Source: Nocardioides jiangxiensis (GTDB taxonomy: Bacteria > Actinomycetota > Actinomycetes > Propionibacteriales > Nocardioidaceae). From it: a stretch of DNA of 64,000 bases. Positions within the stretch are counted from its first letter, which is position 1, and each line of letters begins with the position of its first letter. The notes under the pieces were generated by a model that saw nothing but the letters and a program-made list of their open reading frames with translations, had not been told where the DNA came from and did not search any database. The translations under genes and the position numbers were made by a program. The stretch spans positions 248,001-312,000 of the forward strand of contig NZ_JAUQTA010000001.1 of the NCBI RefSeq assembly GCF_030580915.1, in the 5' to 3' direction. Below, one piece after another: positions 1 through 64,000 of the stretch.

Positions 1-536
1 GCGCCCGGGAGGAGCTCGGTCTTCCCGAGCTCTCCCCTGCCCACCGCCTCGACAGGGTCACCTCCGGAGTGCTCATGCTGACGGCCGCGAAGCAGTGGCG
101 CGGCGCCTACCAGGGCGTCTTCGAGGACGGCACGGCGAGGAAGGTCTACCGCGCCGTCGCGCCGTACGACCCCGCGCGCGAGCAGCCGACCTGGGTGCGC
201 AACCACCTCCAGAAGCCACGGGGTCAGTGGCAGGGCGAGGTGGTGCCGAACGCGCCCGTCAACGCGGAGACGCTCGTGGAGCTCGAGGCCCGCCTCGACG
301 GTGACCGCGCGATCTACCGGCTCACACCGCTGACGGGGCGCACGCACCAGCTCCGGATGCACCTGCACGGACTGGGCATCCCGATCGAGGGAGATCCCCT
401 CTACCCGGTCGCCACCGGCGTCAGCGTCGACGACTTCAGCACGCCGCTCCAGCTGCTCGCGAGCGAGCTCGCGTTCACCGACCCGGTCGACGGCACGGAG
501 CGCTCGTTCAGGAGCACCAAGGTGCTGCCCCTCTGA
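1..536 (+). CDS. RluA-family pseudouridine synthase, C-terminal part (5' end outside window)
   Basis: The gene is open from the window edge (codons in phase with base 3) and ends at TGA 534-536, so only the C-terminal 177 residues are seen. The RluA active-site signature HRLDRVTSG lies near residue 17 of the fragment, and its Asp is the catalytic residue of the family. LTGRTHQLRMHL follows near residue 108, then GDPLYP. These enzymes isomerise uridine to pseudouridine in rRNA or tRNA; the target base cannot be read from the sequence. Internal GTG or ATG codons near base 69 would remove the catalytic Asp, so they are not the start. The family assignment is firm and the substrate is unknown. 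Confidence 0.9.
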   Translation, partial: AREELGLPELSPAHRLDRVTSGVLMLTAAKQWRGAYQGVFEDGTARKVYRAVAPYDPAREQPTWVRNHLQKPRGQWQGEVVPNAPVNAETLVELEARLDGDRAIYRLTPLTGRTHQLRMHLHGLGIPIEGDPLYPVATGVSVDDFSTPLQLLASELAFTDPVDGTERSFRSTKVLPL

Positions 537-541
537 TCACC

Positions 542-629
542 CGGCACACGCCTCGTCTCGACGCGGCACACGCCTCGTCTCGACGCGGCACACGCCTCGT
601 CTCGGCGCGGCACCCGCCTCGTCTCGGCG
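542..629. repeat. Four tandem copies of a 22-bp repeat
   Basis: Units start at 542, 564, 586 and 608. Each begins CGGCACRCGCCTCGTCTCG. The first three are essentially identical and the fourth has two substitutions. The array fills the gap between the pseudouridine synthase stop and the clgR stop, which face each other. It has no inverted symmetry strong enough for a terminator. Variable copy number between strains is likely. Confidence 0.9.
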
Positions 630-640
630 CGGAAGGACCG

Positions 641-940
641 TCAGGCAGCAGACGACGCGGCGGTGGCGTCGACACGGACGGGCAGCGGGATGGGAGCCAG
701 TGCGGCTTCCTCGAGCGCGACCTGGTCGGAGACCTCGCGGATCACCTGCGACAGGGTCAGGTCCATCGCGTTGCACAGCGACGCCAGCAGCTCCGAGGAG
801 GCTTCCTTCTGGCCGCGCTCGATCTCGGAGATGTAGCCCAGCGACACGCGGGCACCGGCGGAGACCTCGCGCAGCGTCATGCCGCGCTGCACGCGCTGGT
901 GACGGAGCACGTCGCCGAGCACTCGACGGAACAGCACCAT
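641..940 (-). CDS. clgR: ClgR-type XRE-family transcriptional regulator
   Basis: This 99-residue protein is almost entirely one Cro/C1-type helix-turn-helix domain (about residues 8-66). The recognition region reads SLGYISEIERGQKEAS. ClgR activates the Clp protease genes and stress genes in actinobacteria, and it is itself a Clp substrate through a C-terminal Ala-Ala. This protein ends in SSAA, consistent with that degron. The start is ATG at 940, preceded by AAGGAG. It lies 36 bp downstream of cinA on the same strand, the usual actinobacterial order (pgsA-cinA-clgR), which supports the name. The length matches the family. Confidence 0.85.
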   Translation of the reverse strand: MVLFRRVLGDVLRHQRVQRGMTLREVSAGARVSLGYISEIERGQKEASSELLASLCNAMDLTLSQVIREVSDQVALEEAALAPIPLPVRVDATAASSAA

Positions 941-976
941 GGCGATCTCCTTCGCGATCGTGGGGATGGGGCAACG

Positions 977-1489
977 CTACCCGAGGCGTGGTTCTTCCCG
1001 CGGCACATGTTCGAGGAGTAGCGCGAGCGCCGCCTCGACCGTCGCCTCGCGGATCCGGACCCGGTCACCCTCCAGGTGCAGTGCGTACGACGTGACACCG
1101 GCCGGACCGGCCAGGCCGACGAAGACGGTGCCCACCGGCTTGCCCTCCTGCTCGTCCGGGCCGGCGACGCCGGTCGTCGCGACGCCGAACGTCGTACCGA
1201 GCAGCCGGCGCACACCGCCGGCCATTGCCTCGGCGCAGGCTGCCGACACCACGCCCGGGCCGGCGATCACCTCCGGAGGCACCGCGAGCAGCTCCTCCTT
1301 CGCGTGGGTCGCGTAGGTGACCACGCCGCCGACGTACACCGCAGAGGCACCGGCCGCCGCCGTGATCGCTCCGGCGACGAGCCCGCCGGTCAGCGACTCC
1401 GCCGTGGCGACCGTCTGGCCACGGACCTGCAGGGTCGCGACGAGCTGGGCCGCGACGGTCGGGGACTCGGTGATCTCCTCGGGGGCCAT
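977..1489 (-). CDS. cinA: CinA C-terminal-domain protein, nicotinamide-nucleotide amidase
   Basis: This 170-residue protein matches the stand-alone CinA C-terminal (PncC) domain. Visible motifs are TAESLTGGL near residue 29 with the catalytic Ser and Lys region, and TTGVAGPD near residue 105. The family deamidates nicotinamide mononucleotide to nicotinate mononucleotide, recycling pyridine nucleotide in the cytoplasm. The N-terminal molybdopterin-like domain of longer CinA proteins is absent, as is common. The ATG at 1489 is preceded six bases upstream by TAGGCT, a leaderless-type -10 box, so it may have its own promoter despite being only 20 bp after pgsA. It is co-directional with pgsA and clgR. 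Confidence 0.88.
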   Translation of the reverse strand: MAPEEITESPTVAAQLVATLQVRGQTVATAESLTGGLVAGAITAAAGASAVYVGGVVTYATHAKEELLAVPPEVIAGPGVVSAACAEAMAGGVRRLLGTTFGVATTGVAGPDEQEGKPVGTVFVGLAGPAGVTSYALHLEGDRVRIREATVEAALALLLEHVPREEPRLG

Positions 1490-1509
1490 GACCCGAGCCT
1501 ACGAGGGCC

Positions 1510-2151
1510 TCAGGCGCGCGCCGCGCGCTTCTGACGGATGGCGTCACGGAAGAACTCGTAGCCCGACCAGACCGTCAGGAGCACGGCGACCGCGAGGATC
1601 ACCTGCGCGACGTAGAAGATCGCCTTGCCCGGCGTGCCCCAGGCGTGGTCGTCCGCGACGAGCGGCAGGGACAGCAGGCCGAGCGCCACGCCCTGCGCGG
1701 TCGTCTTGATCTTGCCGAGCTGCGCGGCCGGGATCACGACGTCCTTCATGATCGAGAGGCGCAGCAGCGTCACGCTCCACTCGCGCACCAGGACGAGGAC
1801 CGTGACCCACCACCAGATCTCGCCGCCGGCGACGTACCAGGCCTCGCCGGACCGCGAGCCGACGATCGAGAGGCCGATGAACGCCATGCCCGTGATCGCC
1901 TTGTCGGCGATGGGGTCGGCGATCTTGCCGAAGTCCGTGACCAGGTTGTGCTTGCGGGCGAGGTCGCCATCGATCTTGTCGGTGACCATGGCGATCGCGA
2001 AGAGCACGTAGGCCGTGATCCGCCAGCCGATCGAGTCGCCACCGTCGTGCAGGAGGGCGTAGCCGAAGAACGGCACCATCACGATGCGCAGCGTGGTGAG
2101 CGCGTTGGGCACGTTCCAGTTGCTGGTCTTCACCGCGGTCTCGGTGGTCAT
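1510..2151 (-). CDS. pgsA: CDP-diacylglycerol--glycerol-3-phosphate 3-phosphatidyltransferase
   Basis: This 213-residue membrane enzyme makes phosphatidylglycerol phosphate from CDP-diacylglycerol, the committed step to phosphatidylglycerol and cardiolipin. The CDP-alcohol phosphotransferase signature DG-x2-AR-x8-G-x3-D-x3-D is intact near residue 64 (DGDLAR, then GKIADPIAD). Several hydrophobic helices follow. The start ATG overlaps the rimO stop by four bases, so the two are translationally coupled. An insertion around residues 96-115 ([14 protein letters not shown]) lies in a loop. Actinobacteria often have several pgsA-like genes. This one, beside rimO and cinA, fits the phosphatidylglycerol branch rather than the phosphatidylinositol branch. 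Confidence 0.9.
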
Positions 2152-3611
2152 CGGCTGGTCTCCTCGTCCACGAGACCGGCCACGAGGTCCACGCCCTCGC
2201 TACCGGTCACTTCGGCGGTCAGCAGGTCGCCGACCTTCACGTCCTCGGGGGCGCCGAGCACCAGTGTGGTGCCATCGACCTCCGGACCCTGGAACGCCGC
2301 GCGGCCGATCACCGCGGGATCGCCGTCCTCATCGGTCAGCGACTCCACGAGGACCTGCACCCGCTCGCCGATCCGCTCCTCCGCGCGCTGCGCGGTCAGC
2401 TCCTCGACGAGGTCCTGCAGGTGGGCGACGCGGGCGTCGATCTCGTCCTGGTCGAGCTTGCCCTCGAAGCGCTCCGCCTCGGTGCCGTCCTCATCGGAGT
2501 AGCCGAAGACACCGGTGACGTCGAGGCGCGCGGCCTCGAGGAAGTCGCACAGCGTCTGGAACTCCTCCTCGGTCTCCCCCGGGAAACCGACGATGACGTT
2601 GGAGCGGACACCGGCCTCGGGCGACTTCGCGCGGACCTGCTCGAGCAGGCCGAGGAAGCTCTCCGGGTCACCGAAGCGCTTCATCCGGCGCAGCACCGTC
2701 GCCGAGGCGTGCTGGAAGGAGAGATCGAAGTACGGCACGACTCCCGGCGTCTGCGCGATCGCGTCGATCAGCGTCGGGCGCATCTCGGCGGGCTGCAGGT
2801 AGGAGACGCGCACCCAGTCGATGCCGTCGATCGCGGCCACCTCGGGGAGCAGGGTCTCGAGGAGGCGGATGTCGCCGAGGTCCTTGCCGTAGGAGGTGTT
2901 GTTCTCGCTGACGAGGAAGACCTCGCGCGTGCCCTGCTCGGCGAGCCAGCGTGCCTCGTTGAGGACGTCGCTGGGACGCCGGCTGACGAACGAGCCACGG
3001 AACGCCGGGATCGCGCAGAACGTGCAGCGGCGGTCGCAGCCCGACGCGAGCTTGAGCGGCGCCATCGGCCCGGAGTCGAGCCGGGCCCGGAACGGCATGC
3101 CCAGGTCGCCAGAGCCCGCAGAGACACCGGGAACGACGATCCCGGACGCGTCACGCGACGTCGGCGCCACCGGCAGCAGCTTGCGGCGGTCCTGCGGTGT
3201 GTGCGCGTGGTGCTGCTCGCCGGCGAGGATCCCCTTCAGCCGGGCGGCGATGTCGGGGTAGTCGTCGAAGCCCAGGACGGCGTCGGCCTCGGGGAGGCTG
3301 TCGGCCAGGTCCTTGCCGTAGCGCTCGGCCATGCAGCCGACCGCCACGACGGCCTGGGTCTTGCCCGCAGCCTTGAGGTCGGCGGCCTCGAGGAGGGTGT
3401 CGACCGAGTCCTTCTTGGCGGCCTCGACGAAGCCACACGTGTTGACCACCACCGTGTCGGCGTCCTCGGGGTCCGCGACGAGACGGAATCCGCCCGCCTG
3501 GAGTCGTCCGGCGAGCTCCTCGGAGTCGACCTCGTTGCGGGCGCACCCGAGGGTGACCATCGCAACCGAGAGCAGGCCGTCGTCGGAGGTGGGGGCAGCA
3601 GTCTTCGTCAT
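2148..3611 (-). CDS. rimO: Ribosomal protein S12 methylthiotransferase RimO
   Basis: This 487-residue radical-SAM enzyme methylthiolates an aspartate of ribosomal protein S12. The N-terminal MTTase domain begins [16 protein letters not shown] with the first cluster Cys. The radical-SAM cluster [11 protein letters not shown] is in the middle (about residue 190), and the C-terminal TRAM domain runs over about the last 70 residues. ARNEVDSE and the family length (about 450-490) favour RimO over MiaB. It is the first gene of a rimO-pgsA pair overlapping by four bases. The ATG at 3611 lies 36 bp from the next gene upstream, which reads on the same strand. Confidence 0.92.
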
Positions 3612-3647
3612 GGCCCGGCGAGTATCCCACGCGGGCCGTGCCCCTCC

Positions 3648-4343
3648 CTACTCGTCGGTCCAGGCCTCGAAGCCCGCCGCGCGGGCCGCATCGGCGTCAG
3701 CGAACCAGACGTCCGCACGTGTCTCGTCGTACGCCGAGGAGTCGCGGGTGTGGAACACCTTGGCGGTGCTGTCGCCCTTGATCGTGTAGGCCGCTCCCGG
3801 GGACGTCCCGTCCTCGAGCGGCGCGGCGGAGCCGGCACCGTACGGGCCTTCACTGGTCTGCGCGGTCCCGCCCACGGCCGCGCCACCGAAACCGTCATCG
3901 GCTCCGCGGTCGGCAGCACCGCCCGCCGAGCCGGCGGCCCCGGTCGCCGCCTCCTCGCGCTTCGCGTACCCCGAGGTGGGCGACGTCGCGTCCGGAGCGC
4001 TCGAATGGCTCGGCGCCCAGGGGGCTTCGGCCGAACGGCGTGCCACGAACCAGCCGACGACGGCGCCCACCAGTGCCAGGAGCCCGAGCGTCGTGACACC
4101 ACGACGGTGATCGGCCGCGAAACGCCGCGCCCGCCCGACGCGGCTGCAGCGCCCCGCCCCCGGCAGGTGGTCGCGAACGGCATCCGGCAGGTGGTCCACC
4201 AGGCCGTGCGGCAGGCCCTGCGGCAGGTGGTCCGCCAGGCCCTGCGGCCGGTGGTGCGGGACGTGGTCGGTCACGCGGTCCAGCACCGGCCCCACCTTCT
4301 CGAGTGCGGGTGCGGTGACGTCGGTCAGCTTCGGTGTGTGCAC
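3648..4343 (-). CDS. Membrane protein with C-terminal sunset-type domain
   Basis: The 231-residue reading starts at GTG 4343, which is preceded by GGAGG with good spacing; frames further upstream lack a ribosome site. The N-terminal part (residues 1-65) is rich in His, Pro and Leu (repeats of DHLPQGL type). One transmembrane segment follows near residues 80-100, then a Gly/Ala/Ser-rich linker. The last 46 residues (AYTIKGDSTAKVFHTRD, ending DVWFADADAARAAGFEAW) match the short domain called sunset in annotated actinobacterial proteins, usually written YxIKGN...YHTPDS...VWF. Its function is unknown. The terminator at 4441-4474 separates it from the rodZ-like gene. Confidence 0.6.
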   Translation of the reverse strand: MHTPKLTDVTAPALEKVGPVLDRVTDHVPHHRPQGLADHLPQGLPHGLVDHLPDAVRDHLPGAGRCSRVGRARRFAADHRRGVTTLGLLALVGAVVGWFVARRSAEAPWAPSHSSAPDATSPTSGYAKREEAATGAAGSAGGAADRGADDGFGGAAVGGTAQTSEGPYGAGSAAPLEDGTSPGAAYTIKGDSTAKVFHTRDSSAYDETRADVWFADADAARAAGFEAWTDE

Positions 4344-4440
4344 GGCAGTCCCTCCGTTGTCGGCATCGTCCCGGCCGGGCCGGGTTCTGTCCGAGACGTA
4401 CCCCGAGGGCGCGATCCGACACGGCAGGACCGAGAAACGC

Positions 4441-4474
4441 CGGAGGCGGCAGGACCGTGGTCCCACCGCCTCCG
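4441..4474 (-). terminator. Rho-independent terminator after the rodZ-like gene
   Basis: A nine-base stem (CGGAGGCGG at 4441-4449 with CCGCCTCCG at 4466-4474) lies 14 bp past the rodZ-like stop. On the minus strand it is followed by GCGTTTCT, a short U-containing tail. Confidence 0.65.
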
Positions 4475-4487
4475 AGTCATGCCGCGC

Positions 4488-6281
4488 TCACTGCTTCGGC
4501 TTGAACGTCCTGCTCGTCTCGTCGGTCGCACCGTCGAGGACGCCCTTGTCCTTGCCGTCGACCGTCACCTGGACGGCGCCCTGGTCCTTGACCGACACGG
4601 TGAACGGCGGCATGACCGTCAGCTCCTGGCTGCCGAGCGCCGCGATCGAGCCGCGGAACGCCACGCCGTCGTCGTCCTTCACCACGACCCGCGCCCCGTC
4701 CTCGAGCCCCTCGAGGTGGAGCTTCACGGGCTGCGCGCCGATGTAGTTGGGCACACCGGAACCGTCCGGCCCGGCCACGATCGACGGAGCCGTCGGCGTA
4801 CGCACCTCGGCCGGGTCGTCCATGACCAGCCGCGCGATCGACCAGGCGAGCACGACCGCCATGACCGCCGCGACGAGGACCGACCAGTTGGGACCGCCGC
4901 GCATCGACCGCATCCCGCCGGTGGCGCCGGAGGCCAGCTCCGCCTCGAAGACACGACGCGGGTTGATCTCGGCGTCGGCGTACCGCTCGTCGTAGGTCGC
5001 GAGCAGCGGCGCGGGGTCGAGACCGAGCACGCGGGCGAGGGTGCGGAGGTGGCCTCGGGCGTAGAAGTCGCCACCACAGGGCACGAAGTCGTCGACCTCG
5101 ATGGACTCGATGACGTGCGGACGGATCCGGGTGCGCTCGGCGAGCTGCTCGACGGAGAGGCCGATGCGGGTGCGGGCAGCCTTGAGGTCGGGACCGATCA
5201 CCGGGTCGGCGGCCGGCTGGACCGCGAAGTCGTCGATGACCAGCGGCTCGACCGTCTCGCGCAGCCGCGCGAGCGGGCGCACCCGGTCACCCCACGACGC
5301 CTTCTCCTCGACCAGGTCGACCGAGCCGGGACGACGGAGCTGGCGGCCGTCGAGCTGCTCGGCCGGGACCGAGGTGAGCTCGGCACGGCGCGGAGCACGC
5401 GCCTCGCGGAGCGGGGCGGGCGTCGGCGACGCGACGACCGGCGTGGCGGCCTCTGCTGCCGCAGTCTCCGCGGCGAGGCGAGCCTCCTCGGCAGCCTCCT
5501 CCTTCGAGGCACGACGCTCGGCGCGCGCCTCGGAACGGGCCTTGAGCGCGTCCGAGACGCTCGAGATGGCGTGGGCCACCGCCGGGCGCGGGTCGACGAG
5601 GTGACGCGACGAGCGCTCGTCCGCGGTGTCGGCGGTCGTCTCGACGACCTCTACCTCCACGGCGGCGCCGGACTGGTCGCGGACCAGCTCGACGACGCGC
5701 GCACCGCTGCCGGCGAGCTGGCGCAGGGACGTGGTGAGGTCCTCCTCCACGCCGGCGACGCGGGTCGACAGGCCGAGCGGCACGGCGAACGGCGAGCCGT
5801 AGAGGCGCTCAGCGAGCCGGCCCTGGCGGCGACCCGAGGCGTCGAACGAGGCGAGGACGCGCTCGGCGTTGCGCGGCACCAGCGTCAGGCGACCGTCGCG
5901 ACCGAAGCCCGTGCTCGGCGCGACCTCGACGGAGGCCAGGCCGCCCCACGGGATCCCGCGCCATGCGCGGCCGAGACGGATCCGGACGCCCTGGGTGTCG
6001 GCGACCATCAGCGGCGTACGCGCGTCGACGAAGGCATGCAGGTAGTAGGCACCGAGGACACCGAGCACGGCGGCCAGCGCCCAGTCGAAGACCGAGGCCG
6101 TGGACACCGCCCGGGCGAGATAGCCGATGGCGACCGCACACGACGCGCCGCCGAGCAGCGCGGCCAGGCCGCCGTTGCGGCGTACCTCGACGGCGTCGGG
6201 CGCAGCCGACAGCATCACGGACGAGGTCGACTCGCGCCCCGACTCGTGGTCGTCGTACGGCATGGCTTCGTTGGTGCTCAC
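4488..6281 (-). CDS. RodZ-like membrane protein with HTH and DUF4115 domains and an N-terminal membrane region
   Basis: This protein has 597 residues. It starts with two hydrophobic segments (about 37-57 and 62-84) and a PH-like beta domain (about 85-185). An Ala/Glu-rich charged stretch follows (about 250-310). A Cro-type helix-turn-helix typical of RodZ spans about 363-435 ([20 protein letters not shown], then [16 protein letters not shown]), with a transmembrane helix near 463-483. The C-terminal domain is the extracytoplasmic DUF4115. RodZ links MreB to the cell wall machinery in rods. The extra N-terminal membrane and PH-like part is not in classical RodZ. The start overlaps the ftsK stop by four bases, so expression is coupled with the DNA translocase. 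Confidence 0.75.
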
Positions 6282-8863
6282 ATCTCCCCCTGCAGGGTCG
6301 CGATGACGGAATCGACTTCATCAGGCTTCACGAGGACGTCGCGGGCCTTGGAGCCCTCGGAGGGTCCGACGACGCCGCGGCTCTCGAGGATGTCCATGAG
6401 GCGGCCGGCCTTGGCGAAGCCGACGCGCAGCTTGCGCTGGAGCATCGAGGTCGAGCCGAACTGCGTCGACACGACGAGCTCGACCGCCTGGATGACCAGG
6501 TCCAGGTCATCGCCGATGTCGTCGTCGAGGACCTTGCTGGACGCCGCCGGGGCGGTGACCTCCTCGATGTACGTCGGCTCGAGCTGGCCCTTGACGTGCT
6601 TGACGACGGCGTCGATCTCCTTGTCGCCGACCCAGGCGCCCTGGACGCGGATCGGCTTGGAGGCGCCCATCGGGAGGAAGAGGCCGTCACCCTGGCCGAC
6701 CAGCTTCTCCGCACCCGGCTGGTCGAGGACGACGCGGGAGTCGGCGAGGCTGGAGGTCGCGAACGCGAGGCGCGACGGCACGTTGGCCTTGATCAGACCG
6801 GTGACGACGTCGACCGACGGGCGCTGCGTGGCCAGGATCAGGTGGATGCCGGCCGCACGCGCGAGCTGCGTGATGCGGACGACCGACGCCTCGACGTCGC
6901 GCGGGGCGACCATCATCAGGTCCGCGAGCTCGTCGATGACCACGAGCAGGTACGGGTACGGCGCGAGCACGCGCTCCGAGCCCGCCGGCACCTCGACCTG
7001 ACCGGCCTTGACCGCCTTGTTGAAGTCGTCGATGTGGCGGAAGCCGAAGTTGGCCAGGTCGTCGTAGCGCATGTCCATCTCGCGACAGACCCACTCGAGC
7101 GCCTCGGCGGCCTTCTTGGGGTTGGTGATGATCGGCGTGATCAGGTGCGGGACGCCCTCGTAGGCCGTCAGCTCGACCCGCTTGGGGTCGACCATGATCA
7201 TCCGCACCTCGTCCGGCGTGGACCGCATGAGGAGCGAGGTGATCATCGAGTTGATGAAGGACGACTTGCCGGAGCCGGTGGCACCGGCGACGAGCATGTG
7301 CGGCATCTTCGCGAGGTTCGCGACCACGAAGCCACCCTCGACGTCCTTGCCGAGGCCGACGACCATCGGGTGCGGGCTGTTGCGCGCCGCGTTGGAGCGG
7401 AGCACGTCGCCGAGGGAGACGATCTCCTTGTCCGGGTTGGGGATCTCCACACCGACCGCGGACTTGCCGGGGATCGGGCTGAGGATCCGGACGTCGGCGC
7501 TGGCGACGGCATACGCGATGTTCTTCTGGATGCCGAGGATCTTCTCGACCTTGACGCCCGTGCCGACCTCGACCACGTAGCGGGTGACCGTCGGACCACG
7601 CGTGTAGTCGGTGACCTGGGCATCGATGCCGAACTCGTCGAGGACCCCCTGCAGGCGGCCGACGATCTCGTCGCTGGCCTTCGTGCGCGTCTGGTGCGCG
7701 TCACCGGCCTTCAGGACGGTCGAGTCCGGCAGCGTGTAGGTGATGTCGCCCGAGAGCGAGAGCTGCTCGACGCGCTGGGGCAGCTGCGAGTGCGGCGGCG
7801 GCTCGAGGTCGCCCTTCTCCTTGGGCTCGGCCTTGGGGCGCGGCTTCGGGGCGACCTTGGAGACCAGGCCGGCGATCGGGCCGGTCGGCTCGTCGTCGGG
7901 GGTCGCCGTGCCGGTGAACGAGGTGGCGACGTCGACGGCGTCGGCCTCCTCGATGCCGGTGGCGAGGCGCTTGCGCTTCCTGACCTCGCGCTCCTCGAGC
8001 ATGGGGGTCTCGAACGGCTCCAGCTCACCCACGGTGTGGTTGCGGCCGCGCTGGAGCGCCATCGGCTGCTGGTCGTGGAGGTGGTGAGTGCCGAGCAGGG
8101 TGTCACGCAGCTCGCGGAGGCGAGTGGGGATCAGGTAGACCGGCGTCGCGCTGATCACGAGGATCCCGAAGACGGAGACCAGCGCGAGCAGCGGGACGAC
8201 CACGTACGGCGTCTGGAGCAGGTCCATCAGCAGCGAGCTGACCACGAACCCGACGGCACCGCCCGCGGCCTGCAGCCCCGCGACGTCACCGGGCTCGGGG
8301 CTGCCGTTGGCGATGTCGACGATGCCCAGGATGCCGAAGACGAGCGCGGACCAGCCGATCACCTGGCGCCCGACCGGGCCGTTGCGCTCGGGGTCGCGCA
8401 GCGTGCGCCAGCCCATGAACCACAGCGCCAGCGGGACGAACCAGGCGACCTTGCCGACCGAGCCGGCGACGATCGTGCGGGTGCCCTCCATGACCGACCC
8501 CGGGAGGTCCCACCAGACAGCGGCGGCCACGACGATGCCGAGGCCGATCAGCGACAGTCCGACCCCGTCGCGGCGGTGCTCCGGCTCGAGCTCGCCGGCC
8601 GTGTGGCCGATCGAGCGAGCGATGGAGCCGACGCCGGCAGCCAGGCCCATCCACACCGCGGCGAGCGCGCGGAAGAGGGCCTGGAAGGCACGGAAGATCG
8701 GGCCAGGTCCGTTGCGGACGGCTCGCGGTGCCGGACGGGCCTGGGAAGGCTTCCGCGCGGACGACGAGGGTCGCTTGGCCTGGCTGCCAGTACTACGGGT
8801 CCGAGGCGCAGGAGACGTGCTCTTGCTCCGCGAACCCGTCGGGGAAGACGTACGGGTCGCCAT
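6278..8863 (-). CDS. ftsK: DNA translocase FtsK
   Basis: This 861-residue protein has a basic Ser/Thr-rich N-terminus (about 50 residues), then four or five membrane segments (about 80-250), a linker, and the RecA-like motor with Walker [11 protein letters not shown]. Motifs [26 protein letters not shown] (Walker B) and [15 protein letters not shown] follow. A C-terminal winged-helix gamma domain ([20 protein letters not shown]) binds the KOPS sequences. It pumps chromosomal DNA through the septum and activates XerCD. The ATG at 8863 is chosen over one at 8890 because TAGGGT lies seven bases upstream, the leaderless pattern seen repeatedly in this window. It is divergent from the lysoplasmalogenase gene. 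Confidence 0.95.
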
Positions 8864-8975
8864 GCTCAGCACCCTAGGCGATCGCCCCATCCGTCACAGG
8901 GACCACAGAGTGCGTGTCGCGCCCCGTTCGTCACGCGCCATCCGGAGGCCTGCGGGATCTGCGAGGATCCGCGGC

Positions 8976-9683
8976 ATGACTGTCTGCGCGTGGGTCCTCT
9001 TCGCCGTGCTGGCCGTGTCCGACTGGGTGGCGGTCGCGGTCGGCTCCAAGCGCGCCGAGGCGTTCCTCAAGCCCGCTGCCACGCTCGCACTGCTCGCGGT
9101 GCCGGCGGTAGCGATCGCGGCGGAGCCGGCCACCTTCCTCGGACCCGGCGGGATCATCGGGGGCGAGGGGCACGTGGTCATCGTCAGCCCGTGGCTCTTC
9201 GTCGCCCTCGGCTTCGGGCTGCTCGGCGACATCCTGCTGCTGTCGGACTCGGTCCCCCGCTTCAAGGCCGGACTCGCGGCGTTCCTGGTCGGACACCTGG
9301 CGTACCTGCTCGCCTTCGTGGACGCGGGTGCGGACTGGTGGACCTTCCACGCGGCCGCCGGCGGCTTCGGCGCGTGGCTCTTCGCGGCCCTCATGGTCGC
9401 GGCACTGGGCTTCACCAAGGACGTCCTGCCGAACACGTGGAAGTCCGGCGGCCCCGGGCTCGCCATCCCGGTCGCGCTCTACACCCTGGTCATCGCCACG
9501 ATGCTCGGCTTCGCCTTCGGCACCGGCCAGTGGCTGATCGTGCTCGGCGCGGTGATCTTCGTGGCGAGCGACTCCGTCCTCGCGCGGGACCGGTTCGTCG
9601 CTCCCCTCCCCCGCGGCCACCTGCTGGTGATGGTCACCTACCTGGTCGGCCAGGCGCTGATCGTGGCCGGCCTGCTGGGCTGA
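8976..9683 (+). CDS. Lysoplasmalogenase (YhhN family) membrane protein
   Basis: The 235-residue protein consists of about eight hydrophobic segments. It has the YhhN/TMEM86 pattern: FGLLGDILLL near residue 85, GHLAYLLAF near 108 and the C-terminal VASDSVLARDRF. Members cleave the vinyl-ether bond of lysoplasmalogens in animals; the bacterial substrate is less certain. The start is ATG 8976, with GAGGAT eight to thirteen bases upstream, which could act as a weak ribosome site or -10 box. Its TGA directly abuts the stop of the convergent RNase J gene, with no bases between them. Confidence 0.78.
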   Translation: MTVCAWVLFAVLAVSDWVAVAVGSKRAEAFLKPAATLALLAVPAVAIAAEPATFLGPGGIIGGEGHVVIVSPWLFVALGFGLLGDILLLSDSVPRFKAGLAAFLVGHLAYLLAFVDAGADWWTFHAAAGGFGAWLFAALMVAALGFTKDVLPNTWKSGGPGLAIPVALYTLVIATMLGFAFGTGQWLIVLGAVIFVASDSVLARDRFVAPLPRGHLLVMVTYLVGQALIVAGLLG

Positions 9684-11375
9684 TCAGGCCTCGATGATGA
9701 CCGGCACGATCATCGGACGACGCTTCACCTTCGTGCCCACCCAGCGGCCGATGGTGCGGCGTACGGCCTGCTGCAGCTGGTGCTGGTCGTCGCAGCCCTC
9801 GGCGAGGAGGTTGTCCACGGCCGTGACGATCTTCGGCTTGATCTCGTCGAAGACGGCCTCGTCCTCGGCGAAGCCGCGCGCGTGGATCTCCGGCCCGGAG
9901 AGGACCTTGCCGTTGGCGAGGTCGACCACCGTGATGACGGTGATGAAGCCCTCCTCGCCGAGGATCCGGCGGTCCTTGAGGTCGGCCTCGGTGATGTCGC
10001 CGATGCTCGAGCCGTCGACGAAGACGTACCCGCAGTCGACCTTGCCGGCGATCTGCGCCTTGCCGTCGACCAGGTCGACGACGACGCCGTCCTCGGCGAT
10101 CACCACGTGCTCGTCCGGTACGCCGGTCGCCTTGGCGAGGGCGGCGTTGGCCTGCATGTGCCGGATCTCGCCGTGCACCGGCAGGACGTTCCGCGGCTGC
10201 ACGATGTTGTAGCAGTAGAGGAGCTCGCCGGCGGAGGCGTGGCCGGAGACGTGCACGTTGGCGTTGCCCTTGTGCACGACGTTGGCGCCCCAGCGGGCGA
10301 GGCCGTTGATCACGCGGTAGACGGAGTTCTCGTTGCCCGGGATCAGCGACGAGGCGAAGACGACGGTGTCGCCCTCCTCGATGTGCACGAAGTTGTGGTT
10401 GCGCTGCGCGATCCGGCTGAGCGCCGAGAGCGGCTCGCCCTGCGAGCCGGTCGAGATCAGCACCTGCTTCTCGGGCGGCAGCTGCGCGAGCTCCTTGGCC
10501 TCGACCACGACGCCGGCGGGCACGTGGAGGTAGCCGAGCTCCTGGGCGATCGCCATGTTGCGCACCATCGAGCGGCCGACGTAGCCGACCTTGCGGCCAT
10601 GGGCGGCAGCCGCGTCGAGCACCTGCTGGACGCGGTGAACGTGCGAGGCGAAGCAGGCGACGATGATCCGCTGCGAGCTCTGGTGGAAGACCCGGTCCAG
10701 GACGGGGGCGATCGACTTCTCCGCGGTGGTGAAGCCAGGCACCTCGGCGTTGGTCGAGTCGGTCATGAAGAGGTCCACGCCCTCCTCGCCGAGCCGGGCG
10801 AAGGCACGCAGGTCGGTGATCCGGCCGTCCAGCGGCAGCTGGTCCATCTTGAAGTCGCCGGTGTGCAGCACGAGACCGGCCCCGGTGCGGATCGCGACGG
10901 CCAGTGCGTCCGGGATCGAGTGGTTGACCGCGACGAACTCGAGGTCGAACGGCCCGAACGAGACCCGGTCGCCCTCCTTGACCACGTGGTGCACGGTCTC
11001 GCGCAGGCGGTGCTCCCGCAGCTTGGAGCCCAGGAGCGCCAGGGTCAGCTCGGAGCCCACCAGCGGGATGTCCTGCCGCTCCCGCAGGAGGTACGGCGTC
11101 GCGCCGATGTGGTCCTCGTGGCCGTGCGTGAGCACCAGCGCCTCGACCGCGTCGAGCTTCGAGCGGATCGAGGACCAGTCGGGGAGGATCAGGTCGACGC
11201 CCGGGTGGTTCTCCTCCGGGAACAGCACGCCGCAGTCCACGATCAGCAGCCGGCCGGCGTACTCGAAGGCCGTCATGTTGCGGCCCACCTCACCCAGACC
11301 GCCCAGCGGGATGACGCGCAGGGCTCCCTCGGGGAGCTCGGCGGGGGCGGAGAGTTCCAGGTGCGGGTGGCTCAT
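9684..11375 (-). CDS. rnj: Ribonuclease J
   Basis: This 563-residue metallo-beta-lactamase/beta-CASP nuclease has the zinc motif THGHEDHIGA near residue 81. HTGDFKMD (near 171), TDSTNAE (near 206), the CASP motif with SGHAS (near 378) and PVHGE (near 399) complete the active site. RNase J has 5'-3' exonuclease and endonuclease activity and acts in mRNA decay and rRNA maturation. The ATG at 11375 has AAGGA upstream. It lies 25 bp after dapA on the same strand, a pairing conserved in many actinobacteria. Length and motifs are typical and complete. Confidence 0.94.
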   Translation of the reverse strand: MSHPHLELSAPAELPEGALRVIPLGGLGEVGRNMTAFEYAGRLLIVDCGVLFPEENHPGVDLILPDWSSIRSKLDAVEALVLTHGHEDHIGATPYLLRERQDIPLVGSELTLALLGSKLREHRLRETVHHVVKEGDRVSFGPFDLEFVAVNHSIPDALAVAIRTGAGLVLHTGDFKMDQLPLDGRITDLRAFARLGEEGVDLFMTDSTNAEVPGFTTAEKSIAPVLDRVFHQSSQRIIVACFASHVHRVQQVLDAAAAHGRKVGYVGRSMVRNMAIAQELGYLHVPAGVVVEAKELAQLPPEKQVLISTGSQGEPLSALSRIAQRNHNFVHIEEGDTVVFASSLIPGNENSVYRVINGLARWGANVVHKGNANVHVSGHASAGELLYCYNIVQPRNVLPVHGEIRHMQANAALAKATGVPDEHVVIAEDGVVVDLVDGKAQIAGKVDCGYVFVDGSSIGDITEADLKDRRILGEEGFITVITVVDLANGKVLSGPEIHARGFAEDEAVFDEIKPKIVTAVDNLLAEGCDDQHQLQQAVRRTIGRWVGTKVKRRPMIVPVIIEA

Positions 11376-11400
11376 GGGGTCCTTGTCGTGGAGGTCGGGG

Positions 11401-12294
11401 TCAGAGGAGGCCGGAGGCGACGAGCCCGGCGCGCAGCGCGGCGTACTCCTCGTCGTCGAGGGCCATCAGCGGCGAGCGCACGGCCCGGTTGTCGAGGACA
11501 CCGAGGGCCTGCAGGGCGCCCTTGGCCGTCGTTGCGCCGTAGTTGGGCACGCCCATGACGGCCTCGAGCGCCGGACGGAGCTTCGCGTCGATCTGCTGCG
11601 CGGTGGCGAGGTCGCCGGCGAGGAAGGCCTCGATCATCGCGGAGAGCTGCGTACCCGCCGCATGGCCCAGCACGGAGACGACACCGCAGGCGCCGTAGGC
11701 CAGGAAGCCCAGGGTCAGCGCGTCGTCACCGGAGTAGACGTCGTAGCCCAGGCTCCGCAGCAGCACCGTGTTGGTGACGTCGGCGGTGGCGTCCTTGACG
11801 GCGATCACCTTGTCGTTGTCGGCGAACGCCTCGTACGTCGACGGCGCGAGGCGGGTGCCCGTGCGGCCGGGGACGTCGTAGAGCATGACCGGCACGTCGG
11901 TGGCGTCCACGACCTGCTGGAAGTGGTGCACGATGCCGGCCTGGCTGGGCTTGTTGTAGTACGGCGTGACGAGCAGCAGCCCGTCGGCGCCGAGCTTCGC
12001 GGCCTGCTCGGCCAGCTCGATGGAGTGCGGCGTGTCGTTGGTGCCGACACCGGCGATCACCTTGGCACGGTCGCCGACCGCGTCCTTGACCGCCGCGAGC
12101 GTGCGGCCGTCCTCGGCCACGGTCGTCGTCGCGGACTCACCGGTCGTGCCGGACACGACGATGCCGTCGTTGCCGTTGTCGACCAGGTGGAGGGCCGTGC
12201 GCGCGATCGCGTCGAGGTCGAGCTCGCCGGTCGGCGTGAAGGCCGTTGCCATCGCGGTCAGCACACGGCCGAAGGGAGCGGCGGGAGCAGTCAT
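11401..12294 (-). CDS. dapA: 4-hydroxy-tetrahydrodipicolinate synthase
   Basis: The 297-residue TIM-barrel aldolase condenses pyruvate with aspartate semialdehyde in lysine and diaminopimelate synthesis. Motifs are GTTGESATT near residue 49 (pyruvate binding), the catalytic tyrosine in VMLYDVPGRTG near 140, and the Schiff-base lysine in VIAVKDATAD near 167. Lysine here feeds protein synthesis, and in this lineage diaminopimelate feeds peptidoglycan. The ATG at 12294 is preceded six bases upstream by TAGCCT, a leaderless -10 box. rnj follows 25 bp downstream. Confidence 0.94.
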   Translation of the reverse strand: MTAPAAPFGRVLTAMATAFTPTGELDLDAIARTALHLVDNGNDGIVVSGTTGESATTTVAEDGRTLAAVKDAVGDRAKVIAGVGTNDTPHSIELAEQAAKLGADGLLLVTPYYNKPSQAGIVHHFQQVVDATDVPVMLYDVPGRTGTRLAPSTYEAFADNDKVIAVKDATADVTNTVLLRSLGYDVYSGDDALTLGFLAYGACGVVSVLGHAAGTQLSAMIEAFLAGDLATAQQIDAKLRPALEAVMGVPNYGATTAKGALQALGVLDNRAVRSPLMALDDEEYAALRAGLVASGLL

Positions 12295-12331
12295 GGGGCA
12301 AGGCTATCGCTCGCGCACCCGCGACGTGGGG

Positions 12332-14236
12332 TCAGCCGAGCGCCGTGGACGGCTCGACGACCACGTGGGTGCGTCCGTAGTCGCGACGGGCGGGGTTACG
12401 GGCCTCGATGCTCACGGCGTACGGAGCGTCGGAGTACACCGCGGTCCAGCGGAACGCCCGGTCCGAGCCGTCGTTCGCGTGCCAGGTCCACTGCGTGCCG
12501 GCACGCTCGCCCCGCAGCGACCAGGGGCTCCCGTCGCCCTTGTGGGCGACCAGCTGACGGGCGTGCTGCTGGCTGTCCCAGTGCGTCAGGACCACCCGGT
12601 AGCCGTTGCGCTCGCAGGTCCAGCGCTCGCGGCGGTGGGGCATCGTCGCGCTGCCCTTCGCGCAGTCGTCCTTGCCCACGATCGGGAAGAGCCGCGCGAG
12701 TGCCTTGGTCGCGTCGTCCGACGGCACGCGCCCGTTGGCACTCGCGTGCGGGAGGCTGCTCGCCGCCGGGTTCGCGTCACCGGCATCGAGGGCCTTGAAG
12801 TGACGCACTCCCCACACGCTCACGACGGCGAGCGTGCCGAGGACGGCGGCCACGGACAGTCCACGGGCGGCACCCTTGACCCGCTTCGCCCCGCGGTCAC
12901 GCATCCGCGAGACCGCGCGGCCGGCAGCCCAGTGGTCGATCGCCGTGCGCATCGCGGGCTCCACCGACTCCTCGTTCCCGACGTGTGCGGCTGGGTGCGC
13001 GGCTCCCGGGTCGACGGCGGCCTTCGGCTCGGGCTCCTCCGGCGGACGGAGGCTCTCGATCGGCGCCCAGCCGGCAGCGACCTCGGCCAGCGCCGACCGC
13101 TCGGTGGGCGAGGTGCTGAGCACCGCCGCCTCGCGGGCCGCGAAGGCGGCGCGCGCCTTGGCCAGCGCCGGCTCCTCCACGTCCGGCGCCGCGACCGGCT
13201 CCTCCGCGACCGAGGGATCCTCCGGCTCCGCGGAGTCGTGCGACTCCGCCGGGACCGGACCCGCAGCCGCGACCGTCCGCGCCACCGGGTCCTCCGGCGC
13301 GACGTCCGACGGCACCGGCCGCCCCGGCTCGGGGGCGAGAGCGGATGCCTCGACCTCCGGCACGGCGTCGTCATGGAGCGGGACCAACCGCTCCGGCAGC
13401 GCCCCGGCAGCACCGTCTCGCGCGAGCGTCGCGATCGCGCGCAGCGTGCCGACGAGGGCCGCGACGTCGCGGTAGCGCGCAGCAGGGTCCTTGGCGAGGG
13501 CGGTGCGCAGGACGGCGTTGACCGCCTCCTCGACGGCCCCGTCACCGGCCACCTGCGGCACCTCGGCCGCCCGGTGCCCGACGTACGTCGGGTACGGCGT
13601 CCGGCCGGTGAGCGCGAGCCAGAGCAGGCAGCCGAGGGAGTAGATGTCCGCGCGGACGGTGGGCTCACCGCCGTGGTGCAGCTCGGGCGCGCCGTAGTCC
13701 AGCGCTTCCTGCTTCTGGGTGCCGAAGAGGGCGCTGGTGCCCAGGAGCGCCGGCAGGATCCCGGCGTCGCGCAGGGTCGCGACCACCCGTCCCTCGCGCT
13801 CGGCCACCAGCACCCGGCGCGGCCCGAGGGCCCCGTCGACGAGGCCGGCGTGGTGGAGGTGCCCGATGCCCGCGCCGACCTGCGCGATGAGCTCGAGCGC
13901 GTCCACGGGCGGGATGCCGTCGGGCTCGGCGACGCGGGTCAGGTCGACGGCGCCGGCCACCGAGCCGCTCGCGAAGAACGGCTGACCGTCGATCTCGCCG
14001 AACTCGTGCAGGCGCAGGACGTGGTCGGAGTCGAGCCGGCGCAGGACGCGCGCGACGCGGACGACCTCCTCGCGCTGGCCGGCCTCGTTGACGATGTGCG
14101 GCATGACCAGCCAGAGCGTGCGCGGCTGGCCGGTCCGGACCTCGACGGCCTCCACGACCGTTCCGGCGCCGTGGTACGCCGGAGCCCCCGTCATCCGGTA
14201 ACGGCCGAACACCACTCCGGGCCCAGGTTCAAGCAT
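12332..14236 (-). CDS. Membrane-anchored protein-kinase-like protein, predicted pseudokinase
   Basis: This 634-residue protein has an N-terminal kinase fold (about 1-290), a Glu/Pro/Ala-rich linker, one transmembrane helix (about 455-480) and an extracytoplasmic domain with two Cys residues. The C-lobe is recognisable (YGAPELHHGG, then RADIYSLGCLLWLALTGRTPYP). However, the HRD-K-N loop is replaced by VDGALGPRRV near residue 127, DFG is DAG near 155, and the VAIK lysine position reads LWLVMP. It probably does not transfer phosphate and may act as a scaffold or sensor, as MviN-linked pseudokinases do. The start is ATG 14236, with TAGTCT seven bases upstream; an in-frame GTG at 14254 is the alternative. 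Confidence 0.8.
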   Translation of the reverse strand: MLEPGPGVVFGRYRMTGAPAYHGAGTVVEAVEVRTGQPRTLWLVMPHIVNEAGQREEVVRVARVLRRLDSDHVLRLHEFGEIDGQPFFASGSVAGAVDLTRVAEPDGIPPVDALELIAQVGAGIGHLHHAGLVDGALGPRRVLVAEREGRVVATLRDAGILPALLGTSALFGTQKQEALDYGAPELHHGGEPTVRADIYSLGCLLWLALTGRTPYPTYVGHRAAEVPQVAGDGAVEEAVNAVLRTALAKDPAARYRDVAALVGTLRAIATLARDGAAGALPERLVPLHDDAVPEVEASALAPEPGRPVPSDVAPEDPVARTVAAAGPVPAESHDSAEPEDPSVAEEPVAAPDVEEPALAKARAAFAAREAAVLSTSPTERSALAEVAAGWAPIESLRPPEEPEPKAAVDPGAAHPAAHVGNEESVEPAMRTAIDHWAAGRAVSRMRDRGAKRVKGAARGLSVAAVLGTLAVVSVWGVRHFKALDAGDANPAASSLPHASANGRVPSDDATKALARLFPIVGKDDCAKGSATMPHRRERWTCERNGYRVVLTHWDSQQHARQLVAHKGDGSPWSLRGERAGTQWTWHANDGSDRAFRWTAVYSDAPYAVSIEARNPARRDYGRTHVVVEPSTALG

Positions 14237-14296
14237 GGGCGGAAGACTAGCCACCGACCCACCCCATTCATGCCAGAAACGGCAGGATGTCCCGGA

Positions 14297-14779
14297 CTAT
14301 CTCCGCTCGAGCCAGACGAAGGAGTACGCCGGGTCCCCCGCGTGGTCCTCGCGGCGCGTCTCCACCCACTCTCCGGCCTCGAACTCGGGGTAGAAGGTGT
14401 CGCCCTCGGGAGCCAGGTCGACCTCGGTGAGGATCTGGTGCGTCGCCAGTGGCAGTGCCTGGGCGTAGATCTGCGCGCCGCCCATGATCACGGTGTCGCC
14501 GGTGTGCCCCGCCGCGAGCTCGACGGCCTCCGCCAGGGATCCCGCGGTGAAGACGTTGTCGTGCGACCACTCCGGGTCGCGCGTGACCACGATGTTGGTG
14601 CGGAACGGCAGCGGGTGGCCGATCGAGTCGAAGGTCTTGCGGCCCATGATGATCGTGTGGCCCCGGGTGACCGCCCGGAAGTGCTTGAGGTCCTCCGGGA
14701 TCGACCACGGGATGTCGCCGTCGAGCCCGATGACGTGGTTGCGGGCGACCGCAGCCACCATGACGACGTGCTTGCTCAT
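14297..14779 (-). CDS. folA: Dihydrofolate reductase
   Basis: This 160-residue enzyme reduces dihydrofolate with NADPH. The signature [19 protein letters not shown] near residue 16 contains the substrate-binding Trp and Glu/Asp region. [12 protein letters not shown] (near 42) and [11 protein letters not shown] (near 97) form the NADPH site. The length is normal. Its ATG overlaps the thyA stop by four bases, so the product that regenerates tetrahydrofolate is translated with the enzyme that oxidises it. Confidence 0.95.
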
Positions 14780-15570
14780 ACGGCGATCGGGGCCTTGATC
14801 GCCGGGTACGGGTCGTAGCCCTCGACGGAGATGTCCTCGAGCTCGAAGGCGTCGATCTCCTTCACCTCGGGGTTGAGCACCAAGGTGGGCAGCGGGCGCG
14901 GCGTGCGCGTGAGCTGCAGCCGCGCCTGCTCGACGTGGTTGGAGTACAGGTGCGCGTCGCCGAGGGTGTGCACGAAGTCGCCGACCTCCAGGCCGGTGAC
15001 CTGGGCGACCATGTGGGTCAGGAGCGCGTAGGAGGCGATGTTGAACGGCACACCGAGGAAGATGTCCGCCGAGCGCTGGTAGAGCTGGCAGCTCAGCTTC
15101 CCGTCAGCGACGTAGAACTGGAAGAGCGAGTGGCACGGCGGCAGCGCCATGTTGTCGACCTCCGCCGGGTTCCAGGCGGAGACGATGTGCCGACGGCTGT
15201 CCGGGTTGGACCGGATCTGGTCGATGACCTGGGCCAGCTGGTCGATGTGCCGGCCGTCGGGCGCGGGCCACGAGCGCCACTGCGCGCCGTAGACAGGGCC
15301 GAGGTCGCCGTTGTCGTCGGCCCACTCGTCCCAGATCGTGATGCCGCGCTCCTGGAGCCACCGTACGTTGGTGTCGCCGCGCAGGAACCACAGCAGCTCG
15401 CCGAAGACCGACCGCGTGTGGATCTTCTTGGTGGTCAGCAGGGGGAAGCCGGCCGAGAGGTCGAAGCGCATCTGGTGGCCGAACACGCTGCGTGTGCCCG
15501 TGCCGGTGCGGTCACCCTTCTCGGTGCCCTCCTCGAGGACGCGGGTGAGGAGGTCGAGATAGGTCTGCAC
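14776..15570 (-). CDS. thyA: Thymidylate synthase
   Basis: This 264-residue protein is a standard ThyA that converts dUMP to dTMP using methylenetetrahydrofolate. The catalytic Cys lies in [12 protein letters not shown] near residue 147. [17 protein letters not shown] binds dUMP and HLYSNHVEQ is near residue 208. The protein ends API AV-like, as is usual for the family. The GTG start at 15570 is preceded by TAGGCT six bases upstream, a leaderless -10 box, which would give thyA-folA a promoter separate from the upstream nucleotidyltransferase pair, whose stop is only four bases away. Confidence 0.95.
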
Positions 15571-15574
15571 GGGC

Positions 15575-16375
15575 TCAGCCTAGGTCAGGCGCGCACGCCG
15601 CCGACGCAACGACGTGCGCGACGAACGCCGCGACGTCGCGGCCGCGCTCGGCCGGGTCGGCGTACGACGGCGGGAGGGCGCGGTCCTCCGCAGAGGCACC
15701 GCGCAGGCGGAGCGCGTCGCGGAGCACGGGGTGCCACCGCTCGTCCATCGTGGCCAGGGCCCAGCGGCCGGCCTGCGACTTGGCGGACTGCTCGCCCGTC
15801 ACCAGCAGGTGGTGCATGCGGGCGGCGCCGAGCACGTGCCAGGTCGCGTCGTCGGTGGAGGACTCGGCCGGGAACTTCTCGAGCGACGCGGCGATGCCGG
15901 CCCACTCCCCCGTGAGGCAGTCGCGGGTGAAGGCGCGGAGCCGCGCGGCGTCGGTCCACACGGGTGGCAGCTCACCCCGGACCGGCACCGAGTGGAGCGC
16001 CAGCTCGTGCCAGCCGACGGGCGTGACGTCGAAGCGGCCCGCGGGGTCGAACCAGCCGTGCAGGATGCACGGGAGGTCCGGGCAGTCGTCGGGGTCCAGC
16101 GCCAGGTCCTCGGCGTACACGTGAAAGCCGTCGAGCGGCGCACCGGCCGTCGAGTCCGCGAGCAGCGCGTGCGACTCCTCCAGCGCAGTGAGGTCGTCGT
16201 CCGACGGGCGTCGCGCCAGGACGGCCACCATGTCGACGTCGCTCACGCCCGGCACGAACTCGTCGAACCCGAGGCCACCCCGGACGTGGAGCCCCACGAC
16301 CAGGCCCGGCGCCACGTCGTCGACGAGCCCCAGCCACGACGAACAGACGTCGACGACCTCCGGAGGGAGGCTCAC
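15575..16375 (-). CDS. Nucleotidyltransferase-domain protein
   Basis: The 266-residue protein begins at GTG 16375, which overlaps the stop of the upstream small gene (GTGA); the frame runs further upstream but without a ribosome site. Residues 25-60 carry a pol-beta nucleotidyltransferase-like core ([20 protein letters not shown]), with SDVDM giving the two metal-binding Asp residues. The usual GS of the motif is GG. The C-terminal half is helical, as in the aminoglycoside adenylyltransferase fold. The substrate is unknown. I would not call it a resistance enzyme, because chromosomal proteins of this shape are common in actinobacteria. Confidence 0.6.
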
Positions 16376-16620
16376 GCTTCCAGCGACATCGGGCCGTAGA
16401 CCTCGCGGTCGGCCTCGAAGAGCGTCACGGCGGCGACGCCCGCGGCCGCGAGGTCGGGCCAGAACTCCCCCACCCACGACTCGGCGTCCGCCTGGCTCGG
16501 GAAGGTCTTGTCCGCCAGGTCGGCCGCTGCCTCCACGACGCCACCGGCGCCGTCCTCGAGGCGCCAGCGCCAGGGGTGGGCCTCCGTCGAGCGGGCTCCG
16601 GACTGGTCGAAGTCGTTCAT
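16372..16620 (-). CDS. Conserved hypothetical protein of 82 residues
   Basis: This small soluble acidic protein is rich in Trp (WRWRLEDGAGG, then ESWVGEFWPDLAAAGV). I cannot assign a function. The ATG at 16620 has TAGGGT six bases upstream, a leaderless promoter that lies back to back with that of cobU. The stop overlaps the start of the nucleotidyltransferase gene by four bases, so the two are a coupled pair. A regular spread of charged residues and the lack of a signal peptide suggest a cytoplasmic location. Confidence 0.65.
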   Translation of the reverse strand: MNDFDQSGARSTEAHPWRWRLEDGAGGVVEAAADLADKTFPSQADAESWVGEFWPDLAAAGVAAVTLFEADREVYGPMSLEA

Positions 16621-16649
16621 GGCTCCACCCTAGGCGGTAGGTTCCCCGC
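16621..16649. promoter_or_regulatory. Divergent leaderless promoter pair between the 82-residue protein gene and cobU
   Basis: Only 29 bases separate the two start codons. On the plus strand TAGGTT (16638-16643) is six bases before the cobU GTG. On the minus strand TAGGGT is six bases before the ATG at 16620. Both fit the actinobacterial leaderless rule of TANNNT followed by the start codon six to eight bases later. Confidence 0.6.
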
Positions 16650-17180
16650 GTGAAGACGTTGGTGATCGGGGGCGCCCGCTCGGGCAAGAGCCGGTACGCC
16701 GAGTCCCTGCTGCTCGAGCGTCCCGACACCACCTACGTGGCGACCGGCTACCCCGCGGCCGAGGACGACGCCGCCTGGGCCGACCGGGTGGCGCTGCACC
16801 GGGCACGGCGGCCGTCGACCTGGACCGTCGAGGAGACGCTCGACCTCCGGGCACTGCTCGAGGCCCCCGGCGGACCACTGCTGGTCGACTGCATGACCCT
16901 GTGGCTCACGCGGACGATGGACCGCCACGACGTGTGGACCGAGGACGGCTGGACGCTGGGCGCGGCGGACCTCCGCACCGACGTCGCGGCGCTGGCCGAT
17001 GCGGTCGCACGGTCCGGTCGCGACCTCGTGCTCGTCACCAACGAGGTCGGTCAGGGCGTCGTCCCGGCGGATGCCGGCACCAGGCGCTTCGTCGACGAGA
17101 TGGGTGCGCTCAACAGTGCCCTGGGCGACGTCGTCGACGACGTCGTCTGGTGCATCGCCGGTCGGCAGGTCCGGCTGTGA
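16650..17180 (+). CDS. cobU: Adenosylcobinamide kinase / adenosylcobinamide-phosphate guanylyltransferase
   Basis: The 176-residue enzyme phosphorylates adenosylcobinamide and then transfers GMP, preparing the corrin for nucleotide-loop assembly in B12 synthesis. The P-loop GGARSGKS is at residues 8-15. YVATGYPAAEDDAAWADRV (near 30) and VDCMTLWLTR (near 76) are family motifs, with NEVGQGVVP near 131. GTG 16650 is the start, with a leaderless -10 box six bases before it. The stop overlaps the cobS start by four bases. cobT is not seen here, so the pathway is completed elsewhere. Confidence 0.93.
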   Translation: MKTLVIGGARSGKSRYAESLLLERPDTTYVATGYPAAEDDAAWADRVALHRARRPSTWTVEETLDLRALLEAPGGPLLVDCMTLWLTRTMDRHDVWTEDGWTLGAADLRTDVAALADAVARSGRDLVLVTNEVGQGVVPADAGTRRFVDEMGALNSALGDVVDDVVWCIAGRQVRL

Positions 17181-18001
17181 GCGGCCCCGAGACGCGCGTG
17201 GTGCGGCCCGCGCTCTTCGACCCGTTCCGGCTGCTGTTCGGGACCCTCACCGTCCTGCCCGTGCAGCCTCCGCGGGTGGTCAACCGGGTCGTCGCGGGGA
17301 GGGCGATGACACTGGCCCCGGTGGCCGGCATCGTGCTCGCACTGCTCGTCGGCGTACCCCTGCAGCTGGCCTGGCGCTGGGGGCACGGGTCCAGCGCGCT
17401 CCTTGCGGTGCTGGTCGTGGGAGCGCTCGCCGTCCTGACCCGGGCCATGCACCTGGACGGCCTCGCGGACGTGGCCGACGGCCTCGGCTCCGGACGCCGC
17501 GGCGACGACGCCCTCGCGATCATGAAGAAGTCGGACATCGGACCCTTCGGCGTCGCGACGCTCGTCCTCGTCCTGCTCGTGCAGGTCGTCGCGCTCAGCG
17601 ACCTCGTCGCCACCGGACGCGGCTTCGCGGCCGTCGTCGTGGCGCTCGTCGCGAGCCGCACGATGCTGCCCGTGCTGTGCGGCCCCCGCTTCCGGGCCGC
17701 CCGGCCCGGCGGCCTCGGTGCGGCCGTGTCCGGCAGCGTGTCGACCCGTGGGGTCGCGGTCGCGCTGGCTCTCGCCATCGGCCTCGTGCTCGCAGCGACC
17801 GGCCTCTTCGGCATCCCCGGCTGGATGGACCCGCCGCGCGTGGAGGAAGCCGTGCTCGCGGCCCTCGGCGGCACCGCCTGCGGACACCTCCTGGCATGGC
17901 GCGCGGTGTCACGGTTCGGGGGCACCACCGGCGACGTCTACGGCGCGGTCGTCGAGACGACGTTCACCGCGACCCTAGCGCTGGCGGCGTTCTTCCTCTA
18001 G
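17177..18001 (+). CDS. cobS: Adenosylcobinamide-GDP ribazoletransferase (cobalamin synthase)
   Basis: This 274-residue integral membrane protein joins adenosylcobinamide-GDP and alpha-ribazole to form adenosylcobalamin. The conserved DGLADVADGLGSGRRGDD (near residue 96) and KKSDIGPFGV (near 117) include the acidic residues thought to bind metal. About six hydrophobic segments follow the pattern of the family. Translation probably starts at GTG 17177, inside the cobU stop. The end is four bases from the stop of the convergent gcvT gene. Confidence 0.92.
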   Translation: MSGPETRVVRPALFDPFRLLFGTLTVLPVQPPRVVNRVVAGRAMTLAPVAGIVLALLVGVPLQLAWRWGHGSSALLAVLVVGALAVLTRAMHLDGLADVADGLGSGRRGDDALAIMKKSDIGPFGVATLVLVLLVQVVALSDLVATGRGFAAVVVALVASRTMLPVLCGPRFRAARPGGLGAAVSGSVSTRGVAVALALAIGLVLAATGLFGIPGWMDPPRVEEAVLAALGGTACGHLLAWRAVSRFGGTTGDVYGAVVETTFTATLALAAFFL

Positions 18002-18004
18002 CGG

Positions 18005-19108
18005 TCAGTCCGCGCGGACGCTCGTCTCCACGAACGGCGGCTTCACGACGTCGAAGACCTCGGCGCGTCCCCGGATGTCGACGGTGACCTGCTGGCCCTC
18101 CTCGACCGTGGCGGCGATCAGCGCGAGGGCGATGCCCTTCTTCAGCGTCGGCGAGAACGTGCCGGAGGTGACCTCGCCCAGGACGACATCGTGGGTGAGG
18201 TGCACGGCCATGTGCGGGCGCGGGATGCCACGGCCGGCGGCGACGAGGCCGCGCAGGATCCGCTTGGGGCCCGCCTCCTTCTCGGCGACCAGCACGTCCC
18301 TGCCCCAGAACGCCGGCTTCTTCCAGCCGACGGCCCAGCCGACCCGACCCTCGTTGGGGGTGACGGTCGGCGAGATGTCCTGGCCGTGGAGCGGGTAGCC
18401 CATCTCCGTGCGGAGCGTGTCGCGGGCACCGAGGCCGCACGGGGCGATGCCGAACTCCTCACCGGCCGCCATCAGCGCGTCCCAGACCGCACCCGCCGCG
18501 GCGTTGGCCACGATCAGCTCGTAGCCGCGCTCACCGGTGTAGCCCGTCCGGCAGACCACGACGCCGGTGCCCTCGAAGTCGGCCTCGACGAACGCCATGT
18601 AGTCGTGCCCCGTCGGCAGGCCCACCTTCGCCAGGGTCTCGTCCGACTTCGGGCCCTGCACCGCGAGGACGGCGTACTCCTCGTGGTGGTTGACGACCTC
18701 CACACCCTCCGGAGCCTTGGCGGCCAGCCGCCGCACGACCTCGGTGGTGTTGGCGGCGTTGGGGACGAGCAGGACGTGGTTGTCGTCCTTGTAGTAGGCG
18801 ATGAGGTCGTCGACGATGCCGCCGGTCTCCTCGTCACAGCAGAGGGTGTACTGGGCCTGTCCCGGGCCGATGCGGTCGAGGTCGTTGGTGAGGGTCGCGT
18901 TGACGTACGCCGCCGCGCCCTCGCCGGTGACCATGGCCTTGCCGAGGTGGCTGACGTCGAAGATGCCGACACCGTTGCGGACCGCGTCGTGCTCCGCCAC
19001 CACACCGGAGGGGTACTGCAGCGGCATCGACCAGCCGCCGAACTCCGAGAACTTCGCCCCGAGGGCGACGTGGCGGTCGTGGAGCGGCGAGGTCAGCAGG
19101 TCAGTCAT
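18005..19108 (-). CDS. gcvT: Glycine cleavage system T protein (aminomethyltransferase)
   Basis: This 367-residue protein transfers the methylene group from aminomethylated lipoyl-H protein to tetrahydrofolate and releases ammonia. Motifs include [18 protein letters not shown] near residue 24, [10 protein letters not shown] near 48, [10 protein letters not shown] near 188 and [19 protein letters not shown] near 226. The frame stays open far upstream, but ATG 19108 fits the family N-terminus and has TAGGTT seven bases upstream. The lipoyl carrier it needs depends on lipA and lipB, which lie 13 kb away in this window. Confidence 0.94.
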
Positions 19109-19141
19109 GGCGCTGAACCTACAACGAGTAAGTTGCGTCGC
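19109..19141. promoter_or_regulatory. Compact divergent leaderless promoters of gcvT and pepA
   Basis: The start codons are separated by 33 bases. TAAGTT (19129-19134) precedes the pepA GTG by seven bases. TAGGTT on the minus strand (19121-19116) precedes the gcvT ATG by seven. No ribosome site is present for either gene, so both transcripts probably begin at or next to the start codon. Confidence 0.65.
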
Positions 19142-20620
19142 GTGACGACCTACCTGCTGCGTGCCGCGAGCCCCGCCAAGACCAAGGCTGACGCCGTCGT
19201 CGTCGGCGTCGTGACGTCCGACAAGGGCGCACGCCTCGCAGCAGGCGGCGAGGACGTCGCGGCGGCGTACGGGCGCAAGCTCGCACCCCTGCTCGCCACG
19301 CTCGGCGTCACCGGCAAGGCAGGCGAGAGCGCCAAGATCCCCACCGCCGGCACGATCGGCTCTCCGCTGCTCGTCCTGGTGGGCATGGGCGACGCGGACG
19401 CTGTCACCCCCGACGCCGTACGCCGCGCGGCCGGCGCCGCTGCCCGCGCCGTCCCCAACGCCGCCACCGTCGCCCTCGCGCTCCCCGCGACCGATCCCGG
19501 CCTCGTCGCCGCCGTCACGGAGGGACACCTCCTGGGCGGCTATGCGTTCAACCGCTACCGCAAGGACTCGGCCAGCCCCTCGAAGGACGCTCCCGAGGTG
19601 ATCGTCCTCGCCGCCGGCGCCCGCCAGAAGGAGACGGTGGCGGCGTTCGAGAAGGCCCAGCTCGTCGCGGCGGCGACGGCGTGGGTGCGCGACCAGGTCA
19701 ACACACCCGCCAACGACCTCTTCCCCGCGACGCTCGCCGAGGCCATGGTCAGGGACCTCCCCCAGGGGGTCACCGCCGAGGTCTGGGACGCCGACCGCCT
19801 CCGTGAGGAGCGCTGCGGCGGCGTGCTCGCCGTCGGCGGCGGCTCTGCCAACCCGCCGCGTCTCGTGAAGCTCACGTGGTCCCCCGAGGGCGCCACGCAG
19901 CACGTCGCCCTGGTCGGCAAGGGCATCACGTTCGACACCGGCGGCTACTGGATCAAGCCGTCGTCCTCCATGACGACGATGAAGTCCGACATGGCCGGTG
20001 CGGCCACCGTCGTCGCGGCGATCACCACGATCGCCCGCCTCGGCCTGCCCGTGCGCGTGACCGCCTGGGCCCCGCTCGCGGAGAACATGATCAGCGGGTC
20101 CGCCATGCGCCCCGGCGACGTCATGACCGCCCGCAACGGGACCACGGTCGAGATCGTCAACACCGACGCCGAGGGTCGTCTCGTCCTGTGCGACGCGCTC
20201 GCGCTCGCCGCGGAGGAGGAGCCGGATGCGATCGTCGACATCGCCACGCTCACGGGCGCGATGGTGATGGCGCTCGGCGACCGGATCGCCGGTGTGATCG
20301 GAGACGACGAGGTCGTCGCGGGCCTTACCGCCGCCTCCGAGGTGGCCGGGGAGCCGTTGTGGCGGATGCCGATCCCCGAGGAGATGCGCGGCCGGGTGCG
20401 GTCCAGCAAGGTCGCGGACCTGGCCCACTACGACGGCGTGCGCTGGGGCGGCGGGCTGTTCGCCGCGGCGTACCTCCGCGAGTTCGTCGACGGTCGCCCG
20501 TGGGGACACCTCGACATCGCCGGCCCGTCGTGGGCCTCGGCCCCGTCCGGACACGTCACGGCCGGCGGCACCGGCTTCGGTGTCAGCACCCTGGTCGAGT
20601 ACGTCGCCGGCCTGGCCTGA
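19142..20620 (+). CDS. pepA: Leucyl aminopeptidase (M17 family)
   Basis: The 492-residue cytosolic metallo-exopeptidase removes N-terminal residues from peptides. The M17 signature [10 protein letters not shown] is near residue 337, carrying the zinc-binding Asp and Glu and the catalytic Arg. The zinc Lys lies in [17 protein letters not shown] near 260, followed by [11 protein letters not shown]. The N-terminal macro-like domain runs over about residues 1-160. GTG 19142 has a leaderless -10 box. A longer open frame upstream runs through gcvT antisense and is not coding. The length matches the family. Confidence 0.94.
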
Positions 20621-20703
20621 CCTGCTCCCGGCTCCTCCCGCTGCCGGTCGAGCGCCGGTACGCGTCGCCGGCCGGACGCGGGGCCCCCGGGGCGCCGGAG
20701 GGG

Positions 20704-20997
20704 TCAGGGCTGCTGGCGGCGGTTCCAGTCACGCATCTTCTGGGGCACGCCGACCACCGCAGCGTCGTACGACGGCACGCCGTGCTTGTTGGCGAACTTG
20801 TGCGCCCACTGCACCGACGGAACCCGTCGCCGGGTCCACTCACCGTCGTGAGCGACGAGCAGGAGCGTGATCCCGCTGATCACCGTCGGTGGCTCGACGA
20901 AGCCCTCGACGCCGCGGCGCGTACGGATGAAGTCGAGCAGGTGCTGCTCGTCCTGAGGGGTCGAAGCTCGCGGTGTGCGGCGGCCGAACAGTCCCAT
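20704..20997 (-). CDS. Conserved hypothetical protein of 97 residues
   Basis: This short protein starts [10 protein letters not shown], with a basic N-terminus. It continues [19 protein letters not shown] and ends with [30 protein letters not shown] recognise the shape as a widespread actinobacterial small protein near pepA or E2 genes, but I know of no tested function. It has no signal peptide or membrane span. The ATG at 20997 is divergent from the E2 gene, sharing a 118-bp intergenic region. A longer open frame upstream on this strand lies antisense to the E2 repeats and is not coding. Confidence 0.7.
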
Positions 20998-21115
20998 GTG
21001 TCGAGTCTGCCCGACGTCCGTGACAGCCGTGAGGCTGTTAGTGCAAAGATGGTTCCCGCACGCGGCTGAGCCGGGCCCTTGAGAGCGCCCGGGATATCTG
21101 GAGCAAAGGACGCAC

Positions 21116-23188
21116 ATGGCCACCGAAGTCACCCTGCCGGCACTCGGAGAGTCGGTCACGGAAGGCACCATCACCCGTTGGCTGAAGCAGGTCGGTGACA
21201 CGGTCGCAGTGGACGAGCCGCTGCTCGAGGTCTCCACCGACAAGGTCGACACCGAGATCCCGTCGCCGGTCGCCGGCGTCCTCACGGAGATCCGTGCCTC
21301 CGAGGACGAGACGGTCGAGGTCGGCGCCGTGCTGGCGGTCGTCGGTGGCGAGGGCGAGGCTGCTGCCCCGGCCGCTCCGGCCGCCGAGGCCCCTGCCGCC
21401 CCCGCTGCGCCGGCCGCCGAGGCCCCCGCTGCGCCCGCTGCTCCGGCCGCCCCGGCCGCCCCCACCGGCGCAGCCTCAGGCACTTCCGTGACGCTTCCCG
21501 CCCTGGGCGAGTCCGTCACCGAGGGCACGGTGACCCGCTGGCTGAAGAACGTCGGCGACACCGTCGCCGTCGACGAGCCGCTCGTCGAGATCTCCACCGA
21601 CAAGGTCGACACCGAGATCCCCTCGCCCGTCGCCGGCACCCTGCTCTCCATCACCGCCCAGGTCGACGAGACCCTCGAGGTCGGCGCCGAGCTCGGCGTG
21701 GTCGGCACGGGCGACGCCGCCGCTGCTCCGGCAGCACCCGCAGCTCCCGCCGCACCGGTCGCCGAGGCCCCTGCCCCGGCCGCACCTGCCCCGGCCGCTC
21801 CGGCCGCTCCGGCCGCCGTCGAGGAGGCCCCGGCCCCCGAGCCGGCCGACAACCCGGCCGTCTCCGACGCCGGTTCCGCCAACGGCACGTCGGTGGTCCT
21901 GCCCGCGCTCGGCGAGTCCGTGACCGAGGGCACCGTGACGCGCTGGCTCAAGCAGATCGGCGACGACGTCGCGGTCGACGAGCCGCTCCTCGAGGTCTCC
22001 ACCGACAAGGTCGACACCGAGATCCCCTCGCCGGTCGCCGGCAAGCTGCTCGCCATCAAGGTCCAGGTCGACGAGACCGTCGAGGTCGGCACCGAGCTCG
22101 CTGTGGTCGGCGACGGCGTCGCCGCGGCTCCTGCCGCTCCCGCTGCGCCGGCGGAGGAGGCACCGACCCAGGCCGAGGCGCAGGCCCCGACCAACGAGCC
22201 GATCGCTGCCGCAGCCCCCGCTCCGGCAGCCCCCGCTCCGGCAGCCCCCGCTCCGGCAGCCCCGGCCCCCGCCGCTCCAGCGGCGCCCGCCGCCCCGGCA
22301 GCTCCTGCGGGCGACGCGCCGTCGTACGTCACCCCGCTGGTCCGCAAGCTCGCGGCGAAGAACGGCGTGGACCTGGCGACCCTCAAGGGCTCCGGCGTCG
22401 GCGGCCGCATCCGCAAGCAGGACGTTCTCGACGCCGCGAAGGCCGGCGCCGCTGCTCCGGCTGCCGCAGCGCCCGCTGCCCCCGCCGCCGCTGCCTCGCC
22501 GCTGCGCGGCACCACCGAAGAGCTCAGCCGCCTGCGCCAGGTCATCGGCTCCGGCACCGCAGACTCGCTGCGCACCGCCCCGCAGGGCACCGCGGTCGTC
22601 GAGGTGGACGCCACCGCGATCGCCCGCCTCCTCGAGGCCAAGGGCTCGGACATCGGCTTCACGCCGTTCTTCGCGAAGGCCGCTGCCGACCTGCTCAAGC
22701 AGCACCCGAAGCTCAACGCGCAGATCGACGCCGCGACCAACGTGGTCACCTACTTCGACCACGAGAACCTCGCGTTCACGGTCGACACCGAGAAGGGCCA
22801 GCTCGCCCCTGTCGTCCCGGACGCCGGCAGCCTGACGGTCGAGGCGCTCGCCACCAAGATGGCCGAGGTCGCCGACCGCGCCCGCACGGGGCGGATCACG
22901 CCGACCGACCTGGCCGGCGGCACGTTCACGGTCGCCGACTTCGGCAGCAACGGCGCCCTGCTCGACACCCCGGTCGTGCACCTTCCCCAGGTCGCCGTCC
23001 TCGGCACCGGTGCCGTGGTCAAGCGCGCGGTGGTCATCGACGACGCCGAGGCCGGTGAGTCGATCGCGGTGCGCCAGATGGCCTACGTGACGCTCTCCTA
23101 CGACCAGCGCCTGATCGACGGCGGCGACGCCTACCGGTTCCTCGGCGACCTCAAGGCACGCATCGAGGCGGCTCAGTTCCAGCTCTGA
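21116..23188 (+). CDS. sucB: 2-oxo acid dehydrogenase E2 component with three lipoyl domains and an altered catalytic site
   Basis: This protein has 690 residues. Three lipoyl domains (about 2-77, 123-197, 258-333) carry the lipoylated lysines K43, K163 and K298, each in TDKVDTEIPSPVAG. Ala-Pro linkers separate them. A peripheral-subunit-binding domain (about 404-440) and the acyltransferase domain (463-690) follow. The usual catalytic DHR-x2-DG motif reads DQRLIDGG: codon 664 is CAG, so the catalytic His is Gln. The start of the acyltransferase domain is also divergent (RLRQVIGSGTADS, where RxxIAxRMxxS is expected), and it is shorter than usual. It may serve mainly as a lipoyl carrier. The family is certain, but the choice between succinyl and acetyl transferase is not. 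AAAGGA precedes the ATG. Confidence 0.88.
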   Translation: MATEVTLPALGESVTEGTITRWLKQVGDTVAVDEPLLEVSTDKVDTEIPSPVAGVLTEIRASEDETVEVGAVLAVVGGEGEAAAPAAPAAEAPAAPAAPAAEAPAAPAAPAAPAAPTGAASGTSVTLPALGESVTEGTVTRWLKNVGDTVAVDEPLVEISTDKVDTEIPSPVAGTLLSITAQVDETLEVGAELGVVGTGDAAAAPAAPAAPAAPVAEAPAPAAPAPAAPAAPAAVEEAPAPEPADNPAVSDAGSANGTSVVLPALGESVTEGTVTRWLKQIGDDVAVDEPLLEVSTDKVDTEIPSPVAGKLLAIKVQVDETVEVGTELAVVGDGVAAAPAAPAAPAEEAPTQAEAQAPTNEPIAAAAPAPAAPAPAAPAPAAPAPAAPAAPAAPAAPAGDAPSYVTPLVRKLAAKNGVDLATLKGSGVGGRIRKQDVLDAAKAGAAAPAAAAPAAPAAAASPLRGTTEELSRLRQVIGSGTADSLRTAPQGTAVVEVDATAIARLLEAKGSDIGFTPFFAKAAADLLKQHPKLNAQIDAATNVVTYFDHENLAFTVDTEKGQLAPVVPDAGSLTVEALATKMAEVADRARTGRITPTDLAGGTFTVADFGSNGALLDTPVVHLPQVAVLGTGAVVKRAVVIDDAEAGESIAVRQMAYVTLSYDQRLIDGGDAYRFLGDLKARIEAAQFQL
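22211..22255 (+). repeat. Three perfect 15-bp repeats in the E2 linker
   Basis: GCAGCCCCCGCTCCG is repeated at 22211, 22226 and 22241. It encodes an Ala-Pro hinge of the third linker. Slippage here would change linker length without a frameshift. Confidence 0.85.
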
Positions 23189-23197
23189 CCCCGCCTC

Positions 23198-23238
23198 ACG
23201 ACGAAGGCCCGCACCGTCCCGGTGCGGGCCTTCGTCGT
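23198..23238 (+). terminator. Strong hairpin terminator after the E2 gene
   Basis: A perfect 18-bp stem (23198-23215 with 23221-23238) closes on the five-base loop GTCCC, ten bases after the E2 stop. There is no long T run, as is typical of high-G+C actinobacteria. It separates the E2 gene from the membrane-protein module. Confidence 0.85.
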
Positions 23239-23350
23239 TCCTGCGACACGGATGGAGGAATTGCCTCGGAGGAAACACCCCGAAGTGCTTCCCGCGCGGT
23301 GTGATCAGCGCCATTGTGGGCCCAAGGACTCCCCTGCCCCAGGAGGCACG

Positions 23351-25264
23351 ATGCCGCTCCCCCTCGTCACCCCGGCCACACCGCCCGCAGGGGGCGCTGC
23401 GTTCCACGAGATCCTGATCGCCGCCGGCATCGCGGGAGTGGTCATCCTCTTCTTCGGCTGGGTGACGCTGATGGAGCGCACCAACCGGCCGACGTTCGTC
23501 GGGCGGCTCGCCGACTGGGCGGCGAAGATCTCCGGCCTCCCCCGCTGGGTGGCGCTGCCGATCGTGCTGGGCCTGGTCTCCATCGCGTCGGCCGCCTGGG
23601 GCGTGTGGTGGGACGTCCCGATCCACATGCAGCGCGGCCGCGACTCGGGGCCGCTGGCCAACCCGAGCCACTACCCGATCTTCCTCGGCATCCTCGGCTT
23701 CTGCCACGCCGGCATCCTGTCGATGGCCCTGGCCCGCGACCCGCTGCCGCGGCACACCATCAGGCTCGCCCCCGGCTGGCGTACGCCGCTGGGCGCCGTG
23801 ATCATCACCGGCGCCGGCTTCATCGCACTCGTGGGCTTCCCCGCCGACGACATGTGGCACCGGTTCTTCGGCCAGGACGTCACCGAGTGGGGCCCGACGC
23901 ACACGATGATGATCGGCGGTGCGGTGACCTTCGTGCTCGGCGTACCGCTGCTGCTCGCGGAGGCCGCGCAGGTCAGCACCGGACCTGGCCGGGCCCTGCT
24001 CGCCCGGCTCTTCGGGCACCGCGTGGTCACCGGTCTCGCGATCGCGATCTGCGGGATCCCGTTCGCGTTCCTGATGGAGTTCGACCTCGGTGTGCCGCAG
24101 TTCCCGGCCGTCACCGAGTTCATCATCTTCGGCTTCCTGGCCGCCTGGATCTGCACGTCCGTGCGGCTGTGGCTGGGCCCCGGCGGTGCCCTGCTGGTCG
24201 CCGGCGGCTACCTCTTCATCCACGCGGCGCTGTGGGTCAGCATCGCGGTCCTCCCCGACGTGCTGCTCGCCCGCTTCCTGCTGCTGGTCCCGTCGGCGCT
24301 CATCGTCGAGGCCGTCGGGCTGGCGCTGCGCCCCAACAAGAACAAGCGCGCCATCCCGTTCGCACTCGTCTCCGGCGCGCTGGTCGGCTCCCTCGGCATG
24401 TACGGCGAGTGGCTGTGGTCGAAGGTCTTCATGCCACTCCCGCAGCCCTTCAACGCCGATGCACTGCCCTTCCTGCTCGGTGTCTCCACGGTCGCCGGCC
24501 TCGGCGGCGGGTTCATGGGTCTCTGGATGCGCAGCCGGATCACGCTCGCCGGCAGCGCGGACGCGCCGAGCGACCCGAAGCAGCTGCGCTACCGCGGCTT
24601 CGGACTGGTCGGCCTGGTGGTCTTCGTCGGGCTGATGGGCGCCTTCGGAGTCCCGCACGAGGGCGACACCTACGCGGGCACCATCACCTACAGCGACGTC
24701 TCCACGGGCGGCACGCAGTGCGACGGCGTCCACCGCTGCCTGGCCCGGGTGACGGTGACCTTCCAGGGCGAGGACATGGCGAAGGACGCGATCTGGTTCT
24801 ACGCCCTCGCCTGGCAGGGCAACCCCAAGCACGGCGCCGGCAGCGACGTACCCACCGATCCGACCGCACACGTGCCGGGAATCGTCCGCACGGCGCTCGA
24901 GCCCACCGGGAAGCCGGGCCAGTACGCGACCAAGGACCCGGTGCCGGTCTACGGCACCTGGAAGACCCTGCTCCGGCTGCACCGTGCGCCGAGCCAGATG
25001 GTCTCGTTCCCGATCTACGCGCCCGACGACCCGGCCATCAAGGCCGCCACCGGCCGCCAGGTGCTCGTCGACAACGGCGCCACCGTCAAGACGGAGCTCG
25101 AGAGCAAGTTCCTGCAGCGCGAGAAGAAGGACAACATCCCCGCCTGGGCCTTCACCCTCGGCTACCTCCTGGTGCTGGCCACCTGGATCGCGATGTTCCT
25201 CTTCTACGGCTGGTGCTACAACCGGGCCGCGACCGGCCGGCGTACCGCCACGGACGAAGGCTGA
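23351..25264 (+). CDS. Uncharacterised multi-pass membrane protein, paralog 1 of 3
   Basis: I do not know a described function for this 637-residue protein. About ten hydrophobic segments fill residues 15-440. A beta-rich extracytoplasmic domain (about 445-600) and a last membrane helix (about 605-630) follow. Motifs shared with the two downstream paralogs are WDVPIHMQRGRD (near 88), NPSHYPIF (near 105), RDPLPRHTIRLAPGW (near 133) and DDMWHRFFGQDVTEWGPTH (near 166), plus EFDLGVPQFPA. Conserved His, Asp and Glu in DDxWH...EWGPTH look like possible metal ligands. Two Cys in the beta domain (TQCDGVHRC) are also conserved. The ATG at 23351 has AGGAGG. Paralog 2 starts five bases downstream. Confidence 0.8.
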   Translation: MPLPLVTPATPPAGGAAFHEILIAAGIAGVVILFFGWVTLMERTNRPTFVGRLADWAAKISGLPRWVALPIVLGLVSIASAAWGVWWDVPIHMQRGRDSGPLANPSHYPIFLGILGFCHAGILSMALARDPLPRHTIRLAPGWRTPLGAVIITGAGFIALVGFPADDMWHRFFGQDVTEWGPTHTMMIGGAVTFVLGVPLLLAEAAQVSTGPGRALLARLFGHRVVTGLAIAICGIPFAFLMEFDLGVPQFPAVTEFIIFGFLAAWICTSVRLWLGPGGALLVAGGYLFIHAALWVSIAVLPDVLLARFLLLVPSALIVEAVGLALRPNKNKRAIPFALVSGALVGSLGMYGEWLWSKVFMPLPQPFNADALPFLLGVSTVAGLGGGFMGLWMRSRITLAGSADAPSDPKQLRYRGFGLVGLVVFVGLMGAFGVPHEGDTYAGTITYSDVSTGGTQCDGVHRCLARVTVTFQGEDMAKDAIWFYALAWQGNPKHGAGSDVPTDPTAHVPGIVRTALEPTGKPGQYATKDPVPVYGTWKTLLRLHRAPSQMVSFPIYAPDDPAIKAATGRQVLVDNGATVKTELESKFLQREKKDNIPAWAFTLGYLLVLATWIAMFLFYGWCYNRAATGRRTATDEG

Positions 25265-25269
25265 GAACC

Positions 25270-27177
25270 GTGCTGGCGGACGCTGCGGCTCCGACCGCGG
25301 GTGGTTCGTCGTTCAGCGACATCGCGCTCGCGACGGGGATCGCCGCACTCTTCTACCTGCCCACGGGCTGGGTGATCGTGCGCGAGCGTCTCGGGCACCC
25401 GACCGTCCTCGGGCGCTTCTCCGACGTGCTCGGCACGCGGATCGGCCTGCCGGGCTGGGCTGCGGTCCCCGTCCTGATCATGGTTCCGGTCTGGCTGGTC
25501 GCCGCGGCGGTCTACTGGGACGTGCCCCTCCACCTCCAGAAGGGGCGCGACCCGGGGGCGCTGGCGAACCCGAGCCACTACCCGATCTTCCTGGCCCTGA
25601 TCTTCTTCAACTGCCTCGGCCTGCTGGTGATGGCGCTCGCCCGCGACCCGCTTCCCCGGCGCACGCTGCGCCTGGCTCCGGGGTGGCACGTCCCGTGGAG
25701 CTCGGTGATCCTCACGCTCTCGGGCTTCATCGCCGTCGTCGGCTTCCCGCTCGACGACCTCTGGCACCGCCTCTTCGGCCAGGACGTCACCGAGTGGGGC
25801 CCCACGCACGTCCTGATGATCGGCGGTGCGGTCACCTCGATCTTCAGCGTGCCGCTCATGCTCGCCGAAGCCCAGCAGACCGGCGCCCGGCTGATGAACG
25901 GTCCCGCCGGCCGTTGGGTGATGGCGAGCTTCCTGTCGCTGAGCATCGTCTGCTCGGTCTTCCTGATGGAGTTCGAGCTCGGCCTGCCCCAGTTCCCGGC
26001 TCCGACGGAGTTCATCATCTTCGGCTTCGTCATCACCTGGACCGCGATCGGGGCCCGCCTCTGGTTCGGGCCTGGTGGCGCGCTGGTCACCCTCGCCTGG
26101 TGGTGGATCATGCGTGGCTACCTGATCGGCGCTGCCGCGCTCATCCCCGACATCATGTCGATCCGGTCCTTCAGCGCCGTGCCCGCCACGGTCACCATCG
26201 AGGCCGTCGCCCTGGCCTTCGGCGTACGGCGAGGCGCGCGCAGCGTCGTCCCGTTCGCGGCGACGGCTGCGGTCGTCTCCGGCACGCTCGGCCTCTGGCT
26301 CGAGTTCCAGTGGTCGAAGCACGTGATGACGCTGCCGCAGCCCTTCGACGCCTCCGGGCTGCCGCTCTACCTCACCGTGGGCACGCTGGCCTCACTGGCC
26401 GGAGCCCTCGTCGCGACCTGGCAGGTGCGCCGCCTCGTCCTCGTCGCCTCGGACCCCCGCGCCACCGCGGCACTACCCGACATGCCGCGCGGGCGTCGGT
26501 GGTACGGCCTGACGGGGTTCCTCGCGCTCGTCGCGCTGATGGCGGTCTTCGCGCCGCCCGGCGGCGCCGCCCCGAGCAGGGCGACGGTCACCTGGAGCGA
26601 CGCGAGCAACGGCGAGGGAGAGTGTCCGGCCACGTCGGAGCGCTGCCTCGCCACCCTCACGCTCACCCTGGAGGACCCGTCTGTCGTGCACGACGCGGCG
26701 TGGTTCTACGCCCTCTCGTGGCAGGGGAACCGCGCAGGTGAGACCGACGTCCCGCGCGACCCGGTGGCCGACGTGCCCGGCATCGTGCGCGCCCGGATGC
26801 TCCCGACCGGCGAACCCGGGGTCTACCGCTCCTCGGTGCCGCTCCCCGTCTACGGCCAGTGGAAGACGATGGTCCGGCTCCACACCCTCCCGCGCACGAT
26901 GATGGCCTGGGCGCTCTACATGCCCGACGACCCCGCGATCAGCAGCAGCCGCGGGCGGCTCGTCCACGCTGCGAGCGGCGCGGTCGTCTCCAGCCACTTC
27001 GAGCCCGAGCTGCTCCAGCGCGAGCGCCGCGACGACGTCCCCACCTGGCTCTTCGACGCTGGCAACGGGGCGGTGTTGTGCCTGTGGGTGCTCGTCCTGC
27101 TCGGCTACGGACGGTGCTACAACCTCGCCGCCGCGCCCCTGCAGGGAAGGCGGAAGCCCGAACCTACGGCGGCGTAG
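25270..27177 (+). CDS. Uncharacterised multi-pass membrane protein, paralog 2 of 3
   Basis: The 635-residue protein is collinear with the genes on both sides: the same membrane region, the motifs WDVPLHLQKGRD, NPSHYPIFL and DDLWHRLFGQDVTEWGPTH, and the same C-terminal domain with a Cys pair (GECPATSERC) and WFYALSWQGN. A terminal helix (LCLWVLVLLGYGRCYN) ends the protein. GTG 25270 is chosen as the start: it lies five bases after the paralog 1 stop, and its ribosome site GAAGG lies at the end of that gene. No enzyme motif is visible. The late YGQWKTMVRLH region resembles the PxxGxWxxxV edge strand of FixH/YtkA-type domains, which is an inference. Confidence 0.8.
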   Translation: MLADAAAPTAGGSSFSDIALATGIAALFYLPTGWVIVRERLGHPTVLGRFSDVLGTRIGLPGWAAVPVLIMVPVWLVAAAVYWDVPLHLQKGRDPGALANPSHYPIFLALIFFNCLGLLVMALARDPLPRRTLRLAPGWHVPWSSVILTLSGFIAVVGFPLDDLWHRLFGQDVTEWGPTHVLMIGGAVTSIFSVPLMLAEAQQTGARLMNGPAGRWVMASFLSLSIVCSVFLMEFELGLPQFPAPTEFIIFGFVITWTAIGARLWFGPGGALVTLAWWWIMRGYLIGAAALIPDIMSIRSFSAVPATVTIEAVALAFGVRRGARSVVPFAATAAVVSGTLGLWLEFQWSKHVMTLPQPFDASGLPLYLTVGTLASLAGALVATWQVRRLVLVASDPRATAALPDMPRGRRWYGLTGFLALVALMAVFAPPGGAAPSRATVTWSDASNGEGECPATSERCLATLTLTLEDPSVVHDAAWFYALSWQGNRAGETDVPRDPVADVPGIVRARMLPTGEPGVYRSSVPLPVYGQWKTMVRLHTLPRTMMAWALYMPDDPAISSSRGRLVHAASGAVVSSHFEPELLQRERRDDVPTWLFDAGNGAVLCLWVLVLLGYGRCYNLAAAPLQGRRKPEPTAA

Positions 27178-27300
27178 ATCACACGTCCAGACGCTGACCT
27201 GTAACTCCGTGTCCGACTAACCTGAGCGCATTCCGGTGTGTGTAACCCGGCGTCATGGACATCTGTGACCTGGGCCTCACCGCAGACTCAGGAGAACCTC

Positions 27301-29253
27301 GTGATCCACACCCTTGCGCCGCTCGCTGCTGCGCCCGCGGCACCGAACGCCGGAGGCGCGGCACTGTCCGACGTCCTCACGGCGACCGGCATCGCGTCGG
27401 TCTACTTCGCCTGCACCGGCTGGATCCTGGTGCGCGAGCGCATCCAGGGGAAGCGCACCGCGCTCGGCCGCGTGCTCGACGCCTTCGGCGCGAAGATCGG
27501 CCTGCCTGGCTGGGCTGCCGCGCCCTTCGTCATCACCCCGCCGTTCCTGCTCCTGGCCGGCTTCGGCGTCTACTGGGACGTGCCGCTGCACATGCAGAAG
27601 GGCCGCGACGACGGTGCCTTCGCCAACCCCAGCCACTACCCGATCTTCCTGGCGCTCATGGCGCTGCTGAACATCGCCATGCTGATCATGGCACTGGCCA
27701 AGGACCCGCTGCCGCGGCACACCCTGCGCCTGGCGCCCGGCTGGAAGGTCCCCTTCAGCTCGGTGGTCATCTTCCTCGCCGGCTTCATCGGCGTGCTCGG
27801 CTTCCCGCTCGATGACGTCTGGCACCGGATCTTCGGTCAGGACGTCACCGAGTGGGGCCCGACGCACGTGCTCATGATCGGCGGGGCGATCACGGCGCCG
27901 TGGAGCATGCCGCTGCTCCTCGCCGAGGCGAAGCAGATCGGTGCCCCCCTGATGACCGGCCGTGGTGGCCGCTGGGTGATGGGCCTCGCGCTCGCGCTCT
28001 GCATCGTCCCGTTCGCGTTCCTCATGGAGTTCGACCTGGGTGTCCCGCAGTTCCCGGCGTCGACGCAGGGGCTGATCTTCAGCTTCGTGCTCGGCTTCAC
28101 CTGTGTCGCCACCCGCCTGTGGTTCGGCAAGGGCGGTGCCCTGTTCGTCAGCGCCCTCTGGGTCGGCGCCCACCTGTTCCTGGTCGGCGTCGTCGCGGTC
28201 CTGCCGCACGTCCTGACGATCCAGTTCCTCACCAGCGTCCCGTTCGCCGTCCTCGTCGAGCTGGTCGCCCTCGCCTTCGCCGTCGACCGCGACGCCGCCC
28301 GTCGACTGCCCTTCGCCGTCGTCGCCGGTGTGCTCGGCGGTTCGCTGGGCTACTACCTGGAGTGGGTCTGGTCCAAGGACCACATGCCGCTGCCCCAGCC
28401 GTTCAACGCGCACGCGCTGCCGTTCCTGCTGGTCGTGAGCACCGTCGCCGGCCTCGGTGGCGGTCTGCTGGGCGTCTGGAAGGTCCGCCGCCTGGAGAAC
28501 GTCGCCGACGTCGAGGTCACCGCGTACGGCGCCGCCGTCCCGGCCGCCACGTTCCGCTGGTTCGGCCTGGCCGGCTTCGCCACGTTCGTGGCCCTCATGG
28601 CCGTCTGCGCGCCGCCGATGAAGGGCGACGTCCACACCGCGACCGTGCACCTGAGCGACGTGTCGACCGGCGCGACGAACTGCACCGCCTACGAGGTGCA
28701 GTGCCTGGCCACCGTGACGCTCCACATCGACGGCAAGGACCCCGTCCCGGACGCCACGTGGTTCTACGCGCTCTCGTGGCAGGGCTATCCCGGCACCGAC
28801 GCCTTCGAGAAGGTCTCCGACATCCCGACCGATCCGGACGCCCACGTCCCGGGCCTGGTCCGCGCGCGGATGCTCCCGACCGGCGAGCCGGGCACCTACC
28901 GCTCGGAGCATCCGCTGCCGCTCTACGGCCAGTGGAAGTCGCTCATCCGCATCCACGAGGGCACCAACGACATGATGTCGTGGGCGCTCTACATGCCCGA
29001 CGACCCGGCGATCACCAGTGACCGGGGCCGCGAGGTGCGCGTGCTCGACGGTGACTCGATCGCCTCGCAGTACGAGCCGCACCTGCTCCAGCGCGAACGC
29101 AAGGACTCCATCCCGGAGGGCCTGTACGCCGCCGGCAACTACGTCGTGATGTCGCTGTGGATCCTGGTGCTCCTCGGCTTCGGCTACAGCTACAACGCGG
29201 CTGCCGGAACAGGTCGACGCAAGGCCTCCGCCTACGAGAAGGTGAGCGCATGA
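27301..29253 (+). CDS. Uncharacterised multi-pass membrane protein, paralog 3 of 3
   Basis: The 650-residue protein has the same architecture as paralogs 1 and 2: WDVPLHMQKGRD near residue 94, NPSHYPIFL near 111, DDVWHRIFGQDVTEWGPTH near 172, EFDLGVPQFPA near 246 and PLPQPFNAHALPFLL near 365. The C-terminal beta domain has Cys in ATNCTAYEVQC. GTG 27301 has AGGAGA upstream. A 123-bp gap before it could hold a promoter, so this gene may head an operon of its own. Its stop overlaps the short-chain dehydrogenase start (ATGA), tying the membrane protein to the enzymes that follow. I do not recognise the function. Confidence 0.8.
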   Translation: MIHTLAPLAAAPAAPNAGGAALSDVLTATGIASVYFACTGWILVRERIQGKRTALGRVLDAFGAKIGLPGWAAAPFVITPPFLLLAGFGVYWDVPLHMQKGRDDGAFANPSHYPIFLALMALLNIAMLIMALAKDPLPRHTLRLAPGWKVPFSSVVIFLAGFIGVLGFPLDDVWHRIFGQDVTEWGPTHVLMIGGAITAPWSMPLLLAEAKQIGAPLMTGRGGRWVMGLALALCIVPFAFLMEFDLGVPQFPASTQGLIFSFVLGFTCVATRLWFGKGGALFVSALWVGAHLFLVGVVAVLPHVLTIQFLTSVPFAVLVELVALAFAVDRDAARRLPFAVVAGVLGGSLGYYLEWVWSKDHMPLPQPFNAHALPFLLVVSTVAGLGGGLLGVWKVRRLENVADVEVTAYGAAVPAATFRWFGLAGFATFVALMAVCAPPMKGDVHTATVHLSDVSTGATNCTAYEVQCLATVTLHIDGKDPVPDATWFYALSWQGYPGTDAFEKVSDIPTDPDAHVPGLVRARMLPTGEPGTYRSEHPLPLYGQWKSLIRIHEGTNDMMSWALYMPDDPAITSDRGREVRVLDGDSIASQYEPHLLQRERKDSIPEGLYAAGNYVVMSLWILVLLGFGYSYNAAAGTGRRKASAYEKVSA

Positions 29254-30155
29254 GCAAGGACATCGACCAGGTCATCCTGATCACCGGTGGCGCACGCGGC
29301 ATCGGAGCTGAGACCGCCAAGGCGCTCGCGGCGCGCGGCGCCCGCCTGATCCTCACCGACCTCGACCGCGCGGCTCTCGACGAGACCGTCGCCGCCATCG
29401 GTGCCGACAAGGCGCTCGGTGTCGTCGCCGACGTCTGCGACCTGCCGTCGATGGAGGCGGCGGTCGCCGAGGGCGTGGCGAAGTTCGGCCGCCTCGACAG
29501 CGCGATCGCCAACGCCGGCATCGCCAGCTACGGCTCGGTGCTCAACACCGACCCGGCCGCGTTCAAGCGGGTCATGGACATCAACGTCCTCGGCGTCTTC
29601 CACACCGCCCGCGCCACGCTGCCCGCGCTGATCGAGTCGCAGGGCTACTTCCTCGTGGTCAGCTCGCTCGCCGCCTTCGCGGCAGCGCCGGGCCTGGCGG
29701 CGTACAACGCGTCGAAGGCCGGTGCGGAGCACTTCGCCAACGCGCTGCGCCTCGAGGTCGCCTACCAGGGCGTCGACGTCGGCTGCGCACACATGTCGTG
29801 GATCGACACCCCGCTCGTGCGCGACGCGAAGTCCGACCTGCCGGCTTTCCAGACCCTGCTGACGAAGCTCCCCTACCCGCTCGGCAAGACGACCAACGTC
29901 GAGGCCTGCGTCAACGCGTTCGTCAAGGGCGTCGAGAAGCGGTCCCGGCACGTCTACTGCCCGGGCTGGGTCCGCGGCGTCGGCCTCAACCGCAACGTGG
30001 TCAACTCGGCCGCCGGCGCGGTGGCCGTCCTGCGACACGTACCGACCCTGCTGCCCCAGATGGACCGCGAGGTGGCAGCCTTGGGCCGCGCCACCAGCGC
30101 CCGCAACATCGCCAACGACGCCAGCGACGCCGCTGCCGTTGACACCAAGGAGTGA
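29250..30155 (+). CDS. Short-chain dehydrogenase/reductase
   Basis: This 301-residue classical SDR has TGGARGIG at the nucleotide site (about residues 12-19), Asp at the end of strand two (LTDLDRA), suggesting NAD preference, NAGIASYG near 89 and the catalytic Ser plus YNASK (near 140-160). The C-terminal 60 residues are longer than in minimal SDRs and carry a hydrophobic stretch, which may associate with membrane. The ATG overlaps the stop of paralog 3 and has GAGAAGG upstream. The EthA-like gene follows within six bases. An SDR beside an EthA/MymA-type monooxygenase suggests successive oxidation of an alcohol to a ketone and then to an ester; the substrate is unknown. Confidence 0.9.
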   Translation: MSKDIDQVILITGGARGIGAETAKALAARGARLILTDLDRAALDETVAAIGADKALGVVADVCDLPSMEAAVAEGVAKFGRLDSAIANAGIASYGSVLNTDPAAFKRVMDINVLGVFHTARATLPALIESQGYFLVVSSLAAFAAAPGLAAYNASKAGAEHFANALRLEVAYQGVDVGCAHMSWIDTPLVRDAKSDLPAFQTLLTKLPYPLGKTTNVEACVNAFVKGVEKRSRHVYCPGWVRGVGLNRNVVNSAAGAVAVLRHVPTLLPQMDREVAALGRATSARNIANDASDAAAVDTKE

Positions 30156-30160
30156 CCCAG

Positions 30161-31612
30161 ATGAGCGAAGCCACGCACCTCGACGTGCTGATCGTCGGCG
30201 CCGGCCTGTCCGGCATCGACGCCGCCGTGCACGTGTCGAAGGCCTTCCCCGCCAAGAGCTACGCGCTCCTCGAGATGCGCCAGGAGCTCGGCGGCACCTG
30301 GAGCCTGTTCAAGTACCCGGGCCTGCGGTCGGACTCCGACATGTACACCCTCGGCTTCGGCTTCCGCCCGTGGACGGGCAAGGACGCCATCGCCGACGGC
30401 AAGGACATCCTGCAGTACCTCAAGGACACCGCTGCCGAGTACAAGGTCGACCAGCACATCCGCTACGGCCGCAAGGCCACGGCGTACTCGTGGTCGTCGG
30501 AGGACAACCTCTGGACGGTGACGGTCGAGGACGTCGAGACCGGCAAGACCCAGAAGCTCACCGCGAGCTTCCTGGTCAACACGACCGGCTACTACAACTA
30601 CGAGGCCGGCTACACCCCGGAGTTCCCGGGCGCAGCCGACTTCAAGGGCCAGATCGTCCACCCGCAGCACTGGCCCGAGGACCTCGACTACACGGGCAAG
30701 AAGGTCGTCGTCATCGGCTCGGGTGCCACCTCGATCACGCTGATCCCGTCGATGGCCCCGGATGCCGGGCACATCACGATGTTGCAGCGGACCCCGACGT
30801 ACATCATCAGCCAGCCGAAGATCGACCCGGTCGCCTCGGTCCTGAAGAAGACGCTGCCGGCGAGCGTCGCGGCCAAGGCGATCCACGCCCGCTACGCGTC
30901 GGTCACCATCGGCTTCTTCGAGTTCGCGCGCCGCCAGCCGAAGGCGACGAAGGCGCTCATCAAGCGCTGGGCGAAGATCCACCTGCCGAAGGACTTCGAC
31001 TACGACAAGCACCTCGTCCCGCCGTACAACCCCTGGGACCAGCGCCTGTGCGTCGTGCCGGGTGCCGACCTCTTCAAGGCGATCCACAGCCACAAGGTCG
31101 ACATCGTCACCGAGCACATCGAGAAGTTCGACGAGACCGGCATCCTGCTCAAGAACGGCCAGCACCTCGACGCCGACATCATCGTCACGGCGACGGGCCT
31201 CGACATCCAGATGTTCGGCGGGGCCGACGTCGAGGTCGACGGCCGGAAGGTGGACCTCGGCAAGACGTTCACCTACAAGGCGCTGATGCTCAACGACATC
31301 CCGAACTTCGCCTTCATCATCGGCTACTCCAACGCGTCCTGGACGCTGAAGGCCGACCTGGTCTGCGAGTACATCGTCCGCCTGCTCGACTACATGGACG
31401 AGAACAACTTCACCAAGGTCGTCCCGGTCGTCGACGGCGGGCTCGAGGCCGAGGACATCATGAAGCTGGACTCGGGCTACCTGGCCCGTGCCGCGGACAA
31501 GATGCCGAAGGCGGGCAACCGCGACCCGTGGCGCCTGAAGCAGAACTGGTACTTCGACAAGAAGTTCATCCAGAAGTCCCCGCTGGTCGACAGCGAGATC
31601 CACTTCAGCTGA
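30161..31612 (+). CDS. EthA-like FAD-dependent Baeyer-Villiger monooxygenase
   Basis: The 483-residue flavoprotein is closely similar along its length to M. tuberculosis EthA: LDVLIVGAGLSGIDAAVH at the N-terminus, YPGLRSDSDMYTLGF, HPQHWPEDLDYTGK and PPYNPWDQRLCVVPGADLF are nearly the same. The BVMO fingerprint FxGxxxHxxxW is present as FKGQIVHPQHW near residue 165, followed by the second Rossmann motif VVVIGSGATS. Such enzymes insert oxygen next to a carbonyl using NADPH. The native substrate is not known. The ATG at 30161 has AAGGAG eight bases before it, so it is preferred to GTG 30152. It is the last gene of the module. Confidence 0.92.
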   Translation: MSEATHLDVLIVGAGLSGIDAAVHVSKAFPAKSYALLEMRQELGGTWSLFKYPGLRSDSDMYTLGFGFRPWTGKDAIADGKDILQYLKDTAAEYKVDQHIRYGRKATAYSWSSEDNLWTVTVEDVETGKTQKLTASFLVNTTGYYNYEAGYTPEFPGAADFKGQIVHPQHWPEDLDYTGKKVVVIGSGATSITLIPSMAPDAGHITMLQRTPTYIISQPKIDPVASVLKKTLPASVAAKAIHARYASVTIGFFEFARRQPKATKALIKRWAKIHLPKDFDYDKHLVPPYNPWDQRLCVVPGADLFKAIHSHKVDIVTEHIEKFDETGILLKNGQHLDADIIVTATGLDIQMFGGADVEVDGRKVDLGKTFTYKALMLNDIPNFAFIIGYSNASWTLKADLVCEYIVRLLDYMDENNFTKVVPVVDGGLEAEDIMKLDSGYLARAADKMPKAGNRDPWRLKQNWYFDKKFIQKSPLVDSEIHFS

Positions 31613-31700
31613 CCCGTCATCGAGGCCGAAAGGCACCGATGACGACCAACGGCCGGAAGGCCTCTAGGCAGCGTTACCGGCGACCCGGCAGAGTGGGAGC

Positions 31701-32600
31701 GTGCAGCTCCTGCTTGCCGGGTCGTCCGGCTTTCTCGGCACCCACCTGACCGATGCCCTGCGTGCGGACGGGCACGACATCACCCGACTGGTACGCCGCA
31801 CCCCGGCCGCCGCCGACGAGGTGCAGTGGTCCCCCGCTGACAGGGACGTGCCCCAGGACGTCGTCGACGCCGCCGACGTGGTGATCAACCTCTGCGGCTC
31901 CCCCACCGCGGGCAACCCGCACTCGCGGCGCTGGGCCTCGGACCTGCGCACCAGCCGGGTCGACGCGACGCGCACGCTCGCGGCGGCGGTCGCGCGCTCG
32001 CACGAGCAGGGGTCCGGCCGCCCGGCGCTCTTCAACGGCAGCGCTGTCGGCTACTACGGCGACCACGGCACGCGCCTCGTGGCCGAGGCCAGTGACTCGG
32101 TCGGCGGCTCCTTCATGACCTCGGTCGTGCGCGAGTGGGAGGCGGCCACGACCGTCGCCCGCCACGCCGGCGCCCGGGTCTGCCTGCTGCGCACGGCCCC
32201 GGTCATGGACCGCGACAGTGCCCCGCTCAAGCAGCTCCTGCCGGTCTTCCGACTCGGCCTCGGCGCCCGCCTCGGCGGGGGCTCGCAGTACTTCCCGATG
32301 GTCTCGCTGCGCGACTGGGTCGGTGGGGTGCAGCACCTGCTCGGCACCGGCCTGGCCGGCCCGGTCAACCTGTGCTGCCCGATGACGCCGACCAACACCG
32401 AGTTCACCCAGGCGCTGGCCGACGCGGTGGGCCGACGCGCGCGCCTCGCCGTACCGTCGAAGCTGATCGAGGCAGGTGCTGGGCGGATCTCCCCCGAGCT
32501 GCTCGGCTCCTGCCGCGTGACGCCGCTCGCCCTGCGGTCCACCGGCTACGTCTTCCGCGACCACGACGTGCGGGACGTCATCTCCGCGGCAGTACGCTGA
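31701..32600 (+). CDS. TIGR01777-type NAD-dependent epimerase/dehydratase family protein
   Basis: This 299-residue extended-SDR-fold protein has a Rossmann start [32 protein letters not shown] (near 55), [10 protein letters not shown] (near 114) and a C-terminal DUF1731 region ([20 protein letters not shown]). It resembles SulA/YfcH and the Rv2216 type. No reaction has been established. In mycobacteria this gene sits between the E2 gene and lipB; here it lies directly before lipB, but the E2 gene is 8.5 kb away across the membrane module. The GTG at 31701 has a purine-rich GGGAGC upstream. An 88-bp gap separates it from the EthA-like gene. Confidence 0.85.
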
Positions 32601-32605
32601 CGGAC

Positions 32606-33364
32606 GTGGAGTTCAGGGTCGCCGGTATCGGCAGCAACGCGGTCGACTACCTCGAGGCGTGGGAGATGCAGCGCCGCGTGCACGAGTCCGTGGTCGCCGG
32701 CGCCGAGCCGACCGTGCTCTTCCTCGAGCACCCGCCGACCTACACGGCCGGCAAGCGCACCGACCCGCACGAGCGGCCCCTCGACCCCGGTGGCGCCCCC
32801 GTCATCGACGTCGACCGCGGCGGCAAGATCACCTTCCACGGCCCCGGTCAGCTCGTCGGATACCCGATCGTGCGGCTGCCCGACCACGTGCTCGTCGTCG
32901 ACTACGTGCGCCGGGTCGAGGAGGCCCTGATCCGGGCGTGTGCGGATCTCGGCGTCACGACCGCGCGCGTCCCCGGCCGCAGCGGCGTGTGGCTGCAGGC
33001 CGACCCCTCGACAGGCCGGCCCGAGCGCAAGATCGCCGCCATCGGCATCCGCGTCTCCCGCGGAGTCACGATGCACGGCTTCGCCCTCAACTGCGACGTC
33101 GACATGAGCTGGTACGACCGGTTCGTGGCCTGTGGCATCAGTGACGCCGGCGTCACCTCGCTCTCCCTCGAGCTCGGTCGCGACGTCACCGTCGCCGAGG
33201 TGATCCCTGCGGTGCAGGAGCACCTTGCGACGTACCTCGCCTGGGAGCCCTACGAGCCGACCCCCGACTACGAGCCGCGCCCCGAGCCGCCGCGCATCGC
33301 ACTCGTCCGTCCCACGGCCCGAGCGTCCCTGCCCCGACTCGGGAGTAACCCAGCCCCCGCGTAG
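32606..33364 (+). CDS. lipB: Octanoyl-[acyl-carrier-protein]:protein N-octanoyltransferase
   Basis: LipB (252 residues) moves octanoate from acyl carrier protein to the lipoyl domains of 2-oxo acid dehydrogenases and GcvH. Motifs [18 protein letters not shown] (near 71) and GRSGVW (near 125) and the catalytic Cys/Lys pair ([20 protein letters not shown] with Lys near 142, then [12 protein letters not shown] with Cys near 173) are present. GTG 32606 has TACGCT seven bases upstream, a leaderless box that overlaps the end of the preceding gene. The C-terminal extension is Pro/Arg-rich. lipA follows. Confidence 0.95.
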
Positions 33365-33375
33365 ACTCGGGCCTT

Positions 33376-34323
33376 GTGACCAGCGCTCCTGACGGCAAGA
33401 AGCTCCTTCGCATCGAGGCCCGCAACGCGGAGACCGGGATCGAGCGCAAGCCGGAGTGGATCAAGACCCGGGCCAAGATGGGCCCGGAGTACACCTCCCT
33501 CCAGAAGCTCGTGAAGACCGAGGGGCTCCACACGGTCTGCCAGGAAGCCGGCTGTCCCAACATCTACGAGTGCTGGGAGGACCGCGAGGCCACCTTCCTC
33601 ATCGGCGGTGACCGCTGCACCCGCCGCTGCGACTTCTGCCTGATCGACACCGGCAAGCCGCTGCCCCTCGACCGCGAGGAGCCGCAGCGCGTCGCCGAGT
33701 CCGTCCAGAAGATGGGCCTCAAGTACGCCACCATCACCGGCGTCGCCCGCGACGACCTGCCCGACGGCGCTGCCTGGCTGTACGCCGAGACGGTCCGGGC
33801 GATCCACGACCTCAACCCCGGCACGGGCGTGGAGAACCTCATCCCCGACTTCAACGGCGACCCGGACCTGCTGCGCGAGGTCTTCGAGTCGCGTCCCGAG
33901 GTGCTCGCCCACAACGTCGAGACGGTGCCGCGGATCTTCAAGCGGATCCGCCCGGCGTTCCGCTACGAGCGTTCCCTCGACGTGATCACGCAGGCCCGCG
34001 CCTTCGGCCTGGTCACGAAGTCGAACCTGATCCTCGGCATGGGCGAGACCCGCGAGGAGATCAGCGAGGCACTGCAGGACCTGCACGACGCCGGCTGCGA
34101 GCTGATCACGATCACGCAGTACCTGCGCCCGAGCCTGCGCCACCACCCCGTCGAGCGGTGGGTCAAGCCGGAGGAGTTCGTCGAGCTCAACCAGGAGGCC
34201 GAGGAGATCGGCTTCTCGGGCGTCCTCTCGGGACCGCTCGTCCGTTCGTCGTACCGCGCCGGACGCCTGTACCGTCAGGCCATCGAATCCCGGGCCCAGG
34301 GCGACTCGCTCGCCATCGTCTGA
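33376..34323 (+). CDS. lipA: Lipoyl synthase
   Basis: LipA (315 residues) is a radical-SAM enzyme that inserts two sulfurs into protein-bound octanoyl chains. The auxiliary cluster motif CxxxxCxxxxxC appears as [12 protein letters not shown] near residue 55, and the radical-SAM cluster as [10 protein letters not shown] near 82. The C-terminal Ser ligand is in [12 protein letters not shown]. Together with lipB it serves the E2 and glycine cleavage proteins coded nearby. The start is GTG 33376, with TAGACT eight bases before it. It is 11 bp after lipB. Confidence 0.96.
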
Positions 34324-34348
34324 CCCCCGTCCCAGCAAGAGGCATCGC

Positions 34349-35047
34349 ATGTCGACCCCCACCGCAGCGCCGCAGAAGCGTCGCCAGCAGCTCGTCCAGG
34401 CCTACAAGATGGCCAGCAAGACCGATCGCACGCTCGGCCTCTGGATCGCTGCGGCGTTCCTGGTCTTCTTCGCGCTCGGCTTCCTGCTCGGTCGCCTCAT
34501 CGGCGGTCCCTGGTTCGCGTTCCCGCTGATCATCGGCCTCGTGCTCGGTGTGCTCGGCGCGCTCCTCGTCTTCGGCCGCCGCGCCCAGCGTGCGGCGTTC
34601 GGCCAGATGGAGGGCCAGAAGGGCGCCTCCGTCGCCGCGCTCTCCATGCTCCGTCGCGGCTGGAAGGTCAACCAGCAGCCGGTGGCCTTCACCAAGCAGC
34701 AGGACATGGTCTTCCGGGTCGTCGGTCCGCCGGGCGTCGTCCTCGTCGGCGAGGGCCAGGGCGCGCGCCTGCGCCAGCTCCTCGCGACCGAGAAGCGCAA
34801 CACCCAGCGCGTGCTCGCCGAGACCCCCGTCCACGAGGTCATCCTCGGCGACGGCGAGGGCGAGGTGCCGCTGGCCAAGCTGCTCAAGCACGTGCAGAAG
34901 CTGGGTCGCCAGGTGAAGCCGGCCGAGATGACCGACATCCTCAACCGCCTGAAGGCGCTCGACGCCCAGCGCGGCATGATGCCGATCCCCAAGGGCCCGA
35001 TGCCGACCAGTATGAAGGGCCAGCGCGGCAACCTGCGCGGCCGCTGA
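34349..35047 (+). CDS. DUF4191 membrane protein
   Basis: The 232-residue protein has two adjacent hydrophobic helices (about 31-50 and 55-75). A basic cytoplasmic-looking domain follows, with GGWxV-like LRRGWKVNQQPVAFTKQQDMVFRVVG split across residues 107-135. It is the actinobacterial DUF4191 family, always found after lipA (Rv2219 in M. tuberculosis). Its function is unknown. The start ATG 34349 has AAGAGG upstream. A strong terminator follows 11 bases after the stop, so it ends the lip operon. Confidence 0.85.
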   Translation: MSTPTAAPQKRRQQLVQAYKMASKTDRTLGLWIAAAFLVFFALGFLLGRLIGGPWFAFPLIIGLVLGVLGALLVFGRRAQRAAFGQMEGQKGASVAALSMLRRGWKVNQQPVAFTKQQDMVFRVVGPPGVVLVGEGQGARLRQLLATEKRNTQRVLAETPVHEVILGDGEGEVPLAKLLKHVQKLGRQVKPAEMTDILNRLKALDAQRGMMPIPKGPMPTSMKGQRGNLRGR

Positions 35048-35058
35048 CCCAGACGACG

Positions 35059-35090
35059 AAGGGCCCCTCCGCTGCGGCGGAGGGGCCCTT
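35059..35090 (+). terminator. Hairpin terminator after the lip operon
   Basis: A perfect 14-bp stem (35059-35072 with 35077-35090) has a four-base loop and is followed by TCGCGTTGCT. It lies between two convergent genes and, being symmetrical, may stop transcription from both sides. Confidence 0.85.
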
Positions 35091-35101
35091 TCGCGTTGCT
35101 C

Positions 35102-35878
35102 TCAGCGCTGGATCAGGTCGCTCGCATCGGGCGCCTTGATGTCGACGGGCTCGCAGTAGTCGGTGAAGGTCTCGACGGTGCGCTCGTCCTTGCCGGTGGT
35201 CTCGACCTTGCGGATCAGGTCGTAGCGATCCACCCAGACGTACGACGTCGACGACTGCTCCAGGCCCGGCGGCGGGGTGATGCCGGAGGCCCGGGCGACG
35301 ATGCGCGGGTCGATCTGGAACTCGTAGAGCTCGGCCCTGGTGCCGTCGTCGAGCGTCTCGGTCTTCACGTAGTTGACCGCGAGCAGGCCGACGGTCCAGG
35401 CGTTGGCCGTGGCCGCGGCACCCGACTGGTCGAACCACGCCTTCAGTGGCGCGGCCAGCGGGTCGCCCTTCTGGTCGGGGTCCACGACGTAGAACTTGCC
35501 GTCCTGCTCCCCCTCGGCGGAGACGTAGACCCGGTCGTCCTTGAGGATCAGCTTCACGGTGCCGTCGTCACCGGGCATGGTCTGCGAGAGCCCGTAGATC
35601 TTGTCGGGCGAGGCGTCGACGCTGCCCTCGATCGCGGCGGTCTTGCCGTTGATCGTCATCTCCTGGCGGAAGGTGAGCGTCTTGCGGCCCTCGGCCGCCT
35701 TCGCGAGCGCGGCGGCGGCGTTCTTCGCGGTGAGGTGGCCCTTGCGGGTGTCCTTCAGGCCGCACGGCGCCTTGGCCGCCGGCTCGTCGTCGCCGCACGC
35801 TGCCAGCGAGAGCGAGCCGAGGAGCGCGACGCCTGCGAGGCCGGCTGCAGCGAGGCGCCGGCGGGCGGGCGTGGTCAT
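35102..35878 (-). CDS. Secreted lipoprotein, LppX/LprG-like
   Basis: The 258-residue protein begins with a signal peptide and lipobox (LSLAAC near residues 23-28), so it should be lipid-anchored outside the cytoplasmic membrane. The mature part (AAALAKAAEGRKTLTF, GSVDASPDKIYGLSQ, YVSAEGEQDGKFYVVDPD, YVWVDRYDLIRKVE) has the alternating beta pattern of the LppX_LprAFG family that binds lipids or glycolipids. That family call rests on overall shape. The start ATG 35878 overlaps the RDD gene stop by four bases. A longer upstream frame is antisense-like and lacks the signal sequence. Confidence 0.75.
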   Translation of the reverse strand: MTTPARRRLAAAGLAGVALLGSLSLAACGDDEPAAKAPCGLKDTRKGHLTAKNAAAALAKAAEGRKTLTFRQEMTINGKTAAIEGSVDASPDKIYGLSQTMPGDDGTVKLILKDDRVYVSAEGEQDGKFYVVDPDQKGDPLAAPLKAWFDQSGAAATANAWTVGLLAVNYVKTETLDDGTRAELYEFQIDPRIVARASGITPPPGLEQSSTSYVWVDRYDLIRKVETTGKDERTVETFTDYCEPVDIKAPDASDLIQR

Positions 35879-36270
35879 GCCGCCGCCTTCGCGCCGGACT
35901 GCAGGTCGTCGAGCCGCACGATGTAGGAGCGCAGGGTCATGTCGTGGAGGCCGCGGCGGTCGGGGCCCGCGACGAGCGGCGGCACGACGAGCAGGATCAG
36001 CAGCGGGCGCGCGATCGCGCGGAAGAGGTCGAGCGGACGCCCGTCGGCCCGGATCACCCGGAGCCGGACGGCGAGATGGCCGAACGAGCCACCCAGGAGC
36101 ACGGTGAAGAAGGCGCTCTCCAGGACGAACAGGCCGTAGACGTAGAGGCCCGACCGGGGCCCGTCGCCGAAGTACGACGACCCGGTGAAGGCGAGCACGA
36201 CGCCCACGCACGCGATCCAGTCGATGACGATGGCGAGGAGCCGGCGTCCCCATGATGCGGTCTCGAACAC
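35875..36270 (-). CDS. RDD-domain membrane protein
   Basis: The 131-residue protein starts with the RDD-family hallmark ASWGRRLLAIVIDWIACVGV, where Arg and Asp lie in the first membrane helix. Two further hydrophobic helices follow, with GGSFGHLAVRLRVIRADG between them. Its role is unknown. In mycobacteria an RDD gene sits between DUF4191 and glnA. Here it is followed by a lipoprotein gene on its own strand and is divergent from a type III glutamine synthetase. The intergenic region of 191 bp holds the GlnR-like site. Confidence 0.85.
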   Translation of the reverse strand: MFETASWGRRLLAIVIDWIACVGVVLAFTGSSYFGDGPRSGLYVYGLFVLESAFFTVLLGGSFGHLAVRLRVIRADGRPLDLFRAIARPLLILLVVPPLVAGPDRRGLHDMTLRSYIVRLDDLQSGAKAAA

Positions 36271-36352
36271 CGCGCCAACCTACCGGGTGGGAGGATCTGC
36301 GCGGGTTTCCTCCCGACCTGCCCGTTCTCACGAACGCACGGTTCCGGCGTTA

Positions 36353-36406
36353 GTTAACACGCCTGAAACATTCGGCTACGACGGTGAAACCCTGCCCGCC
36401 TAATCT
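36353..36406 (+). promoter_or_regulatory. GlnR-like binding site and promoter of the type III glutamine synthetase
   Basis: TTAAC (36354-36358), six bases and GAAAC (36365-36369) match one gTnAc-n6-GaAAc half of the actinobacterial GlnR consensus. A second GAAAC lies at 36386-36390, with a weaker GCTAC before it. TAATCT (36401-36406) could be the -10 box, so the site covers the -35 region as an activator would. GAGGAG precedes the start codon. Confidence 0.5.
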
Positions 36407-36461
36407 CGACCCTGTTTCGTTCACCGTCGGCGCCACGAGGTGCCGTGCTGAGGAGTATTTG

Positions 36462-38639
36462 ATGACTGCGAACCCCACCCGCCTGGGTGCGATCCGCGAG
36501 ATCGAGGCCAACGAGGCCCCGGCCGCCTTCTTCAACGGCACCGGCGACTCGCCGGAGATCTTCGGTGAGAACGTCTTCTCGCTGCCGGTGATGGCCAAGC
36601 GCCTCCCGAAGTCCGTCTACAAGTCGGTCGCCGCGACGATCGAGAAGGGCGAGAAGCTCGACCCCGCCATCGCCGACGTCGTCGCTGCCGCGATGAAGGA
36701 CTGGGCGATGGAGAAGGGCGCCACGCACTACGCGCACGTCTTCTACCCCCTCACCGGCCTGACCGCCGAGAAGCACGACTCCTTCATGGAGCCGGTCGGC
36801 GACGGCACCGCGATCTGGGAGTTCCAGGGCAAGATCCTCGTCCAGGGCGAGCCCGACGCCTCGTCGTTCCCCAACGGTGGCATCCGTGCCACGTTCGAGG
36901 CCCGCGGCTACACCGGCTGGGACGTCCAGTCGCCGGCGTACATCCTCGAGAACGACAACGGCGCCACCCTCTGCATCCCGACGATCTTCGTCTCGATGAC
37001 CGGTGAGGCCCTCGACTACAAGACCCCGCTCCTGCGCTCGCAGAACGCGATGTCGGACCAGGCCAAGCGCGTCCTCGCCCTCTTCGGCCACAAGGACATC
37101 GACAACGTCGTGTCCTACTGCGGCCCGGAGCAGGAGTACTTCCTGGTCGACACCTCCTTCGTCAACTCGCGCCCTGACCTCCTCAACGCCGGCCGCACGC
37201 TCTTCGGTGCCAAGCCGCCGAAGGGCCAGGAGTTCGACGACCACTACTTCGGTGCCATCCCGGAGCGTGTCCAGCACTTCATGTTCGACACCGAGCGGGC
37301 GCTGTTCAAGCTCGGCGTGCCGGCCAAGACCCGCCACAACGAGGTCGCCCCCGGCCAGTTCGAGATCGCGCCGGTCTTCGAGAAGGCCAACCTGGCCGCC
37401 GACCACCAGCAGCTGATCATGTCGACGTTCAAGTCGATCGCGAAGAAGCACGGCTTCGAGGCGCTCTTCCACGAGAAGCCGTTCGCGGGCGTCAACGGCT
37501 CCGGCAAGCACGTCAACTTCTCCTTCGGCAACGGCAACCAGGGCAACTTCCTGAACCCGGGCGACAACCCGCACGACAACGCCCAGTTCCTCGTGTTCTG
37601 CGCCGCCGTCATCCGCGCCGTCCACCTGTACGGCGGCCTGCTCCGCGTCTCCATCGCGTCGGCCGGCAACGACCACCGCCTGGGCGCCAACGAGGCCCCG
37701 CCGGCGATCATCTCGATCTTCCTCGGCGACCAGCTGCAGGACGTCTTCGAGCAGATCGCGAAGGGTGGTGCGACCTCCTCCAAGCAGAAGGGCGCCCTCT
37801 CCGTCGGTGTCGACAGCCTCCCCGTCCTCACGCAGGACGCCGGCGACCGCAACCGCACCTCGCCCATGGCCTTCACCGGCAACCGCTTCGAGTTCCGCGC
37901 CGTCGGCTCGGCCCAGACCGTCGCCGCCCCGCTGACGATCATCAACACGATCATGGCCGAGGCGCTCGACTACCTCGCCACCGAGCTCGAGGCCGCGGTC
38001 GCCGCCGGCACCGACTTCAACGACGCGGTCCAGCAGGTCCTCGCCAAGGTCATCGAGCAGCACGGCGCCGCGGTCTTCAACGGCAACGGCTACTCCTCGG
38101 AGTGGCACGAGGAGGCTGTCCAGCGCGGCCTCAAGAAGCTCGACACCACCGTCGACGCCCTGCCGGAGTACCAGACCCCGGAGGCCAAGGCCCTCTTCTC
38201 GAAGTACGGCGTCTTCAACGAGGCCGAGCTCGAGGCCCGCTACGAGGTCGCCCTCGAGCAGTACCTGATGGCCGTCAACGTCGAGGCGAACCTGACCGAG
38301 GAGATCGCCAAGACGATCATCCTTCCGTCGGCCGTCCGCTACCAGACGGAGCTCGCCAACAACATCGCCGCCCTCAAGGCCGCCGGTGTCGAGGGTGACC
38401 TCGAGGACCTCAACGCCGTCTCCGCGCTCGTCGCCGAGCTGCGCGCCGGGATCAAGGGCCTCCAGGCCGCCGTCGCCGCCCAGCACGACACCGAGGGCAT
38501 CGCCGAGGCGCAGCACGTCAAGGACGTCGTCCTCCCGGCCATGCTCGCGGTCCGCGCGGCTGCCGACGCCCTCGAGGGCGTCGTGGCTGACGACCTGTGG
38601 AACCTCCCGACCTACCAGGAGATGCTCTTCATCAAGTGA
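36462..38639 (+). CDS. glnN: Glutamine synthetase type III
   Basis: The 725-residue enzyme belongs to the large GSIII family, not to the 470-residue type I. It has the GSIII N-terminal domain (ending near [17 protein letters not shown]), catalytic-domain motifs [19 protein letters not shown] (near 289), [18 protein letters not shown] (near 336), [16 protein letters not shown] (near 404) and a long helical C-terminus. It makes glutamine from glutamate, ammonia and ATP. GSIII is not adenylylated, so it would remain active when GlnA is shut off. Codon use is strongly biased to highly expressed codons. The ATG at 36462 has GAGGAG. A GlnR-like site upstream suggests nitrogen control. Confidence 0.95.
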
Positions 38640-38660
38640 TGAGCTGACCTCGCGGTCCCT

Positions 38661-38697
38661 CCGGCAGCCGGTGCCCCCTCGGGGCGCCGGCTGTCGG
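38661..38697 (+). terminator. Hairpin terminator after the type III glutamine synthetase
   Basis: A 17-bp stem with two G-U pairs joins 38661-38677 to 38681-38697 around the loop CTC, followed by CATTTG. It lies 22 bp after the stop codon. Confidence 0.8.
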
Positions 38698-38732
38698 CAT
38701 TTGCGCCGCTCCCCTCCCCTACTGTCGTCTCC

Positions 38733-39266
38733 ATGACGACGCTCCTGACGACCGAGCGCCTGGTCCTCCGGCTCATGCAGCCCGGCGATGCGCCGGCGCT
38801 GGCGGCGTACCGCAGCGACCCGGAGGTGGCGACCCTGCAGGGCTGGGACCTGCCGTTCACGCTGGAGCGTGCCGAGCGGTTCGTCGCGGAGGTGGGGGCG
38901 CTCGGCTGGCCGGTGCTGGATGACTGGCAGCAGGTCGCGATCGAGCTCGACGGCGCGATGGTCGGCGACATCGGGGTGCACCGCACCGCAGACGGGCAGG
39001 TGGCCACCATCGGCTACACCCTGGCCCGCTCCGCGCAGGGCCAGGGCTATGCGACCGAGGCGGTCGGCGCGCTGCTCGCGCTCCTCTCCTCCGAGGGCGT
39101 ACGCCGGGTGGACGCCGCCACCGACCCGGAGAACGCCGCATCGGCGAGACTGCTGCTCCGGCTCGGGTTCACGCTGGTGGGCCGCGGGACCAGCGAGGTG
39201 CGCGGCGAGACGGTCGTCGACGACCTGTATGTGCTCGCCCTGGACGGTTCGCGCACGCAGGGCTGA
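38733..39266 (+). CDS. GNAT-family N-acetyltransferase (RimJ/RimL type)
   Basis: The 177-residue protein has the RimJ/RimL pattern: TTERLVLRLMQPGDAPAL at the N-terminus, GDIGVHR near 77, the acetyl-CoA loop ARSAQGQGYATEAVGALL near 97, then ENAASARLLLRLGFTLVGRG. It probably acetylates an amine or protein N-terminus, with the target unknown. ATG 38733 has TACTGT seven bases upstream, a leaderless promoter that follows the preceding terminator. It is followed by the permease gene after 79 bp. Confidence 0.85.
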   Translation: MTTLLTTERLVLRLMQPGDAPALAAYRSDPEVATLQGWDLPFTLERAERFVAEVGALGWPVLDDWQQVAIELDGAMVGDIGVHRTADGQVATIGYTLARSAQGQGYATEAVGALLALLSSEGVRRVDAATDPENAASARLLLRLGFTLVGRGTSEVRGETVVDDLYVLALDGSRTQG

Positions 39267-39345
39267 CGAGCGCCTCCACGAGTCGAGGCATTTCCGGGAC
39301 CTTCAGCCCGTGTTGCTCCGGGCGGACGGAGGGCACTGTGGATGC

Positions 39346-40512
39346 ATGGAGACCGTGTGGGAGCCCTTCCGGATGGCGGCTGCGATGGGCTGGGAGATCC
39401 TGTGGCCCCTGATCCTCGGCTTCGCGCTGTCGGGGGTCGTGCAGGCCGTCGTCCGCCGCGACGCGGTGGTGGCCCGCCTCTCCGGCGACTCCCCGCGCGC
39501 CCTGCTGTGGGCGACCGGGCTGGGAGCTGCGTCGAGCTCGTGCTCCTACGCAGCCGTAGCCCTGGCCCGGTCCTTGTTCCGCAAGGGCGCTTCGCTCACC
39601 GCCGCCATGGCGTTCGAGATCGCCTCGACCAACCTCGTGGTCGAGCTCGGCATCATCCTGTGGCTGCTGATGGGGTGGCAGTTCACCCTCGCCGAGTTCA
39701 TCGGCGGCCCGGTGATGATCGTCGTGGTCGCCGTCTTCTTCCGCCTGTGGATGCGAGGACGCGTCATCGAGGCGGCGCACGCCCAGGCGGAGAAGGGGCT
39801 GCTCGGCGCCATGGAGGGTCACGCCGCGATGGACATGTCCGTCGGCGGACCCGCGTCGTTCTGGCGTCGGCTGTTCTCGCCGAAGGGCTTCACCGCCGTC
39901 GCGCACTTCTACGTGATGGACTGGGCGTCGGTGGCCCGCGACATCCTGATCGGGCTGCTCATCGCGGGGGTCTTCGCTGCGTGGGTCCCCACCTCGTGGC
40001 TCGAGAGCTTCTTCCTCAGCGACAGCGAGACGTGGGCACCGATCTGGGGGCCGGTCGTCGGCCCGCTGGTGGCGGTGGTGAGCTTCGTCTGCTCGATCGG
40101 CAACGTGCCCCTCGCGGCCGTGCTCTGGAACGGCGGCATCAGCTTCGGTGGGGTGATCTCGTTCCTCTTCGCCGACCTGCTCGTCGTCCCGATCCTCGTC
40201 ATCTACCGGCGCTACTACGGCACGGCAGCGGCGCTGCGGATCACCGGCTTCTTCTACCTCGCGATGGTGATCGCCGGGTATGCCATCGAGGTGCTCTTCG
40301 GAGCAGCCGGGCTCACGCCGGAGCACCGCAGCGCGACCGTCATGGAGGCCGGCTTCACCTGGAACTACACGACCTGGCTCAACCTCGCGTTCCTCGCGCT
40401 GAGCACCGCCCTGGTCTGGCGCTTCTTCCGGACCGGCGGCCCGGCGATGCTGCAGATGATGCGCACGCCACCGCCAGCCGAGCACCACCACCACGCGCAT
40501 GCACCGGAGTAG
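39346..40512 (+). CDS. ArsP/UPF0718-family permease with a His-rich tail
   Basis: This 388-residue protein has about eight membrane helices in two halves. It has the family motifs GLGAASSSCSYAAVALARSL (near 53) and SFVCSIGNVPLAAVLWNGG (near 246), in which conserved Cys and Ser sit in the membrane. ArsP members export trivalent organoarsenicals, but many relatives are uncharacterised. The last residues (PPPAEHHHHAHAPE) are a metal-binding-type tail. The ATG at 39346 is chosen because the frame upstream runs through the acetyltransferase gene. The stop overlaps the glnA promoter. Nothing ties it functionally to nitrogen genes. Confidence 0.75.
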   Translation: METVWEPFRMAAAMGWEILWPLILGFALSGVVQAVVRRDAVVARLSGDSPRALLWATGLGAASSSCSYAAVALARSLFRKGASLTAAMAFEIASTNLVVELGIILWLLMGWQFTLAEFIGGPVMIVVVAVFFRLWMRGRVIEAAHAQAEKGLLGAMEGHAAMDMSVGGPASFWRRLFSPKGFTAVAHFYVMDWASVARDILIGLLIAGVFAAWVPTSWLESFFLSDSETWAPIWGPVVGPLVAVVSFVCSIGNVPLAAVLWNGGISFGGVISFLFADLLVVPILVIYRRYYGTAAALRITGFFYLAMVIAGYAIEVLFGAAGLTPEHRSATVMEAGFTWNYTTWLNLAFLALSTALVWRFFRTGGPAMLQMMRTPPPAEHHHHAHAPE

Positions 40513-40521
40513 GGTTCCAGC
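40510..40521 (+). promoter_or_regulatory. Leaderless -10 box of glnA, overlapping the permease stop codon
   Basis: TAGGGT (40510-40515) contains the TAG that ends the permease gene and lies six bases before the glnA ATG. The gap of nine bases has no good ribosome site. glnA could be read both from this promoter and by readthrough from the permease. Confidence 0.5.
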
Positions 40522-41940
40522 ATGTTCACGACCCAGGACGATCTGCTCCGCTTCATCAAGGACGAAGGCGTCGAGATGGTCGACGTCCGCTTCGTCGACC
40601 TGCCGGGCATCGAGCAGCACTTCACCGTGCCGGTCTCCTCGTTCGACGAGTCGGTCTTCGAGAACGGCCTCTCCTTCGACGGCTCCTCGATCCGCGGCTT
40701 CCAGGCCATCAACGAGTCCGACATGTCGCTCTTCCCCGACGTGACCACGGCCTACATCGACCCGTTCCGGGTGGCGAAGACGCTCGTGCTGAGCTTCTTC
40801 ATCCACGACCCGATCACGGGCGAGGCCTACTCCCGCGACCCGCGCAACATCGCGCGCAAGGCGCAGGCCTACCTCGCCTCGACGGGCATCGCCGACACGG
40901 CGTACTTCGCCCCGGAGGCGGAGTTCTACATCTTCGACTCGGTCCGCTACGCGACCTCGGCCAACGAGGGCTTCTACCACATCGACTCCGTCGAGGGCTG
41001 GTGGAACAGCGGCAACGAGGGCGAGAACCGCGGCTACAAGACGCGCTTCAAGGGCGGCTACTTCCCCGTCGCGCCGTACGACCACTTCACCGACCTGCGC
41101 GACGAGATGGTGAAGAACCTCGAGGGCGCGCAGCTGCTCGTCGAGCGTGCGCACCACGAGGTCGGCACGGCCGGTCAGGCTGAGATCAACTACCGCTTCG
41201 ACACGCTGCTCAAGGCCGCGGACGACGTGATGAAGTTCAAGTACATCATCAAGAACACCGCGTGGGAGGCCGGCAAGTCGGTCACCTTCATGCCCAAGCC
41301 GCTCTTCGGTGACAACGGCTCCGGCATGCACGTCCACCAGTCCCTCTGGAACGGCGGCGAGCCGCTCTTCTACGACGAGACCGGCTACGCGGGCCTCTCG
41401 GAGATGGCGCGCCACTACATCGGCGGCATCCTGCGCCACGCGCCCGCCCTCCTGGCGTTCACCAACCCGACGGTCAACTCCTTCCACCGCCTGGTGCCGG
41501 GCTACGAGGCGCCGATCTCGCTGGTCTACTCCTCGCGCAACCGCTCGGCGTCCGTGCGCATCCCGATCACCGGTGCCAACCCGAAGGCCAAGCGCATCGA
41601 GGCCCGCTTCCCCGACCCGTCGGCGAACCCCTACCTCGCCTTCTCGGCCCTGATGCTGGCCGGCCTGGACGGCATCAAGAACAAGATCGAGCCGGCCGAG
41701 CCGATCGACAAGGACATCTACGAGCTCCCGCCGGACGAGATGGCCGAGATCGCCCAGGTGCCGACGTCGCTCAACGCCGTGCTCGAGGCACTGGAGGAGG
41801 ACTCCGACTTCCTGACCGAGGGCGGTGTCTTCACCCAGGACCTGATCGAGACGTGGGTGGACTACAAGCGCACCCAGGAGATCGCTCCGGTGCAGCTGCG
41901 TCCCCACCCGCACGAGTTCGAGCTGTATTACGACATCTGA
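40522..41940 (+). CDS. glnA: Glutamine synthetase type I (GlnA)
   Basis: The 472-residue enzyme is a type I-beta dodecameric synthetase. Motifs are [17 protein letters not shown] (near 51), [10 protein letters not shown] (near 131), the ATP motif [18 protein letters not shown] (near 257) and NRSASVRIP (near 338). The adenylylation tyrosine is Tyr400 in [10 protein letters not shown], so it should be switched by GlnE. It is the ortholog of GlnA1 of M. tuberculosis by position after lipA, DUF4191 and RDD genes. The 3' end is the insertion point of a mobile element: the final codons (GTATTACGACATCTGA) recur almost unchanged at 50661-50676. Confidence 0.97.
41925..41940 (+). repeat. Left attachment-site repeat (glnA 3' end)
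   Basis: GTATTACGACATCTGA spans the last codons and stop of glnA. Its partner at 50661-50676 differs only at the fifth base. Confidence 0.7.
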
Positions 41941-41966
41941 TTCGCAGGTCTCGCTGACCTGCGCGT

Positions 41967-42023
41967 CGGCGCCTGACCTGGGAAAACGTCTTCCAACGTC
42001 TTCCAGCGTCAGGCGCCGTTTTT
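41967..42023 (+). terminator. Rho-independent terminator downstream of glnA
   Basis: CGGCGCCTGAC (41967-41977) pairs with GTCAGGCGCCG (42008-42018) over a 30-base loop, and TTTTT follows. The loop holds two copies of CGTCTTCCA. It lies inside the left end of the element. Confidence 0.75.
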
Positions 42024-42115
42024 CATCCTTGTGCGTACCCAGTGCACCCCACGGGACCACGCGCAGCGTCGTCATTCGGCAGCCCCACCGCGCATACGCC
42101 TGTTAGACATAGATC

Positions 42116-42481
42116 ATGCCTGCACGAGCTAACCGAAAGTGGTCGCGCGAAGAGACCGTCATCGCCTTCGAGGTCTTCCAGAAGCACGGGCTAGCGAGTA
42201 AGACCAGCCCCGAAGTGCTGGCTCTGAGCACAACGCTCCGGGATCTTGCAGAGGCCCGTGGCGAGGAGATCACGGCCAACTTCCGCAACCCCGCTGGCTG
42301 CGCGATGAAGCTCGGCCACTTCCTCTACGTGACGACCGACGGCAAGCAAGGCCTGTCAGGGCACGGCGCGATGGACCGCGAGGTTGTCGATCGATTCCGA
42401 CACGACGCCCTTGGGCTCGAGCTGGCAAGCAGCGACGCCAAGGGCCGGCAAGCTTCTGTCGCCGCAAGAGCTCCCGGTTGA
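42116..42481 (+). pseudogene. N-terminal fragment of a ScoMcrA-like (HNH/type IV restriction) head domain
   Basis: Residues 1-92 (NRKWSREETVIAFEVFQKHG, then FRNPAGCAMKLGHFL and GLSGHGAMDREVVDRF) match the head domain found at the start of ScoMcrA-like and other HNH restriction nucleases. The conserved pattern FRNPxGxAMKLGxF is clear. After DREVVDRF the family similarity stops, the last 29 residues look random, and no HNH or SRA domain follows. I read it as a remnant of a restriction gene brought by the element. The ATG at 42116 opens a full domain, so expression of a short protein is possible. G+C is visibly lower than in the flanks. Confidence 0.6.
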
Positions 42482-42704
42482 GCTTCCGGTTGGATACGCG
42501 ACAGACGACCTAGCGAACACCGTCGATGCCACGCTGAAGCTCGTCACTACTCCTCAGATCGCCGGCACGCCGATCGTCCAGCCAGCCCTCAAGCCACTCG
42601 GCGAGATGCTCAAGAACGACGCACCGTTCACGATTCCGCGCTACCAGAGATCGTATTCGTGAACCGAGGACGAGGTGGAGCGGGAGACGTCCGCGTCACC
42701 TTGA
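42384..42704 (+). pseudogene. DUF262 (GmrSD-like) fragment interrupted by a stop codon
   Basis: This frame contains KPLGEMLKNDAPFTIPRYQRSYS and then TGA at 42660-42662, followed in frame by TEDEVE. DUF262 proteins begin with a short helix and IPxYQRxYSWTxxEV, so the TGA stands exactly where the conserved Trp (TGG) is expected. The frame then closes at 42704 after 14 more codons, and the rest of the gene is missing. DUF262 is the DGQR-nuclease domain of type IV restriction proteins such as GmrS/GmrD. Overlap with the end of the preceding fragment suggests two old restriction genes collapsed together. Confidence 0.65.
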
Positions 42705-43736
42705 ACTCGACACCCCACCGCGTAGCGGGGCGCCCACCTGGTGCAGGTGTCGGAGTGCCAGCCCGTACGACTCATGCAGCGTCGTTTCCGAGTACGAGAT
42801 CCCGCGGGCCCGGCAGTGGCGCTCGATGATGGGTTGGGCTCGTCTGAGGTTGGGACGGGGCATGCTCGGGAAGAGGTGGTGCTCGATCTGAAGGTTGAGG
42901 CCGCCAAGGGCCAAGTCGACGAATCGTCCTCCTCGGATGTTGCGGGCGGACAGTACCTGACGGAGCAGCGGGTCCGCGGCTTGCTGCGGCGTGAGCGCTG
43001 GCATCCCCTTGTGCGACGGGGCGAACGAGCAGCCGAGGTAGACACCGAACAAGGCCTGGTGGATCACGAGGAACACCAGCGCCTGGATCCAAGTGAGGGT
43101 GCTCAAGAGCAACGTGAGGTACAGGGTGAGGTGACCGAGCAGCAAGAGGCTCTCGACTTTCCGGTAGCGGAGTCCGGGCCTGAGAACCGAACGCACGCTC
43201 GAGACCCGAAGGTTGAACGCCTCGAGCGTCAGCATCGGGAAGAACAGACCGGCCTGATGCCGCGTCAGCCAGGCGGCCGCTCCTCTGCGCGCGCTGGCCT
43301 GGTCAGAGTCGAACACGAACGCACCGACAGCGACATCGGGGTCGGCCTCCAGGTCGTTCGGGTGGGCGTGGTGGGCGTTGTGCTTGGCGATCCACCAGCC
43401 GTAGCTGAGCCCGTTCAGCAGGTTGCCGTGCACCAGGCAGAGCAGGGCGATGGTCCGGCCACGATGAGCGATCTGGCGATGGGCGGCGTCGTGGGAGAAG
43501 AACGCGATCTGGGTGGACACGATCGCGAACCCCGGGGCCAGCAGGAGCGCCCACCACGAGTCGCGCAGAAGGAAGAGACCCGCCACGACCAGAGCCAGTC
43601 CGGCGAGGTTGAGGGTTCCCAGGACGGCGTAGAACGCAGGTCTAGGCTGGAGGAGTCCTCGACTCCGGATTTCGCGAACCAGCTCGCTGTAGTCGCTCTG
43701 GAGGGGCGGAAGCGCTGACCCAGTGGTGGTGGACAT
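42696..43736 (-). CDS. Fatty acid desaturase, front-end type
   Basis: The 346-residue membrane di-iron enzyme has the three His boxes: HDAAH (near 87), HNAHH (near 123) and QIEHH (near 293). A Gln as first residue of the third box marks the front-end class (delta-5/delta-6 or linoleoyl-CoA type). Four or so membrane helices flank the boxes. No cytochrome b5 domain is fused, so it needs an external electron donor such as a ferredoxin. The start ATG 43736 is chosen where the family begins; a long upstream frame is antisense to the GAF gene. It is cargo of the element. Confidence 0.88.
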   Translation of the reverse strand: MSTTTGSALPPLQSDYSELVREIRSRGLLQPRPAFYAVLGTLNLAGLALVVAGLFLLRDSWWALLLAPGFAIVSTQIAFFSHDAAHRQIAHRGRTIALLCLVHGNLLNGLSYGWWIAKHNAHHAHPNDLEADPDVAVGAFVFDSDQASARRGAAAWLTRHQAGLFFPMLTLEAFNLRVSSVRSVLRPGLRYRKVESLLLLGHLTLYLTLLLSTLTWIQALVFLVIHQALFGVYLGCSFAPSHKGMPALTPQQAADPLLRQVLSARNIRGGRFVDLALGGLNLQIEHHLFPSMPRPNLRRAQPIIERHCRARGISYSETTLHESYGLALRHLHQVGAPLRGGVSSSR

Positions 43737-43826
43737 GAGGATCCCGACTGTTCGCAGATGGCGCCGCCGGGGTCCGAGGTGGCCTCGATTCGAGGCTACT
43801 CCCCCGACCCTGAGGTGGGTGGAAGC

Positions 43827-44547
43827 GTGAAGACCACGGCCCAGATCCTCGCGGCGATCGACGCCGCGGCCGGGCCGGGGCGGTCGCCCCCGGAGTTGCT
43901 GTGCGTCGACTGCACCACGGCACTCGGGCTGAGCGGTTGCGTGATGGCGCTCATGAACGATGCCGGTCATCAGGGGGTGGTCGGAGCCTCGGGCGGGGTC
44001 GCCGCCCAGTTGGAGGACCTCCAGTTCGAGTTGGGCGAGGGGCCGAGCGTCAACGTGTCTCACTTCGCGCGCCCCGTCTTCCATTCCGACCTGGTGACGG
44101 CCGGCGAGATGTCGGCATGGCCGGGGTTCGGACCCGAGGCGGTGGGCGCTGGAGTGCGGGCGGTGTTCGCGTTTCCACTCCAGGTGGGCGGCGTGCGTCT
44201 GGGCACGCTCTGCCTGTATCGCTCGACCGCTGCTCAACTTGATCGCGAGGGAGATGGCGAGCGCCCTCGCCTACGCCGATGCCGCGCTGGTGGTGCTTCT
44301 GCGTCTGCAGGCCGAGATGCAGCCGGGATCAGTGCTCCATCCCGACCTGGGCGAGCCGTTGGAATACCGCGCCGAGGTCCACCAGGCGACGGGGTTTCTC
44401 TCGGTTCAGGCGTCGGTCGGTCTCACGGACGCCCTGCTGCTACTTCGGGCCCATGCGTTCGCCGGCGAGCGTTCCCTCCTGGAAGTCGCGCGTGACGTGC
44501 TGGCGGGGCGTCTTCGCATTCCTCTGGAAGAAGACGAAGATGACTGA
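43827..44547 (+). pseudogene. GAF-ANTAR regulator split by a one-base frameshift
   Basis: The first part (from GTG 43827, reading KTTAQILAAIDAAAG, to about 44250) is a GAF domain with LELGEGPS-like FELGEGPSVNV and VFAFPLQVGGVRLGTLCLY. The second part, in the next frame (from about 44250 to TGA 44545-44547), has ALAYADAALVVLLRLQ and an ANTAR RNA-binding domain (YRAEVHQATGFLSVQASVG). Removing one G from the run near 44250 (GCGAGGGAG) would restore a continuous DREEMASALAYAD reading. ANTAR proteins act by antitermination. This is either a true mutation or a sequencing slip; without correction the product is a GAF domain with an unrelated tail. Confidence 0.7.
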
Positions 44548-44592
44548 CATACCCGCCCGCGACATTCGTCAGACCAATAAGAGGCCACTCTC

Positions 44593-45315
44593 ATGAGCGC
44601 TGAACAACGGTTGACCGAGGTGTTCGTCGAGCTCGCCGACACGCTCGTCGACGAGTTCGACGCACTGGACTTCTTGTCCACGCTCACCGAGCGAAGTGTC
44701 GAGCTTCTCCATGCGGACGCGGCGGGTGTGATCCTCAGTGATCTGCGTGGCAGCCTGCACGTGGTCGCCTCGACGAGCGACCAGGCTCAGATTCTCGAAC
44801 TCTTCGAGCTCCAGAACGACGAAGGGCCGTGCCTTGACTGCTTCAACAGCGGTCGCGCGGTCGTCAACGTGGCGATTGCCGAAGCCCGCTCCCGGTGGCC
44901 ACGGTTCACCGCCGCTGCGACTGAGGTGGGCTACTCGTCCGCGCACGCGATCCCCCTGCGCCTGCGGGACTCCGTGGTCGGAGCCATGAACCTGTTCTGC
45001 GTGAGCGCTTCTCGCCTCAGCGAGGAGGATGTCGCGCTCGGCCAGGCGTTGGCCGACATCGCCACGATCGGCCTGCTGCAGGAGCGTGCCGTTCGCCAGT
45101 CAGGGCTGATCGCCGAACAGCTTCAGACCGCACTCAACAGTCGCATCCTGGTCGAGCAGGCCAAGGGCGTCCTGTTGGCAAGCGCCGGCATCGACGTGGA
45201 CCGGGCCTTCCAGTTGATGCGTGACTACAGCCGCCGCAACAACCAGCCGGTCAAGACCGTTGCCCAGAGCGTGATCAATCGGGTCCTGACCGTCGACCAA
45301 CTCCGCCGCCCTTGA
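44593..45315 (+). CDS. GAF and ANTAR domain transcription antitermination regulator
   Basis: The 240-residue protein has an N-terminal GAF domain (about 15-165, with FELQNDEGPCLDCFNSG, a Cys-containing binding loop, and HAIPLRLRDSVVGAMNLF). The C-terminal ANTAR domain (about 175-235) reads LQTALNSRILVEQAKGVLLA and ends with AQSVINRVL. GAF-ANTAR proteins sense a small molecule or redox state and bind paired RNA hairpins to prevent termination. The start ATG 44593 has AAGAGG upstream. It lies 45 bp after the frameshifted relative, so the two were once a pair of sensors. The target RNA is unknown. Confidence 0.88.
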   Translation: MSAEQRLTEVFVELADTLVDEFDALDFLSTLTERSVELLHADAAGVILSDLRGSLHVVASTSDQAQILELFELQNDEGPCLDCFNSGRAVVNVAIAEARSRWPRFTAAATEVGYSSAHAIPLRLRDSVVGAMNLFCVSASRLSEEDVALGQALADIATIGLLQERAVRQSGLIAEQLQTALNSRILVEQAKGVLLASAGIDVDRAFQLMRDYSRRNNQPVKTVAQSVINRVLTVDQLRRP

Positions 45316-45381
45316 CTCCCCGCATTAGGCGGGAGGGGCCGGCAGAGAGGGGATCTCGCCAGTCGCTGACGAATGCGGCCC

Positions 45382-45897
45382 TTATGCGTGGCTGCCCGCG
45401 TGGTCGTCCCAGACGGCGTCCGCGATGTGGCTCTGGTCCGGTCCGGACAACCCGAGGAGCGTGCTGGGCGACTCGGTGTTGCGATCGTCAGCTGCCTGCT
45501 GCATGACCCTCGCTGCGAGGCCGGTCTCGGTGTCGCTGGGGACCACCAACAGCCGTATCCGTTGCCCTGAAATCATCTTCACGATCATCACGTGAGTGTC
45601 GTCGCTCGGGAAGGAGCCCACCTTGACCGCGCCGCGGGCAGCCTGGATCCGGCGAAGGCTCGGGGCGCCGCTGACCGCGTCCCAGTCGGGTCGGGAGAAC
45701 AGCAGACGCTCGATCCGGCCGATCAAATCGGGGAAGTGATCCACGAGGTCCGCGGCTTCGACTTGAAGATCACGGGACTGGGGCCACCAGGCCCCGTCAA
45801 GCGGGCCGGATTGGAAGCTGGTGTCGAGGCGGAGTCGCAGCGCAACGCGCTCGCGCGGCGTCTGCGATGAGAGGGAAACTGTCGGTGACGTCGTCAT
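45382..45897 (-). CDS. DUF5994 family protein, copy 1
   Basis: The 171-residue protein has the DUF5994 core PLDGAWWPQSRDLQVEAADL near residue 33, RPDWDAVSGAPSLRRIQAA in the middle and SDDTHVMIVKMISGQRIRLL near 98. Its function is unknown, and such genes are common in mycobacteria and related actinobacteria, often in several copies. The ATG at 45897 is preceded by GGAAGG. The upstream sequence GGACGTCATG is identical at the start of copy 2 (47444), showing that the promoter-proximal part was duplicated too. There is no signal peptide. Confidence 0.75.
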   Translation of the reverse strand: MTTSPTVSLSSQTPRERVALRLRLDTSFQSGPLDGAWWPQSRDLQVEAADLVDHFPDLIGRIERLLFSRPDWDAVSGAPSLRRIQAARGAVKVGSFPSDDTHVMIVKMISGQRIRLLVVPSDTETGLAARVMQQAADDRNTESPSTLLGLSGPDQSHIADAVWDDHAGSHA

Positions 45898-46064
45898 GAC
45901 GTCCACCTTCCGATCTGCCCTCGCGGACTCGGCGAGTCCGGCCTGGCAGGTGATTAACTCCAACCTACCCTGCTCTCCTAACGCGCTCCCGGCTGCCGAG
46001 CCACCTAATCCGAATGGGGGTTACGCGAGAGCAGCGTCGTGCCGCTCGCTGGAGGATGAGCAGT

Positions 46065-46295
46065 TCACAGGACCGCGCCCCGTGGCGCTACTTCCAACGC
46101 TGAAGTCCCCCGCGCGTACAACACCAGTAGCCGATCGCCGTGCCTGCAGCGCAGGACGCCCGAGTCGCTCGACAGCGTGGCGACGACGTGGTCAATCACT
46201 TCGGCGTCGCTTGCCGCATCTGGGTGTTCATAGGTGACATCCATGCTGTCACCGCCGACGAGCCGGACACGTAGCGCGATGCCGCCCATGGTCAT
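46065..46295 (-). CDS. Hypothetical protein of 76 residues
   Basis: I do not recognise this protein. It reads ALRVRLVGGDSMDVTYEHPD near the start, then VIDHVVATLSSDSG and HGDRLLVLYARGTSALEVAP, a small mixed alpha-beta protein of the kind found next to DUF5994 genes. The start is ATG 46295, which overlaps the stop of the preceding gene by four bases. A longer in-frame reading exists but would lie inside that gene. It is the last gene of a small minus-strand group in the element. Confidence 0.55.
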   Translation of the reverse strand: MTMGGIALRVRLVGGDSMDVTYEHPDAASDAEVIDHVVATLSSDSGVLRCRHGDRLLVLYARGTSALEVAPRGAVL

Positions 46296-46612
46296 GGGCC
46301 TATGGCGGTGCAGACCTGCTGCTGCACCCGCCGGGCCGCGGCGCGGGCACCCGCCTCGCTGGTGAACCAGTCGCCCGAAACTGCGACTCGGATCCCCTCC
46401 GGGCGCCAGGCGGTCCACTGCCAACGACCACTGGTCTTGGCGTGGACCCGGTAGTCAGGGTCGTCGGCGTTCACCCGGAAGTCATGGGCCGCCTGATCGG
46501 CATAGGCGAGGCTGGGGTAGGTCCGCCCAGCCCAGGCGACGACCCGGTTGTCGTCGTCGAGCAGCCACCACGCGGGCTTGGTTGCCAGATTCGTTTCGAT
46601 GACGAACTTCAT
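46292..46612 (-). CDS. Hypothetical protein of 106 residues
   Basis: The protein starts MKFVIETNLATKPAWWLLDD and has WAGRTYPSLAYADQAAHDFR (near 27) and a second short unit RWQWTAWRPEGIRVAVSGDW with EAGARAAARRV near the end. The pattern of a small beta unit with WRL-like Trp and SxxxAxxAA helices recalls YegP/DUF1508 repeats, but the match is weak. It would then be a small cytosolic beta-alpha protein of unknown role. The ATG at 46612 has GAAGGT upstream. The stop overlaps the next gene by four bases, so the two are coupled. Confidence 0.6.
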   Translation of the reverse strand: MKFVIETNLATKPAWWLLDDDNRVVAWAGRTYPSLAYADQAAHDFRVNADDPDYRVHAKTSGRWQWTAWRPEGIRVAVSGDWFTSEAGARAAARRVQQQVCTAIGP

Positions 46613-46650
46613 AGTTGGACCTTCGGGTTCGCGTGCGATGGGCGTTGTCG

Positions 46651-46905
46651 TCAGGCGTATTGGCCTGATGCCCGGTCATCGACCGATCGAGCCGATCCGT
46701 CGAGCACAACGGCGGCGGCGACCAGCGCCCACGCCACCCACAGGGTGACTTCGGAATCAGAACCGGGATCGACCACGGTCAGTTGCCCTGTGGCGGGGGT
46801 ACCGATCTGGGCTATCTGGGTTCGGATGTGATCCTCTGTCCCAGGGGCGATCGCCCAGCGTTGGGTCCAACCATTCCCATAGAGCATCAGGTAGGCCACG
46901 GTCAC
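46651..46905 (-). CDS. Hypothetical protein of 84 residues
   Basis: Start GTG 46905 overlaps the stop of DUF5994 copy 2 (GTGA), giving MTVAYLMLYGNGWTQRWAIA, GTEDHIRTQIAQIG and WVAWALVAAAVVLDG. The product has no clear domain and no true membrane helix. The sequence VPGTEDHIRTQI-like resembles short proteins adjacent to DUF5994 genes in other actinobacteria, but I cannot name it. It is translationally coupled to DUF5994 copy 2 and lies 38 bp before the next gene. Confidence 0.5.
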   Translation of the reverse strand: MTVAYLMLYGNGWTQRWAIAPGTEDHIRTQIAQIGTPATGQLTVVDPGSDSEVTLWVAWALVAAAVVLDGSARSVDDRASGQYA

Positions 46906-47444
46906 GCCCCCATGCGCGAGGAGGGCGTACCCGGCTCTGGTCCCCACCATGAACCGCCATCGTCGCTCCAGTGTCCGCCGGGGTCGAGGTCCGGGTGGCC
47001 GGCCACCTCGTGGAGGACTTCGGTGGCCGTGTGGTCATTCCCCGTCTCGGCCGACGCCCGGAGCGCTTCGTCGCCTTGGGCAGGAGTGAACCCGGGCGGA
47101 ACAACCAGGACGTAGAGCGTGCGCCGGTCCGACGTCTTGAGCAGGACGAGGTGGGTATCGTCGCGAGGGAATGCCCCGACCTTCACGTAGCGACCCGTGA
47201 CCGGAACGATGCGCGGCGTGGAATCCCAGTCGGGCGGCGAAACCAATGCGCGGACAACCCGTCCGGACTGCGCCGGGAAGTGGTCGACCAGATCCGCCAG
47301 TTCCACGGCCAGCTCACGGGTCTGGGGCCACCAACCCCCGTCCAGATGGTCTTTACCCGGGTGCTCGGCCATGCGAAGCCGTAGCGGAAGACGGCTCGGC
47401 GTAGGAACCCATGAAACGAGAATAGGACCGTTCGACGTCGACAT
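46902..47444 (-). CDS. DUF5994 family protein, copy 2
   Basis: This 180-residue paralog of the gene at 45382-45897 has LDGGWWPQTRELAVELADLV near residue 32, SPPDWDSTPRIVPVTGRYVK and DDTHLVLLKTSDRRTLYVLV. The tail is acidic and Gly/Trp-rich (WSDDGGSWWGPEPG). ATG 47444 follows GAGAGGCGGACGTC. The two copies share only moderate identity, so the duplication is old or they arrived separately. Function unknown. Confidence 0.75.
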   Translation of the reverse strand: MSTSNGPILVSWVPTPSRLPLRLRMAEHPGKDHLDGGWWPQTRELAVELADLVDHFPAQSGRVVRALVSPPDWDSTPRIVPVTGRYVKVGAFPRDDTHLVLLKTSDRRTLYVLVVPPGFTPAQGDEALRASAETGNDHTATEVLHEVAGHPDLDPGGHWSDDGGSWWGPEPGTPSSRMGA

Positions 47445-47746
47445 GACGTCCGCCTCTCGACCGGCACAGCGGTGTCCGTATGGAGGCCTCATCTCCGGTC
47501 AGTCAACCCAAGCCTACGCCGGGTCACCAAGGCGAGTTTCGCCAACGGTGGGGTCTCCTATCAAGTGGCGACAACGAACGCGACTTCACGGGTCTCTCAG
47601 CCCATAGGGCTGTGGGAGTTCGGGCATGGCTCCGTCACATCCGCCATGCGCAGACGGGTAGATCGGCCACCGACCGACACCACGGCGACACGGCGGACTC
47701 CCCCGCGCACCTCTTCGATGAGAAGCCATCGACCGAGGAGCCACCG
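47445..47746. other. Intergenic region between divergent DUF5994 copy 2 and the element backbone genes
   Basis: About 300 bases with open but low-quality frames in all phases. I see no convincing gene, hairpin terminator or repeat. It must hold the divergent promoters of both sides. GAGGAG at 47735-47740 is the ribosome site for the gene at 47747. Confidence 0.5.
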
Positions 47747-48154
47747 ATGCCTACCTTCAACGACCCGGCCGCCGACGCCGACGAACTCCGGGAAGCAGTC
47801 CGCGGCCTTGCTCACGCGACGCGCACGATCGATGATCCGACCGCGATCTACGCGATTCTGGGTTCCATCAGCTCCGCTCTCGCATCGCTGAGCCAGTCAC
47901 TGCACCGGCTCGGCGAGTTCCACGACGGGCCGACTCGCAAGCAGGCGTGGATGAACGGCGATGCGAACGCCGGGCGCGCCGCGTCGTACAGGGAGTCCTG
48001 GGAGCTTCATCGCGCCGCCGAGATGATCCACCAGGTCGCCGAGTGCGTAGATCGGGCGCACGAGATCGAGGCGACGATCGCCTACGACATCGGCGACTAC
48101 CCGTCCTTCGCTCCGGTTCAGCGCTCGACGCACCAGCCAGGGATGTCGCTATGA
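47747..48154 (+). CDS. Element backbone protein of unknown function
   Basis: This 135-residue mostly helical protein (MPTFNDPAADADELREAVRG, LGSISSALASLSQSLHRLGE, ESWELHRAAEMIHQVAECVD) starts at ATG 47747 with GAGGAG upstream. Its stop overlaps the ATPase start (ATGA). Proteins of this pattern commonly precede the VirB4-like ATPase in actinobacterial integrative elements, so it is probably part of the transfer or maintenance module, but its role is not known. A longer frame upstream lacks a ribosome site. Confidence 0.65.
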   Translation: MPTFNDPAADADELREAVRGLAHATRTIDDPTAIYAILGSISSALASLSQSLHRLGEFHDGPTRKQAWMNGDANAGRAASYRESWELHRAAEMIHQVAECVDRAHEIEATIAYDIGDYPSFAPVQRSTHQPGMSL

Positions 48155-49470
48155 CGGGGTGGCAGGACGGGCGCCTCCACTCCGCCGTGCTCGTCTCACC
48201 AGGACGAGAACGGCGGCACGATCGCAGGCTCCGCAAGGCCGCGGCGCGAGAGTTGCTGTCCGCCGACCGCGAAGCCCGGCGCGCCGAAGCCAAGCGCAAG
48301 GCCGAGCAACTTTCAGCGGAGAAGCGGGCGACCGTGACGCTCCCCCGCGCCGGCGAACACGGTCCCGCCACACTGCGGACTCCCGGACGATTCCGCGTGC
48401 CACGCCACCAAGACACCTCGGCGACCCTGGCTGGCGCCTACCCCTTCCTCGCCGAAGGCGGCCTCGGCAGCGAAGGCGTGTTCGTCGGCCACCTCTACTC
48501 CGGGAGCTCCTTCGTCTACGACCCCTGGATCCTCTACGCGCGCGGGCTTATCACCGCACCGAACCTCGTGCTCGCCGGGATCGTGGGCTCCGGCAAGTCC
48601 TGTCTCGCCAAGAGCCTCTACACGAGGTCGATCCCCTTAGGTCGCCGCGTCTACGTCCCCGGCGATCCCAAGGGGGAGCACACCGCCGTCGCGGAAGCCG
48701 TCGGCGGTCGCGCCATCGCACTGGGACATGGCATGGCCAGCCGTCTGAACCCGCTCGACGAGGGCCACCGTCCGTCCGGGTACGACGACGCACAATGGGC
48801 CAGCCAGCTCGCATCCCGTCGCCGCGACCTCGTCGGCGCATTGGCAGAGACCGTGCTCGAGCGCCGTCTCACCCCACTCGAGCACACGGCTGTCGACATC
48901 GCCATCGACCGCACCGTGCGCGGTGTCGACGTCCCGGTTCTGCCGATGGTCGTCGACCGGCTGCTCACACCGGATCCGGCCGATGACCCCGACGGGCGAC
49001 TCACGGAAGACGGACGACTGGTCGGTCACGCACTCCGGCGCCTCGTCGCGGGCGACCTCGCCGGGCTCTTCGACGGCCCCTCGACGGTGGCGTTCGACCC
49101 GAGCCTCCCGATGATCTCCCTAGACCTGTCCCGCGTCACCGAGAACGCCACGCTCATCTCCGTCCTTATGACGTGCGCCTCGGCCTGGATGGAATCGGCG
49201 TTGCTTGACCCGAACGGTGGCCAGCGCTGGGTCGTGTACGACGAGGCCTGGCGCCTGATGTCGCACCCCGCACTGCTGCGCCGGATGGACGCCCACTGGC
49301 GCCTCGAGGTGGCCGAGTTTCTCGGCATCCCGGTCGCCACGCTCTACCAGTGGCGCCACAAGGGCTGTGGCCCAGACGCGTATCGGGTCGGGCGGCACCT
49401 CCGGTACGACCCGGCGGTCGTACGGGCTTGGCTCGAAAGTCATGGAGCGCACCAACATGGCGTGGGTTGA
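48151..49470 (+). CDS. Truncated VirB4-like transfer ATPase fused to an excisionase-type DNA-binding domain
   Basis: This protein has 439 residues. Residues 1-385 are the N-terminal and central part of an actinobacterial conjugal-transfer ATPase: basic helical start, RTPGRFRVPRHQDTSATLAG, Walker A LAGIVGSGKSCLAKSL (near 147), YVPGDPKGEHTAVAEAVGG, and Walker B RWVVYDEAWRLMSHP (near 358). After DAHWRL the reading switches at residue 386 to EVAEFLGIPVATLYQWRHKG and GRHLRYDPAVVRAWLESH, a MerR/Xis-type helix-turn-helix. The last ~100 residues of the ATPase and the first few of the excisionase are gone, which points to a deletion between two genes that kept the frame. Transfer is probably lost, and the fused domain may still regulate excision. 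Confidence 0.8.
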   Translation: MTGWQDGRLHSAVLVSPGRERRHDRRLRKAAARELLSADREARRAEAKRKAEQLSAEKRATVTLPRAGEHGPATLRTPGRFRVPRHQDTSATLAGAYPFLAEGGLGSEGVFVGHLYSGSSFVYDPWILYARGLITAPNLVLAGIVGSGKSCLAKSLYTRSIPLGRRVYVPGDPKGEHTAVAEAVGGRAIALGHGMASRLNPLDEGHRPSGYDDAQWASQLASRRRDLVGALAETVLERRLTPLEHTAVDIAIDRTVRGVDVPVLPMVVDRLLTPDPADDPDGRLTEDGRLVGHALRRLVAGDLAGLFDGPSTVAFDPSLPMISLDLSRVTENATLISVLMTCASAWMESALLDPNGGQRWVVYDEAWRLMSHPALLRRMDAHWRLEVAEFLGIPVATLYQWRHKGCGPDAYRVGRHLRYDPAVVRAWLESHGAHQHGVG

Positions 49471-50626
49471 GCGCCGGGTCCGAAAGGACAGCAAGGGAAA
49501 GCAACAGGTCACGTATCGAGTGCGGTGGCGCGAACCGGACGGACGTGCTCGGGCGAAGAGCTTCCCGCGGAAGGTGGATGCTGACCGCTACGCGGCGACA
49601 GTCTCAGCCGACATCGTGCGCGGCCACTACTTCGATCTCGATGCCGGCAAGGTCCCGTTCGAGGAGTACGCGCTCAAGTGGCTGGCGGCGCAGACGTTCG
49701 ACGAAGGCACCTACGAGGCGACAGAGCTGAGACTCCGCTTGCACGCCTACCCGTTCCTGGGACCCCTGCTCCTTAAGGAGATCCAGCCCTTCACAATCCA
49801 GACCTGGCTCAGGGGGCTGGACGGCCTGGCCCCCACCTATCGCCGCGTCCTGTACTCGAACGTCTCGACCGTCTTCACAGCCGCCGTCGACGACAAGCTG
49901 ATTCAGCAGAACCCGTGCACAGCGAAGTCGGTTCGCCGACCGAAGCTCGATCCCAAGAAGGTGGTGCCTTGGACACTCGATCGGGTGCTCGCGGTACAGG
50001 CCAAGCTCCCCGAACGGTTCGCCTTGGTCGTCGCTCTTGGCGCCGGCCTCGGACTCCGCCAAGGCGAGATCTTCGGGCTATCGATCGACGATCTCGACCT
50101 GGAGAAGAACGAGGTGAGCGTGCAACGCCAGATCAAGGTGCGGAACGGCAACAAGCTGATCTTCGGCCTTCCCAAGGGCCGGAAGACACGAACCGTCCCT
50201 CTTCCAGGCGTCGTGCTCGAGGCCATCAACGAGCACGTCTCGGCTCGCCCTCCGCGCGCCGTCACCCTGCCCTGGGACAAGCTGGACGGCCCGAAGCACA
50301 CGGCGAACCTCTTACTGACCACCCGCCAAGCGGGCGCGATCAACCGCAACAACTTCAACCCGTACATCTGGCGTCCGGCCTTGATCGCGGCCGGCGTCGA
50401 ACTCAGGCGCGAGAACGGATGCCACGCCCTTCGGCACTTCTACGCCAGCACGTTGCTCGACTCGGGCGAGTCCATCAAGGCGCTGAGCGAGTATCTTGGC
50501 CATGCGGACCCCGGCTTCACGCTCCGGACCTACACGCACCTGATGCCCACATCGGCAGAGCGCACCCGGAACGCGATCAACGAGACGCTGAGAGTACCCA
50601 GTGCGCCCCCAGAGGAGCCCGACTGA
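49457..50626 (+). CDS. int: Tyrosine recombinase (site-specific integrase)
   Basis: The 389-residue integrase has an N-terminal AP2-like arm-binding region (WVERRVRKDSKGKQQVTYRV), a core-binding domain (YALKWLAAQTFDEGTYEATE) and a catalytic domain with Arg in GAGLGLRQGEIFGL, Lys in LPKGRKTRTVPLP, HALRHFYAS and the nucleophile Tyr in LRTYTHLMP. It should insert the element at glnA. ATG 49457 is preferred because GGAG lies ten bases upstream; ATG 49442 is possible. It overlaps the end of the fused ATPase-excisionase gene, the usual xis-int arrangement. Confidence 0.92.
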   Translation: MAWVERRVRKDSKGKQQVTYRVRWREPDGRARAKSFPRKVDADRYAATVSADIVRGHYFDLDAGKVPFEEYALKWLAAQTFDEGTYEATELRLRLHAYPFLGPLLLKEIQPFTIQTWLRGLDGLAPTYRRVLYSNVSTVFTAAVDDKLIQQNPCTAKSVRRPKLDPKKVVPWTLDRVLAVQAKLPERFALVVALGAGLGLRQGEIFGLSIDDLDLEKNEVSVQRQIKVRNGNKLIFGLPKGRKTRTVPLPGVVLEAINEHVSARPPRAVTLPWDKLDGPKHTANLLLTTRQAGAINRNNFNPYIWRPALIAAGVELRRENGCHALRHFYASTLLDSGESIKALSEYLGHADPGFTLRTYTHLMPTSAERTRNAINETLRVPSAPPEEPD

Positions 50627-50642
50627 GCGTTTTCGCAGGTCA

Positions 50643-50676
50643 CAGGCGCGTCCCCAGTCAGTATGACGACATCTGA
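50643..50676 (+). repeat. Right attachment site: displaced copy of the glnA 3' end
   Basis: GTATGACGACATCTGA (50661-50676) matches 15 of 16 bases of the glnA tail. Before it, GCGTCCCCA (50648-50656) also matches glnA (41898-41906), with four bases between the blocks here against 18 in glnA. It lies 17-50 bases after the integrase stop. Confidence 0.7.
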
Positions 50677-51071
50677 GCAGTCATCGGGAACGCTGAAAGC
50701 GCCCCCGTCTCCACTGTGGAGGCGGGGGCGCTTTCGTGGCTGAGCGCCACGCGGCCTGAGACGGGGACGGCCGGTGGCGCTCTCGGGGGATGCCGCGACC
50801 GTGGAAGGCCCAACCGGGGAGAGGGGCGGCCGCCGCGAGGGAACTCTGGCACGCCTGGCGGCCCGTCGGGGCGGCTGCGACCCAGGTCTGACCGATCGTA
50901 CGCGCGAACGGCCCAGTCGTGCCGACGACACTGTCCGATCAGGCGACACCAACGCGACGCACGCCGCCCGCACGCCGCCCGCACGTCCCCTCGCGAGGCG
51001 CCGCAAGCCTCGCTCCGTAGGATCGACGCGCTTCAGCTCCGACCTGCTGGGCACCACCAGGAGGACGCCGC
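50677..51071. other. Intergenic region right of the element, with a strong terminator
   Basis: About 395 bases without a convincing gene. It resumes ordinary flanking sequence. The hairpin at 50695-50735 is described separately. The rest shows only G+C-rich open frames in all phases, and AGGAGG at 51060 is the ribosome site for the next gene. Confidence 0.5.
50695..50735 (+). terminator. Strong terminator, probably the original glnA terminator
   Basis: A 19-bp stem (50695-50713 with 50717-50735, one G-U pair) closes on CTG and the right arm ends GCTTTC. It begins 19 bases after the displaced glnA tail, as would be expected for the pre-insertion glnA terminator. Confidence 0.85.
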
Positions 51072-51761
51072 ATGCCGCACCAGAACGTCGACATCCCGCT
51101 CACCGTGATCGCGCGGCGGGAGGAGACGCCGGACCACCTGACCGTCCTCTTCGAACGGCCCCGCGGCTTCACCTTCGACGCCGGTGACTGGATGGACCTG
51201 GACCTCCCCGGGCAGGACCTTGCTGGTGGCAAGACGTACTCACTGTCGTCCTCCCCCGGCGAGCCCGACCTGGCGATCACGTTCAAGGTGGGGCAGAGCC
51301 CGTTCAAGCGCGCGCTCCAGGAGGCCCGGGCAGGCGACCGGTACCGCATGTCGGCGTACGGCAACGACTACGACTTCCAGCTGCGCCAGCACCGCTCCAG
51401 CGTGCTGATCGCAGCGGGCGTGGGGGTCGCGCCGTTCCGCAGCATGATCGCCGAGATGGCCGAGACCTCGAGCAACGAGGAAGCCCACCTGATCTACCTC
51501 AACCGCACCGGCGACTTCCTCTTCCGCGACGAGCTCGACGCGTGGAGCCGGCAGCTGCCAGGTGTCACCCTCGACTACGTCGTGACCGCCGGCGTGAAGA
51601 GCAAGGAACGCCGACGCCTCCTCGCCGACAGCGTCAGCGACGCCGTGCACTACTACTTCATCGCGGGTCCGCCGGCGATGATCGAGGCGACCGAGGCGGT
51701 CCTCATGGAGGCGGGCGCGGACCACGACGACATCCGCATCGACTCCTTCGACGGCTACTGA
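51072..51761 (+). CDS. Ferredoxin-NADP reductase-type FAD/NAD(P)-binding oxidoreductase
   Basis: This 229-residue protein has the FNR fold without a ferredoxin domain. The FAD motif is in GKTYSLSSSPGE near residue 57 (RxYS, with Lys for Arg), and the NAD(P)-binding GVGVAPFRSM near 119. HYYFIAGPPAMIEATEAVL near the end is the nicotinamide motif. It should move electrons between NAD(P)H and a one-electron carrier. An electron partner for the desaturase in the element is conceivable but is only a guess. ATG 51072 has AGGAGG. A small terminator follows its stop. Confidence 0.85.
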   Translation: MPHQNVDIPLTVIARREETPDHLTVLFERPRGFTFDAGDWMDLDLPGQDLAGGKTYSLSSSPGEPDLAITFKVGQSPFKRALQEARAGDRYRMSAYGNDYDFQLRQHRSSVLIAAGVGVAPFRSMIAEMAETSSNEEAHLIYLNRTGDFLFRDELDAWSRQLPGVTLDYVVTAGVKSKERRRLLADSVSDAVHYYFIAGPPAMIEATEAVLMEAGADHDDIRIDSFDGY

Positions 51762-51762
51762 G

Positions 51763-51785
51763 CCGGACCCCGAAAGCGGGTCCGG
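51763..51785 (+). terminator. Small hairpin terminator after the oxidoreductase gene
   Basis: CCGGACCC (51763-51770) pairs with GGGTCCGG (51778-51785) over a seven-base loop, followed by AAAATCTTC. The stem is short but starts immediately after the stop codon. Confidence 0.6.
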
Positions 51786-51883
51786 AAAATCTTCTTCGAG
51801 GAGGCGTAACCCCCGCCCACCGCGCGCGTTGTCCCTCTCAGACGACGCCGGACCTCATCCCTCCCTCCCGAGGCTCCGGCTCC

Positions 51884-51921
51884 AGCCCGCCAGCCGCCTC
51901 CCTCCCTTGGCTCGGCGGGCT
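51884..51921 (+). other. Hairpin in the leader region of the flavodoxin-family gene
   Basis: AGCCCGCC (51884-51891) pairs with GGCGGGCT (51914-51921), then TCGTCATTT. It could be a second terminator or an attenuator. It is 76 bp upstream of the next gene start. Confidence 0.4.
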
Positions 51922-51996
51922 TCGTCATTTCCGGCCTCTGGTCGTCAGCACGGCTGCGTGCCATGGTGGCAGCACCCGACGCAGGAGGACCGACCC

Positions 51997-52710
51997 GTGG
52001 CGACCCCCGACTTCACCGGCCTGCGGGCCATGTTCATCAACTGCACGCTGAAGAAGAGCCCCGAGGTCAGCAACACCCAGGGCCTGGTCGACGCCAGCGT
52101 CGAGATCATGCGCAAGCACGGTGTCGAGGTCGAGGTGATCCGGGCCGTCGACCACGACATCGCCACCGGGGTCTATCCCGACATGCGCGAGCACGGCTGG
52201 GAGACCGACGAGTGGCCGGAGATCTACCCACGACTCCTCGCCTCCGACATCCTCGTGCTCGCGGGGCCGATCTGGCTCGGTGACAACTCCAGCGTGATGA
52301 AGCGGGTCATCGAGCGGCTCTACGCCCTCAGCGGCATGCTCAACGACAAGGGTCAGTACCTCTACTACGGCCGGGTCGGCGGCTGCCTGATCACCGGCAA
52401 CGAGGACGGCATCAAGCACTGCGCGCAGAACGTCCTCTACTCGATGCAGCACATCGGCTACACGATCCCGCCGAACGCCGACGCCGGCTGGATCGGCGAG
52501 GCGGGACCGGGGCCGAGCTACCTCGACCCCGGCAGCGGTGGGCCGGAGAACGACTTCACCAACCGCAACACCACGTTCATGACGTGGAACCTCATGCACC
52601 TCGCTCAGCTGCTCAAGGACGCCGGCGGGGTCCCGTCGTACGGCAACTCCCGGAAGGAGTGGGACGCCGGCGCCCGCTTCGACTTCGAGAACCCGGAATA
52701 CCGGTCCTAG
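51997..52710 (+). CDS. Flavodoxin / NADPH-dependent FMN reductase family protein
   Basis: The 237-residue protein begins with an FMN-phosphate loop (MFINCTLKKSPEVSNTQGLV near residue 12). It continues with the flavodoxin fold (DILVLAGPIWLGDNSSVMKR near 83, and LYYGRVGGCLITGNEDGIKH near 126). Family members reduce FMN or quinones. The GTG at 51997 has AGGAGG at good spacing. Its stop is the palindrome CTAG, shared in the opposite direction with the stop of the next gene. Substrate unknown. Confidence 0.85.
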   Translation: MATPDFTGLRAMFINCTLKKSPEVSNTQGLVDASVEIMRKHGVEVEVIRAVDHDIATGVYPDMREHGWETDEWPEIYPRLLASDILVLAGPIWLGDNSSVMKRVIERLYALSGMLNDKGQYLYYGRVGGCLITGNEDGIKHCAQNVLYSMQHIGYTIPPNADAGWIGEAGPGPSYLDPGSGGPENDFTNRNTTFMTWNLMHLAQLLKDAGGVPSYGNSRKEWDAGARFDFENPEYRS

Positions 52711-53297
52711 GCGCTCTCGAACCAGGGGCTGTGCAGGTCGTAGAAGGTCGCCGACGCCATCGCGTACTGCAGCTCCCGCTGCACCTCGGGCGGCGGAGGC
52801 GTCTTCTCCCCCTCGCGTGCCTCGGCCTCGCTCGTGAAGGCGACGGTCTCGGTGAACGTGCCGTCGGGCTCGAGGGCCAGGCTCGCGCCGATGATGTCCG
52901 GCCGCATCTCGTGCAGCGACCGGGTGTCGGCCATCATCGCCTTGAGCCGCGCGGGGTCGTCGACCTTGCCGCGGATGATCTGGACGAAGCCCGCACGGTC
53001 GGAGCCGCCGTCGAGCATGAGCGTCACGTCGTCGCAGTCGTGGAACTCCAGCGGGCCGTCCATCAGGGCGGAGAGCCGCTCGGCCCAGGCGCCCTGCTCC
53101 GGCCGCGCCGAGTTGGCTGCCGCAGCCTCGCGGGACTCGAACCGGACCACGCCGATCAGCTGGCCGTCGTCCGTGCAGCCGAACGTGCCGCCCAGCCAGC
53201 CGTCCGCTCCCGGAGCCAGGTCACGGCGCCACTCGTCGAGCAGCGCGTGGGCCTCCTCCGGCCGCGAACAGGGTCCCTGGAACACCTGGATGAACAT
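52707..53297 (-). CDS. Conserved hypothetical protein with ABM-like halves
   Basis: The 196-residue protein is made of two repeated ferredoxin-like halves: MFIQVFQGPCSRPEEAHALL at the N-terminus, GVVRFESREAAAANSARPEQ near 49, then FVQIIRGKVDDPARLKAMMA near 103 and ETVAFTSEAEAREGE near 151. Both look like antibiotic-biosynthesis-monooxygenase-type (ABM) units. A role in small-molecule oxidation or binding is possible, but no catalytic residues can be named. ATG 53297 has AGGAGG. It is convergent with the flavodoxin-family gene, overlapping by four bases at the CTAG that forms both stops. Confidence 0.65.
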   Translation of the reverse strand: MFIQVFQGPCSRPEEAHALLDEWRRDLAPGADGWLGGTFGCTDDGQLIGVVRFESREAAAANSARPEQGAWAERLSALMDGPLEFHDCDDVTLMLDGGSDRAGFVQIIRGKVDDPARLKAMMADTRSLHEMRPDIIGASLALEPDGTFTETVAFTSEAEAREGEKTPPPPEVQRELQYAMASATFYDLHSPWFESA

Positions 53298-53444
53298 GGT
53301 CTGCCTCCTCGGTCGTCGGGTGAGAGACCGGTCGAGGCTCAGGGGCGGGCCCCGGCCGGGCCCACCCGTCAACGTACGCCCGGCGCGCACCGGGCGCCAC
53401 GGACCCCAGTCAGGTTCACAGGGGCCAGACCAGGACCTCCCAGG

Positions 53445-55010
53445 TCAGCCCGTGCCTCCGTCGACCCGGCGGTCCGGACCGCCTGCGGGTCCGACGCGGA
53501 ACCAGCGGTATCCGTAGGCGTTCAGCCGCAGCCGCGCCGGCGACCCCGACGGACGTGGGTAGTCGGCGTCCGCGACGATGTCCTGCAGCTCGTCGGCGTC
53601 GGTGCCGGGCAGCTCGCAGTCGACGGCCTCGCCGGCGAGGTTGACCGCGGTGACCACCGTCTGGCCGACGCCGTGGTGACGCAGGCAGAAGACCGCCCGG
53701 TTGCCCGGGTCGAGTGCCTCGCGCTCGCCGGTGGCGATGGCCGGGGCGCCGAGCCGCGTGCGCACCAGGTCCCCGACGCGGGACAGGAGGCTCTGCGGGT
53801 CTGCTGCCTGCTGGTACGCCGTCCGCCACTCCATCGGGGTGCGCACCGACGCCCGCTCCGGCCGCGAGAGGTCCTCGCCCATCCCGATCTCGTCGCCGTA
53901 GAGCAGCACCGGCGATCCCGACAGGCTGAGCAGGAGCGCATGCGCCATCGCGATCCGGTCCGGGTCGTCGTCGAGCATCGGCGCGAGGCGCCGCCTGATG
54001 CCGCGACCGTAGGCGCGCATCCGCTCCTCCGGAGCGAACGCCCGGAAGACCTCCTCGCGGGAGGACGCCGTCAGCCGTTCGAGGTCGAGCTCGTCGTGGT
54101 TGCGCAGGAACGGTGCATAGGAGCCGAGCGCGGTCGGGTCCGGCTGCTCCTTGATCGCCCTGAGCAGCGGCTCGGCCTCGCCGCGCGCGAGCGCGAGGAA
54201 GACGTGGTTGTTCTTCCAGAAGTCGAGGAGCATCGTGAGCCGGTCGCCGCCGCCGAGGTAGTCGTCGTACTCGTCGGGCGGGACGTCCACCTCGCCCAGC
54301 AGGAGCGCCTGCGGGTTGCGGAGCCCGACGTAGCGACGCATCTCCTCCAGCAGCCACAGGCCGTCCCTCGTCGGGTCGGCGGCGCGCGCCCGCTCGACCA
54401 TGAACGGCACGGCGTCCACGCGGAAGCCGGCGACTCCCAGCCGCATCCAGAAGCTCATCGCGCGGTACATCTCCTCGCGCACCCGCGGGTTGCCGAGGTC
54501 GAGGTCGGGCTCGTGGGAGTAGAAGACGTGCCGGTAGAACTGCTGCGCCTCGTCGTCCCAGGTCCAGACGCTCTGCTCCGTGGGCGGGAACGCCGGCGAG
54601 ACGTCGGTCTCGACGGGCTCGTCGGACCACACGTAGTAGTCGCGGTACGGCGAGCGCCGGTCGCTCCGCGCTTCCTGGAACCACCGGTGCTCGGTGCTGG
54701 TGTGCTGGAAGACGAGGTCGAGGATCACCCGCAGGCCGAGCGTGTCGGCCTTGTCGAGCAGCGCCACGAAGTCCGCCACGTCACCGAAGCGGGGGTCGAC
54801 CTGCAGGTGGTCGGCGACGTCGTAGCCACCGTCGCGGTACGGCGAGGCGTAGATCGGCAGCAGCCACAGGCACGTCGCGCCCAGCCCCCGGATGTACTCC
54901 AGGCGGTCGGTGATCCCCCGCAGGTCCCCCCGCCCGTCGCCGTTGGCGTCGTCGTACATGGCCGGGTCGATCTGGTAGGTGACGGCGTTGCGGTACCACA
55001 GCGGCTGCAT
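53445..55010 (-). CDS. GH13 alpha-glucosidase / trehalose-synthase-like enzyme
   Basis: The 521-residue protein has an (alpha/beta)8 glycoside hydrolase 13 barrel. It begins LWYRNAVTYQIDPAMYDDAN, very like trehalose synthase TreS (subfamily 16). Catalytic residues are the nucleophile Asp in GFRVDAVP (near 197), the acid/base Glu in LLGEVDVP (near 238) and the third Asp in FLRNHDELD (near 305). TreS interconverts maltose and trehalose. A maltokinase partner is not next to it, so hydrolysis of oligosaccharides is also possible. The ATG at 55010 has GAGGAG. It lies between the convergent cluster and the divergent exonuclease gene. Confidence 0.82.
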   Translation of the reverse strand: MQPLWYRNAVTYQIDPAMYDDANGDGRGDLRGITDRLEYIRGLGATCLWLLPIYASPYRDGGYDVADHLQVDPRFGDVADFVALLDKADTLGLRVILDLVFQHTSTEHRWFQEARSDRRSPYRDYYVWSDEPVETDVSPAFPPTEQSVWTWDDEAQQFYRHVFYSHEPDLDLGNPRVREEMYRAMSFWMRLGVAGFRVDAVPFMVERARAADPTRDGLWLLEEMRRYVGLRNPQALLLGEVDVPPDEYDDYLGGGDRLTMLLDFWKNNHVFLALARGEAEPLLRAIKEQPDPTALGSYAPFLRNHDELDLERLTASSREEVFRAFAPEERMRAYGRGIRRRLAPMLDDDPDRIAMAHALLLSLSGSPVLLYGDEIGMGEDLSRPERASVRTPMEWRTAYQQAADPQSLLSRVGDLVRTRLGAPAIATGEREALDPGNRAVFCLRHHGVGQTVVTAVNLAGEAVDCELPGTDADELQDIVADADYPRPSGSPARLRLNAYGYRWFRVGPAGGPDRRVDGGTG

Positions 55011-55091
55011 CCTGCTCCTCGGGTCGACTCCCCTCGGGGTACCCCGGCGCCCGCGCGTGACACGGTGCGGCGCGACCTAGGATGGGCGCCG

Positions 55092-56102
55092 ATGTCGACC
55101 GCCGAAGCCACCGAACGCCGCTTGCTCCTCGTGGTCGACGCCCCGTCGCTGCTGCACCGCAACCATCACGCGCGAGCCCACACGGGCATGACCGACCGCG
55201 CCGGCCGCCCCAGCTGGGCGCTGCACGGCATGCTGCGGCAGATCCTCGAGGCGATCGACACCTTCGCGCCGGACGCCGTGCTCTTCGGCATCGACGACCG
55301 CGAGCGGTCCGAGCGGCGTGAGCTCTATCCCGACTACAAGGCCGGCCGCGCGGAGAAGGACGCCCACCTCGTCGACCAGCTCGAGCGTGCGGGCTCGCTC
55401 CTGGGCGCACTCGGCCTCGCCACCGTGACTCCCCCGGGCCTCGAGGCCGACGACGTCAACGCCTCGGCCGCTGCCTGGGCCGAGCGCAACGGCTGGAACT
55501 GCGTCGTCGTCACCTCCGACCGCGACGCGTTCGCGCTGATCAGCGAGCACACCCGCGTGCTCCGGCTCATCAACGGCGGCATCAACGGCTCACCCCTGCT
55601 CAACCCGCGCAGCCTCCAGGCGATGTACGGCGTCCGGGCCGAGCGCTACCTCGAGTACGCCGCCCTCCGCGGCGACGCCAGCGACAACCTCCCCGGCGTC
55701 ACCGGCATCGGCGAGAAGACCGCCGCGACCCTGCTCGGCCAGCTCGGCCCGATGGAGGGAGTCTGGGCCGACATCGACCACAACGGCGGCGCGGCCGTCG
55801 TCGCGGTGCTCGACGAGTGGGCCGCAGAGGCCGGCAGCCGCAAGGTCGGTGCCCGCGTCGTGCGGGCGCTGACCGCCGAGGGCGCCCGGGAGCGCTACGA
55901 CTTCAACGTGCGGATGATGACCGGCCGCACCGACATCGAGCTCGGCCTCACCCCCGACGTCCCGGGCACCCCAGGCCTCCTGCCGCTGCCGTGGGAGCGG
56001 GTCGCGCGGGTCGTGGAGTTCCTCGGCGACGACGCCACGACGGCGTACGCCCGGCGGGTGCTGAGCACCGACCCGGCATCCGCCGGCTACGGGCGCGGCT
56101 GA
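55092..56102 (+). CDS. 5'-3' exonuclease (FEN/PolA N-terminal type)
   Basis: The 336-residue protein is a stand-alone 5'-nuclease domain like that of DNA polymerase I: LLLVVDAPSLLHRNHHA at the start (metal-binding Asp), GIDDRERSERRELYPDYKAG near 66, the acidic cluster GLEADDVNAS, VVTSDRDAFALI near 140, and the helix-hairpin-helix GDASDNLPGVTGIGEKTAATLL near 197. These enzymes remove flaps or RNA primers. ATG 55092 has TAGGAT eight bases upstream (leaderless). The frame is open much further upstream, but that part is antisense to other genes. Some members of this group act in replication as a PolA substitute. Confidence 0.88.
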   Translation: MSTAEATERRLLLVVDAPSLLHRNHHARAHTGMTDRAGRPSWALHGMLRQILEAIDTFAPDAVLFGIDDRERSERRELYPDYKAGRAEKDAHLVDQLERAGSLLGALGLATVTPPGLEADDVNASAAAWAERNGWNCVVVTSDRDAFALISEHTRVLRLINGGINGSPLLNPRSLQAMYGVRAERYLEYAALRGDASDNLPGVTGIGEKTAATLLGQLGPMEGVWADIDHNGGAAVVAVLDEWAAEAGSRKVGARVVRALTAEGARERYDFNVRMMTGRTDIELGLTPDVPGTPGLLPLPWERVARVVEFLGDDATTAYARRVLSTDPASAGYGRG

Positions 56103-56141
56103 CGCCTCGGCGCCGCCGGAGGCCTCACCTGGCGCGCCTGC

Positions 56142-56264
56142 TCAGTGGCAGGGCGCGCCCTCACAGCAGGGCCGGATGTAGCCGCAGCCGTCGCAGCGCT
56201 CGTGGGAGGTCTCCCAGCGCATCAGCGTGTCGCAGTTGGGACAGGGTTCGGTCAGGTCAGCCAC
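56142..56264 (-). CDS. Zinc-ribbon small protein of 40 residues
   Basis: This gene is too short for ordinary ORF calling. GTG 56264 opens MADLTEPCPNCDTLMRWETS, continued by HERCDGCGYIRPCCEGAPCH. Cys pairs CPNC and CDGC form a zinc ribbon, and further Cys-Cys and a C-terminal Cys-His are present, eight ligands in 40 residues. TACGCT lies six bases before the GTG, a leaderless promoter, so the start is well supported. It is divergent from the thioesterase across a palindromic operator. Function unknown; a redox or metal-stress sensor is possible. Confidence 0.7.
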   Translation of the reverse strand: MADLTEPCPNCDTLMRWETSHERCDGCGYIRPCCEGAPCH

Positions 56265-56280
56265 CCGCGCAGCGTACGAT

Positions 56281-56298
56281 GTAGACCACTCAGTCTAC
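56281..56298. promoter_or_regulatory. Palindromic operator between the zinc-ribbon gene and the thioesterase gene
   Basis: GTAGACCACTCAGTCTAC is a perfect six-base inverted repeat around a six-base centre, the size of a TetR-family site. TACGAT (56275-56280) next to it could be the -10 box of the thioesterase gene, so a bound repressor would block it. The minus-strand -10 of the zinc-ribbon gene is immediately adjacent. Confidence 0.6.
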
Positions 56299-56316
56299 TC
56301 GGACGGAGGCCACCGC

Positions 56317-56757
56317 ATGACCGCCCTCACCGAGCTGACCGGCCTCGAGCAGCTGCGCCTCTTCGCCGGCATGGACACGTCCGCCATCCCCAACATCGGC
56401 GGCCTGCTGGGCATGGAGATCGAGCTCATCGACGAGGGGCGGGTCGCCTTCGCCGTGACCACGCGTCCGGACTTCGCCAACCCGATGGGCAACGTGCACG
56501 GCGGCATCTGCGCCACCCTGCTCGACTCGGTCATGGGCTGCGCGGTGCACACCACGCTCGCACCGGGCGAGAGCTACGCGACGGTCGAGCTCAAGGTGAA
56601 CTACACCGGCTCGGTCGCCACCGACGGACGCCGCCTCACCGCGACCGGCGAGATCATCCACGTGGGCGGCCGGATCGCGACCGCGGAGGGACGCGTCGTC
56701 GACGAGGACGGCCGCCTGGTCGCACACGGCACGACCACCTGCATCGTCAACCGCTGA
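56317..56757 (+). CDS. PaaI-type acyl-CoA thioesterase (hotdog fold)
   Basis: The 146-residue protein has the 4HBT motif FANPMGNVHGGICATLLDS near residue 52, with the Asn/His/Gly catalytic loop, and HTTLAPGESYATVELKVN near 81. It hydrolyses acyl-CoA thioesters, with phenylacetyl or medium-chain substrates usual. The ATG at 56317 has GGAGG. It is followed 56 bp downstream by an alpha/beta hydrolase, and both are probably controlled by the operator at 56281-56298. Confidence 0.85.
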   Translation: MTALTELTGLEQLRLFAGMDTSAIPNIGGLLGMEIELIDEGRVAFAVTTRPDFANPMGNVHGGICATLLDSVMGCAVHTTLAPGESYATVELKVNYTGSVATDGRRLTATGEIIHVGGRIATAEGRVVDEDGRLVAHGTTTCIVNR

Positions 56758-56813
56758 TCCCTCCTCGTCCGGGCCGTTCGCGTGCCACGATCGGTCCGGA
56801 CGAGAGGACTTCC

Positions 56814-57752
56814 ATGAGCTACGCATCGCAGACCGCCTGGCGCACCATCCAGCAGCAGCTGCCGCCGGCGTACCGGCTGACCCCGGCGACGGAGCCGGCC
56901 GAGGAGTGGTGGGAGCACGAGGGGCACCGGATCCACCTCGACGCCTACCGCAACCCCGAGGCGCCGGTGAAGGTCCTGCTCTTCCACGGCGTCGGCACCA
57001 ACGGCCGCCAGATGACGACGATCCTGGGCCGCCCGCTCGCCGCGCGCGGCTACGAGACCGTCGCTGTCGACATGCCGACATATGGCATCACAGAGGTGGC
57101 ACCAGGCGCGCTCGTCACCTACGACGACTGGGTGCGCATCGGCTCGGCGCTCGTCGAGAAGGAGCGGGACGGCCGCCCGATCGTGCTCTACGGCCTCTCC
57201 GCAGGCGGCATGGAGACCTTCCACATCGCCTCGCTCAACGGCGACGTCGCGGGCATCGTCGGCATGACCTTCCTCGACCAGTCCTCCGCGCGGGTACGCC
57301 GCGAAACGGCGTTCGACCCGGTCACGGGCATGCTCGGCGCGACCCTGATGAAGCTGCTGGCGAGAACTCCCCTGCGCCGGCTCCGCGTGCCCATGCGCTG
57401 GGTCAGCAAGATGCGCACCCTGGTCAACGACCCCGCCGCGAAGAAGGCCTGCTACGCCGACCGGACCTCCGCGGGCAACAGCGTCACCATCGCTTTCCTC
57501 GACTCCTACCTGAACTACGTCCCGCCCCTCGCGGCCGCCGACTTCGCCGTCTGCCCGGTCCTGCTCACCCAGCCGGCCGCGGACCGATGGACGCCGCTGC
57601 ACCTGTCCACGCCGTTCCTCGAGCAGGTCACCCGGGTGCCCGTGCAGACCGTGATGCTGGAGAACGCCGGCCACTACCCGCTCGAGCAGCCGGGGCTGGA
57701 CCAGATGGTCGACGCGATCGACGCCTTCTGCGCATCCGTGGTGGGCGACTGA
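56814..57752 (+). CDS. Alpha/beta hydrolase
   Basis: This 312-residue protein has an alpha/beta-hydrolase fold: LLFHGVGTNGRQMTTIL near 57 (oxyanion), GLSAGG with the nucleophile Ser near 126, Asp in LTQPAADRWTPL near 250 and His in ENAGHYPLEQPG near 285. Substrate unknown. The ATG at 56814 has GAGAGG upstream. The 3' end overlaps the opposite-strand glutamine amidotransferase gene by 79 bases, an unusually long convergent overlap. It probably shares the thioesterase promoter. Confidence 0.85.
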   Translation: MSYASQTAWRTIQQQLPPAYRLTPATEPAEEWWEHEGHRIHLDAYRNPEAPVKVLLFHGVGTNGRQMTTILGRPLAARGYETVAVDMPTYGITEVAPGALVTYDDWVRIGSALVEKERDGRPIVLYGLSAGGMETFHIASLNGDVAGIVGMTFLDQSSARVRRETAFDPVTGMLGATLMKLLARTPLRRLRVPMRWVSKMRTLVNDPAAKKACYADRTSAGNSVTIAFLDSYLNYVPPLAAADFAVCPVLLTQPAADRWTPLHLSTPFLEQVTRVPVQTVMLENAGHYPLEQPGLDQMVDAIDAFCASVVGD

Positions 57753-58534
57753 TCCGCGATCCGCCACTCCAGCGACCGCGCGGCCAGGTCGACGATCCCG
57801 ATCGAGTCCTCCGGCACCGGCTCCCAGCCCTCGGGGTCGATGCCGCTCGAGATCAGCTGCACGCCCTCCGGCGAACGGCGGAAGTCCATCGCGAAGTACT
57901 CGTCGTCGGTGTGGCGGATCCGCTCCGCGGCGATGCCGAGCCCCTTGAGTGCGGGCGGGGGCGAGGCGTGGCTGTTGACGTGCACGGCTAGGAGGCGCGC
58001 CGGCGTGAGCAGGAGCGCGTTGAGGCTGGCATACGGGAACTCCGCCTCGAGCGTGGCCACGGCCTCGCCGAGCCCGACCGCCTCGTCACCGGCAGCCTCG
58101 ATGCACTGGAGCACGTAACGGAAATAGCGCTCGCTGTCGGTGTCACCGCGCAGGACCGCCCGCGACGCGGGCGTCAGCAGCCGTTCCAGCCGGTCGACGG
58201 GCGCGATGTGACCGTTGTGCGCCATGGCCAGGTCGCCCGCCACGAAGGGGTGGGTGTTCTCCGCCCTCACTGCGATGCCCGGCGAGGCCCAGCGCAGGTG
58301 CACGATCCCGGCGCGGCCGAGAGGCTGCGCCGCCAGATCGGCGTACGCCGGATCACCCGCCGCCGAACAGGCCGAGCCACGTCGCTGCAACCGACCGGCC
58401 TGGTCACGCCAGGCCATGCCCCAGCCGTCGTCGTGCACCACGGTGAGGGCCGTGAAGGCGTCGAAGTCCTCCTGCCCGAGCAGGTCGACGAGCGACGTCG
58501 GCTCATCCGTGACGTATCCGAGCAGTCGGCACAT
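57674..58534 (-). CDS. Class II glutamine amidotransferase (EgtC/YafJ-like)
   Basis: The 286-residue protein begins MCRLLGYV with the N-terminal nucleophile Cys2 of Ntn-type glutaminases. HDDGWGMAWRD near 34, HLRWASPGIAVRAENTHPF near 78 and MAHNGHIAP near 103 follow. Such proteins hydrolyse gamma-glutamyl amides; EgtC works in ergothioneine synthesis, but egtB and egtD are not seen here, so that role is not claimed. The start ATG 58534 has GGAGG. It faces the alpha/beta hydrolase gene. Confidence 0.85.
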   Translation of the reverse strand: MCRLLGYVTDEPTSLVDLLGQEDFDAFTALTVVHDDGWGMAWRDQAGRLQRRGSACSAAGDPAYADLAAQPLGRAGIVHLRWASPGIAVRAENTHPFVAGDLAMAHNGHIAPVDRLERLLTPASRAVLRGDTDSERYFRYVLQCIEAAGDEAVGLGEAVATLEAEFPYASLNALLLTPARLLAVHVNSHASPPPALKGLGIAAERIRHTDDEYFAMDFRRSPEGVQLISSGIDPEGWEPVPEDSIGIVDLAARSLEWRIADQSPTTDAQKASIASTIWSSPGCSSG

Positions 58535-58605
58535 GCGTCCTCCGTTCCCTGCCCTCGACGGTGTCACGCGGCATGGGCCGGCACAACCGCGGGAACAGGA
58601 CGGCC

Positions 58606-59724
58606 ATGCGCACCGTCGGAGTGGAGGAGGAGTTCCTCCTGCTGGACGCGCACCGCGACGACAGCCGCCCCACCGCTGCCGAGGTGCTGCTGCTGGCCAC
58701 CCCTCTCACCGGACAGGACGGCACACGCAGTGGCACCGCGACGGAGGGGTCGCTCGTCGCCGAGCTCAAGCAGCAGCAGCTGGAGTCCAACAGCTCGCCC
58801 CACACGACGATGAGCAGCCTCGTCGCCGACCTCTCCTCGTGGCGCCGGAAGGCAGCGACAGCGGCCGAGCGGGCCGGGGCACGACTCCTCGCCAGCGGCA
58901 CGTCGCCGGTGCCCGTCGTACCCCTGCAGGTGCACACCGACCGCTACGACCGGATGGACCGCCAGTTCGGACTGCTGTCGCGCGAGCACCTGACCTGCGG
59001 CTGCCACGTGCACGTCGCCGTCGACTCGGACGAGGAGGCCGTCGGGGTCCTCGACCGGATCCGGGCCTGGCTGCCGGTGCTGCTCGCGCTCAGCGCCAAC
59101 TCGCCGCTCTGGCAGGGCGGCGACAGCGACTACGCCAGCTGGCGCACCCAGGTCATGGGGCGCTGGCCCGGCGCCGGACCGATCGACGTCCTCGGCAGTG
59201 CCGACAGGTACCACGCGCTCGTCGAGTCGATGATCCGGACCGGGGTCCTCCTCGACGACGGGATGGTCTACTTCGACGCGCGCGTCTCCGTCGCCAACCC
59301 GACCGTGGAGATCCGCGTCCCCGACGTCTGCCTGGACGTGGGCGATACCATCCTGGTCGCGTCCCTCACCCGGGCGCTCGTCGAGACCGCCGCCCGCGCG
59401 TGGGCGGCGGGCGAGGCACCACCCGACGTGCCGAGCGACCTGATCCGGCTCGCCACCTGGCGGGCCTCACGCTTCGGCATCGACGGCGACCTGCTCGACC
59501 CCTTGGCGTGTACGTCGGTCGCGCCGCGGTCGGCCGTCGGAGCGCTCGTGGAGCACGTCCGCGAGGCTCTGCGCGACGCAGGCGACGAGGAGCTCGTCAC
59601 CCACCGCATCGAACGCCTGTTCACGCTCGGCAACGGTGCCCGCCGCCAACGCCGCGCCCTGCAGGAGAGCGGACTCGACGGCGTCGTCGAGATGCTCGTG
59701 GTCGACACCGTCGCCGGCGCCTGA
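58606..59724 (+). CDS. YbdK-family carboxylate-amine ligase
   Basis: The 372-residue protein matches the glutamate-cysteine-ligase type 2 family: MRTVGVEEEFLLLDAH at the N-terminus, ATEGSLVAELKQQQLESNSS near 45, CGCHVHVAVDSDEEAVGVLD near 127 and NPTVEIRVPDVCLDVGD near 228. YbdK joins glutamate and cysteine weakly in Escherichia coli. In an actinobacterium the natural substrates are not certain. The ATG at 58606 is chosen because the family begins VGVEEEF. A longer in-frame start at 58561 exists. Confidence 0.85.
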   Translation: MRTVGVEEEFLLLDAHRDDSRPTAAEVLLLATPLTGQDGTRSGTATEGSLVAELKQQQLESNSSPHTTMSSLVADLSSWRRKAATAAERAGARLLASGTSPVPVVPLQVHTDRYDRMDRQFGLLSREHLTCGCHVHVAVDSDEEAVGVLDRIRAWLPVLLALSANSPLWQGGDSDYASWRTQVMGRWPGAGPIDVLGSADRYHALVESMIRTGVLLDDGMVYFDARVSVANPTVEIRVPDVCLDVGDTILVASLTRALVETAARAWAAGEAPPDVPSDLIRLATWRASRFGIDGDLLDPLACTSVAPRSAVGALVEHVREALRDAGDEELVTHRIERLFTLGNGARRQRRALQESGLDGVVEMLVVDTVAGA

Positions 59725-59747
59725 GGCCGGTGCGTGAGGATGGAGGC

Positions 59748-60317
59748 GTGACTCCCCCGCCCCGGCGCCCGCTTCCCGAGGTCCTGCCCGGCGAGGACCG
59801 GACCTTCAACCCGGCACCGGACGGCGCACCGCTCTTCGTCGACCTGGTTCCGGCGTCCTGCTGGTTCACCAACGTCCGCTCGCACCTCGCGCCCGCCGAC
59901 TGGGACCGCGTGCGGCGGATGGTCTACGAACGAGCCGGACACCGGTGCGAGGCCTGCGGGGAGCCGGCCCGGCCACAGCAGCGGATCTGGCTCGAGGCCC
60001 ACGAGCGCTGGGCCTACGACGAGGCGCCGACCGACGAGCCGTTCGCGTCGTTCGGCATGCCCGTGCAGCGGCTGCGCCGCCTGGTCTGCCTCTGCACCCG
60101 GTGCCACGAGACGACCCACCTCGGGCTCGCAGGGCTGCGCGGCCACCACGAGCGGGCGTTCGACCACCTGTGCGCCGTCAACGGCTGGACCCGGTCCCGG
60201 GCCCGCATCCACGTCACCGAGGCGAACCGTCTCTTCGAGGAGCGCTCGCGCGTCGAGTGGCTGCTCGACCTGAACATCCTCCTGCTCGCGGGGGTCCAGG
60301 TGCTCCCGCCCCGGTAA
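59748..60317 (+). CDS. HNH endonuclease-like zinc protein
   Basis: The 189-residue protein has two CxxC pairs (CEAC near 67, and CLCTRC near 119) that would bind zinc, around an HNH-like core with LEAHERWAYDE near 82 and TTHLGLAGLRGHHERA near 127. PASCWFTNVRSHLAPADWDR (near 36) resembles other bacterial HNH proteins of the 5-methylcytosine-type group. The nuclease target is unknown. GTG 59748 has AGGA upstream. It lies 23 bp after the ligase and 10 bp before the MarR gene. Confidence 0.7.
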   Translation: MTPPPRRPLPEVLPGEDRTFNPAPDGAPLFVDLVPASCWFTNVRSHLAPADWDRVRRMVYERAGHRCEACGEPARPQQRIWLEAHERWAYDEAPTDEPFASFGMPVQRLRRLVCLCTRCHETTHLGLAGLRGHHERAFDHLCAVNGWTRSRARIHVTEANRLFEERSRVEWLLDLNILLLAGVQVLPPR

Positions 60318-60327
60318 CCTTCCGGGC

Positions 60328-60825
60328 ATGACGGGCGGCGCACAGGCTTCAGAGACGACGAGGCCGACCCTCGTCCCCGGCGGGATCGCCAACCACCCGA
60401 GCTGCCTGCTCGTGCGGCTCGGCCAGGTCGCCTACCGGCTCCAGGAGCAGGCGATCAGCCCGCTCGGTGTCCGCGTGCGGCACTTCAGCGTGCTCCAGCT
60501 GCTCGCCGACCTCGGCCCCACCGGACAGGTCGACCTGGGCCGCCAGCTACGCATCGACCCGGCCACGATGGCCGCCGCCCTCGACCACCTCGAGTCCCTC
60601 GACGCAGTGGTCCGCGAGCGCGACACCGCCGATCGCCGGCGCTACGTGGTCGCCCTGACCCGCGACGGCCGCGCGTTGCTGCAGCAGATCGTGGCGGCGT
60701 TCGGGCGGGTGGACCGGATGATCGACGACGAGCTCGGCGGCCGCGCCGGCGACCTGCTCACCTCGCTGCAGACGATCGCCACCAGCCAGCCGCTGATCGA
60801 GGCGTTCGACGGAGAGAACGCCTAA
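60328..60825 (+). CDS. MarR-family transcriptional regulator
   Basis: The 165-residue protein has a winged helix-turn-helix (RHFSVLQLLADLGPTGQVDL near 51, LRIDPATMAAALDHLESLDA near 73) and the wing RERDTADRRRYVVALTRDG near 96. MarR proteins bind palindromes as dimers. A 19-base palindrome lies just after its stop, in front of the acyl-CoA dehydrogenase gene, which is its likely target. TAACCT lies seven bases before the ATG at 60328, overlapping the HNH gene's stop, so it should be leaderless. Confidence 0.88.
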   Translation: MTGGAQASETTRPTLVPGGIANHPSCLLVRLGQVAYRLQEQAISPLGVRVRHFSVLQLLADLGPTGQVDLGRQLRIDPATMAAALDHLESLDAVVRERDTADRRRYVVALTRDGRALLQQIVAAFGRVDRMIDDELGGRAGDLLTSLQTIATSQPLIEAFDGENA

Positions 60826-60826
60826 T

Positions 60827-60845
60827 TCATTCGCGTCACGAATGA
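60827..60845. promoter_or_regulatory. MarR-type operator upstream of the acyl-CoA dehydrogenase
   Basis: TCATTCG (60827-60833), five bases and CGAATGA (60839-60845) form a perfect inverted repeat. TATGTT at 60846-60851, six bases before the ATG at 60858, is a leaderless -10 box. A repressor bound here would block the gene. Confidence 0.65.
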
Positions 60846-60857
60846 TATGTTGCGCGC

Positions 60858-62078
60858 ATGATCGTTGCGCGCCAGTACGACAAGCTCTTCCACGACCTGC
60901 TCTCGCCCCAGGACGTCCTCGACGCCCGCGCCCGGGCCCGCGAGGTCGCCGACCGCATCGTCGCGCCCGCCGCCGCGCGGATCGCGAACGGCGACGAGCA
61001 GGTCGACGGCTTCCCCCGCGACGTCTTCGACGCCCTCGCCGCCGAGGGCCTCTTCGGCGTCGGCTTCGGCAGCGAGGTCGGCGGCCACGGCCTGGCGCAC
61101 CCGGCCACCGCGACCGCCGCCACGATCGAGGAGCTCGCCTACCACTCCAGCAGCATCGGCGCAGTCTTCGACGTCCACTGCATCCTGTCGGGCAACGCCC
61201 TCAACCAGGGCACCGACGAGCAGAAGCAGCGCTGGCTGACCAAGATCGTCTCCGGCGAGATCGTCGGCGCCTTCGCCACCACCGAGCCGGACGCGTCGAC
61301 CGACCTCTCCATCGACGCCCTGAAGACCGAGGCCGTGCCGACCGCCGGCGGCTGGGTGCTCAACGGCCACAAGCGCTGGATCTCCAACTCGCCCGTCGCC
61401 GGCGAGATCGTGGTCCTGGCCAAGACCGGCGAGCGGATGTCGATGTTCATCGTCGACACCTCGCTGCCGGGCGTCACCGTCGGCACCCCCGACCGCAAGA
61501 TGGGCAACCGTGGCCAGCTGACGGCGGACGTCCACTTCACCGACGTCCACATCGACGGCGCCGAGCTCCTCGGCGGCGTCGAGGGCCACGGCCTGCGCCA
61601 GGCGCTGCAGACACTCACCTTCGGCCGCATCGGCATCGCCGCCGCCGGGGTCGGCATGGCCCAGCGCGCCTTCGACCTGATCGTCGAGCAGGTCTCCACC
61701 CGCGAGGCGTTCGGACGCAAGGTCGGCGCCAACCAGCACTGGCAGTTCCTCCTCGCCGACCGCGCGACCGAGATCGAGAACGCGCGCAACCTCTACCTCA
61801 AGGCAGCCCTGCGCCTGGACGCGGGCAACCCGTTCCCCGAGCCCGAGGCCGCGATGGCCAAGCTCTACGGCACCCGCCTCTCGGTCGACATCGCCCGCGA
61901 CGCGGTGCAGGCCTACGGCGGCTTCGGCTTCGCCCGCGAGCTGGCCGCGGACGGCACTCCGGGGCCGGTGGAGGCGCTCTACCGGGACTCCAAGATCGGC
62001 GAGATCTACGAGGGCACCAACGAGATCCAGAAGTGGGTCATCGCCCGCCAGATCCTCGGCCGCGACATCACCGGCTGA
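60858..62078 (+). CDS. Acyl-CoA dehydrogenase
   Basis: The 406-residue flavoenzyme has an N-terminal helical domain, AFATTEPDASTDLS (FAD/CoA loop near 135) and the C-terminal FAD site with the catalytic Glu in GEIYEGTNEIQ near 380. QHWQFLLADRATEIENARNL near 293 is typical of the family. It removes hydrogens from C2 and C3 of an acyl-CoA in beta-oxidation or amino acid breakdown. The start ATG 60858 is leaderless. The upstream MarR-type operator suggests induction by its acyl-CoA substrate. Chain length unknown. Confidence 0.9.
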   Translation: MIVARQYDKLFHDLLSPQDVLDARARAREVADRIVAPAAARIANGDEQVDGFPRDVFDALAAEGLFGVGFGSEVGGHGLAHPATATAATIEELAYHSSSIGAVFDVHCILSGNALNQGTDEQKQRWLTKIVSGEIVGAFATTEPDASTDLSIDALKTEAVPTAGGWVLNGHKRWISNSPVAGEIVVLAKTGERMSMFIVDTSLPGVTVGTPDRKMGNRGQLTADVHFTDVHIDGAELLGGVEGHGLRQALQTLTFGRIGIAAAGVGMAQRAFDLIVEQVSTREAFGRKVGANQHWQFLLADRATEIENARNLYLKAALRLDAGNPFPEPEAAMAKLYGTRLSVDIARDAVQAYGGFGFARELAADGTPGPVEALYRDSKIGEIYEGTNEIQKWVIARQILGRDITG

Positions 62079-62169
62079 CGCCACGGCCCGGCGTCGCCGG
62101 CCGACGCATCCGGACCCAGCGGAGGCAAACGCACGGATCAGGTCCCGCGTTGCTGGGTACAGCGACGTC

Positions 62170-62655
62170 GTGACCGACCTCCTGACTGCCCAGGTCCGGC
62201 GGAGAGAGCCTCGACGCAGGCTCTCCGCCGTGCTCCTCGTCCTCGCCGTCGCCGCCACCGCCGCCTGCGGTCGGGTCCCGGCACGGCCGGACGAGCAGTC
62301 CTGGCGGGAGACCGCGAGCACCGCGGTCGACGACGCGGTGGCACTGGTGGGCACCGCGTCGCTCGTGCTGGAGCAGCAGAAGGACGGGCACCTGCTCGGC
62401 GGCTTCGGGGTCTCCACGCTCGTGCACTCCGAGGACTCGCTGGGCAAGGCCGTCGACTCGGTCAGCACGGTGCAACCCCCGGCCGGCGTCGCCGGACTGG
62501 CCGACAAGGTCGACCAGGTCCTCAGCGACGCCGACGACGCCGTCCGCACCGCGCGGATGGACCTCGTCGACGGAGAGACGGCGTCGTTCGACGACGACCG
62601 GCGCGAGCTGGCCGACGTACGGCACCGCCTGCTCGAGGCGGGTGACCGGCTGTGA
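62170..62655 (+). CDS. Putative lipoprotein of 161 residues
   Basis: The protein has a signal-type N-terminus: a basic start, a hydrophobic stretch, and the lipobox AATAAC ending near residue 33. Lipid anchoring outside the membrane is therefore likely. The mature part is helical (ASLVLEQQKDGHLLGGFGVS, then LADKVDQVLSDADDAVRTAR). No known domain. The GTG at 62170 is the best start, although the -10 box TACAGC upstream is imperfect. Its stop overlaps the transporter start by four bases (GTGA), so the two are coupled. Confidence 0.65.
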   Translation: MTDLLTAQVRRREPRRRLSAVLLVLAVAATAACGRVPARPDEQSWRETASTAVDDAVALVGTASLVLEQQKDGHLLGGFGVSTLVHSEDSLGKAVDSVSTVQPPAGVAGLADKVDQVLSDADDAVRTARMDLVDGETASFDDDRRELADVRHRLLEAGDRL

Positions 62656-63881
62656 AGAAGTACCTGGCCGTCGCCCTCGGCATCCTGACCGCGATCGGCG
62701 GCTTCGTCGACATCGGCGACCTGGTCACCAACGCCGTCGTGGGCTCCCGCTTCGGCATGTCGATGGGCGTCGTCGTCGCCGTCGGCGTGCTCGGCATCTG
62801 CGTGTACGCCGAGATGTCCGGCCGCGTCGCCTGCGTCTCGCGCCGCGCGACGTTCGACCTGGTCCGCGAGCGGCTCGGCCCCCGGCTCGGCCTGCTCAAC
62901 CTCGTCGCGTCGATGCTGGTCACGTTCCTGACCTTCATCGCGGAGATCGGCGGCGTCGCGCTGTCGCTGGAGCTGGTCAGCTCGGTCAGCTACCTGCTGC
63001 TCGTGCCGTTCGTGGCACTCGTCGTGTGGCTCGTCCTGTGGCGCGCGAAGTTCTCGCACATGGAGAACGTCCTCGGCCTCCTCGGCCTCTGCCTCGTCGC
63101 CTTCTCGGTGGCGCTGTGGCAGCTCGGCCCGGACTGGGGCGACTACCTGGGCCAGGCCGCCCGCTTCGACAAGCCCGCCGACGAGGACTGGTCCACGTGG
63201 GCGTACTACGCCGTCGCGCTGTTCGGCGCCGCGATGACGCCCTACGAGGTCTTCTTCTTCTCCAGCGGGGGCGTCGAGGAGAAGTGGACGCCCGAGGACC
63301 TCGGCGTCATGCGCGCCAACGTCTTCATCGGCTTCCCCCTCGGCGGCCTGCTGTCGCTCTCGATCGCGGGCGTCGCGACCGCCGTCCTGCTGCCGCAGGG
63401 CATCGGCGTCGACGCGCTCGGCCAGGTGGCGCTGCCGGTCGCGGTGGCGCTGGGCAAGGTCGGGCTCGCCGTCGTGATCATCGGCTTCGTCGCCGCGACC
63501 TTCGGTGCCGCCTGCGAGACAGGACTCGGCGTCGGCTACTCGATCGCGCAGTACTTCGGGTGGCAGTGGGGCAAGTTCGTCACCCCGCGCCAGGCCTCGC
63601 GCTTCCACGCCATGCTGCTGGTCGCGACGCTCGCCGCAGTCGCCGTGCTCATGTCGACCGTGGACCCGATCCTCGTCACGGAGGCCTCCGTCGTGTTCTC
63701 GGCGGTCGCGCTCCCCCTCACCTACTTCCCGATCCTCGTCGTGGCCAACGATCCCGACTACCTCGGCGAGTACGTCAACGGCCGGGTCACGAACGCCCTC
63801 GGCCTCGTCTACCTGGTGCTCCTGACGGTGGTCGCGCTGGCCGCGCTGCCGCTGATGGTGATCACCGGAATGGGGGCCTGA
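62652..63881 (+). CDS. NRAMP-type divalent metal transporter with altered binding motifs
   Basis: The 409-residue protein has 11 or so membrane helices in the NRAMP/APC fold. The TM1 metal motif DPGN reads DIGD (in GGFVDIGDLVTN near 17-28). The TM6 MPH reads TPY (AMTPYEVFFFSSGG near 195), so the Met that favours soft transition metals is a Thr. NRAMP relatives with such changes carry Mg or other hard cations, so selectivity here is uncertain. The start GTG overlaps the lipoprotein stop. A PRC-barrel gene starts at its last base, a context common for magnesium-related NRAMP genes. Confidence 0.75.
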   Translation: MKKYLAVALGILTAIGGFVDIGDLVTNAVVGSRFGMSMGVVVAVGVLGICVYAEMSGRVACVSRRATFDLVRERLGPRLGLLNLVASMLVTFLTFIAEIGGVALSLELVSSVSYLLLVPFVALVVWLVLWRAKFSHMENVLGLLGLCLVAFSVALWQLGPDWGDYLGQAARFDKPADEDWSTWAYYAVALFGAAMTPYEVFFFSSGGVEEKWTPEDLGVMRANVFIGFPLGGLLSLSIAGVATAVLLPQGIGVDALGQVALPVAVALGKVGLAVVIIGFVAATFGAACETGLGVGYSIAQYFGWQWGKFVTPRQASRFHAMLLVATLAAVAVLMSTVDPILVTEASVVFSAVALPLTYFPILVVANDPDYLGEYVNGRVTNALGLVYLVLLTVVALAALPLMVITGMGA

Positions 63882-64000
63882 TGGCACGCCTGCACGGTCA
63901 CCTCGACGCTGCGCTGCACCTCCTCGACCGCCAGGTCGTGGATGTCGACGGCGCGCTCGTCGGCAAGGTCGACGACCTCGAGATCACCGAGTACGCCGAC
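63881..64000 (+). CDS. PRC-barrel protein, N-terminal part (3' end outside window)
   Basis: The start ATG shares one base with the stop of the transporter (TGATG). The 40 visible residues read ARLHGHLDAALHLLDRQVVD and then DGALVGKVDDLEITEYAD, matching the first strands of a PRC-barrel (DxxGxxVGxVxD). Larger proteins with PRC-barrel and CBS or MgtE-type domains often accompany NRAMP genes in actinobacteria. What follows cannot be seen. Confidence 0.7.
   Translation, partial: MARLHGHLDAALHLLDRQVVDVDGALVGKVDDLEITEYAD

Follow-up and report, generated by a model that had tools for sequence, protein, structure and literature searches.

The question raised by this locus of Nocardioides jiangxiensis is what three homologous membrane proteins do beside a short-chain dehydrogenase/reductase (SDR) and a BVMO-type class B flavin monooxygenase (BVMO). 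The window, i.e., the whole stretch of 64,000 nucleotides analysed (contig NZ_JAUQTA010000001.1, positions 248,001 to 312,000), belongs to a genome of 3.0 Mb in two contigs. ORF and gene calls placed five adjacent genes at 23351-31612, all on the forward strand like every feature given below: paralogue 1 (23351..25264, 637 aa), paralogue 2 (25270..27177, 635 aa, GTG start), paralogue 3 (27301..29253, 650 aa, GTG start preceded by AGGAG), the SDR (29250..30155, 301 aa, ATG at 29250) and the BVMO (30161..31612, 483 aa, ATG at 30161). Five bases separate paralogue 1 from paralogue 2, a real gap of 123 bases (27178-27300) precedes paralogue 3, the SDR start codon lies within the end of paralogue 3 (a 4-base ATGA overlap), and the BVMO follows the SDR after five bases. 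Both later paralogues align collinearly with paralogue 1, paralogue 2 at 48% and paralogue 3 at 52% identity, and NPSHYPIF and GQDVTEWGPTH are present in all three. The original prediction had described a compact five-gene module of this layout, including the overlap and the five-base spacing between the first two paralogues, with three collinear homologous membrane genes sharing these motifs; gene calls, coordinates and identities bear it out. Scans of 22900-32000 returned no sigma-70-like promoter (consensus scan) and no terminator, which speaks neither for nor against the two promoters that the original prediction had allowed for. One flank of the module carries a sucB-like acyltransferase gene (named by eye), the other a TIGR01777 gene and then lipB- and lipA-looking genes (these two named by eye).

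The two enzymes at the end of the module were assigned by profile. The SDR matched NCBIfam NF004526 (386 bits, cut-off 276), and the BVMO matched PF00743 (FMO-like family, E 4e-13), its best PDB relative being OTEMO, matched over residues 5-215. The product of 30161-31612 contains FKGQIVHPQHWP, which fits FxGxxxHxxxW[P/D], the BVMO fingerprint. The paralogy and common motifs of the membrane proteins are far beyond chance, because the genome has a fourth family copy, at 495 kb of contig 1 (G000:C1:495485-497377), and a pattern-based scan of public genomes found 49 loci with relatives, the closest named one in Nocardioides jejuensis (93% identity). No Pfam or NCBIfam model scored above cut-off for paralogues 1-3, no AMO-type Pfam model was among the families listed for 50 family members at E 10, no AMO-type NCBIfam model matched the three paralogues at E 1, and phmmer of paralogue 3 against the PDB gave no result. 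On a plasmid of Mycolicibacterium vanbaalenii, a relative carries the annotation 'hypothetical protein', and the membrane family is, as had been claimed, one without a described function or family name.

Paralogue 1 comprises a PmoC-like domain (residues 1-214), a probable PmoA-like helical domain (about 211-408; 24002..24574 for residues 218-408), a C-terminal beta-sandwich (about 439-558; 24665..25024) which is CrdA/CopC-like and also generic Ig-like, and a last helix (598-627). Family members with 450 or more residues (83, with near-identical copies kept) were aligned. Among the polar positions that are strictly conserved in the N-terminal third are D88, H92, R97, D98 and H107 as well as D166, H170, D176 and H184 (numbering of paralogue 1); NPSHYPIF and GQDVTEWGPTH form the second halves of these two clusters, which sit at helix ends. 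The first cluster is a CuC-like motif, D88-x3-H92-x4-R97-D98-x8-H107 (paralogue 1, 23612..23671), its ligands D88, H92 and H107 being kept in 82/82 aligned members, and the second a CuD-like motif, D166-x3-H170-x13-H184 (23846..23902), with H170 and H184 in 83/83 at the pMMO spacing (x3-H-x13-H after the first ligand) and Asp166 in 82/82 in place of the asparagine of pMMO (Asn227). The motif pattern recurs in paralogue 2 (CuC-like, 25519..25578, residues 84-103; CuD-like, 25753..25809, residues 162-180) and in paralogue 3 (27577..27636, residues 93-112; 27811..27867, residues 171-189; the motif scan, numbered from an upstream start, gave 12 more). The available text of PMC12576850 gives CuC of PmoC as D156-x3-H160-x12-H173, with R165 near, and CuD as N227-x3-H231-x13-H245. 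Order and spacing of the family motifs are those of these two sites. Canonical AmoC carried D-x3-H-x4-RD-x6-H and N-x3-H-x13-H in 9/9 aligned sequences (a set from 3/246 genomes of the phylum plus plasmids). Between the CuC-like histidines lie 14 residues in the window copies against 12 in PmoC, 13 in one further locus (L096) and exactly 12 in L128/L130, a distant, shorter branch without the beta-sandwich. Among non-family ORFs of the fetched loci the two-site pattern was found in 13/1315 records, all of them AmoC (seven distinct genes, since loci overlap), and among family ORFs in 116/127 records, overlaps included; because the pattern was written after both families had been seen, it is a description with good specificity rather than an independent test.

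Profile and structure comparisons point the same way for the N-terminal domain. Its predicted fold is that of PmoC/AmoC, and PmoC was the first structure that it retrieved. In hhalign, the N-domain profile (82 rows) aligned with nine AmoC sequences over 97 columns (score 37.6, P 1e-4, probability 57%), placing D88, H92, R97-D98 and H107 on their AmoC counterparts. Thirteen controls scored at most 21.4: AmoA, AmoB, reversed AmoC, reversed AmoA and, identified by eye, nine further families of membrane proteins, of which nuoN, mfs, nuoL and dmt were single sequences and amtB and alkB two each. Of 200 AmoC alignments, half of them shuffled by column and half in blocks of eight, the best reached 24.3. 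The result varied with the profile: a broader one scored 39.8 (69%), the N-terminal and middle domains together were weaker (16%, P 0.0016), and so was a narrower 50-row profile (7.8%, P 0.0044), with which hmmsearch of the PDB found no PmoC; an AmoC profile, run for comparison, found 14 PmoC/AmoC sequences there. The CuD-like motif was out of register in the profile alignments against AmoC, and the middle domain against AmoA and the C-terminal domain against AmoB scored at control level. We hold homology of the N-terminal domain to PmoC to be very likely, and a PmoA-like middle domain to be probable. The idea of an isolated family is not upheld, since PmoC/AmoC are relatives.

Strict membership in the copper membrane monooxygenases (CuMMO: pMMO, AMO, actinobacterial hydrocarbon/butane monooxygenase; XmoCAB) was rejected. 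The ligand order of CuC and CuD is common to CuMMO and the PmoC-like domain, the PmoA-like helical domain is probably shared as well, and copper-type neighbours occur near the family, too, in some lineages. However, CuMMO have three genes, CuB, an asparagine at CuD and 12 residues between the CuC histidines, whereas each family copy is one chain without CuB, with Asp at the CuD-like site and, in the window, with 14 residues, and curated CuMMO models fail to detect it. PmoB contributes to CuB one histidine close to its N-terminus and two more in a His-x-His pair, and CuB is absent from some CuMMO. H48, H153 and H155 were present in 4/4 canonical PmoB, and in residues 412-637 of the family, positions 415 (35/83) and 544 (70/83) alone had histidine in 30% of rows or more. 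The PmoC histidines and the predicted PmoC fold are nevertheless present in the family, which most likely works in the manner of CuMMO. CuMMO are encoded by xmoC, xmoA and xmoB (PMC6215863, in the part available); a fused or single-chain form was not described in the titles and abstract beginnings of the matches listed from the open literature, and 'fused' and 'fusion' were absent from the main text of PMC6215863 and PMC12533140, 'fuse' from PMC9038741.

A profile match to the family was found in 34/296 genomes of the phylum, including the host (three of the 34 match only the distant short branch or in part), and in 10/58 nearer relatives, again including its own. The host is a soil-type actinobacterium; the canonical copper enzyme serves bacteria to oxidise methane and ammonia. 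The host genome gave no match to AmoC (PF04896) at E 0.001 or to Monooxygenase_B (PF04744) at E 1; viral contigs held no relative of the family or of AmoC, and phage records no AmoC. Neighbours within four genes were counted at 80 family loci: a BVMO-type gene was present at 10, an SDR at nine, a MerR regulator at eight, a small cupredoxin-like protein at 23 and a membrane protein of 400-440 residues at 25, and among 360 more distant genes there were 0, 1, 0, 0 and 1, respectively. Fisher tests gave p = 0.009 for the BVMO and 1.7e-5 for the cupredoxin-like protein. These values assume that genes are independent, an assumption that the near-identical loci of Amycolatopsis break, and several of the 80 loci share one genome. 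The 80 loci exclude short or duplicate fetches (L001-L004, L055-L083, L104, L136), canonical AMO loci (L111-L126), L128-L131, and two loci for which the gene caller gave no family ORF (L097, L133). This caller was a simple codon-usage script, likely to miss or mis-start genes; it missed AmoC of L121 and L125, and the regular expression missed the called AmoC of L126. CopC adjoins the family gene in L127, and of two small neighbour proteins scanned, one matched Cupredoxin_1, under the cut-off.

With 70/80 loci lacking a BVMO within four genes, the five genes were rejected as a conserved unit of the family, and the neighbour test put forward in the original prediction speaks against the module as a general unit. 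The order family-SDR-BVMO recurred in four loci, all Nocardioides (L005 and L006 with three family copies each, L007 and L008 with a single one). Nocardioides jejuensis 18JY15-6 and N. phosphati, both culturable, share the five-gene order of the window. Five further loci had a BVMO in other gene orders (L084, L093, L103, L105, L107), such as family-BVMO-SDR in L093, family-BVMO in L107 and family-BVMO with the SDR further on in L103. A quick tree was built from 76 rows, after removal of ORFs shorter than 280 residues, duplicate fetches and 12 Amycolatopsis loci that are near-copies. On it, the BVMO label required at least seven changes against a shuffled mean of 14.6, with 0/500 shuffles as low. 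Six of the seven are gains, and the seventh is a reversal in the off-module copies L054 and L015; they fall on one Nocardioides clade, which contains the reversal, and on the five scattered loci. The branches of L103 and L128/L130 are long, and the place of L103 is unsure. The scattered places and the varied gene order suggest repeated gain or retention of the link, although most members are without a BVMO.

The best explanation of the whole is, in our view, that the three membrane proteins, each a single chain, are remotely related to CuMMO and act as the oxygenase of the module (probability about 0.6). The data directly support the gene layout, the invariant motifs, the PmoC-like predicted fold and the BVMO linkage in several lineages. 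For copper, oxygenase activity, substrate and the order of steps in the module we infer the following. Each chain, without CuB, would combine a PmoC-like domain bearing the CuC-like and CuD-like motifs with a probable PmoA-like domain and, flanked by two further helices, a CopC/Ig-like beta-sandwich. Copper bound by the Asp, His and His of the CuD-like site would activate O2; this site is the counterpart of the one argued to perform the chemistry of pMMO (PMC11194816, in the part available). Electrons might come from the quinol pool by analogy, and an unactivated C-H bond of a hydrophobic substrate would be hydroxylated. The SDR would turn the secondary alcohol into a ketone, the BVMO would insert oxygen to give an ester, and a general esterase would split it. 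The three paralogues could, speculatively, form a mixed trimer, proposed because pMMO is a trimer of protomers. That the membrane proteins are oxygenases we consider fairly likely; that their product feeds the SDR and then the BVMO is put forward tentatively.

The same copper-type features could belong to a PmoC-fold protein that is no oxygenase and serves to bind, hand over or sense copper, partnered by CopC and cupredoxin-like proteins; the SDR and BVMO would then be a separate ketone pathway on a shared transcript. Cupredoxin-like genes at 23/80 loci, the 400-440 residue membrane protein at 25/80, CopC in L127, the CrdA/CopC-like sandwich and the lack of a BVMO at most loci would suit such a role, the main rival, which we nevertheless hold unlikely: two full pMMO-type motifs are invariant across diverse sequences, the occurrence of a BVMO beside the family at six points of the tree (one of them unsure) would be left unexplained, and canonical systems, too, have copper accessory proteins (according to the available part of PMC6189053). 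A single-chain copper oxygenase might instead act on a ketone or on a BVMO/SDR product, with another order of steps. In the part of PMC8630023 available, a verrucomicrobial pMMO turns acetone into acetol, and acetone-grown cells oxidised neither methane nor propane; because an acetone-oxidising pMMO is known, this is a serious alternative, and the gene orders (family-SDR-BVMO in Nocardioides, family-BVMO-SDR in L093) agree with it, although we give it a rather low probability.

The original prediction had also let the membrane proteins supply, transport or co-oxidise a hydrophobic substrate. Co-oxidation is the part that the evidence favours, and nothing points to supply or transport. The proteins are multi-pass, and the weak whole-chain Foldseek matches (none under E 0.001; TM under 0.25 in the 50 rows listed) include transporters, but the invariant D/H/H clusters at helix ends, the absence of a transporter profile above cut-off and the retrieval of PmoC first by the N-domain argue otherwise; transporter identity was rejected, and a transporting or lipid-supplying protein is most improbable.

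Under the preferred reading, an oxygenase chain followed by SDR and BVMO, the module, with SDR and BVMO beside a predicted oxygenase, resembles those for subterminal oxidation of propane and ketones, which consist of a monooxygenase, an alcohol dehydrogenase and a BVMO (e.g., the acetone monooxygenase of Gordonia TY-5). The first oxygenase of those modules is a soluble diiron enzyme, whereas the one predicted here is membrane-bound and copper-type, and no esterase is among the five genes of the window. The bacterial subterminal alkane route via ketones and BVMOs is established (PMC4192553, PMC6215540) and a Gordonia BVMO acts in ketone oxidation (PMC6215540), as stated in the available parts of these sources. 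The short class B monooxygenase adjoining an SDR also recalls EthA/MymA, to which we presume the BVMO to be comparable; we know of no EthA/MymA locus with such a membrane partner.

The copper site which performs the chemistry of pMMO and AMO has long been disputed. A natural relative with CuC- and CuD-type motifs, without CuB and with Asn replaced by Asp, would be a direct test of which site works. pMMO, with its three membrane subunits, resists recombinant expression, and a single chain could be easier to produce. As to the disputed site, CuD in PmoC is the one that recent work favours (PMC11194816, in the part available). It is conceivable, though we would not yet bet on it, that Actinobacteria hold a widespread and so far unrecognised superfamily of working single-polypeptide copper membrane oxygenases, in which the PmoC sites and a PmoA-like scaffold suffice without CuB and with an Asp-type CuD, which in several lineages start a subterminal path ending in a BVMO, which form a mixed trimer here, and which include the shorter L128/L130 branch without the beta-sandwich. 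If the oxygenase reading is true, the CuMMO world would widen beyond the operons found by xmoCAB models, many of the 34/296 genomes with a match would gain predicted oxygenases, and a difficult three-subunit enzyme would have an unrecognised single-chain cousin, which may be easier to study.

The three-paralogue module in the window, with its SDR and BVMO, may have been assembled stepwise at the site between sucB and TIGR01777/lipB. A Nocardioidaceae MAG (locus L050, 6341-13322) carries a family gene in the vicinity of sucB and TIGR01777/lipB, with neither SDR nor BVMO, and here the family gene is preceded by an ORF that resembles, by eye, an alpha/beta hydrolase; hydrolase-like neighbours were likewise recognized by eye in L009 (8002-12098). 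Off-module copies also occur in Nocardioides: a lipoprotein-like ORF of ~350 residues, in which a Pfam scan found no family above cut-off, adjoins the fourth family copy of the window's genome and one N. jejuensis copy (off-module copies and adjoining ORF: L054, 8483-10390 and 10550-11605, both on the minus strand; L015, 8995-10902). Elsewhere in the window, G+C content falls to 66-68% between 40000 and 52000, compared with 69-73% in the rest, and this stretch is a possible integrated element; the ORF at 49616-50626 resembles, by eye, a tyrosine recombinase.

A membrane protein of 400-440 residues, without a Pfam family in a Pfam scan, adjoins the family gene in at least two separate clades (L089, L091, L092, L094, L095 and many of the loci L024-L051), mostly accompanied by a small cupredoxin-like lipoprotein. 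On a plasmid of M. vanbaalenii JOB5 (L127, 7964-10725), CopC adjoins the family gene, and the surrounding genes include one for a DUF305 protein and one for cytochrome c oxidase assembly. MerR-type regulators, mostly divergent from the family gene, lie at most four genes away in L084, L085, L098, L101, L102, L107, L109 and L134. Ammonium transporter/PII-like or glutamine synthetase/GlnE-like genes (named by eye; in L016, L019, L022 and L023 from ORF sizes only) are found near family genes in several Nocardioides (L016, L017 and L018-L023), a proximity which may reflect chance gene order.

In a distant branch (L128, 5068-5922; L130, 1-996, minus strand) the proteins are only ~330 residues long, the chain stopping before the C-terminal beta-sandwich, and both D/H/H motifs are kept with a spacing exactly as in PmoC. 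This short branch may represent a bridge to PmoC.
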